From contig PBTO01000032.1 in the NCBI GenBank assembly GCA_002726595.1, positions 1 through 40,249 on the forward strand: 40,249 bases of DNA, read 5' to 3'. Of this stretch, positions 1-40,249 are shown piece by piece (the first letter of the stretch is position 1; every line of letters starts with the position of its first letter). The notes under the pieces were generated by a model. That model was given only the letters and a program-made list of their open reading frames with translations, did not search any database and was not told where the DNA came from. Position numbers and translations under genes: made by a program. The stretch is from Gammaproteobacteria bacterium. Its GTDB lineage: Bacteria; Pseudomonadota; Gammaproteobacteria; Pseudomonadales; Pseudohongiellaceae.

Positions 1-29
1 ATTCGATAATTTAATTTTCTTTCAGCATT

Positions 30-419
30 TTATTTTCTGATCAGACGCTGAATCTCGGAGATTGAACTGACTTCACCCAGTTCTATATAGCGCAGCGGTC
101 TGCCGCGGATATGGGTATGGGAATCGATGAAGCCCGGCATCAAGATTTTACCCTGTAAGTCTACCAGGCTGCCTGCATCGTATTTGCCCACTATTTCTGC
201 AGCGCCAACTTCGACAATGCGCCCCTCGTTCACCACCACGGTATTGGCCAGGGTGAAGGCCTCATCAACAGTGACAACTTTGCCGTTAGTGAGGATCAGA
301 TCCACTGCAATGGGCGGGGCTTCGGCTGTTTCAGATTGGGACTGATCTTGCGCTGGTTGACAATTGGCAAGTGCCAGCATTGTCCATACGAGCAGTGTAG
401 ATGTTATTGATTTTCTCAT
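30..419 (-). pseudogene. N-terminal part of a secreted/lipoprotein amidohydrolase (YtcJ-like), apparently truncated
   Basis: Signal peptide/lipobox-like start (LALANCQ), DLILTNGKVVTVDEAF and the metal-binding motif GFIDSHTH typical of amidohydrolases, but TAA after only 129 aa and no convincing continuation in the remaining 29 nt. Confidence 0.6.
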
Positions 420-510
420 CTCAATTAGCCTGTTTCAGTGGTAGTTTCAATTGCTAAGCCGGAGCACGAATCCAAGGCGGCAATTATATTACGGAATCAT
501 GCAAAAAAGA

Positions 511-534
511 AAAAGGGACTCGTGAGTCCCTTTT
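511..534 (-). terminator. Rho-independent terminator for the 560-1738 minus-strand gene
   Basis: Perfect 10-bp stem AAAAGGGACT-CGTG-AGTCCCTTTT; on the minus strand it is followed by TTCTTTTTT. Confidence 0.8.
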
Positions 535-559
535 ACAGTTTTTTCCGCCAGAATCCGGG

Positions 560-1738
560 CTAGTCAATCGGCTCCAGTCGCACGACTGCCGTCGTCGCGA
601 AGTCGCCTCTTCCGGCGCCATTACCATCTGAAATGGCAATGTAAATATAACCATCCGGGCCCTGACGCACGTCACGAATCCGGCCCATGTTATAGGCGAG
701 GGTTTCTTCCACTATCACTTCACGGTAATCGTCGCTCATGTGAAGACGTGCAACTTGCTCGCCGGCCAGACCGCCAGCAAAGATGCTGCCATACCACTCG
801 GGGAACTTGTCGCCGGTGTAGACCATGAGACCCGAAGCGGCAATTACCGGTGTCCAGAAATAGGCTGGCCCCGTCATGCCGGCCTGACCGATGCCAACAT
901 GGATGGGACTGCCTATCGAACCATAGTTCACACCGTGACCAATTACCGGCCAGCCATAATTGTTCCCCGGTTCGACCAGATTGAGCTCATCTCCACCCTG
1001 GGGGCCGTGCTCGGTCATCCAGAGATCACCGGTTTCCGGGTGTACCGCCAGACCCTGGGGGCTACGGTGTCCATAACTCCAGATTTCCGGTAGTGCACCG
1101 CTCTGGCCAACAAACGGATTGTCGTCGGGCACACTGCCATCATCATGCAGGCGAACAATGACCCCCTGGTGATTACTCAAATCCTGCGCCGGGTGAGCAG
1201 TCAGATCCCCCCTGGCAGGAGCCTGGCGTTCACCGGCAGTCAGGAACAGGTAGCCGTCGTTATCGAAAGCCATCTTGCCGCCGTAGTGGCCGAAACCGAG
1301 CGCTTGAGCAGTGAATATTTCCACTACGTTGGTAAGTTGGTCATTTTCTAAACGCCCCCGCACAATCGCGGTGGAGGAACTGTCTCCTACAGGCTTGGCA
1401 AAACTCAGGTAAACCCAGCGGTTTTCGCGGAAATTCGGATGGGGAAGGACATCGAACATGCCTCCCTGGCCGACGTAATGTACTTCGGGCACGCCCGGTA
1501 CTGCTTCCGGCAACAGTTGCCCGTCTCGAACGATTCTCAGCCGCCCGGGTTTTTCCGTAACCAGCATGTCACCGTTAGGCAGCCAGGCCATGGACCAGGG
1601 TTGTAGCAGTCCATCCGCAACCGTCACGACTCGATAATCGTGGTGGGCTGCATAGTAGATGTCGGACTGCGCGCTGGCCGCAGCCGCCGTAATAACCAGC
1701 AAACTGGTTCCAGCAAATTTTAAAAGATAACGAAGCAT
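560..1738 (-). CDS. PQQ-dependent sugar dehydrogenase (Asd/YliI, soluble glucose/sorbosone dehydrogenase family), secreted
   Basis: Signal peptide MLRYLLKFAGTSLLVITAAAASAQ; LQPWSMAWLPNGDMLVTEKPGRLRIV, YGHRSPQGLAVHPETGDLWMTEHGPQGGDELN, GLMVYTGDKFPEWYGSIFAGGLAGEQVARL motifs. The ORF track extends to 1774, but the ATG at 1738 fits the signal peptide better. Confidence 0.92.
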   Translation of the reverse strand: MLRYLLKFAGTSLLVITAAAASAQSDIYYAAHHDYRVVTVADGLLQPWSMAWLPNGDMLVTEKPGRLRIVRDGQLLPEAVPGVPEVHYVGQGGMFDVLPHPNFRENRWVYLSFAKPVGDSSSTAIVRGRLENDQLTNVVEIFTAQALGFGHYGGKMAFDNDGYLFLTAGERQAPARGDLTAHPAQDLSNHQGVIVRLHDDGSVPDDNPFVGQSGALPEIWSYGHRSPQGLAVHPETGDLWMTEHGPQGGDELNLVEPGNNYGWPVIGHGVNYGSIGSPIHVGIGQAGMTGPAYFWTPVIAASGLMVYTGDKFPEWYGSIFAGGLAGEQVARLHMSDDYREVIVEETLAYNMGRIRDVRQGPDGYIYIAISDGNGAGRGDFATTAVVRLEPID

Positions 1739-1867
1739 AGCTTTTTCCTCTCTATTTCTAATGCAGGTTCGCACATCAGGCGAATATCTGGCAAATCAAT
1801 ATTGGTCCATTCTCAGGATTGATTTCAATTTGTCGAGCAATCCCCAGGAAAACTCGGGAGCTTACGC

Positions 1868-2260
1868 TCATGGAAACAATTCTGCCAATTGCGCCTTGGC
1901 ATCGTCGCTGGCGCTATGGTTAAAGCTTCCGATAATGTCTGCCAGTGCCCTGGCTCGATCTGGTGCCTGGGCGTTGGACTGTATCGCTTCCATTGCGCCC
2001 TTGCCTTCTTCATTTGCAGAGTGCTCTATGCTGGCAACGGAACTGGCCATGGCGCGAACACCCTGGGCCAGCCCACTGTTGCCGATAATCTCATTCAGCG
2101 TAGTCAGGTCGGAGTCTGACGGGCGGTGGCTCAGGCCGGCAACGATGTCAGCTATTTGCTTCAGCGCCACCCCATTGCCTTGGTTTTGTGCCATGGCAAT
2201 TTGGGAAAACAGACCGATTGCGATAACAAGTATGAGATTCTTTAATATTGTTGTATTCAT
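1868..2260 (-). CDS. Small secreted protein of unknown function
   Basis: 130-aa ORF with clear signal peptide (MNTTILKNLILVIAIGLFSQIAMAQ). Confidence 0.55.
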   Translation of the reverse strand: MNTTILKNLILVIAIGLFSQIAMAQNQGNGVALKQIADIVAGLSHRPSDSDLTTLNEIIGNSGLAQGVRAMASSVASIEHSANEEGKGAMEAIQSNAQAPDRARALADIIGSFNHSASDDAKAQLAELFP

Positions 2261-2802
2261 GATTGTCTCCTGAAAAGCAGGGTTATGTAAGTGCAGCCTG
2301 TTGAGTCTATCTCAGTATTCCGCGAATAAATAGCTGCTTGCGACAGAATTGAATTTAGTCGATTTTTTACCAGCCAGTGTGAGGCAGCACTGCATCTGTA
2401 GTTGCAAGCTATTACCCGAATTAGATAAACAGCACCCGTCTTGTTCTTACCTACAACGCGCATCAGTCATCGAAAACAGGAAATCCCTGTATCTGTCCTG
2501 GTGCAGGCTTTTTTTAATGCCTGATAGCGACTTTATCCGTTACAAAGAATTACAAATCCTCACTTGAGCAAGAGATATAACATATTGATATTATTATGTA
2601 TTTTATAGACACATCGAAGTCATAGACTTGCTTGTGGACTATAGATTGCTTATCCTTTCTATTGTCCGAACCTTGGCTACTACCATACCTTTTAAATTTC
2701 TAGCCGTTGGTGTAGCATCTGTGGCCCCACGGGGCGCGGCGTGGTCGACTCGGCACATGGGTGCGCACGATTTAAAAGATACGGTATCTGGAGAGTTTAA
2801 AG

Positions 2803-4737
2803 ATGACAGCAACAAAACGACTGATTTCGTCATTCGTCGTGAGTATCGGCACCCTAATCTGTGCCACAACAGCGTGGAGCCAGACCGGCACCGATGTCAA
2901 CGCAGGAGATTGGCCGACTTACCACGGCGATTTCGGGTCTCAGCGCTATTCGCCGCTCGACCAGATTAACGCCGAAAACGTAGGCTCTCTGGAGATTGCC
3001 TGGCGTTTTTCCACAGAGGGTTTCGGGCCCACTACCGACTTCAACAACCCATCTACGCCACTTGAGGTAGATGGCGTGCTATACGCTGATATAGGCAGCA
3101 CTCGCAACGTGGTAGCACTTGACGCCACCACAGGACAGGTATTGTGGCTGTGGCGACCACAGGAAGGTGCAAGATTCGACAACGCACCGCGCAAGGGCGC
3201 CGGTCGCGGACTGGCCTTCTGGCGTGAGGGCGGCGCATCGCGCATTCTGGACATCACACCTGGCTTTCAACTGATTTCTCTGGACGCCAAAACCGGCTAT
3301 CCAGACCCGAATTTTGGCAACAACGGCATAGTGGATTTATTCGAAGGACTGCGTAATTCCGACGGTTTTGAGGATATCGACATCGGCTCTTCCGCGCCGC
3401 CCTTTGTTATGAACGATGTGATTGTTGTAGGACCAGCGCACCGGGTAGGCATGCGACCGCGGTCCATGTCTAATGTCAAAGGTGACGTACGCGGCTTCGA
3501 TGTGCGTACCGGTGAACTGCTGTGGACCTTTCACACCATTCCTGAGCGCGGCGAAGTGGGCTTTGAAACCTGGCTGGATTCCGGTGTGGAATTTACCGGT
3601 AATGCCGGGGTCTGGGCACCCATGTCAGGTGATCCGGATCTGGGCCATGTTTATCTGCCCGTGGAGTCGGCGACTGGCGACCGCTTCGGTGCCGACCGGC
3701 CCGGCAACAACCTTTTTGCGAGCTCCATTGTCGCGCTGGATATCAAAACCGGTGAACGCCAATGGCACTACCAGTTGACCCACCACGACATCTGGGACTG
3801 GGACATACCATCCGCGCCGGTTCTCGCAGATTTGCCCAACGGCCGTAGGATCCTCATGTCAGTGACCAAACAATCCTGGGTCTATACCTTCGATAGAGCG
3901 ACTGGTGAGCCAATCTGGCCTATTGAAGAGCAAGGTGTCCCTGCAGGAGATGTTCCCAGAGAGTGGTACGCTCCTACTCAACCGATCCCTACTCGTCCAG
4001 CTCCCTTCGATCGACAAGGCTTCACCGAAGATGATTTGATTGATTTTACACCGGAACTTCGCGCCCTGGCCCTAGAAGCGATAGCAGACTTTCGCTTGAG
4101 CCCCAGTGTGTATTCACCTCCATCCCTGGCGGACGCAGCAGACGGTACACGTGGTACCCTGGCATTGCCCTCCGCCACCGGTGGTGCCAATTGGGAGGGC
4201 GCTGCCCTCGATCCGGAGACCGGGATTCTCTATGTACCATCGAGAACAGCCCTGGCTGTGTTGTCTGTAGGCAAAGATCCAGAATCAGACCTCGATTACA
4301 GCCAGTCATTCGGTGTGCGCGTACCGCGAATCCAGGGTTTGGACATCGTCAAGCCACCCTACGGCCGTATTACGGCAATCGATATGAACTCTGGCGACCA
4401 CCTCTGGCAGATCGCCAATGCCGATACGCCGGACCGCATCGCCAATCATCCTGCGCTGGAAGGGGTTGATCTTCCACGTACTGGCGTACCGACACGAGCC
4501 GGTGTAGTCGCAACCAAAACCCTATTGTTAGTTGGCGAAGGTGGCGGTGGCGGTGGCGCCAGCCCCATTCTGCGCGCTATCGATAAGCAAACCGGTGACA
4601 TCGTTGCCGAGCTTGAATTACCTAATAATCAATCCGGGCTGCCATTTACCTACGAGCACGATGGCAAGCAATACCTGGCCATGTTCGTCAGTGGCGGTGG
4701 CAGTCCCGCCGAACTGGTGGCCTACGCCCTACCGTAA
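2803..4737 (+). CDS. PQQ-binding beta-propeller dehydrogenase (quinoprotein glucose/alcohol dehydrogenase superfamily), secreted
   Basis: Signal peptide; WPTYHGDFGSQRYSPLDQINAENVGSLEIAWRF; repeated WD/PQQ-type propeller motifs (VVALDATTGQVLWLWR, VRTGELLWTFHTIP, ALDIKTGERQWHYQLTHHDIWDWDIPSAP). Confidence 0.93.
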   Translation: MTATKRLISSFVVSIGTLICATTAWSQTGTDVNAGDWPTYHGDFGSQRYSPLDQINAENVGSLEIAWRFSTEGFGPTTDFNNPSTPLEVDGVLYADIGSTRNVVALDATTGQVLWLWRPQEGARFDNAPRKGAGRGLAFWREGGASRILDITPGFQLISLDAKTGYPDPNFGNNGIVDLFEGLRNSDGFEDIDIGSSAPPFVMNDVIVVGPAHRVGMRPRSMSNVKGDVRGFDVRTGELLWTFHTIPERGEVGFETWLDSGVEFTGNAGVWAPMSGDPDLGHVYLPVESATGDRFGADRPGNNLFASSIVALDIKTGERQWHYQLTHHDIWDWDIPSAPVLADLPNGRRILMSVTKQSWVYTFDRATGEPIWPIEEQGVPAGDVPREWYAPTQPIPTRPAPFDRQGFTEDDLIDFTPELRALALEAIADFRLSPSVYSPPSLADAADGTRGTLALPSATGGANWEGAALDPETGILYVPSRTALAVLSVGKDPESDLDYSQSFGVRVPRIQGLDIVKPPYGRITAIDMNSGDHLWQIANADTPDRIANHPALEGVDLPRTGVPTRAGVVATKTLLLVGEGGGGGGASPILRAIDKQTGDIVAELELPNNQSGLPFTYEHDGKQYLAMFVSGGGSPAELVAYALP

Positions 4738-4761
4738 CTTAAAGATCAGGAGTGACATATC

Positions 4762-5337
4762 ATGCGAACTTTGTTTAACCGAGCGGTGCTAGCGTCGTTT
4801 TTTCTGCTCATCGGCTTGCCAGTGCAAGCCGCTACCTGGGTAATCGCACCGGGCGATTCCCGTGTTGTTTTTCAGTATAAGTATGGTAACGATCCGTATG
4901 CGGGCGCATTTACAAACATAGATGCGACCTTCGAGTTTGATCCCATGAGACCCGGCACCTGCGATTTCCAGGTCACCATTCATATTGAAGATATAGAAAT
5001 TGATTCTCCCGAAGTGCTGGATTACTTGCTCGATTTTGAATTATTCGACGTGGATCAGTGGCCAACCGCAAGCTTTAAGGCAGAGAAATGCAGCCTGAAT
5101 TCTCTGAATGCCTTCACGTCCGAAGGCACCCTGACAATCCGCGATCAAACCAACCCTTTAAGCTTTCCGTTCAATTTCGACATAGAGACAATTGACGGGC
5201 AGATCGGCTTTCACCTGACCAGTGAAGTAACTATCCAGCGGCTGGATTACGGCGTCGGACAGGGCTACTGGGAGAACACGGCTGAAATTCCGAACGACGT
5301 GACCATCCAGGTTGATGTCTACGCCATTCAGCAGTAA
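4762..5337 (+). CDS. YceI family periplasmic protein
   Basis: Signal peptide; ATWVIAPGDSRVVFQYKYGNDPYAGAFTNIDATFEFDP plus LTIRDQTNPLSFPF pattern of YceI lipocalin-like proteins. Confidence 0.88.
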   Translation: MRTLFNRAVLASFFLLIGLPVQAATWVIAPGDSRVVFQYKYGNDPYAGAFTNIDATFEFDPMRPGTCDFQVTIHIEDIEIDSPEVLDYLLDFELFDVDQWPTASFKAEKCSLNSLNAFTSEGTLTIRDQTNPLSFPFNFDIETIDGQIGFHLTSEVTIQRLDYGVGQGYWENTAEIPNDVTIQVDVYAIQQ

Positions 5338-5344
5338 ATAATCA

Positions 5345-5379
5345 GGTTCTGTCGCAAATAGTCTATTTGCGGCAGAACC
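5345..5379. repeat. 16-bp near-perfect inverted repeat with 3-nt spacer, similar to abutting IS6-family terminal repeats
   Basis: GGTTCTGTCGCAAATA-GTC-TATTTGCGGCAGAACC (one T/G position); no T-tract follows. Confidence 0.6.
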
Positions 5380-5434
5380 CACAAATCCCATCTTCTAAAT
5401 AGCTGTTTATCTGAAGATAGATCAAGATTTAGTG

Positions 5435-5476
5435 CAACGTATGCCTTATAATCGCCAACGTGTGCCTTATAATTGC
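5435..5476. repeat. Tandem duplication of a 21-bp unit containing TATAAT
   Basis: CAACGTATGCCTTATAATCGC directly followed by CAACGTGTGCCTTATAATTGC (2 differences). Confidence 0.75.
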
Positions 5477-5660
5477 CGTCGGTTTGTAATCGCTAAAAAA
5501 TAGAGGCTTTAATTCCTATTCCTGGCGAACATTGGCTCTGAGCGCTATGCGCTCAAATAGCGGGGCTGGGCCACCCCCGATATCTGTCCGTTTGGATACA
5601 GTCTAACTGTCTGGATGAGACTTCCCGAATTTTGACTGATTATGGATTAATTTTATAGCT

Positions 5661-6320
5661 ATGAATTATTTACTTAACACAAAGTCTTTCAGATTATTTT
5701 TTAACCACTACCGGTTTTCACTGCTCCTGGTCTGTTCGGTATTTCTGGTGTCATGTGACCGTTTACTGACGCCTGATTTCGAAACGGAAATAACTGAGGT
5801 CAAGGCTGGACAGTACATAATTGATCCGGATCATGCATCGCTTGTATGGAAAATAAATCATTTGGGCTTCTCTACATTCATTGGCCGTTTCAATGAAATG
5901 GATGCTTCGCTGGATTTTAATCCAGAGAATATTGAAACTTCCAGTCTGGAAGTTGTCATCAATACGGCCAGTTTGGATATCAATAATCCTGAATTTGCAG
6001 AGGAGCTTCGCGGTTCAAATTGGTTTGATTCGGAGACTTTTCCACAAGCAGTATACAGGACGACTTCGTTACTAGAGTCTAATGAAAATACATTCGTATT
6101 TGGCGGAGAACTGACATTACTGGGCACTACAGCTCCAGTGAATCTCGATGTTGTTTTTCACGGCGGTGGCCGTAATTTTCTTACCCGAAAAAATACCATA
6201 GGTTTCTCAGCAACGGCCTCTTTTATACGATCAGAATTTGGTCTGTCTCGATTCACGTCTTTTGGTGTTGGTGATGAAATTGAATTGGAAATTCATATAG
6301 AATTTCAGGAAAGTAGTTAA
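5661..6320 (+). CDS. YceI family lipoprotein
   Basis: Lipobox LVSC; GQYIIDPDHASLVWKINHLGFSTFIGRFNEMDASLDFNPENIETSSLEVVI is classic YceI. Confidence 0.9.
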   Translation: MNYLLNTKSFRLFFNHYRFSLLLVCSVFLVSCDRLLTPDFETEITEVKAGQYIIDPDHASLVWKINHLGFSTFIGRFNEMDASLDFNPENIETSSLEVVINTASLDINNPEFAEELRGSNWFDSETFPQAVYRTTSLLESNENTFVFGGELTLLGTTAPVNLDVVFHGGGRNFLTRKNTIGFSATASFIRSEFGLSRFTSFGVGDEIELEIHIEFQESS

Positions 6321-6342
6321 TATTACTTAACATACGCAAAAC

Positions 6343-6380
6343 AAAACCTCATCCAGAGAAGCAGGGTGGGGTTTTTTATT
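6343..6380 (+). terminator. Rho-independent terminator after yceI-like gene
   Basis: AAAACCTCATCC ... GGGTGGGGTTTTTT hairpin with T-run, just after the 6320 stop codon. Confidence 0.7.
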
Positions 6381-6525
6381 GGACACTATTCAGAGTACCA
6401 TGGATTCACAGGCATCGAGAATGCCGGCAGCAAAGACCTGACCTTCAGTTTCAGATACACTGTATGTCTTCGGCAGATTTGGTGACGTATTCCAATCCGT
6501 CATCAAGCATATAGGTGCACAAGCA

Positions 6526-6927
6526 ATGATTAAGTCTTTCGATCATATCGCTGTTCCAATGGAACGGGTTGCAGAAATGGAGCAGTTCTACACCGACCTT
6601 GGCTGCCGAGTTGTAGAGCAGAGTGGTGGCAGAATCTTCGCTGTAATCTTCGGTGATAACAAGATCAATTTTCATACACCGGAACTATGGCAGTCGGGTC
6701 AATTCACACTGCGCGGACACACTGCGGAACCCGGGTCTGGCGACATGTGTTTTGTCTGGCAAGGATCTCAGGAAGCTCTACTGTCTACTTTGCAAAAAGC
6801 CAGTGCGGAAATTGAAGAAGGCCCGGTGGCCAGAACTGGTGGCATGAACGGTGGGAGCACCCAGGGTACCAGCGTCTACACCCGTGATCCGGATAACAAC
6901 TTGCTGGAGTTTATAATCTATGGATAA
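6526..6927 (+). CDS. VOC (glyoxalase/bleomycin resistance) family protein
   Basis: SFDHIAVPMERVAEMEQFYTDLGCRVVEQ ... SVYTRDPDNNLLEFIIY metal-binding VOC pattern. Confidence 0.88.
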   Translation: MIKSFDHIAVPMERVAEMEQFYTDLGCRVVEQSGGRIFAVIFGDNKINFHTPELWQSGQFTLRGHTAEPGSGDMCFVWQGSQEALLSTLQKASAEIEEGPVARTGGMNGGSTQGTSVYTRDPDNNLLEFIIYG

Positions 6928-6993
6928 CAGAGAGCGACTGTTATGAGGTGGAGATGAAGTGATGCCTGACACTATAGTTCGAAGTACTGAAAA

Positions 6994-7809
6994 GTGACAA
7001 GCTTTCCCACATTTACTGCGGAGCAGGTCGCCAGTTTCCAGGAAAAAGGCTTTCTGTTAGTCGACTTTTCTCTGGATGAGAAGCTGCTGGACGCTATCGT
7101 GGCAAAAGTGGAACCCCATTACGATCAGGAACAGTTCCGGCAACGTCGCAACGGAATCCGGATACAGGATGCCTGGAAGCAAGTGGATGAAGTCCGCCAG
7201 TTAGCGACGGATTCCCGGATTTGTGCAGCGCTTCAACAACTAATGAGCCGCAAACCCCTGCCATTTCAGACTCTGAATTTCCCCATTGGCACGACCCAAT
7301 TGGCCCACTCTGACACTATACATTTCAGTTGTATTCCGAAGGGGTACATGATGGGGGTTTGGGTGGCACTGGAAGACATCGACCAGGACAATGGTCCACT
7401 GCTTTATTATTCGGGCAGTCACAAGTTAGAAGAATACTCTATGAAGAGTCTTGGTCTGGGGCCGGGCCATGCTAACTACTCCGGATACGAGCAGTGTATT
7501 CAGCAAGTAATCAGGGAGAAAGAACTAAAACGTGAGTATGGCCTGATGAAAAAAGGCATGGCGCTGATCTGGCATGCCAATTTACTGCATGGTGGAGCGC
7601 CGCAGAACGATCCCAACCGCAGTCGGCATTCACAGGTGACGCATTACTATTTCGAGGGTTGTAAGTACTACACACCGTTGAACAGCCGGTTCCTGCGCCG
7701 ACAATACCGCTACCCTTTCTGGATCCCCGAGACACCGGATTATGTGCTGCCAGAAGCTCAACCCAGGTTCTCGCGCTGGTTTAAGCGTTTTCTGAAATAT
7801 TTCAAATAA
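6994..7809 (+). CDS. Phytanoyl-CoA dioxygenase (PhyH) family protein
   Basis: GTG start; LAHSDTIHFSCIP (HxD), GVWVALEDIDQDNGPLLYYSGSHK, LLHGGAPQNDPNRSRHSQVTHYYF motifs of Fe(II)/2OG PhyH enzymes. Confidence 0.88.
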   Translation: MTSFPTFTAEQVASFQEKGFLLVDFSLDEKLLDAIVAKVEPHYDQEQFRQRRNGIRIQDAWKQVDEVRQLATDSRICAALQQLMSRKPLPFQTLNFPIGTTQLAHSDTIHFSCIPKGYMMGVWVALEDIDQDNGPLLYYSGSHKLEEYSMKSLGLGPGHANYSGYEQCIQQVIREKELKREYGLMKKGMALIWHANLLHGGAPQNDPNRSRHSQVTHYYFEGCKYYTPLNSRFLRRQYRYPFWIPETPDYVLPEAQPRFSRWFKRFLKYFK

Positions 7810-7882
7810 GCGCACAGAACTGACTATAATTGTATGATTTGTCTATTCGACTAGTGCCTGGTCCTTTAATTTTCGTTCGTAA

Positions 7883-8251
7883 ATGTTGACACCACTTAAA
7901 CATTGGCTGCTTATTATTGCTGGATCGCTCTCGTTACTTCTGGGAGTGGTTGGTGTATTTCTGCCATTATTGCCCACCGTGCCGTTGGTACTTCTGGCAG
8001 CATATTGTTTCGCTCGCTCATCAGAGCGCCTACATAACTGGTTGCTCAGTCATCGGCATTTTGGCTCGATTATTCGAAATTTTGAGTCCGATAAAGGTAT
8101 TCCACGAAGGATAAAAGTACGAGCTATCACCATGGTCTGGATCGGCATGGGAATCTCGTCCTTGATAGTCGGCAGGCTGATCCTGGTTGCCCTGCTCATT
8201 ATAATTGGGCTTACTGTTAGTATTTATCTTTGGCGCTTACCCGAGTATTAG
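7883..8251 (+). CDS. DUF454 (YbaN-like) inner membrane protein
   Basis: GVVGVFLPLLPTVPLVLLAAYCFARSSERLHNWLLSHRHFGSIIRNFESDKGIPRRIKVRAI is diagnostic of the family. Confidence 0.9.
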   Translation: MLTPLKHWLLIIAGSLSLLLGVVGVFLPLLPTVPLVLLAAYCFARSSERLHNWLLSHRHFGSIIRNFESDKGIPRRIKVRAITMVWIGMGISSLIVGRLILVALLIIIGLTVSIYLWRLPEY

Positions 8252-8295
8252 GGATAGGTATTGCGAATTGGACAGATAGTACAGATTATGTCTCC

Positions 8296-8712
8296 ATGAG
8301 GATGCTAATAACTACACTCCTGCTCCTAACGTTTTGTTCAACCGAAGCTGATCCTTATGCCTGGTTCCAGGGCGAATGGGTATCAGATCCGCGACCAACG
8401 ATGGCCAATAACCCCCAGTATGATGTTCTTGATCCCGATAGCTATGCCATTGTCAGTGCAATGTATGGAAAAGTACGCTGGACTATAAGTGATAACACTA
8501 TGGTGTTTTACGATCCGAGGATTGAAAATATCGACGAAACAGAATTTTCCATAGAAGCAATCGATGACAGTACTTTTACATACATTGACCAGTGGGGGGG
8601 CAACTTGAGAATTTGGCGGACTGGATCTGGTTTTTGTATGCGTACTATCACGTTACTCGGATTAGAACGCATTACTGAGTGCTTTCGACCTTTTCTGGAA
8701 GGAGTACAATAA
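8296..8712 (+). CDS. Small secreted protein of unknown function
   Basis: ATG at 8296 inside the 8230 ORF gives a signal peptide (MRMLITTLLLLTFCSTEA). Confidence 0.55.
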   Translation: MRMLITTLLLLTFCSTEADPYAWFQGEWVSDPRPTMANNPQYDVLDPDSYAIVSAMYGKVRWTISDNTMVFYDPRIENIDETEFSIEAIDDSTFTYIDQWGGNLRIWRTGSGFCMRTITLLGLERITECFRPFLEGVQ

Positions 8713-8821
8713 ATAATTCTCAAGTTTATTGGAGTTTTCCTGTTCCCTCAAGGTTGACCCAATTAACCCCAAGCTGTGTAATATCCCATTGAAAATACTT
8801 TTTACTACTGAGGATCCACCA

Positions 8822-9187
8822 ATGAAAGCACTAGTTAAATATTTCGCACTTCCAGTAATGTGTTTCCTGTTTGCCTATTCGGCGTTAGCTGACGTTAGCG
8901 GCAACTGGGTGTTTGCTGTCACACTGGGCGACCTGGGAAGTGGCGATGCAACTATCAGTCTGAATCAGGAAGCTGAAGGTAAATTGACCGGCATGTATGC
9001 GGGCCAGCTTGCTAATGGCCCGATCGCTGGGACTTATGCGGGAGACAGTTTCGAATTCTCATTCAATAGTGATCTCCTTGGAGGAGATATTACCTATCGT
9101 GGCGAATTAAGGGAGGATGGTAGTGTGGCTGGCGCCGTGGTTGTTCAGGGTCAGGAAATTGGTTCTTTTACCGGAAAAACGCAGTAA
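8822..9187 (+). CDS. Small secreted beta-rich protein of unknown function
   Basis: ATG at 8822 gives signal peptide MKALVKYFALPVMCFLFAYSALA; repeated G-rich beta pattern (GNWVFAVTLGDLGSGDATISLNQ...). Confidence 0.65.
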   Translation: MKALVKYFALPVMCFLFAYSALADVSGNWVFAVTLGDLGSGDATISLNQEAEGKLTGMYAGQLANGPIAGTYAGDSFEFSFNSDLLGGDITYRGELREDGSVAGAVVVQGQEIGSFTGKTQ

Positions 9188-9216
9188 AAAACCACTGAGG
9201 AATTACTCCGGGGGGA

Positions 9217-10392
9217 GTGAAAGCATTGATGCCAATCAATGCCAGGAATAATGAAATGTTTGTAAAAATTTTAAAGGGCCTGGGCGGGTTGGTTGTATTG
9301 CTGATGTTAGTGGCAATAGTCGGTTACGTTGCAACCGGACCGATGCAACCGGCGGCAGGTTCCAGTAGTGCCGAATGGCTGGAATCGGGTGCTTATTCAG
9401 TTGGGCAGGCAGACTACATTTTTGTCGATGCATCCCGACCTACGGATGAAAACCGCGGCGTTCCCGGTAAGCCAGATCGGACTTTTCCAACCACACTCTG
9501 GTACCCAGAAAATGCCGAAGGGCTCCACCCACTTATCATCCACAGCCACGGTATACTGTCTAATAGAGCGGAGATGCCTTATCTGGTTGAGGCGTTAGCT
9601 AGCCATGGCTATGTGGTTGCTGCAGCGAATTATCCGCTGAGCTCTGGCGCTACCGAGGGCGGCGCTACACCGAACGATGTAGGCAATCAACCTGCCGATG
9701 TGTCGTTCCTTATTGACTCCGTGCTGGCGCTTACTGGAGAAGATAAGCCGTTTGTCGGCTCAATTGATCGGGATCGTATCGGCCTGAGTGGATATTCCCT
9801 CGGCGGACTGACCACCAATCTCGCGACGTATCATGCCAGGTTGCGAGATCCTCGGGTCAGTGCGGCGGTTTCCATCGCCGGACTTTCGGTGGCGTTTACC
9901 CCTGCCTTCTTTGCTACGACAGAGGTGCCTTACCTTGCCATTTCAGGGACTGCCGATGCGCTCATCGAACATCAACGCAACGCCTCCGATATTACCTCTC
10001 GTGTCCGCAATTCCTCGCTGGTAACTATCAGCGGTGGCTCTCATTTAGGATTCGCAGGTTTGGCAGATCCCCTGTTTAGATTCATGAATAACCCGGACAC
10101 CATCGGTTGTAGCGGTGTACTTGCGGTAATAGGGGATGATCCGGATGCGGTATTTGGGGCGTTGGGCACTGTGGAAGAAGGCGTGGACATGAGCAGAGAC
10201 CTGCCTGGCATTTGTGACTATGGTTTCGCCGAGGCCATCCATCCCGGCAGGCAGCAGATGATTACCCAGATTGCCGTGTTGAGTTTTTTCGAATCGGTGT
10301 TTAATCAGGATAGAACCCAGCGAGGAAAGGCATTACAGCAATTGACCCAAGCGCTTGCTGCGGATTTTCCTGAAGTGTCGTTCGCCCTCTAG
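9217..10392 (+). CDS. Membrane-anchored/secreted alpha/beta hydrolase (dienelactone hydrolase / PAF-acetylhydrolase-like)
   Basis: N-terminal TM; HPLIIHSHGILSNRAEMPYLVEALASHGYVVAAANYPLS; nucleophile elbow GLSGYSLGGLTT; ISGGSHLGF His region. Confidence 0.85.
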   Translation: MKALMPINARNNEMFVKILKGLGGLVVLLMLVAIVGYVATGPMQPAAGSSSAEWLESGAYSVGQADYIFVDASRPTDENRGVPGKPDRTFPTTLWYPENAEGLHPLIIHSHGILSNRAEMPYLVEALASHGYVVAAANYPLSSGATEGGATPNDVGNQPADVSFLIDSVLALTGEDKPFVGSIDRDRIGLSGYSLGGLTTNLATYHARLRDPRVSAAVSIAGLSVAFTPAFFATTEVPYLAISGTADALIEHQRNASDITSRVRNSSLVTISGGSHLGFAGLADPLFRFMNNPDTIGCSGVLAVIGDDPDAVFGALGTVEEGVDMSRDLPGICDYGFAEAIHPGRQQMITQIAVLSFFESVFNQDRTQRGKALQQLTQALAADFPEVSFAL

Positions 10393-10541
10393 AGTGAGGC
10401 CTTTGTTATAAACAAAGATGGCAAACTATCGGGGAAGGACTACGATTTTTCTGCAACGAAGCGGGATCTGCCTTCTCTATAGACTTGATCGGGGATTCGT
10501 TTTATATTCCCGTAACCCCGCAACAGTGACTTGCCCAGCAA

Positions 10542-11576
10542 ATGAATCCAGCCACAGCTTTACCACTCGCCATTACTGCTCTGTTGTTGGGCGTTACCAA
10601 GACTACCCACGCCCAAAGCATAAAGCTTGAGCGATTGCCAACTGAAACCTTAAACATCACCGCGCCCTCTGAACGGGTTACCGGTACACCGGGAAATATG
10701 ACATTCAGCAACAGGGATTGCCGCTCTTATCCCGTCACGGAAAGCCGATCCCGAATCGTCAATACTGCAGTACAGGAGTGGGCGTATTTTGGCTTCGGTA
10801 TCCAGGATCAGACCCTCACCACTGTTTCCGGAGAGAGTGCACCGAGAGAGAGGCGCCGGCGACCACGCATGAGCAGCGAGGAAGCCGCACGGGTAGCAGA
10901 TTCAATCGCTGGATACTGGTCGGCAACGCCAGACAGCGGCTGGATTCTGCAACGGCAGAACGAGTCCTGGAATTCCCGTGGAGTTACCTCAAGATGGCGT
11001 ACCCCCTGGTCAGCAGCCTTCATATCCTGGGTGATGTGTGAAAACGGATTGGGAGAGCCCGGTCACTTCGAACGGGCCATCGCTCACCACACCTATATTG
11101 ATCAGGCCATTCTTGCCCGTGAGCAGGGTGATCCAAATACTGCCTTTATGGCCTACGATCCCGGTGAAATGCCAGTCGTTCCTGGAGACCTGCTGTGTCG
11201 GGGCAGTCGTCCGGCCTATCAATCGATCGCCGAGCGTCGGCGCCACATTGGTGTGGGCGCCAGAACCCATTGTGATATTGTGGTAAAAATGGATGAAGTG
11301 GCAGACCGCATTATGGTCATCGGCGGTAACGTCCGTGGCTCGGTGACAATGAAGTTGTTACCGGCTATCGCCGCAACAAACGGATTATTAAAGCCTGCGC
11401 CCTACAATAGGCGGCGGATATTTGCTCATCTGAAACTGAATGCAGATCCGATCTCGGACAATGCACTTGACCTCAGCCCGACCATCAGGGCGATGAATTG
11501 TGGCGATATACAGCCAACCACCGCCATGGTGGCGGCCAATCTTACTGTGGAGTCTTCAGACACCTGTAAAGAGTAA
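10542..11576 (+). CDS. DUF2272 domain-containing secreted protein
   Basis: WRTPWSAAFISWVMCENGLGEPGHFERAIAHHTYIDQAI ... VVPGDLLCRGSR ... THCDIVVKM match the DUF2272 pattern as I remember it. Confidence 0.75.
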   Translation: MNPATALPLAITALLLGVTKTTHAQSIKLERLPTETLNITAPSERVTGTPGNMTFSNRDCRSYPVTESRSRIVNTAVQEWAYFGFGIQDQTLTTVSGESAPRERRRRPRMSSEEAARVADSIAGYWSATPDSGWILQRQNESWNSRGVTSRWRTPWSAAFISWVMCENGLGEPGHFERAIAHHTYIDQAILAREQGDPNTAFMAYDPGEMPVVPGDLLCRGSRPAYQSIAERRRHIGVGARTHCDIVVKMDEVADRIMVIGGNVRGSVTMKLLPAIAATNGLLKPAPYNRRRIFAHLKLNADPISDNALDLSPTIRAMNCGDIQPTTAMVAANLTVESSDTCKE

Positions 11577-11681
11577 GGGTCGGCGGCATAGATTTTTTAA
11601 TCCCCAGGCTACTCTCCCAACACAGTACCCGAATTTCACCGAAACCCGATGCCACCGTCTCGAACTCTAGGTAACTTACGT

Positions 11682-11695
11682 TTGATCTTGATCAA
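11682..11695. promoter_or_regulatory. FNR/ANR-type binding site
   Basis: Perfect TTGAT-CTTG-ATCAA, matching the TTGATNNNNATCAA consensus; TATGCT at 11718-11723 sits where a class II (-41.5) promoter -10 would be expected. Confidence 0.7.
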
Positions 11696-11776
11696 GAGAC
11701 ATTCTTTTGAATTTATCTATGCTGAATCAGCACCCGGCAATGATGGCCGAACCGACAGGGAGAATAAGGAGTCGTT

Positions 11777-12214
11777 TTGTATACAGTAGATGAAATCATG
11801 ACCACCAATGTAGTGACCCTGCAGCCGGAGGAGCCGGTTTTCAAAGGGATGGCGTTAATGGCGGAAATGCACATTCGTCATCTCCCGATCGTTGACAAGG
11901 ACCACCATTTATTGGGTATTTTGAGTCATCGGGATATATTGCGAGCCGATGTTTCCAGTTTGAACAGCGGCGGGCAGAAATTTCGCTCAAGTGTTGAAAC
12001 CAGCCCCATAAGCACCATTATGAGCGAGAAAGTTTGTGCTGCCTCTCCCAAAGACAGCTTACGCAGCGTTGGAAGGATTTTGCTGCAGGAGAAGTTCGGC
12101 TGCGTTCCGATCATCGATGAAGGTGTCCTGGTGGGCATAATAACAGATACAGACTATGTTACTGTGGCCATAAATCTGATTGAAGAACTGGAAGATTTTG
12201 AAGATGCGGCATAG
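11777..12214 (+). CDS. CBS domain pair protein
   Basis: TTG start; two CBS repeats (MTTNVVTLQPEEPVFKGMALMAEMHIRHLPIVDKDHHLLGILSHRDIL; IMSEKVCAASPKDSLRSVGRILLQEKFGCVPIIDEGVLVGIITDTDYV). Confidence 0.93.
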   Translation: MYTVDEIMTTNVVTLQPEEPVFKGMALMAEMHIRHLPIVDKDHHLLGILSHRDILRADVSSLNSGGQKFRSSVETSPISTIMSEKVCAASPKDSLRSVGRILLQEKFGCVPIIDEGVLVGIITDTDYVTVAINLIEELEDFEDAA

Positions 12215-12322
12215 TTAAATTTGCCAGGCGAGCGGCAATTTCAGGGATTGACAGATTTCCTTCACGGATTGCTCGAACTCTGGATTCAATGGAAGAACCA
12301 GTTAGACAGCAGGCAGCCAGCT

Positions 12323-12358
12323 AAAAACCCCATCCAGCTACTCTGGGTGGGGTTTTTT
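12323..12358 (+). terminator. Rho-independent terminator downstream of CBS gene
   Basis: AAAAACCCCATCCAG-CTACT-CTGGGTGGGGTTTTTT. Confidence 0.85.
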
Positions 12359-12569
12359 ATTGACTGTACCCCAACGGCAAAGCTTTATACCAAACCAATC
12401 GGTAATGCGGGATTTTTCAGTGACAATTACTTATTGATAACTTGCTGCTATGCCATTAACTTAACAACTTGATAGCCTGCTGCCCTCGAATCTCTGGCTA
12501 AAGTTGGCAGGTACTAACAAACACAGTACTTCCGGTACTGTTTATCGGAGTGCAAATAGGGTGACAATA

Positions 12570-13466
12570 ATGAAAAGAATAATTTTTATAATCGTGTTGA
12601 CGCTCCTTAGTATCGCCACACTAGGGATAGTAACCGCCCAACAGCGTCCCACGCTGACTCCCGAACAATTAGCTCGGGTGCAAATACACCCGGTTCCAGG
12701 CAAAGCGGGTCTTTACGTTATCCCCGGCTTCGATGGCAGCCTATCCGGAGGCAATGTGGCGGTCAGAGTTACCGGTAACGGTGTTATTCTGGTCGACAAT
12801 AAATTTGCCTATAGCGCAAGCGACATCATCAGGCAAGTGTCAAGCGTAACCACCGAGCCCATCAGCTATGTGTTGAATACCCACCATCACAGTGACCATG
12901 CCGGAAGCAATGCCGACTTTATGCCGGCCGCCCAGGTGATTGGGCATGAGAATGTCCGCCGCAATATTATCCGCAATGACCTGGGCGGTGCTCCACCGAT
13001 CATCTTTTCCCATAGCACGAGCGTCTTTGTCGGCGATGTCGAAGCGCAGGCCCATCATTTCGGACGCGGCCATACCAACGGCGACTCGGTCATTTACTTT
13101 CCCGACCTGCGCACGGTCCATACCGGCGATCTGTTTATCTGGGGAGATCGTCTGGACGGCAGTACAATGGCTCCCTTCATCGACTACGCCAATGGTGGTA
13201 GTGCGGCTGAGTGGTCCGCAACTCTCGACGGCTTGCTAACCCTCGATTTTGATACGGTCATTCCGGGTCATGGCCCCATCCTGACCAGGGCTGATGTCAG
13301 AACATTTCAGGACAAGTTTTCACGTTTGGTCCTGCGCATGACGAGGTTGATTGATGCGGGTGTGAGTCGGGATGATATCGCTACTCGGCTTGAACTTGAC
13401 GACCTGAACTGGCCGTTTGCCCCGCGTGCGGTGCAGGCAATCTTCGATGAGTTATCCGGACAGTAA
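12570..13466 (+). CDS. Secreted MBL-fold metallo-hydrolase (SoxH/quinoprotein-relay-like)
   Basis: Signal peptide from ATG 12570; HHHSDHAGSN (HxHxDH), GRGHTNGDSVIYFPDLRTVHTGDLF, VIPGHG motifs. Confidence 0.9.
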   Translation: MKRIIFIIVLTLLSIATLGIVTAQQRPTLTPEQLARVQIHPVPGKAGLYVIPGFDGSLSGGNVAVRVTGNGVILVDNKFAYSASDIIRQVSSVTTEPISYVLNTHHHSDHAGSNADFMPAAQVIGHENVRRNIIRNDLGGAPPIIFSHSTSVFVGDVEAQAHHFGRGHTNGDSVIYFPDLRTVHTGDLFIWGDRLDGSTMAPFIDYANGGSAAEWSATLDGLLTLDFDTVIPGHGPILTRADVRTFQDKFSRLVLRMTRLIDAGVSRDDIATRLELDDLNWPFAPRAVQAIFDELSGQ

Positions 13467-13637
13467 GAGGCCCGTCTCGGTTTCTTCACTCTGTACCAAA
13501 TACTGTGAGAGAAATGTTGATCAAAAAAATACAGAAATAGACGATGGAAATCGTAATAAGCTATTGTAGTTTCTCGGTGTAACGACCAATTTTTATCGCT
13601 TAGTTAGAGCTATTGAATGGAACTGGACTAGAAGCGA

Positions 13638-16292
13638 ATGAAAAATCACCCGCACTTATCAGAAAAGCTTGCACTGCTCTATGCTCTGCGTGCCAATCCT
13701 TCGATAAATTGTCATGCTGATTTGGCAAAACGCCTGGGAATTGCTCCCCAGGCGATCAGCATATGGATTCATGGTACTGCTACCCGGACCGGTGATTGTA
13801 TTCCCAACGCTCAGATTGATGCGGTTGCCTATGTAGTTGCAATCGAGGCTCATTGGTTTGCACTTGACTTGGAAAGTTTTAAAAATAAATTGCATCAAAA
13901 ACTTGAACGTGAGAGCCGGAGGTATTCAGCCAGGCCTGAGAAAATTTCCCTGTCTTTGCTGCCAATGACCAACGCAGAAATATTTGGTCGAGTAGAAGAG
14001 CTGAAATTACTTGATGCTGCCTGGGAGGAATCAGCAAACAATGTTATTCAGGTAGTGGCCTTCGGAGGTGTAGGTAAAAGCACACTGATAAATTGCTGGT
14101 TGTCTCGGCTAGAGAAAAAAAATTACCGGGGAGCTGAAAAAGTCTATGCCTGGTCCTTCTACTGGCAAGGAAGTTCTTCAGATGTTAAATCATCAGGAGA
14201 CTTCTTCATTGAGCATGCGCTGGATTGGTTTGGTGACGAGCAGCCGACCGAGGGCACGCCCTGGGCAAAAGCAACGCGTCTTGCCAATCTGATAAGAGCT
14301 TCTAAAACCTTACTCATTTTGGATGGTCTTGAGCCATTGCAATTCCCCCCGGGTCCGAAGAAGGGACAAGTAGAAAACCCGGCTGTAGCCCTGTTGATCA
14401 GGGAGCTAGCTTCTGATAATAGCGGTTTGTGTGTTATTACTTCACGCATCGGTGTGACTGATCTGATTTCGTATCAGGACGGACGAGTTCAAACAATAGA
14501 TTTAGGTTCTCTTTCGGTTGAAGCAGGCACACAAATGTTGAAGAGTGCGGGAATTTTGGGCGATTCAGCTGACTTTACTTCTGTAATTAAAGAATACTCC
14601 GGGCATCCATTGAGTTTATCATTACTGGCGGGATATTTATTAGTAGTACATCAGGGAGATATCAGTAAATTCAGGGAGGTAAAATCGCTGTTTGATGATC
14701 AAAATTTGGGCACGCATGCGAGGAATTTGATGCGAGTTTATCTGGATTGGTTCAAGAATACGCCTCAGTGTAGTTTGCTATACCTGATAGGCTTATTCGA
14801 CAGAGCAGTAACGTTGCAAAATCTCCAGACGCTCTGTTCGAATGAAACTATTGATTCACTCACCAGCGAGCTTGCAAGTTTCACGAACTCTGAATGGCGC
14901 TATGCAATTTCAAATCTGAAAGATGCTAATCTTGTCTCCGTCGATCAAAGAGGTAATGACCTTATTATCGACTGCCACCCTCTGGTCAGGCATTACATCA
15001 ATGATTATTTGGCCACAGAACACAAAGAATTGTGGGGCAAGGGTCATGGCTTGATATTTCGTCACTTGCAGCAGGCAGCCGTGGGCGACCCGTCGAATAT
15101 GAGGGAACTGGAACCCTTGTTCCGTGCTGTAATCCAAGGATCACAGGCAGGGTTGTATGTTGAAGCTTTTTAGCTGTATTTTGAGCGAATTAAAAGAGGT
15201 TACACCATGCTGATGACAAAAGGTTCTCATCATGCAGACCAAGCCTGTATCAAGGCTTTCTTTAACAAACAGTGGACTGAGCCAGTGGATGCCCTACCCG
15301 AAGATGCCAAATTACATCTTTTGTCCAGTGCCGCTACAAATTTAATGTCACTGGGAAATATAGATGAGGCAATTGGCCCCTCTCGCAAGAGTATCGACTG
15401 GTTTGTACAACATGAAAGATGGTTGGAGGCCACAAGCGCTGCTGCACCTCTTTGGTCGATGCTAGTGGCTGCGGGCAGGCTCAATGAGGCGATTGAGCTA
15501 TTGGACAAATTACAGGATTGTGTTGCCAAGACCAACAATAATGTATTAAGTGCCATGGCAATGAATTTATATGCCCACGCCTATCATTTGTCTGGTGAGG
15601 ATGAAAAGGCAAGGCAATTATTCGAGCAGGTCGAGGACACGCTTAGCCAAAGGGAGCCATATTCCCCCGTATCGTTTCCAACAATTAGTTCGTATTACTG
15701 TAAGTTTTTGGTGGAGACAGGAGCCCATAAAAAGGCATTACAAAGAGCGTTACAAACCTTTGAATGGAGAAGGGAAAAGGCCTGGCAGGTTGCAATAGAT
15801 ACCACTTCACTGTTGGCCAGTGATCACTTGGTTCTTGGTCTGGCATATCTGAAGTTGCGTGATCCTGATAATGCCAAACTTCATCTTGATAAGCAGGTGG
15901 AGCTGTTTAAATCTGCCGATGAGTGGTTGTACCTACCCATCGGTCTTAGTTCGAGGGCGCTATTTCACATAGAAAACAACAATTACCAGGCGGCCGAAAC
16001 AGACCTGGATGAGGCTCTGGAAATTCCAATTAGGACCGGCGCAAAATTTGGACAATGGGAGGCTATTGTTAATCTTGCCCTGCTTTATTTCCAGCGCGGT
16101 GATTGCGAACTAAGTAGATCATTTTTGCAGAGGGCGAAAAAATTATCTGGCATGGAACTCTATCGCCATAGGGATGATGAATTGGTGAGTCTTGAAGAAA
16201 ATCTTTCACTTGCACTAGACGCAAGTGATCTTGCTGAACCAATCACTTCAGCTGTTCGAAGCGCGCCAATACAGAGCTCCGATATTTGTTGA
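13638..16292 (+). pseudogene. STAND (NB-ARC/NACHT-like) ATPase with N-terminal HTH and C-terminal TPR, interrupted by an in-frame TAG (15171-15173); annotated as ORFs 13638..15173 and 15207..16292
   Basis: Walker A AFGGVGKST, Walker B LLILDGLEPLQ, LCVITSR; HTH-like DLAKRLGIAPQAISIWIHG. ORF1 and ORF2 are in the same frame (offset 1569 = 3x523), separated only by TAG + LYFERIKRGYT, a typical linker in this family; ORF2 is TPR-rich. Confidence 0.8.
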
Positions 16293-16493
16293 GTCCATAG
16301 ATAATGAAGGCATGAACACGGATTCTCAACATACAACAAATTTCATTTATGCCAATTGGCAAGAGTCTCTCTCCTTTCCATGCGCATAGCTGGGAGAGAA
16401 GTAAAAGTTTATTCTGCTCATGGGCCCTGGCTTTCAATAAGATCTTATTAATGTTCCTACATATAATACCCCTCGAATCGCCTGAGGTCCTCC

Positions 16494-16985
16494 ATGCTCT
16501 ATGAAGTCGAGGGTGATATCCTGCTGACCCGGGCCCAGGTAATTGCCCAGGGTGTAGCCACCTATGACCCGATGAACCGTGGTCTGTCCAAGAAACTCCA
16601 CGAGCGGTATCCGGTCATGGTGACCGCATTTAACGAATGGTGCGATATGAGCAATCCCGAACTCGGTGCGCTTTGGTTGTGGGGAGACCCAGACAAGCTG
16701 CTGGTGCTCAATATGGTTACCCATGAGGGTGATATTGATGACCCGACCAGAACGGGCCGGGCATCAAAAATAGCCGTACACCGGTGCCTGCGTGCCTTGG
16801 CGAAGATGGTGGTAGACGAAAAACTCAAGTCCATCTCAATGCTGAAGCTGGGAACCGGTTTTGGCGGGCTTGACTGGTTCGAGGTGCGCGGCATGATGCA
16901 CTCGCAACTGGGTGAGCTATTGATTCCAATTTTTGTCTACGTGACAGAGCTGGATGGCCAGATCGCTTCGGAACTAGGGATGTAA
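16494..16985 (+). CDS. Macrodomain (ADP-ribose-binding) protein
   Basis: EVEGDILLTRAQVIAQGV...NRGLSKKL; LLVLNMVTHEG; ISMLKLGTGFGGLDWFEVRGMM resembles the macrodomain core and GxGxGGLDW loop. Confidence 0.75.
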   Translation: MLYEVEGDILLTRAQVIAQGVATYDPMNRGLSKKLHERYPVMVTAFNEWCDMSNPELGALWLWGDPDKLLVLNMVTHEGDIDDPTRTGRASKIAVHRCLRALAKMVVDEKLKSISMLKLGTGFGGLDWFEVRGMMHSQLGELLIPIFVYVTELDGQIASELGM

Positions 16986-17105
16986 AACCGGCATCGCTGT
17001 TTTATTGCTGATCAGCGCCGTGGCTTCCTGGCCCTGATTGTCCCATACTCACAGATACTTCAAAGAGCAGGATGCTTAATTCGTGTAAATACCCGGAGCA
17101 AAGAT

Positions 17106-17618
17106 ATGAAAAAAATTCTAATAACAGCCGCAGCCATCGTAATTTCCTCAATAGTTCTGGCGCAGACACCAGCACCCGCAACGCCCCAGGTGGCAACCGG
17201 TATCACCGGCGGGGAAATTCAGTCCTTCATTGACCATCTGCCCCGTGACCGGGTGAGCGACCGGCCGATTCGGGTAGTGGATGTGACTGGCGACATTCGG
17301 GTAGGTGTCTTTGGCGTTTACCGTCCGATGGGGGTGACAGGTGATGTCAATGTGCATCTGGTCGATACCACCGAGATTTATTATATGCTCAAGGGAGCGG
17401 CCACACTGGTTACCGGTGGAACCCTGGTTGAGCCCTATCCCGCATCGGATAGCTGGATGCGTGCCAAGGGTATTGAAGACGGTGTAACCCAGCGCGTAAT
17501 TCCTGGCGATGTGGTCATTATTCCGGGGCACACACCACACTGGTGGAGTGAGCTGGAAAGCGAAATCGAGTATCTTATTTTCCGACCCGATCCCAATAAG
17601 CGCCTGAATTTACTCTAA
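17106..17618 (+). CDS. Secreted cupin-domain protein
   Basis: Signal peptide MKKILITAAAIVISSIVLA; TTEIYYMLKGAATLVTGG ... VIPGDVVIIPGHTPHWWSEL cupin motifs. Confidence 0.85.
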   Translation: MKKILITAAAIVISSIVLAQTPAPATPQVATGITGGEIQSFIDHLPRDRVSDRPIRVVDVTGDIRVGVFGVYRPMGVTGDVNVHLVDTTEIYYMLKGAATLVTGGTLVEPYPASDSWMRAKGIEDGVTQRVIPGDVVIIPGHTPHWWSELESEIEYLIFRPDPNKRLNLL

Positions 17619-17653
17619 GTCGAGCAGGCCCGTCTGTTTAAGCCACCAATTAA

Positions 17654-17685
17654 AAAGGGGCTCATCCTTATGGATGAGCCCCTTT
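17654..17685. terminator. Bidirectional terminator between convergent genes
   Basis: Perfect 14-bp stem AAAGGGGCTCATCC-TTAT-GGATGAGCCCCTTT. Confidence 0.85.
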
Positions 17686-17708
17686 CAGCTACTGAAATTT
17701 CTGTTCAG

Positions 17709-18635
17709 TTACCGTTCTTCCTCAAAGCGCGAAAATTTCGCTGCATCTTCCGCATCCATATTTCTGTAGATGGAAAGATAGTCGGCACCGCCACCAAAAT
17801 GCACCCTCAACCAGGCATAGGCAAATTTACCCAGAGTTAACTTGTCCGGGCCACTGTTTGTGGCAATATTATGATCACCCGTGGCGAATTCCATGTAGGC
17901 CCTGTGGGTCGACGAGGCAATCGAGTCGAAAATCGCCCGGGCATGGCCTTCCGGTGGAGCGACCGTGTCTTCGGCGCTGATTACAATGAGCGTAGGAACT
18001 TCAAGGCCACTGAAATCTCTTTCATAGGGCTGGCCCAGTTCACAACAGTAAGGCGACAGTGGAATGACGGCCTTGATGGCGCTGCCAAGTTCATCCGCGG
18101 CATAGAGACTGCCGCCGCCGCCCAGTGAATGGCCCATTATGGCTATGTTGTCCGTATCGATTTTTCCCAGTAACGGGCTGTCACTTTCCGTGTTCTCATT
18201 TTTCAAAAAATTAACCGCAGCGATCTGGGCATTCTTCCGTTCATCGAGCGAATCGGTCGGGGTGTTGGTATCTATAATCATCACCGCAATGCCAAGCGAG
18301 GCGAGCATAGGTCCCCACCAGTTATAGCCTTCCTGATTACCGCGATACCCAGGTATCAAAGCCACTGCCCCGACAGGCGGGTCAAAACTCAAAGTCAGGG
18401 GATAGAAGATTGTCGCTGCAGCAAATTCTGCTACCGCTGGCTCCGGGTCGTAGGTTCTTACTTCAAACAGCCTCTCGTCAAACACGCCGCCGATAGTTCG
18501 TGCAATATTCCGGCCTTCAGGCGAATACCGCGTGTTCTCAACATCCTGCGCGAAAGAGGCGGGAGTACTCATTGCTGCCGCAAAAATAGCCAGGGAGAAA
18601 AATGCACCCAGGCGTTTAATTATTTGAAAATTCAT
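17709..18635 (-). CDS. Secreted cutinase/PETase-like dienelactone-hydrolase-fold hydrolase
   Basis: Signal peptide; VGAVALIPGYRGNQEGYNWWGPMLASLGIAVMIIDTNTPTDSLDERKNAQIAAV, LLGKIDTDNIAIMGHSLGGGGSLYAA, VPTLIVISAEDTVAPPEGHARAIFDSI, GDHNIATNSG. Confidence 0.85.
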   Translation of the reverse strand: MNFQIIKRLGAFFSLAIFAAAMSTPASFAQDVENTRYSPEGRNIARTIGGVFDERLFEVRTYDPEPAVAEFAAATIFYPLTLSFDPPVGAVALIPGYRGNQEGYNWWGPMLASLGIAVMIIDTNTPTDSLDERKNAQIAAVNFLKNENTESDSPLLGKIDTDNIAIMGHSLGGGGSLYAADELGSAIKAVIPLSPYCCELGQPYERDFSGLEVPTLIVISAEDTVAPPEGHARAIFDSIASSTHRAYMEFATGDHNIATNSGPDKLTLGKFAYAWLRVHFGGGADYLSIYRNMDAEDAAKFSRFEEER

Positions 18636-18897
18636 CTCAGCTGACCTCTACTTATTTGAATTGTTTGGCAATAAGCCACTGGCTAGTGCAAATATAACAG
18701 AGTGGTTCCAGGTTACAAATACTATCAATACACCCCATCAGTCCAGCGGTAATGGGCGATTATTACATGCCTTGGGACCAGTAAACCATCTCCAATCGCC
18801 ATAGTGGCGCTTTTGGCAGCGCAACTAGGAAAATCAATCCGGTTACCGAAGGCAAGAAATTCCCAGATCAGCCTTCGAGGGGCGAAGAAATCGTTTG

Positions 18898-18927
18898 TTG
18901 ACAATCACAAAAATTGTATCATAATAC
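18898..18927 (+). promoter_or_regulatory. Candidate sigma70 promoter overlapping a GntR-type inverted repeat
   Basis: TTGACA (18898-18903), 16-nt spacer, CATAAT (18920-18925); GTAT-CATA-ATAC inverted repeat 18916-18927 overlaps the -10. Confidence 0.6.
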
Positions 18928-18960
18928 GGGTACAGTAAAACAAACAGACTGCTTGCTTAG

Positions 18961-19383
18961 ATGAATATCACGATCAGCACCAAAGACGGTGTTCCCATTT
19001 ATCGCCAGATAGTAAATCAAATCCGCTATATGGTGGCATCTGGTCTGTTACTGCCGAGCGAGGAAATCTCACCGGTACGCACCCTGGCACTCAAGCTCAA
19101 TGTGACACCCAATACCGTGGTGAAAGCCTACGCCGAGCTGGAAGCTGCCGGCGTGATCTTTAAACGCCGTGGTGCCGGCACTTACATATCGGATGAACAA
19201 TCGCCCCTGGCAAGCCGGGAACGGAATCGAATTATCAAGGTACGCATCGATGCTTTGCTGGCCGAAGCCCACCAATTGGATTTTTCCGCAGATGATCTCC
19301 TGACCCTGTTTAAACAGCAGCAGGCACTTCTGGATGGCGGGGCAGGTAGCGAAGAGAATAGATCGGAGGATAATAATGACTGA
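18961..19383 (+). CDS. GntR family transcriptional regulator (YtrA subfamily)
   Basis: GVPIYRQIVNQIRYMVASGLLLPSEEISPVRTLALKLNVTPNTVVKAYAELEAAGVIFKRRGAGTYIS. Confidence 0.94.
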   Translation: MNITISTKDGVPIYRQIVNQIRYMVASGLLLPSEEISPVRTLALKLNVTPNTVVKAYAELEAAGVIFKRRGAGTYISDEQSPLASRERNRIIKVRIDALLAEAHQLDFSADDLLTLFKQQQALLDGGAGSEENRSEDNND

Positions 19384-20281
19384 ACTCGTGGTTGAGGTAA
19401 ACGGCCTGTCGCGCCAATTTGGTCAGACACTGGCCCTGGATAGCGTCGATTTTCAGGCGGCAAGGGGGAGCGTGTATGGTCTTGTTGGTGCCAACGGTGC
19501 GGGTAAGACAACGCTGATCAAGCATCTAATGGGGTTGCTGCGTAGTCATTCAGGTTCCGTACAAGTATTTGGTCAGGATCCGGTACGAGATCCAGTCAGC
19601 GTACTAAAACGAATCGGCTATCTCTCGGAAGACCGAGACATTCCAGAATGGATGTCTATCGATGAATTAATGCGCTATACCAACGCCTTTCACAAGCATT
19701 GGGACAGCGCTTATGCGAAGGATTTACTGGATACTTTTAGCCTGGATACATCGAAACTGATCAAAGATCTCTCCCGGGGAATGCGAGCCCAGGTGGCACT
19801 GGTAGCCGCCGTTGCCCACCGACCCGATCTGCTCATTCTCGATGAACCATCGAGTGGGCTGGATGCAGTAGTGCGCCAGGATATTCTGAATGCCATAGTT
19901 CGCACAATTTCTGAAGAAGGCAGAACGGTTATCTTTTCCTCCCACTTGCTGGAAGAAGTAGAACGCATGTCCGACCACGTGGTGATGATTCAACAAGGGC
20001 AAGTGGTACTTGATGGCGTACTTGAAACGCTCTGTAACTCATATCGTCACGTCAGCATTCGCTTCGCAGATCAATTCGATTCCGCGCCGGTCCTGAGAGA
20101 TGTTCTGTACATTAATGGAAACGGCAGGTCCTGGAGCGCGATTCACCACATCTCAGAAGAACAATTCAATACGGCAGTTAAGCAGCTGGATGGTGAAGTG
20201 GTGGAATCGCGCAATGCCACGCTTGAAGAAATTTTTATCGCCCGAGTTGGCCGTTCAATCGATAAGCAAGAGGCCGCCTGA
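19376..20281 (+). CDS. ABC transporter ATP-binding protein
   Basis: Walker A GANGAGKTT, signature LSRGMRAQVAL, Walker B DLLILDEPSSGLD; ATG at 19376 overlaps the end of the GntR gene. Confidence 0.96.
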   Translation: MTELVVEVNGLSRQFGQTLALDSVDFQAARGSVYGLVGANGAGKTTLIKHLMGLLRSHSGSVQVFGQDPVRDPVSVLKRIGYLSEDRDIPEWMSIDELMRYTNAFHKHWDSAYAKDLLDTFSLDTSKLIKDLSRGMRAQVALVAAVAHRPDLLILDEPSSGLDAVVRQDILNAIVRTISEEGRTVIFSSHLLEEVERMSDHVVMIQQGQVVLDGVLETLCNSYRHVSIRFADQFDSAPVLRDVLYINGNGRSWSAIHHISEEQFNTAVKQLDGEVVESRNATLEEIFIARVGRSIDKQEAA

Positions 20282-20283
20282 AT

Positions 20284-21959
20284 ATGAACACGGCTGTACA
20301 GGCATTGCTCTGGAAAAATGTGCGGCTGACCTGGCGCTTTTTTCTTCTGCAGCAGATTATGGTCATCACCCTGGTAGCGCTGACTATCGGTGTACTGATG
20401 CCAGAGGAGGCAGGACCCGCTCAGTTTTCTGATGGGCTTGTATTGCTAGGTTTGATTTTTCTGTTCATCCCCATCGACCGTATGAGCCCTAGAAAGGGTA
20501 AACCGGGTAGTTCATTTGGGCTTCCCTACCGGCAGGAGTACGCGTTGCCGGTATCCACACTGGTTCTGCTTGGGATCCCCCTGGCCCATGTGTGTTTAAT
20601 GTTATTGCTTGGCTACATTTTTCCCATGCTGGTGATCAGTACTCTATTCGGATTGCCTGGCCCGCAATTTATCATCTGCCTGCTGTTGGTAATCCTGGTA
20701 TTGCAACTAATGGCCTTAGTCTGGTGGACTGACAATCACGTAGATTCTGCTATTGGGTGGGGCATTGTGCTGACATTGTTCTGGTTTCAGCTAACGTTCC
20801 CTGAGATCAGTATTGCCGATGAGGACGGTATTGTTTCCATCACGTCCTATTCACAACTTTGGATATCGATGAGTATGACCACACTGTTTCTGGGCATCGC
20901 CTTTCTTGGCGTGCAGCGGCAACGCCATGGCGGTACATTGATAGCCCATCATAAACAAAAGCTTGATGTGAGACAGACATTTACCATCCGCAATTACTTC
21001 CCAATGCTCAAGTCCGCTTGCCCGATAGTCTCACCGGTGATGGCACAGATCTGGAATGAGAGGCAGCTACGCGGATTACCTTTGGCGCGTTTTTCGGTTT
21101 GTTAGCATTGATTTGGTTGCGCCTGGTTTTTTTTCGGGGCGCCTTCGATGGACCGCTACGAATAGCAGAGGTGTATACCACGGCGGGTGTGCTCTACTTT
21201 GGTTTATTTATGGCGATGCAGATTACCACTTTTGGCGTCAGTTACGGCAACGGAGCGACAAGGGCCAACGTTTTTGACCGGACTCTGGCGATGAGCACGG
21301 CCAAATTGGTGACGATCAAATTATCAGTGGCTATCATTAGTTTGCTCGTTGCTGGCCTGACCATGGTGGCAGTTATCTGGATTATTGGTCCACTGCTTAT
21401 CTACAGTTTTGATGAAATCAGTGCTATTACATTGGAAGGAATATCGAGATTCGGCAGCGAGTCTACGGTATTTATCATAAGCCGCGTGATTCTATTCCTG
21501 GTCGCGTTTGCCAGCGGGTCAATTATCTATGCGGCATTTAATTCCTGGGCTATGTTAAAGCCACGGCAGTTCAGTTGGGTGTTTGGTGCAATTCCCCTGT
21601 ATTGCTTTTTGATCATTGTGCTCGCCACACTAATGCGTGATGAGGGGGAACGCCAGGTCTTTCTAATTGCTGTTGCCAGCGGACACTCATGGTTGCTGGT
21701 TGCGCTTCTGCCGATGGCTGCTATCTACCTGTTTCGTGCAGTATTGGAAGATCAGGTGTTGAACTGGAAGCAATTACTCATCGTGTCAGCGGTGAGCGTT
21801 GTGCTGGCGGCCCTCTATATCAGCTCCCTGGTCAGTAGCGGATACTATTCCAGTGCAACCCATGCTGGACTGGTCGCTCTGGTTAGCCTGCTTGGACTAC
21901 TACCGTTTGTGGCTGTTGGATTAGCGCTATGGACCATGAGTAGGATCAGGCACGGATAG
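20284..21959 (+). pseudogene. ABC-2 type permease split by an apparent 1-nt frameshift near 21090-21094; ORFs 20284..21105 and 21099..21959
   Basis: Both halves are multi-TM. The ORF1 tail SPVMAQIWNERQLRGLPL leads into a TM only in the -1 frame (GAFFGLLALIWLRLVFF). ORF2 has only a TTG start inside that helix. Confidence 0.65.
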
Positions 21960-22090
21960 CACTGCACAACAACTTGACAGTGCTGTTAAATTTCACACCG
22001 ACTCCTGCCATTGCTGAGTGAGATAGATAGACCTCAGCTCAATTTATGCTTATGCTCACCTCTCACAAAAACTAACGATGCAATCAAATT

Positions 22091-22900
22091 ATGAAATGTG
22101 TAAAGATTATTTCCTTAAGCAAACGATTGCTGATCAGCGTCTCCCGATTTACGGCCTGTGTACTGCTGGTACTCGTCTGCCAACCCAGTTTTGCCCAGGA
22201 TGATGGTGATCATCAATATTCCAGTGCCGCCATCGAAGCGGGCTCCCGAGTCTATGTCCAGAATTGTGCCTTGTGTCATGGGCCCCAGGGCGAGACTGTA
22301 GACGGGATAAACCTGCGCCGTGGTCTGTTTCGCACGGCAACCTCCGATGATGATCTCAGGGGAGTTATCTCCCAGGGAGCGGGCGAAGGACAGATGCCTG
22401 CTTTCGATCTGCGGCAAGAAGAGATGGAGGGAGTAATCGCCTATATTCGAGCAGGATTCGATCCAGATGGCATCGCGGTGAAAATCGGCGATCCGCTGCG
22501 GGGTCGAGTCCTTTTCGAGGGCGAGGGTAACTGCGTTGATTGTCACCGCATCAATGGAAGAGGTCCACGTACTGCGCCAGATCTTAGCGATATTGGAGCG
22601 ATTCGTACTCCGGCAGTACTGCAGAGAAGTCTGCTGGATCCAGCGGCCGCCTTGCTACCCATTAACCGGCCAGTCCGTATCGTGACCCGTAATGAAGAAA
22701 CCATTATCGGTCGACGACTCAATGAGGACACCTATACGGTACAGGTTATCGATTCAGAGGAGCGGCTGCGCTCGCTGATCAAGACAGATATTGTCACTTA
22801 CGAGATAAGCGATGCGCCGAGTAAGCTACCTACAACCCTTTCCAGCGACGAGGTCGCCGACGTGGTTGGTTACCTTCTTACATTACGAGGTCTGCAATGA
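22091..22900 (+). CDS. Secreted di-haem cytochrome c
   Basis: Signal peptide; two CxxCH motifs (CALCHG, CVDCH); 4-nt overlap (ATGA) with the downstream quinoprotein. Confidence 0.92.
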   Translation: MKCVKIISLSKRLLISVSRFTACVLLVLVCQPSFAQDDGDHQYSSAAIEAGSRVYVQNCALCHGPQGETVDGINLRRGLFRTATSDDDLRGVISQGAGEGQMPAFDLRQEEMEGVIAYIRAGFDPDGIAVKIGDPLRGRVLFEGEGNCVDCHRINGRGPRTAPDLSDIGAIRTPAVLQRSLLDPAAALLPINRPVRIVTRNEETIIGRRLNEDTYTVQVIDSEERLRSLIKTDIVTYEISDAPSKLPTTLSSDEVADVVGYLLTLRGLQ

Positions 22901-24555
22901 AAAATATTAATTACCGCTGGCAGGTAGCAATTGTTATTTGTGGGCTGCTCGCTACGCATAGCACATTTGCCCAGGTATCTTATGAGCAAATACTAAATGC
23001 AACGGAAGAGCCGGAAAACTGGCTCACTTACAACGGTGGATATTCCAGTCAGCGGCACAGCTTACTGAATCAAATCACTGCCGATAACGTCGACAATCTG
23101 GAACTGAAGTGGGTGCTACAAAACCAGGTATTTGGTGCCTGGCAGTCAAATCCGATCGTAGTAGACGGCATCATGTATGTGACCGAGCGGCCAAATAATG
23201 TAATGGCAGTCGATGCGATTACCGGTCGCGTATTTTGGAAGTATCGTCACACCCCCGTCGGCGATTCCACTGTCTGCTGTGGCGCCAACAACCGCGGTGT
23301 TGCAGTGCTGGGCGACCGGGTTTTCATCGGAACGCTGGATGCTCGGTTGGTCGCGCTGGATCGGATCAATGGCCACCCACTGTGGGATGTTGAAGTGGGG
23401 GACGTCGATCTGGCTTACTCGGTGACCATGGCGCCGTTGGTAATCAAGGATAAGGTGATAGTGGGTGTGGGTGGTGGTGAATACGGCATCCGCGGCTACG
23501 TGGTGGCCTACGATGTGGAAACGGGCGAGGAGGCCTGGAAGACCTATACTATCCCGGGACCTGGAGAGCCCAATCACGACTCCTGGCAGGGTGATGACTG
23601 GGAACATGGCGGTGCGTCCGTTTGGATCACCGGTTCCTTCGATCCTGAACTCAACCTCACCTATTGGGGAATAGGCAATCCAGGACCAGACTGGAATGCA
23701 GGCCAGCGTCCAGGCGATAACCTGTATTCCGATTCCGTTATTGCGCTCGATGCCGATTCCGGAGAACTCAAATGGTATTTCCAATTCACGCCGAACGATG
23801 GCTACGATTATGACGCGGTTCAGGTTCCGGTGTTGGCAGACATAGTCTGGCGCGGTACGCCTTCCAAGGTCATGATGTGGGCGAACCGCAATGGCTACTT
23901 TTATGTGCTGGATCGGGTTACTGGAAAATTTCTCGTCGGCGAGCCCTATGTCAGAGTGAACTGGTCCAGCGGGCTGGATGAAAACGGGAGACCGATTCCT
24001 ACCCCACAGCCCGAAGGCATGCCCACCTATCCGGGTAATCAGGGCGGGACTAACTGGTACCCCCCTTCATACAGTCCAAGAACCGGACTTTTCTATTTCA
24101 GTGCCTGGAATGACTACGCCACAATCTATCGGCCCGAGGAGGCCAAGTATGAGCCTGGGCGCGCATTTTACGGCGGTGGATTTTCGGTATTGTCACCGAC
24201 ACCCGGTGCACCCACTATTGGCATAGGGCGTACTAACCCGATCAACAACTGGACCAATGAAGTGGGCCATGCCTCACTCAAAGCCATGGACCCACAAACC
24301 GGTGAGGCCGTCTGGTCCTATGATCAATTCGATGTCAGTGACAGCGGCATGCTGACAACAGCTTCCGATTTATTATTTACCGGAGGGCGTGAGGGCTACT
24401 TCCACGCGATCGATGCACGCAGTGGCGATCTGCTGTGGAAGGTAAATCTGGGTGGTCAGATCGTGATGGCGCCGGTGACCTATATGGTGGACGGAGTGCA
24501 GTACGTGTCGGTGATATCAGGCAATGGATTGTCAACTTTTGCCCTGAGAAATTAA
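22897..24555 (+). CDS. PQQ-dependent dehydrogenase, methanol/ethanol dehydrogenase family
   Basis: WLTYNGGYSSQRHSLLNQITADNVDNLELKWVL; vicinal CC (GDSTVCCGANNRGVAVLGDRVFIGTLDARLVALD); W-motif propeller repeats. Confidence 0.95.
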   Translation: MKNINYRWQVAIVICGLLATHSTFAQVSYEQILNATEEPENWLTYNGGYSSQRHSLLNQITADNVDNLELKWVLQNQVFGAWQSNPIVVDGIMYVTERPNNVMAVDAITGRVFWKYRHTPVGDSTVCCGANNRGVAVLGDRVFIGTLDARLVALDRINGHPLWDVEVGDVDLAYSVTMAPLVIKDKVIVGVGGGEYGIRGYVVAYDVETGEEAWKTYTIPGPGEPNHDSWQGDDWEHGGASVWITGSFDPELNLTYWGIGNPGPDWNAGQRPGDNLYSDSVIALDADSGELKWYFQFTPNDGYDYDAVQVPVLADIVWRGTPSKVMMWANRNGYFYVLDRVTGKFLVGEPYVRVNWSSGLDENGRPIPTPQPEGMPTYPGNQGGTNWYPPSYSPRTGLFYFSAWNDYATIYRPEEAKYEPGRAFYGGGFSVLSPTPGAPTIGIGRTNPINNWTNEVGHASLKAMDPQTGEAVWSYDQFDVSDSGMLTTASDLLFTGGREGYFHAIDARSGDLLWKVNLGGQIVMAPVTYMVDGVQYVSVISGNGLSTFALRN

Positions 24556-24583
24556 AGCAGAGGCCATTGCTTACATAATGCAA

Positions 24584-24609
24584 TTGCCCGGCTATGGTTA
24601 GTCGGGCAA
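24584..24609. terminator. Hairpin between convergent genes (terminator-like, no T-run)
   Basis: TTGCCCGGCTA-TGGT-TAGTCGGGCAA, 11-bp stem with one G:U. Confidence 0.5.
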
Positions 24610-24690
24610 CCGCATTCGATTCTGCGTTAACCAGGTACGCTAGTGTTTATTGAAGTCGCCAGACTTTGCTTGATCTGGCTAACACCTGCT

Positions 24691-25713
24691 TTACCTTTCC
24701 TCGCTTTCGGCGAGTCTGGCTCCGGCCAATACCCCAGACAATGAGTAATTACCTTCATGGCATGCGTATTCATAGAGCCTGTCATCGGTCAGGTTCAATG
24801 GCATCTCGGCAGACCAGGATCGAGTGTAGGTATCCGGATCTTCGACGGTGAAGCCGTAGTTGATGATATTGTCAGCCACTCGGGTAAAGCGTTCGGTTAC
24901 TTTCAAATTCTCCGATGAGCCTCTGAATCTTTGACTGGGGTTAAATTCGCTGGTTTCCACCACCAGAGTGTCGCCTTCCCAATGACCAACCGAATCTCCC
25001 ATCCAGCGTTCCATGCCTTCTGGCAAGGGCTGATCGCCAACGCGGATGATTCTGACATCGTGCACCATTTCCACCAGAATCATGACATAACCGGCTGATT
25101 GCACGATTTGATAGTGATTGTTGTACAGAACTGGCAGCATGGGAGGCCCTGAACTGGACCCGAAGGACATGATACAGCGCTCCGCTAGCGGGCGGGATTC
25201 AGGTCCATCGTAGGCTCCACGCGAGCGTCTTAGTGCGGTTGCCGCATCAATTCGGTTCTGTGCTTCTGGAGTGTAAGCCGGAATTTGGCCGTTCGGGGGA
25301 TCTACAATCAGGGAACTGCGAAATTCATTGTTGTAGATGACTACCGTAGTGCCACCATCCATCCAGAAATTATTATAGCTGTCCGCCGTTTCAATTCGAT
25401 CTTTCACCGGTGCTGCGCGATCAGGATCACTGGGCAGGTCCCGTCCTGAATTGTAATCAGCCACATCGAGTTCCAACTGATATGCCTCTTGTGCGGTTAA
25501 TACCAGTTTGTCGCCAAACCGGTCGGGTCTTGAAAGCGATGTAATCGTGTTATTAGTCCACATGCCCTGCAAATCAGGGGTTCCATCTACCGTTCTTGGA
25601 ACAGTATAGGATCCGCTATTTTGAGCAGAAACAGACAGGGCACTCGATAAGGCCGCGACTAAAACTGAACCACAGAATATGAATCGTAACGAGCGTGATG
25701 AATAATTGGTCAT
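24691..25713 (-). CDS. Secreted protein of uncharacterised family (PDLQGxW type)
   Basis: Signal peptide; YTVPRTVDGTPDLQGMWTNNTIT ... VGHWEGDTLVVETSEFNPSQRF ... RFTRVADNIINYGFTVEDPDTYTRSW, a family often seen unannotated. Start taken as ATG 25713. Confidence 0.75.
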   Translation of the reverse strand: MTNYSSRSLRFIFCGSVLVAALSSALSVSAQNSGSYTVPRTVDGTPDLQGMWTNNTITSLSRPDRFGDKLVLTAQEAYQLELDVADYNSGRDLPSDPDRAAPVKDRIETADSYNNFWMDGGTTVVIYNNEFRSSLIVDPPNGQIPAYTPEAQNRIDAATALRRSRGAYDGPESRPLAERCIMSFGSSSGPPMLPVLYNNHYQIVQSAGYVMILVEMVHDVRIIRVGDQPLPEGMERWMGDSVGHWEGDTLVVETSEFNPSQRFRGSSENLKVTERFTRVADNIINYGFTVEDPDTYTRSWSAEMPLNLTDDRLYEYACHEGNYSLSGVLAGARLAESEER

Positions 25714-26061
25714 GTGCTTACCCCGGCATTTAGCTGATTGATCGGGCATTAGTTCGTTGAGTCTCGCGCGCTAGATTACCAAAAATCACCATGTTCATAC
25801 AAATAAGCTACGGCGGGGTAATCCGGTGCCAATTCATTGCCATTGTCACATGGTGAACCTGAATATCAAAATTTGCGTCAGATTACGATTTTGCCACGAC
25901 AAAAACATAGAAAAGCATGGTCCAGCGTGCATTTATTGGGTAACCTCCGAGGCAGGAATAATCTGTCTGGTCATATCTTGTGACGTGTCTTAAGCCAGAT
26001 GAAAATCCGGCGCTTTTAATCGGACCCAGACGGGTCAAACGGGATAAATTAGGAGGGGTTT

Positions 26062-28092
26062 ATGCAAACTCTGTTAACTAGGGGAAATTCACTGGCTTTC
26101 GGGAGTGCCCTGGCAGCTATTCTACTGCTTACTTCGAATCTGGTGGTCGCTCAGGACACCATCGAATGGACTACGCTGGGTAATGACTTTGCCCATACGC
26201 GTTATACACCAGCTAACCAGATCACCGCCGAGAATTTTTCTGAACTTGAAGTGGCTTGGGAGTGGAATGGTGCCAGCTTTAATGCAGTAAGCGGGCGTTC
26301 CACACCGTCATTCATTAACGGCAAATTATATACCGTCGCCGGCGCTGCGCGCAGTGTAATAGCCCTCGACCCCAAGACCGGTGAAACTCTCTGGACCTAT
26401 CGGGAGCCCAACACGCCACGTGGGGATTACTCCATGCGAGCCGATTACGGCAAGGGTGTTGGTTATGCTGAAGTCGATGGCCGCGGCGTGATTTATATTA
26501 TTTCCCCTGCGTTCTTCCTCACTGCTTTGGACGCGGACACCGGCATTCCGCTGGAAGGCTTCGGTAAGCCAGTGCCAATCGATGGTTTTCCAGAATCAGG
26601 AGTAGTTGATTTACTGGGTGATCTGGGACATCCCTATGATCCTTATAACGGCATACCGCTGGAAACCGGCTATATCACTTCTTCTTCGCCACCGATCGTG
26701 GTAAACGGCACCATCATTGTGGGCAACTCGGCCGAGCAGGGTTATCACCAATCCCGCATTGAAAACGTGCCGGGCGATATCCTGGCCTACGATGCCAGAA
26801 CGGGTGATTTTAAATGGAAATTTAATGTCATTCCCAAGCCCGGTGAATATGGCCATGAAACCTGGGAAAACGATGCCTGGGAATGGACCGGCGATGTTTC
26901 TTCCTGGGCGCCGCTTTCGGCTGATCCTGAGAACAACCTGGTCTTTATCCCAACCAACAGTGCCACTATCGATTATTACGGTGGTTTCCGCCCGGGGGAT
27001 AACCTCTATGGTGCCGCCATCATCGCCCTGGATACGCGTACCGGCGAAAGAGCCTGGCATTTCCAGATGGTAAAACATGAAATCTGGAACTTTGACAATC
27101 CCACTGCTCCGGTTCTACTCGATCTGAATATGCCAGGTCGCGGACAGGTCCCGGCAGTGGCTCAAGTCACCAAGCAGGCCTGGGTATACGCATTCGATCG
27201 AATAACCGGTGAACCTCTGTGGCCTATTGTCGATCGCCCGGTGCCTCCATCCATTGTTCCGGGTGAGGTATTATCACCAACCCAGCCCCATGTCACCAAA
27301 CCGGCTCCATACGATATGCAGGGTATAGGTATCGATGATCTGGTTGATTTCACTCCGGAGCTGCGTGCACAGGCAATCGAGGCAATGGCAGATTACGTGA
27401 TGGGGCCGCTTTTCAATCCGCCTATTCACGATACAAATCCCGAAGGTAAATATGCTGCCATGAACTGTCCGGGTGGATCTGGTGGTGCCAATATCACGGC
27501 ACCGGCAGTTGCCGATCCAACTTCTGGCTATCTGTTTGTTTCTTCTCACAAGGCCTGTTTTGCATTGCGGTTATTGCCTGGCGAGGAATCTGATCTGTTC
27601 TATGAAAACACAACAGGCACTACCCTATCGCAATATGCAAGCACGGGTGGCGCTACTGCCAGACCACCACGCCATCCAGCGGGAATCCCCCTTTGGAAGC
27701 CACCCTATAGTCGCATTACCGCAATCGACATGAACACCGGTGAGCATGCCTGGATGATTCCAACCGGTGAAACACCGGATCGGTATAAAAATAATCCAGC
27801 ACTCGCTGGCATCGATATCGGCAATACCGGTACTGGTGCGCTGGTACCTATGGTGGTAACTGCCAATATGTTGATTTATTCAGATGCTGCCAGTGACGGC
27901 ACTCCCATGCTCTATGGCATTGATAAGGCTACTGGTGAAATCATTGGCGAAATCGAAGTGCCGGCACGCAGCAGTTATGGCATGAGTTCCTGGGTGCTTG
28001 ATGGCTATCAGTACATCATACTGCAGACAGGTTCCACGCTCACTGCAATGGCACTACCGGGTGCTGCATTGGAAGCTGGCGAGGCGCACTAG
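26062..28092 (+). CDS. PQQ-binding beta-propeller dehydrogenase, secreted
   Basis: Good RBS (AGGAGG); signal peptide; WTTLGNDFAHTRYTPANQITAENFSELEVAWEW; paralogous to the 2803 and 28895 genes (GEPLWPIVDRPVP...FTPELRAQAIE). Confidence 0.94.
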   Translation: MQTLLTRGNSLAFGSALAAILLLTSNLVVAQDTIEWTTLGNDFAHTRYTPANQITAENFSELEVAWEWNGASFNAVSGRSTPSFINGKLYTVAGAARSVIALDPKTGETLWTYREPNTPRGDYSMRADYGKGVGYAEVDGRGVIYIISPAFFLTALDADTGIPLEGFGKPVPIDGFPESGVVDLLGDLGHPYDPYNGIPLETGYITSSSPPIVVNGTIIVGNSAEQGYHQSRIENVPGDILAYDARTGDFKWKFNVIPKPGEYGHETWENDAWEWTGDVSSWAPLSADPENNLVFIPTNSATIDYYGGFRPGDNLYGAAIIALDTRTGERAWHFQMVKHEIWNFDNPTAPVLLDLNMPGRGQVPAVAQVTKQAWVYAFDRITGEPLWPIVDRPVPPSIVPGEVLSPTQPHVTKPAPYDMQGIGIDDLVDFTPELRAQAIEAMADYVMGPLFNPPIHDTNPEGKYAAMNCPGGSGGANITAPAVADPTSGYLFVSSHKACFALRLLPGEESDLFYENTTGTTLSQYASTGGATARPPRHPAGIPLWKPPYSRITAIDMNTGEHAWMIPTGETPDRYKNNPALAGIDIGNTGTGALVPMVVTANMLIYSDAASDGTPMLYGIDKATGEIIGEIEVPARSSYGMSSWVLDGYQYIILQTGSTLTAMALPGAALEAGEAH

Positions 28093-28163
28093 GACTAATA
28101 GCAATTAGTCAGAGGTGCCTTAAATAGTCGAACCTGATAAATGCATCTCGATATGGATTTCAA

Positions 28164-28186
28164 CCATTGCCCGTCAAGGGCAATGG
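28164..28186. other. Perfect 9-bp hairpin
   Basis: CCATTGCCC-GTCAA-GGGCAATGG in the 28093-28257 intergenic region; no T-run. Confidence 0.5.
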
Positions 28187-28257
28187 AGTGCGCCAAAAGT
28201 CAGTGAAATGACTCTTTCACGCCAGCTTTAGGTGGACAGCTTACAGCAGGGATTCAT

Positions 28258-28857
28258 GTGGCTAAAACAATTGATTATTATCTGTCTCTGGTATCTCCCT
28301 GGAGTTACCTGGGGCATCAGCGTCTACTGGAAATCGCTACTCGCCATCAGGCTACAATCAATATCTGGCCGGTGGATCTCAGCGTTATCTTTCCCCAAAG
28401 TGGTGGTTTGCCTTTGCCAAAACGAGCCCCCGTGCGACAAGCCTATCGCATGCAGGAACTACAGCGATGGCGCGATTATTTGAATGTTGAGTTAGTTTTG
28501 GAGCCTGCGTATTTCCCAACCAGTGACAAATTGGCTGCTGCCATGGTAATCAAATTGCGCGAGACACAAGCTGACGCAGCACTGGGTCTGGCCGGAGCTT
28601 GTTTACGTGCCTGCTGGGTAGAAGAACGCGATATAGGTAATCCCGATACACTGGGCGCAATTGCCGAAGAAAATCAACTGGACGCCAGCCTGCTGTTGGC
28701 AGATTCAGACAAAGCACTCGATACTCGAACCGAGGACAGCAAGGCGGCACTACAGCGCGGCGTCTTTGGTGTGCCAACATTCATCCACGGCGAGCAGATA
28801 TTCTGGGGCCAGGATAGACTGGATTTTCTGGAACGTGCTTTAGTCGCTTCCCAGTAA
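28258..28857 (+). CDS. DsbA-family / 2-hydroxychromene-2-carboxylate isomerase-like protein
   Basis: GTG start; IDYYLSLVSPWSYLGHQRLLEIATRH ... GVFGVPTFIHGEQIFWGQDRLDFLERAL (HCCA isomerase/GST-kappa pattern). Confidence 0.88.
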   Translation: MAKTIDYYLSLVSPWSYLGHQRLLEIATRHQATINIWPVDLSVIFPQSGGLPLPKRAPVRQAYRMQELQRWRDYLNVELVLEPAYFPTSDKLAAAMVIKLRETQADAALGLAGACLRACWVEERDIGNPDTLGAIAEENQLDASLLLADSDKALDTRTEDSKAALQRGVFGVPTFIHGEQIFWGQDRLDFLERALVASQ

Positions 28858-28894
28858 AACGGATTCTCTCGCTATTATTGCCGAAGCTGCCCGC

Positions 28895-30853
28895 TCAGGG
28901 CAGAGCAAACACAATCAGTTCGGCATCGCTATCCCGTCCGCCACCGGCGACTGCAATGTACTGTTTGCCGTCGTGCATATAGCTCATCGGGGCGCCATGT
29001 AATCGTTGTTCGACCATCAACTCGGCTACCAGTTCACCGCTGGCTTTGTCGTGGGCCACCAGAATCGAACCGTGGGCATCTTCATCAATCTCGTCTTTCT
29101 GGGCAAGATAGGAGATCAAAAGCGTTTTGGTTACCAGTATTCCCCCTTCAGCTACTACATCACCATAAGGGCTGCCCAGTGGACCCAGATCAAGGTGAGC
29201 TATTTCAGGGTGATCCGTAGGTCCCTTGCCGAACGGTATCTGCCAGACGTGAGCTCCTGTGTTTAAATCGATTGCCGTTATGCGGCGATAGGGCGGTTTC
29301 AACAGCGGTAAGCCTTGAGGACCAACCCCCCGGTCCATCTCGATCACATAGCGCCAGTCAGACGTGCCTGCAGCCGGTTCTACCAGCGACATCCCCATAG
29401 GGCGGGTGGATGAGGGGATGTAGAGAATCTGGCTTTCCGGGTCCATGGTTGCCCCGGGAAAATTCGCCCCGCCACCGGCACCCGGCACCACGAATGTGGA
29501 TCGCTTACCATTCTGTCCCCTGACAATCGGCGGTGTAAAAATAGGCCCCAGGACAAACTCTTCAGCCAATGCCAGCGCTGCTGTCTTTAACTCGGGGGTG
29601 AAATCGATAAGATCATCCACAGTTACGCCGATGCGTTCAAAGGGCAGCGGCCAGGTCGGATGGGGCTGAGTTGGATGGGTTCTTTCACCGGGCACTGTAG
29701 TTTGCGGCACGGTACGCTCTTCGATGGGCCACACCGGCTCACCGGTTACACGATCGAAAACGTAGGTGAAGCCGGTCTTCGAGACCTGTGCAACCGCCTT
29801 GATTTGCCGGCCGTCGACTTCGATATCGATCAGATTGGGAGCCGAGGCAATATCGTAATCCCACAGGCCATGGTGCACGGTTTGAAAATGCCAGACCAGT
29901 TCACCGGTTTCAGCGTTGAGGCATAGCAGGCTCTCGGCATAGACATTTTCACCGAGTCGCATGCCACCCCAATAGTCGTTGGTTGGTGTCGAGGTTGGCA
30001 GGTAGACAAGGCCGAGCTCATCGTCGGCTGCCATGAACGACCAGACGTTGGTATTGCCGGCGGTGCGCCAGGAATCGTTCTCCCAGGTTTCCACGAAATC
30101 TTCATCGGCCTGGGGAATGGTATTAAAGCGCCATTTAAATTCTCCGGTACGGGCATCGTAGGCACGTACATGGCCTGGGGGACTTCGGTTCTGCATCGTG
30201 TAGTCGTAGATTTTTGAACCGATAATCACTGTGTTACCCACAGCGATCGGAGGTGAGCCATGGGTGATATTACGCACTTCAAATTCCCGTCGACCCAGGT
30301 CATTTTTCAAATCTACGATACCGTTGTCACCGAATTCGGGATCTGGAAGTCCGGTTGTCACGTCGATAGAAACCAGCTGTTTACCGAGGGTGGCGAGAAA
30401 TATCCGCTCTACCTCGCCATCGGACCAGTACTCGATGCCGCGAGTTTGTATGGGTGAAAAATTAGGCGGACCGAGGCGGTAACTCTCAGGATCATAAAGC
30501 CATAGCTCTGCGCCTGTTGCTGCATCCAGCGCCACCACCTGGCCGTGGTTGGTTGCCGTGTAGATGCGACCGCCAACCATTAAGGGTGTTGCGCGGTAGT
30601 CTCCGGTAAAGTAGAGCAGATCCTCATCGATCCGGTAATCTGCAGATTCCCAACGCCAGGCTACTTCGAGTTGGTCGAAGTTAATCTTATCGATCTGGCT
30701 TAGATCGGCATATTTTGCTGAGGTATGATCGCCACCGTGGTGGCGCCATTCACCGACCGGGCCCGTTTGCATACCGCCGTCGGGCTGTGGTGAGCAACCG
30801 CCCAGCAAACCCAATACTACAAATAGTTGTGCAAATATCTTTTTATCAATCAT
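28895..30853 (-). CDS. PQQ-binding beta-propeller dehydrogenase, lipoprotein/secreted
   Basis: Lipobox-like LLGGCSPQ; WRHHGGDHTSAKYADLSQIDKINFDQLEVAWRW; GEPVWPIEERTVPQTTVPGERTHPTQPHP...FTPELK. Confidence 0.94.
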   Translation of the reverse strand: MIDKKIFAQLFVVLGLLGGCSPQPDGGMQTGPVGEWRHHGGDHTSAKYADLSQIDKINFDQLEVAWRWESADYRIDEDLLYFTGDYRATPLMVGGRIYTATNHGQVVALDAATGAELWLYDPESYRLGPPNFSPIQTRGIEYWSDGEVERIFLATLGKQLVSIDVTTGLPDPEFGDNGIVDLKNDLGRREFEVRNITHGSPPIAVGNTVIIGSKIYDYTMQNRSPPGHVRAYDARTGEFKWRFNTIPQADEDFVETWENDSWRTAGNTNVWSFMAADDELGLVYLPTSTPTNDYWGGMRLGENVYAESLLCLNAETGELVWHFQTVHHGLWDYDIASAPNLIDIEVDGRQIKAVAQVSKTGFTYVFDRVTGEPVWPIEERTVPQTTVPGERTHPTQPHPTWPLPFERIGVTVDDLIDFTPELKTAALALAEEFVLGPIFTPPIVRGQNGKRSTFVVPGAGGGANFPGATMDPESQILYIPSSTRPMGMSLVEPAAGTSDWRYVIEMDRGVGPQGLPLLKPPYRRITAIDLNTGAHVWQIPFGKGPTDHPEIAHLDLGPLGSPYGDVVAEGGILVTKTLLISYLAQKDEIDEDAHGSILVAHDKASGELVAELMVEQRLHGAPMSYMHDGKQYIAVAGGGRDSDAELIVFALP

Positions 30854-30927
30854 CGCAACAATCCAGTTGTCCAGTTTTACACTAATTCAGAAAAACTAAT
30901 TCATGAATTGGGAACAGGGGCTTTACC

Positions 30928-31830
30928 TCAATGTGGCAGATTTTTGTCAAGAAACTTGAACACTGAGTCATAGATGCGCAGCATCTCATTGGCTGGAAAT
31001 CCTCCATGCCTTCCATTGGGTACAGTGATCAATTCATTTGTCACTTCAGCCCTGCCTAGCGCCTCGTGTAATTGCACAGCATGTGCGTAAGGCACAGTTG
31101 GGTCGGCATCGCCATGAATGCTAATAATCGGGGGTAGGTCTGCAGAAACGTAATTCAACGGTGATACACGGCTGGCAATATCATATTTATCAGGCATTGA
31201 TCCCATCCAACGCACAGCATAGGACTTCTGATTTACGCCATCCAGCAGGTCACCCACATCAGTAATGCCGTACCAGTTGACAATGGCGGCTACACTGGGT
31301 GTCTCCTCGCCCAGGCATTGGCGGTCCAGACCGCTGCCGGCGGGGAGCATTCCGGTGGTTAGCGCTAGATGACCTCCAGCGGAATTGCCAGATACAACGA
31401 GGCGATTAACATCGAAGCCATACTGCTCTGCATTGCGTGCAACCCAGCGTAGTGCACAGAGGCTGTCTTCAACCGCCGCCGGTGCCAGTGACACATCGCC
31501 CAAGCGGTACTGTACATTTACCGCTGCCCAGCCTTTTTCCAGATAGGGCATCAGGCGCAACACATTGGCTTCCTTGGACCCACCAACCCAACCGCCGCCA
31601 TGATAATAAATAAAAGTCGGTGCGGGCCCATCGGCGTTACGCGATCGATAGACATCGACTTTTAATTCCATATTATTGGCTTTTAAATAAGTAATATTAG
31701 GAACAACGCCGAATTCATTCTGCACAGTGGCAGCCCACGAAGCGGTGTCGGTAAGTTGAGCCAGCGCTGAGTTTATTGGCAGCATGGAAATTGCAGTGAC
31801 TAATGCCGAGGAGAAAAACAGTTTGTTCAT
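30928..31830 (-). CDS. Secreted alpha/beta hydrolase (HSL/BD-FAE-like esterase)
   Basis: FIYYHGGGWVGGSKEANVL, LVVSGNSAGGHLALTTG, ISIHGDADPTVPYAHAVQL, GRHGGF. Confidence 0.92.
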   Translation of the reverse strand: MNKLFFSSALVTAISMLPINSALAQLTDTASWAATVQNEFGVVPNITYLKANNMELKVDVYRSRNADGPAPTFIYYHGGGWVGGSKEANVLRLMPYLEKGWAAVNVQYRLGDVSLAPAAVEDSLCALRWVARNAEQYGFDVNRLVVSGNSAGGHLALTTGMLPAGSGLDRQCLGEETPSVAAIVNWYGITDVGDLLDGVNQKSYAVRWMGSMPDKYDIASRVSPLNYVSADLPPIISIHGDADPTVPYAHAVQLHEALGRAEVTNELITVPNGRHGGFPANEMLRIYDSVFKFLDKNLPH

Positions 31831-32230
31831 GACTTTACTCCGTTGTTCTTGTTGTCAAAAAGAGGGACGTTAATAGTACCGGTGAAAGTTTGCCAATCTC
31901 AGGAGGAGAGTAACCAGTAAAGGCGTCCGCTTGTATACGCTAAATATGCGGCCGTCAGCTGGTAGATTAATTTTATCGATCTCCTTTCCAGAGTCGCCGT
32001 TGCTAGCATATAACAGGGCAACGGACCCGTCACTGCCTGTGTTTGTCTAAATCGACTTGAATTTGGCCCCCATAGTGTCGGTATTGTCGCTACCGGCGGC
32101 TTGAGAGGCAGGATTAGCCCAAAAAGGGCCAGTGTCTGAGGTATCCCCAAAAATTTAAAGCTCATCGTCTAAGCGTTGGTGTGTTTAACGGGCTTGGGCT
32201 TGGCAAACGTAGGTAATTGATGCGTGTATC

Positions 32231-32342
32231 GGGGATTGGAAAGGGGGTACTGTTTTTCCGTTCCTATGGGCCATCCCTGGCCCGTCCCGCGCTTCATCCC
32301 TGGCGCTAGTCACGGAAAAACAGTACACCCTCCCCAATCCCC
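32231..32342 (+). repeat. Structured palindromic intergenic element, copy A
   Basis: 31-nt arms GGGGATTGGAAAGGGGGTACTGTTTTTCCGT / ACGGAAAAACAGTACACCCTCCCCAATCCCC (28/31 complementary) around a 50-nt core with two CATCCCTGGC mini-hairpins. Confidence 0.85.
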
Positions 32343-32505
32343 TGTCGGATTCACTGTTCTTTTTGAACTCCTAATCCCGGTGCTTTTGCAAGAAAAGCCA
32401 GAGAAGTACATGGTCATAGTCTCGGTTGCTGTTTTTGATAAAGCCTAGAAGTCAGAGACTGTTGCTTATCTCTCAGTTATGCCTCAGATGTAGATAAAAA
32501 CTCGA

Positions 32506-32617
32506 GCGAGCTTGGAATAGGGGGGTGTTTTCTTGTGACTAGCGCCAGGGATGAAGCGCGGGACGGGCCAAGGATGGCCCAATGGAGCAAGAAAACAATC
32601 CCTTATTCCAAGCTTGC
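32506..32617 (-). repeat. Structured palindromic intergenic element, copy B (inverted relative to A)
   Basis: ~30-nt arms GCGAGCTTGGAATAGGGGGGTGTTTTCTTG / CAAGAAAACAATCCCTTATTCCAAGCTTGC around a core 32535-32580 that is the reverse complement of 32268-32313 at 45/46 positions. Confidence 0.85.
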
Positions 32618-32778
32618 GTTCTAACCGTATAGCACCAGCAATAAAAATGGGTACATTACACGCAAATATTAGTCTAATCTATTGGTTTAGCTCGACATAC
32701 TTTGGGGTATCTCAGGGTCAGTGCAATAAACAAGATCATCTCTGAAAGTCTGATTGCTTCCTTGCTCGTGGTTCCCAG

Positions 32779-34962
32779 TCAGTAAGTCCCACTTATCTTT
32801 AAGGACAACACACGGCCGCGGCTACTGCACTGATCTTCAATTTCCTCGATTATGCCGGCAGAGATATGCCCAAGAAAACGCGTGCGTTCCCGGCATTGCA
32901 GGTTGTTGGTGGTATCTCTGGCATCGAAACGAAACGTAGTCCCACCGAAGGCGATAAACTCGAGGAAAAGCGAGACCTGGGGTTCCCCGATACTGTCGAC
33001 CACATCATCGATATCGTAACGTTTCTGGTTGCTATCGAAACGGTTGTTCCAACTGGCGCCGTAGTTCATATTCCACTGTGGCAGGTCATGGCGAAAACTG
33101 ACCGACCAGCGGCCGCGACCAAAGTTGGCGAATCTTCGATCTATTCCTAAAAAGGGATCTTTGATTTCTGAGTCGGCTACATTAAAGCGTGAGGAGACCA
33201 GCAGATTTGGCATATTGATCATATTCATTCTGACACTGGCGTTGATAGTGAGCCCATACATTTTTCCGTCACCGATGTTGCCGGATGCAGACTGCAGGTC
33301 ATCCTCAGACGGTGAAACATCGATCCGATCGATCATGTCGTGATGGTCATGATAGTAAATATTGGCATCGATCACGCCGATATCGTTTGGCAAACGGTAT
33401 TCGGCATTGAAGTCGTATTTCCAAAACCACATCTGGGTAAGATTTGCGTTGCCTGCCAGTGTGTTGGAATCATTATCCTGCTCATCAGTCGATGCGACAA
33501 AATCACTGAATCTCAATTGGCTGACAACTTTTTGTATAGATCCCCGGAGCTGTACGGCTGGAGTCAGGTCAAAGCGGTAGTCCACTTTGGGCTTTAAAAA
33601 ATCGAAATCGCGCTTCTTGGACACATCACCAGATTGGGTAATTTCGGAAGTTTCGTACAGTAAAGTGCTTTCCAGTGACATTCTGGGGTTGATAATCCAG
33701 TTATGAATCGCAAAGGGCTCGTAGCGAATTTCCTCGACTTTTGAATTGGCATTGTTAACTGCAACTGGAACCAGACCGCCAAAAGCCGGCGAAGGAGTTC
33801 CGGTGCTGCTGGCCACGCCAAGTGCCAGATTCGAATCGAGAATTGTCTGGGCTCGCTCTGCGCCGAATTCAATATCCTGATTTTCGAAAATATCGAAAGT
33901 GTAGGAACCACGGACTATGCGCTCTTCCAGCGTTCTGCCGGAATCCAGGAATAAATTCTTGGTTTCGGAACCGTCACTAGCAATCTGATAGCGCTCGCGG
34001 GTGGTAGATCGATTATCCTGATTGGAAATAAACAACACCTTGAAGCGGGAGCCCTGGTCGGACAGGTATTCGTAGTCTCCGCCGATTTCCCAGTTATCCC
34101 GGTCCCCTGGAATATCTTCACGTTCATTTTCTATGCTGTTTGGTGTAACTCTCAGGTCAGTAGTCCGGCGAAACAAATCTGTCGGGTTATCATTTTGGGA
34201 ATAAAGGGCATTAAACCGGGCACTGCTGTTGCCATTAATTTCGTACTCCAGATTTGCGCTGACCTCTTCCCCGAGTTGGTCTGTAATACGATCCTCTCGT
34301 ACCGTGTCATTGGGTGAAAAATCGCCAAGTATGCTGAATTCATCACTCTCAGAGTGATTGTAACGTGGCTCAGCCACGGCGCTGAGCACATAATCGAGGC
34401 CACCTATTTGATTGCTATAGGTAATCGATCCGCCGGGCTGATTCTCTCCGTCCCGGTATCTGTCCATATTCGCCTCATACGAGACGCTGGAGTTGGAAAG
34501 TTCTTCAAACAGAACAACATTGACTACCTGGGCACTGCCCCGGACATCCAGTTCCCCGGAAGTGCCGCGAATGAGCTCGATATAATCAACCTGTTCGGTA
34601 GTTATCCTGCGCAGCAGGTTTCGGGTTTGATTGTTCTTGCCGGCTGTTCTTTTTCCATTGATCAATATCTCACTGCCACCACTGCCACCTCCGAAGCCAC
34701 GTCCTCCGCGGTCACTGTTACCACCAAAGCTGCCGTTAGGACCACCGCCGGTAGTTGAACCGACACCGGGAATCCGGTCCAGCATGTCCCGGGCTGAAAC
34801 GGGAGCATATTGCTCGAAATAGGAAGCGGGATACATTACGGTGGTCTCTTCCTCGGTGCTGGCGTCCTGGGCAAAAGCAAACTGGCACATATTCGCCGCA
34901 AGTAGTAGTGAGAAGGGGAGGAAGCGTAAAGACTTGGGGACTCGCATCGGCTGATTATCCAT
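32779..34962 (-). CDS. TonB-dependent receptor
   Basis: Signal peptide; plug ARDMLDRIPGVG...ILINGKRTAGKNNQTRNLLRRITTEQVDYIELIRGTSGELDVRGSAQVVNVVL; long beta-barrel. Confidence 0.92.
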   Translation of the reverse strand: MDNQPMRVPKSLRFLPFSLLLAANMCQFAFAQDASTEEETTVMYPASYFEQYAPVSARDMLDRIPGVGSTTGGGPNGSFGGNSDRGGRGFGGGSGGSEILINGKRTAGKNNQTRNLLRRITTEQVDYIELIRGTSGELDVRGSAQVVNVVLFEELSNSSVSYEANMDRYRDGENQPGGSITYSNQIGGLDYVLSAVAEPRYNHSESDEFSILGDFSPNDTVREDRITDQLGEEVSANLEYEINGNSSARFNALYSQNDNPTDLFRRTTDLRVTPNSIENEREDIPGDRDNWEIGGDYEYLSDQGSRFKVLFISNQDNRSTTRERYQIASDGSETKNLFLDSGRTLEERIVRGSYTFDIFENQDIEFGAERAQTILDSNLALGVASSTGTPSPAFGGLVPVAVNNANSKVEEIRYEPFAIHNWIINPRMSLESTLLYETSEITQSGDVSKKRDFDFLKPKVDYRFDLTPAVQLRGSIQKVVSQLRFSDFVASTDEQDNDSNTLAGNANLTQMWFWKYDFNAEYRLPNDIGVIDANIYYHDHHDMIDRIDVSPSEDDLQSASGNIGDGKMYGLTINASVRMNMINMPNLLVSSRFNVADSEIKDPFLGIDRRFANFGRGRWSVSFRHDLPQWNMNYGASWNNRFDSNQKRYDIDDVVDSIGEPQVSLFLEFIAFGGTTFRFDARDTTNNLQCRERTRFLGHISAGIIEEIEDQCSSRGRVLSLKISGTY

Positions 34963-35229
34963 TGCTATTTTTTAATATGTGGGCACAAAAATAAGTGGGT
35001 TTAGTCTGTTTCAGCTTTAAGCGCTTGTTATTGAGCGGGCATTTTATCGCAGGTGGGGGGAAATAAATGTTACAAATTATGATAATTGGAGATATCGATT
35101 AGTTATTTGTCTTGTTAAACAATGGGTTAAGGGAGAAGAGCAAGAGCAATGGTGCGACACTCACTTTGTTCTCTTGCTTTTAAGTCAGCCCTTTAAGCGG
35201 CGTAGAGCTACTCGGTATCGCCAGTGCTG

Positions 35230-36348
35230 CTAATTAATGGAGTTTTGTGCACTGGTAAAGCGTTCAAGGTCCAGCTCCTCCCGAATTTGTTTACCAAATT
35301 CCCCCCCCATATCATCAACAGGAATGCCCATGGAATCGGCAATTCGTACCATGCGCTGGAAATTAGCCGCCACACCGGCAGCATCTACTAACACAGCCGT
35401 GCCAGCGGCTTCTATCAATTGTTTTCGGGCTGCAACCAGATCGGCCTCAACGCCAGTCGCCAGGCCTTCGGCAAAGCGCATCAGTTCCGCACCGAACGTG
35501 ACACCCACACCGGCAGCTGATTCATCACCATTGATGCCACGAATATCGATATCTGTGTTGGTGGTTAGCGAGCTCGCACGGAGCATCGAGGCGTGAGCAT
35601 TGGTTCAGTAGAAGCACTCATTTATTGCGGACACGCGACCTGCAATGAGTTCCATCTGCAGGCGATTTATGGCCCGGTCTTCCTGCTTGACCATGTTTGT
35701 CATACCCTCCATGGAAAGGTATTGAGCAGACGAAAGCTGCTTCCAGTCTCTTAACGCATCCGGCACCAGGCTGAATGCCCGTAGTACATTGGCGGTGCGA
35801 TCGCTCTGCCAGAGATCACTCTCAAGCCTGGTAGCGCCGTCTCGCGGTAGCATAGGGATAAACCCAGTGCCGCTGACCGCCTGGGAGGGTCGATAGTGGC
35901 TCGGCTGGCCTAGTTTGGGTTCAGGTAAAATTTCCACTTCAAGCCCGAGTGCGTGATGAAACTCGTCAATACTAAACACCGCGGTCGCGACGCCCGCCAG
36001 TTCCACATAGGCTTCGTTTGACAGGCCATTTTCCGCATTCTTGTTCACGTAGCTTTGCGTGATCCGGGTCTGATCCGTAATGATGCGGTGTACCGCGTCT
36101 ACAATCACATCGCTCAGCTCGCCTGCGTGCCGATGCTGTCCTTCGAATGTAAAGGGTGAAAGCGCTGTTTTGCGTTCTGCGCAGTAGTTACAGCGGGTCG
36201 CGTTACGCACTTCCTGCGCTATCGCGACTCGTTCAGCTCCTGTCCACCAGGATCCCGGATTGGCAAGTCGGTGCCAAAATTGACGATGCTCCCTTTTAAT
36301 ATCTTCGCGTATTGGGTAAGGACAATCGGTGTAGGTAAAATATTCCAT
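35230..36348 (-). CDS. Candidate selenoprotein: AhpD-like/carboxymuconolactone decarboxylase family with in-frame UGA (Sec) at 35605-35607; annotated as two ORFs
   Basis: ORFs 35605..36426 and 35230..35586 are in the same frame (offset 840 = 3x280). Reading through TGA gives RVSAINECFY-U-TNAHASMLRASSL, an AhpD-type CxxC...H active site with U replacing the second Cys. N-terminal half carries a second CMD motif (NATRCNYCAERKTAL). ATG at 36348. Confidence 0.85.
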
Positions 36349-36641
36349 AGAGCTACATTCTAGTACATAGATAAGGTTGGAGAAGATACGATGCTTATAG
36401 CAACAGTGCAATCGGGCAACGCACAATAGCGTAGATCTAATATAAATAGATTGCAGGGCCGGCCCACTGAAATGTCATTTCATCTGGTATCAGAGTGCAG
36501 GAAAAGAGCACTAATACTGCTACAACTCATGACTACCATTCTCGACAAGATTGGATTGTTTGGTTAGCATCCATTGAACTTGAATAATGACGCAGACACC
36601 GAACACCCAAGCTGCAGTGGCGAGGTGTCCCTGGGGGACTA

Positions 36642-37679
36642 ATGAAGCGCCGAACTTTTCTATCAGCAACCTTGGCCAGTGGGGCCTTGCTTCCTATTTT
36701 GGGGCAGGCACAGACTGATCTTTCGCCCTACCAGACAAGAGACTGGTCGGGAGCGAACCCATTGCGGTATCCAGATCCGGACATCATCGCCCTGGATTCG
36801 CGCTTTCAGCGCTACATCCTCTTTAATACACCTATTCGGCGCCATCATACGGGCACGCTGTGGGCCGAAGGCCCGGCCTGGAATGGTGTCGGCCGCTATC
36901 TGGTTTGGAGCGACATTCCCAATAATCGCCAATTACGCTGGATTGAGGAAGACGGACACGTTACCGAATTCCGCAATCCTTCCGGAAACAGCAATGGAAA
37001 CACGTTTGACCACGAGGGGCGACAGCTCTCTTGTGAACACGGTGGTCGCCGGGTGGTCCGCTACGAGCAGTCAGGGGAGGTGACTGTAATAGCCAGCCAA
37101 TTTGATGGAAAACCCCTAAATTCACCTAACGATGTCGTGGTTCATCTGGATCGAAGTATTTGGTTCACTGATCCGCCTTATGGAATCCGCGGCAACTACG
37201 AAGGCAGCCGGGCTGATGTTGAATTGCCCCTGTCTGTCTATCGTGTCGATGGTACTACCGGTCGAATCGAAAAAGTCACTGATGATATTGGTGCACCGAA
37301 TGGACTGTGTTTCTCCCCCGATTATGATCAGCTCTATGTAGCAGATACCGGTAGTGGACGTGAGATTCGGGTGTGGGATGTGAATGGGGAAACTTTGCGT
37401 AATGGTCGCCGACATGCGCAGCTATCTTTACTGGATGGCAGTGACTCAGTAACCTCGGCAGATGGCATTCGCTGCGATGTCGATGGGAATATCTGGGCTG
37501 GTGCCCGTCCTGGTGTACAGATAATCGCGCCAGAGGGCGATACGATCGGTGTTATCCGTTTACCAGAAGTTTGTGCCAACGTATGCTTCGGTGGCACACG
37601 TCGAAATCGCCTGTTTATGACAGCGAGCCAGTCTCTTTATTCGGTGTATGTTGGTGTGCAGGGAGCGGGAATCGCCTGA
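36642..37679 (+). CDS. SMP-30/gluconolactonase/LRE family protein, Tat-like signal
   Basis: MKRRTFLSATLASGALLPILGQAQ; GTLWAEGPAWNGVGRYLVWSDIPNNRQLRW; LNSPNDVVVHLDRSIWFTDPPYGI; GAPNGLCFSPDYDQLYVADTG. Confidence 0.93.
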   Translation: MKRRTFLSATLASGALLPILGQAQTDLSPYQTRDWSGANPLRYPDPDIIALDSRFQRYILFNTPIRRHHTGTLWAEGPAWNGVGRYLVWSDIPNNRQLRWIEEDGHVTEFRNPSGNSNGNTFDHEGRQLSCEHGGRRVVRYEQSGEVTVIASQFDGKPLNSPNDVVVHLDRSIWFTDPPYGIRGNYEGSRADVELPLSVYRVDGTTGRIEKVTDDIGAPNGLCFSPDYDQLYVADTGSGREIRVWDVNGETLRNGRRHAQLSLLDGSDSVTSADGIRCDVDGNIWAGARPGVQIIAPEGDTIGVIRLPEVCANVCFGGTRRNRLFMTASQSLYSVYVGVQGAGIA

Positions 37680-37696
37680 GCTCAGCTCAGTCCTAC

Positions 37697-37733
37697 GGGC
37701 GGGCGTTTGTGTTACTTAACAGATGGCCCGCCC
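37697..37733. terminator. GC-rich hairpin downstream of SMP-30 gene
   Basis: GGGCGGGC ... GCCCGCCC, 8-bp stem, no T-run. Confidence 0.4.
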
Positions 37734-37822
37734 CATAAAGTTCCATCGACTAGTGCGTTCGGCAGCAACAACCGATAAAATGCGCCACAGTATTTTCATT
37801 TTCTCATGAGTTTTCCAGCCCG

Positions 37823-39454
37823 TTGAAAACAGAATTTTTAGGTAAAACCCTCTCCGGACTTTTCACCATTCCTTCCGGCATCGTCACCTGCTCTGCACCG
37901 ATTATTCAACGGGTTTTTGATTCCATGCCCGAGGTGGGAGTAGTCACCACCAAGAGTATCGGTCCCGAGCCGAGATTGGGCTATCGCGAACCTGTTTTGA
38001 CTCAATATGCGCCCGGTTGCTTGTTAAATGCCGTGGGTTTGACTAATCCCGGTGCTGAACGATCCGCTGAACTGATGTCCCGGTTAAGCATACCTGCAGA
38101 TCGATTTTTATTGATGTCCATCTTTGGTGGCAGCATCGAAGAATTTGTCGAGGTGGCCAGAATCATGGCTCCCCATGGAGACGGACTGGAACTCAATCTA
38201 TCCTGTCCCCATGCCAGGGGCTACGGTATGGCGATGGGGCAAGACCCGGAACTTGTGCAGCGGATAGTAAGCGCAGTGAAGGCCGTGGTAACTATACCGG
38301 TAATTCCCAAGCTAACGCCTAATGTGCCCAATATAGGCGAGATCGCGATTGCCGCCGTGGCCGGGGGAGCCGATGCTATCTGTGCAATAAATACAGTGGG
38401 TCCCGAGAGTTACAGCAGTCACGGTCACAGCGTGCTTAGCAACGGCGAGGGAGGCAAGTCGGGAAAAGGGGTATTGCCAATTGCGCTGCAATGTATCAGG
38501 GAAATACGCGCTAATGTCGACTGTCCTATCATCGCCTGCGGGGGGATAAGCAGTGCTGAAAATGTACGTGCTTTTCAGAATGCAGGAGCGTCCGTAATTG
38601 GGATTGGTTCAGCGCTAATTGGCATGAGCAGCGATGAAATTGCACAGTATTTCAACGTGCTGCGTGATGACCTTGCTGGCGAGAGCGAAAATGCCGAGGC
38701 GCTGGTGCGTTACGATATTGATATGAGTTTCGAGCCGGTTACTTTGGTGGAGAACAAACAAATAACTGATGATATTTCTGTTCTGAGTTTTGATCGCAAG
38801 GTGAATGTGTGTTCTGGTGAATTTATTTTTCTGTGGATTCCAGGATTGGGGGAAAAACCCTTTTCAGCACTTACGGATGATCCATTTTCCCTGGTAGTAG
38901 TCAATCTTGGTGTCTTTACCGAGGCATTAATTAATCTGGAGCCGGGGACGGAGGCTTATGTTCGGGGCCCTCATGGAACGCCCGTCAAGCCACCCGATGG
39001 TGGGAAGATTATCGCCGTGGCAGGTGGCACGGGACTGGCTGCGGTGTATCAAATAGCGCGGGATTTTGGTGATGCAGACATATTCGTTGGCGCGCGCACA
39101 GCGCAGCGCCTGTATTTTCTTGATGAATGCGCCGCCATCAGCAATCTGCATATTGCCACCGATGATGGTAGTCGTGGTTACCACGGTGTCGTTACGGATC
39201 TGCTGTCTGAAAGCTTGAAAGCGATGTCTGGCGCAGAATTGGACAGGCTGGTTTTTTATAATTGCGGACCCGAGCCGATGGTGCATGCAGCCGAGGAGGT
39301 AGAGCGAAAATATTGTGGTGCGAGTCAGATTTACAGTGCTATCGATTATCTGACCAAATGTGGTGTAGGGATCTGCGGCGCCTGTGATGCCCCGGATGGT
39401 AGAAGGCTGTGTGTTGATGGACCCTTTTTGAGCGCATTCACTAACGGCAATTAA
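37823..39454 (+). CDS. Fused dihydroorotate dehydrogenase (class 1B PyrD-like) and PyrK-like ferredoxin reductase subunit
   Basis: TTG start; LNLSCPHARGYGMAMGQDPELVQRIV and IACGGISSAENVRAFQNAGASVIGIGSALI (DHOD), then GGKIIAVAGGTGLAAVYQIA and KCGVGICGACDAPDGRRLCVDGPFLS ([2Fe-2S] of PyrK). Confidence 0.9.
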   Translation: MKTEFLGKTLSGLFTIPSGIVTCSAPIIQRVFDSMPEVGVVTTKSIGPEPRLGYREPVLTQYAPGCLLNAVGLTNPGAERSAELMSRLSIPADRFLLMSIFGGSIEEFVEVARIMAPHGDGLELNLSCPHARGYGMAMGQDPELVQRIVSAVKAVVTIPVIPKLTPNVPNIGEIAIAAVAGGADAICAINTVGPESYSSHGHSVLSNGEGGKSGKGVLPIALQCIREIRANVDCPIIACGGISSAENVRAFQNAGASVIGIGSALIGMSSDEIAQYFNVLRDDLAGESENAEALVRYDIDMSFEPVTLVENKQITDDISVLSFDRKVNVCSGEFIFLWIPGLGEKPFSALTDDPFSLVVVNLGVFTEALINLEPGTEAYVRGPHGTPVKPPDGGKIIAVAGGTGLAAVYQIARDFGDADIFVGARTAQRLYFLDECAAISNLHIATDDGSRGYHGVVTDLLSESLKAMSGAELDRLVFYNCGPEPMVHAAEEVERKYCGASQIYSAIDYLTKCGVGICGACDAPDGRRLCVDGPFLSAFTNGN

Positions 39455-39528
39455 ATTCCACTATTTTTCCATTTTCGCCAACTGTGTTCTAAACTTTTAA
39501 ATAGAAAATTCAATATTAGGTAGTATCG

Positions 39529-40215
39529 GTGCAAAAATTTTCAGACATAAAAAACCGGGCTGAATCGCGCAAAGGCGGTAGTAAGGGCTTGCAGGTCTTG
39601 ATGCCCGGGATTGCTTCGAAAAAGCAGCTGGCCGCAAAGGGAGATGACCGATTCCTCGCCATGATGACAAAAGCAATCAATCAGGCGGGATTCGTATGGA
39701 ACATAATTGAAAACAAATGGCCACAGTTTGAAGAGGCATTTTTTGGCTTCGATTTAAGCAAACTGAGTTTGCTTTCGCCGGAACAGTGGGAGGCCTACAC
39801 CGGTGATACTCGAGTCGTGCGCAACTGGCAGAAAATAAAGGCATTACAGGACAACGTCTATTTTGTGCAACAGGAGAGTGATAGACACGGCTCATTTGGC
39901 AAATTTCTAATCACCTGGCCGGCAGCCGATCAAATCGGTTTGATGGCTTATCTAAAAGAGCATGGATCGCGACTGGGCGGGCAAAGTGCCCTCTGGTTTC
40001 TGCGCAGCGTGGGCAAAGACTGTTTTATCCTGTTCAGGGATGTGGTGCTTGCCATGAAAAACGCCGGATTGGATATTGCCGATAAACCCACAAGTAAGCG
40101 CGACTTAAAAAAAGTCCAGGATCTATTTAACACCTGGCATGCCGAAACCGGGTTGCCTTATAGCCACTTAAGCAAAATTGCCGCTTGCTCTGTTGGAGAG
40201 AATTATCCGCATTAA
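39529..40215 (+). CDS. DNA-3-methyladenine glycosylase I (Tag)-like HhH-GPD protein
   Basis: GTG start; DDRFLAMMTKAINQAGFVWNIIENKWPQFEEAFFGFDLSKLSLLSPEQWEAYTGDTRVVRNWQKIKALQDN resembles the Tag fold. Confidence 0.75.
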   Translation: MQKFSDIKNRAESRKGGSKGLQVLMPGIASKKQLAAKGDDRFLAMMTKAINQAGFVWNIIENKWPQFEEAFFGFDLSKLSLLSPEQWEAYTGDTRVVRNWQKIKALQDNVYFVQQESDRHGSFGKFLITWPAADQIGLMAYLKEHGSRLGGQSALWFLRSVGKDCFILFRDVVLAMKNAGLDIADKPTSKRDLKKVQDLFNTWHAETGLPYSHLSKIAACSVGENYPH

Positions 40216-40249
40216 TCATGCGGGTTGAATTTCCTGGCAGCAGCCTAAT

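Follow-up and report, generated by a model that had tools for sequence, protein, structure and literature searches.

The window, a 40,249-nt stretch of DNA, carries an inverted pair of cloverleaf repeats that belong to a real and widespread structured family, borne here by a MITE. The family is large and mostly uncatalogued: Rfam has distant relatives, none of which covers it, and an incomplete search of the literature found no description of it as dispersed CsrA-type repeats. We regard it as an even call that the unit is a mobile three-way-junction RNA element, probably acting as a CsrA/RsmA-binding decoy or leader. Among the options raised by a sequence-only reading of this DNA (a REP/BIME-like element, a core inserting into terminator palindromes, or a structured RNA), the structured RNA is the best supported.

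The cloverleaf pair and its carrier

The core of copy A (32268-32313) and the reverse complement of that of copy B (32535-32580) are identical at 45 of 46 positions, and each holds two inner hairpins; CATCCCTG occurs twice in core A, in the loops at 32272-32279 and 32295-32302. The arms around the cores (36 nt in A, 30 nt in B) are unlike each other, yet each set pairs with itself. In A, 31 of 36 positions are paired (32231-32266 with 32307-32342), and in B 26 of 30 form Watson-Crick pairs (32506-32535 with 32588-32617), the remainder being mostly G.U. The sequence-only reading had described just such a pair of inverted palindromes, with near-identical cores inside stems that differ and remain paired, and that part of it stands. 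None of 200 dinucleotide shuffles folded as well as A or B (z scores: A, -8.7 and -9.2 on its two strands; B, -7.9 and -8.8). In both copies the strand with GGA in its loops folds better by 6-9 kcal/mol, this being the minus strand of A (-73.1 versus -67.4 kcal/mol on plus) and the plus strand of B (-64.5 versus -55.2 kcal/mol on minus).

Table 1. Positions of the cloverleaf pair and of the repeat that carries it
Feature	Position	Strand	Remark
MITE-like repeat, 581 bp, without a long ORF	32135..32715		contains both cloverleafs; ends CTGAGGTATCCCCA / TGGGGTATCTCAG
Presumed 8-bp target-site duplication, left copy GGCCAGTG	32127..32134		7/8 match to 32716-32723
Left terminal inverted repeat CTGAGGTATCCCCA	32136..32149	+	
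Cloverleaf A	32231..32342	- (predicted RNA strand)	loops CAGGGATG
A inner hairpin P2 GGGCCAGGGATGGCCC	32268..32283	-	
A inner hairpin P3 GCGCCAGGGATGAAGCGC	32289..32306	-	
A-B spacer	32343..32505		conserved in the genome's long copies
Cloverleaf B, in inverse orientation to A	32506..32617	+ (predicted RNA strand)	
B inner hairpin P3 GCGCCAGGGATGAAGCGC	32542..32559	+	
B inner hairpin P2 GGGCCAAGGATGGCCC	32565..32580	+	loop CAAGGATG
Right terminal inverted repeat	32702..32715	-	
Presumed target-site duplication, right copy GGTCAGTG	32716..32723		

What the earlier interpretation overlooked is the enclosing 581-bp MITE, with its terminal repeats and flanking 8-bp repeats. Comparison with the genome's other copies places A, the spacer and B in the interior of this repeat (Table 1), whose ends read CTGAGGTATCCCC, starting at 32136, and GGGGTATCTCAG, ending at 32715. 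The carrier thus has both terminal inverted repeats and target-site duplications, the features by which a MITE is recognised. The flanking 8-bp duplication is exact in copies L040, L057 and L064 (by script) and L056 (by eye), and is not clear in several others.

A search of the window's own genome (a 3.0-Mb, 164-contig MAG) collected about 35 full or partial copies, a number that is approximate and slightly inflated, since identical element copies on two contigs each (C42/C87 and C70/C161 of G000) suggest duplicated MAG contigs. With these copies, and with covariation in homologues, a single local inverted duplication, which the sequence-only reading had held against its own interpretation, is ruled out as the origin of the pair. 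The MITE copies are degraded and recombined. Many are short, the left arm of A being joined to the right arm of B at the GGGCC hairpin, while in others the core is flipped or that hairpin carries 50 extra nucleotides. This 50-nt insert (GTTATGTACATGGATGTACGGTATGCAGGTTTTGCAGGAGCAAAAACCTGC) sits at the tip of P2 in L020, L022, L025, L027, L037, L171 and L179 and itself folds into two hairpins whose GGA loops are on the opposite strand; L064 and L074 have shorter, perfect-palindrome versions of it, and elements of two species (L187 and L181) show a different type of P2 expansion, with CCAATCTATGATTGG. Often the MITE is inserted next to short repeats of the GGGACAGA/GGGACGGA type or hairpins at the ends of genes (for example in L046, L053, L055 and L060), and these GGGACAGA/GGGACGGA-type flanks may possibly reflect a target preference or form the outer part of the termini. 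Among the own-MAG matches listed, no terminal-repeat pair surrounded a gene as in an autonomous relative. The core is also found outside the MITE, and the best explanation for the window genome is that the pair was captured by the MITE and then spread by it.

A family with locus-specific stems

Using a covariance model (R1) for the family search, we found matches in 14 of the 84 genomes representing the genus, in a patchy distribution and with up to 38 copies; their outer stems fall into 31 classes among 99 matches, members of different classes having under 70% of the arm in common. At the level of the order, 42 of 343 genomes have matches, which cover 20 of the 131 genera sampled; most show a related core composed of ACACGCCGTGAA, CCCATCCATGGG, GGCTCG, GCGCCATCCATGGCGC and CACGG. 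Here too the stems are locus-specific, typically 22-34 bp and nearly perfect (1517 of 1592 scored pairs are Watson-Crick), and a few loci have a short stem only, as judged by script. Matches to Ysr224 below threshold carry the same core layout further into the class, and a Marinobacter plasmid carries one relative. Carriage by plasmids or phages was considered and rejected: plasmids searched with copy A gave no match, the Marinobacter-type relative as query hit plasmids once, with a short match, and phages not at all, and viral contigs held no exact match. A high-copy repeat of the f21/g56 genomes (L229, L230 and L232), with a fixed stem GCAGGCTTGAATCCGTGGGC and a GGGCCATCCCTGGCCC hairpin, was set aside as it looks like a separate MITE.

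The combination of a conserved loop with a variable but paired stem, to which the sequence-only reading drew attention, is real, recurs widely and covaries. In the outer stem, 154 cells are changed on both sides; shuffled controls gave 45 and slid controls 30-47. This is clearest at a locus shared by two sister genomes, which are 87% identical there over 4.9 kb and both hold an inverted pair. One of the elements keeps all 60 nt of its centre (60/60) while its arms differ, and in the two elements 8 and 11 stem pairs are changed on both arms, with 2 one-sided changes each. A second sister locus has 3 both-arm changes and no one-arm change, so that the sister genomes together show 22 stem pairs changed on both arms and 4 on one arm. 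Since both arms change around an unchanged core at orthologous loci, the stems seem to be co-evolving or arm-templated, and the idea of a core inserting into existing terminator palindromes finds no support. Quasipalindrome correction by template switching also predicts few intermediates, and such copying is a known pitfall when covariation is taken as proof of RNA function. Covariation alone is therefore no proof of selection on RNA, and arm-templated copying by itself could explain the paired arms.

As a rule, units occur as inverted pairs. Among close neighbours, 22 are inverted and 9 direct, of which 7 come from one genome, G025; at order level, about 19 partners lie within 200 nt and all face outward. 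The G025 locus L101:4513-6300 (G025:C1:2768513-2770300) consists of about seven cloverleaf units in tandem, at a period of 270-278 bp, and one inverted unit after them; it sits between genes which we take, from their sequence, to be ilvN-like and ilvC-like. In at least four genomes pairs sit between the divergent genes ssb and uvrA (names read from translated start sequences), where the intergenic region is 632-692 bp long; the region lacking an element measures 195-332 bp in most genomes and 399-414 bp in two. G023 has an ssb-uvrA pair with a related core. The 577-bp ssb-uvrA region of G003 (L206) contains a long hairpin with an unrelated core (GCGCCGAAGGAGCG...). Intergenic copies in general lie close to genes, in divergent as well as convergent regions and in mixed orientation to their neighbours. 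An inverted pair would mean that read-through from either side carries one GGA cloverleaf, and the ends of transposable units are also inverted. The sequence-only reading also suggested that the two copies could pair together. In its kissing-loop form this was rejected: loop identities within pairs are uncorrelated (4 of 16, permutation p 0.55). Inspection by eye for the RYYYAAC/GTTRRRY boxes of integron attC sites found none.

Strand asymmetry and GGA loops

Stem mismatches are not evenly divided between the strands. Counted as distinct events on the GGA strand, they comprise 44 G.U and 16 A.C (p 4e-4). Of 18 informative stem clusters, 17 show a G.U excess (p 1.4e-4), and an independent order-level set gave 37 G.U and 15 A.C (p 0.003). 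A pure double-stranded DNA role would give no strand preference, and the G.U bias thus points to a single-stranded function of the GGA strand, which likely acts as RNA and less likely as single-stranded DNA.

On this strand both inner loops read CANGGAYG, a hexaloop ANGGAY closed by C-G. Position by position the loop is C-A-N-G-G-A-Y-G with N free, and GGA is invariant among the tabulated loops, whose hairpins were gathered with a TCC filter, one TAC exception being seen elsewhere in the order-level set. The RsmZ loop is likewise A(N)GGAX closed by C-G (PMC4005645), and the inner hairpins show this CsrA/RsmA-type arrangement of an A(N)GGA loop on a C-G pair. One CsrA dimer uses GGA sites spaced 10-46 nt apart (PMC6028588), a range into which the spacing of about 20 nt within the core falls, fitting a single dimer. 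Moreover, TwoAYGGAY (RF01731), a proposed CsrA-binding RNA (PMC4333381), aligns end to end to the GGA strand in 13 of 13 matches, every score being below gathering (best 36.9 versus 43 bits; 28.2 and 22.3 for the window elements); two loops lie within an outer stem, as in that family, and read ANGGAY with N mostly G. Ysr224 (RF02770) aligns to the opposite (TCC) strand, and its gathering score of 70 bits is reached in none of 274 genomes of the class. No known Rfam family matched at threshold, matches to miRNA families being long-hairpin coincidences. The gene for CsrA is present in four of five carriers tested (G025, G012, G098 and G055); the window's own MAG, which is 93% complete, yielded none. 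CsrA/RsmA binding sites are a good guess for the inner hairpins, and the best specific one.

Proposed explanation, alternatives and known systems

We suggest that the unit is a three-way junction in which a locus-specific outer stem of about 22-40 bp is capped by two short GGA-loop hairpins. A host transcript reading through it would yield RNA from the GGA strand and may present the two loops to one CsrA/RsmA dimer, as a decoy or leader, with the long stem holding and protecting the loop pair. The usual inverted arrangement might then ensure that read-through either way gives one GGA-type cloverleaf. Several observations count against this: the flipped cores of some MITE copies, the opposite-strand GGA loops of the 50-nt insert, the missing csrA in the window MAG, the Rfam scores below gathering, the strand of Ysr224, and the paired arm changes with few intermediates, which could be products of template switching between arms.

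Alternatively, the two-hairpin core could be the site of a strand-specific nuclease or recombinase acting on single-stranded DNA, with the inverted pair as element ends and the arms self-copied. We think this rather unlikely, though the fixed inverted arrangement resembles transposon ends, cores flip within their stems, the ssb-uvrA region shows presence and absence of the element, and a G.T bias is also compatible with one strand acting as single-stranded DNA. No transposase is linked to the copies, however: Y1 transposase genes lie on contigs C52 and C103 and no copy-bearing contig has one, which likewise leaves the RAYT-driven REP/BIME proposed by the sequence-only reading without support. 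Nor are the stems at the two ends of a pair related, and target duplications flank the MITE termini rather than the cloverleafs, while the loops fit the CsrA consensus at each position.

A MITE family in decay and without function, in which quasipalindrome template switching keeps the arms paired, would account for the degraded, recombined copies and for the excess of both-arm over one-arm changes between sister genomes. It is quite improbable given a core left unaltered amid arm changes, a loop consensus kept across many families and a strand-specific G.U bias. Slightly more doubtful still is a role in mRNA stability or processing, as for REP, NEMIS or YPAL hairpins, with the stem stopping exonucleases or serving as an RNase III site and the loops being incidental. 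Stems of 22-40 bp, intergenic copies near genes and the precedent of YPAL (PMC2229807) favour it, but copies also occur in divergent regions as well as convergent ones, and the invariant GGA loops are left unexplained.

More speculatively than for the CsrA/RsmA-binding element itself, we can envisage that mobile CsrA/RsmA decoys, working in either direction, form a superfamily across the Gammaproteobacteria. In these inverted pairs of three-way-junction RNAs, CsrA would fix the loops, arm-templated copying would keep rewriting both arms together, and a global regulator would be tuned or parasitised by selfish repeats; this broader view is tentative. If the CsrA/RsmA reading is right, common and mostly uncatalogued intergenic repeats would be dispersed CsrA/RsmA-binding RNAs, and mobile elements would rewire or buffer a global regulator. 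The both-arm stem changes between sister species also offer a clean natural system for separating RNA-structure selection from template-switch copying.

Among known systems, REP/BIME elements are likewise intergenic hairpins in inverted pairs, whereas the cloverleafs have no linked RAYT or conserved foot tetranucleotide and their stems are locus-specific. YPAL/RU-2 of Yersinia, likened here by description only, are intergenic palindromic mobile repeats of about 168 bp with target duplications (PMC2229807), which are 3-26 bp long compared to 8 bp for the MITE. The sponge RNAs CsrB, RsmY and RsmZ share repeated GGA hairpin loops closed by C-G, but each is a single gene acting in trans, with its own promoter and numerous sites, whereas the cloverleafs are dispersed repeats that have a long stem, two sites and no known promoter. 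The Yersinia sRNA Ysr224 has the layout of the order- and class-level relatives (ACGCCGUAAA, CAUCCAUG hairpin, GGCUCG, GCCAUCCCUGGC hairpin, ACG); it is annotated on the TCC strand, and the window core has other linkers. TwoAYGGAY (clan CL00106) shares a poorly conserved outer stem and two (A)NGGAY-loop hairpins on the same strand, with full-length alignments in all 13 matches. It differs in its linkers, and the cloverleafs score no higher than 36.9 bits against its threshold and have mostly G rather than Y as second loop base; high copy number and inverted pairs are features of the cloverleafs described here.
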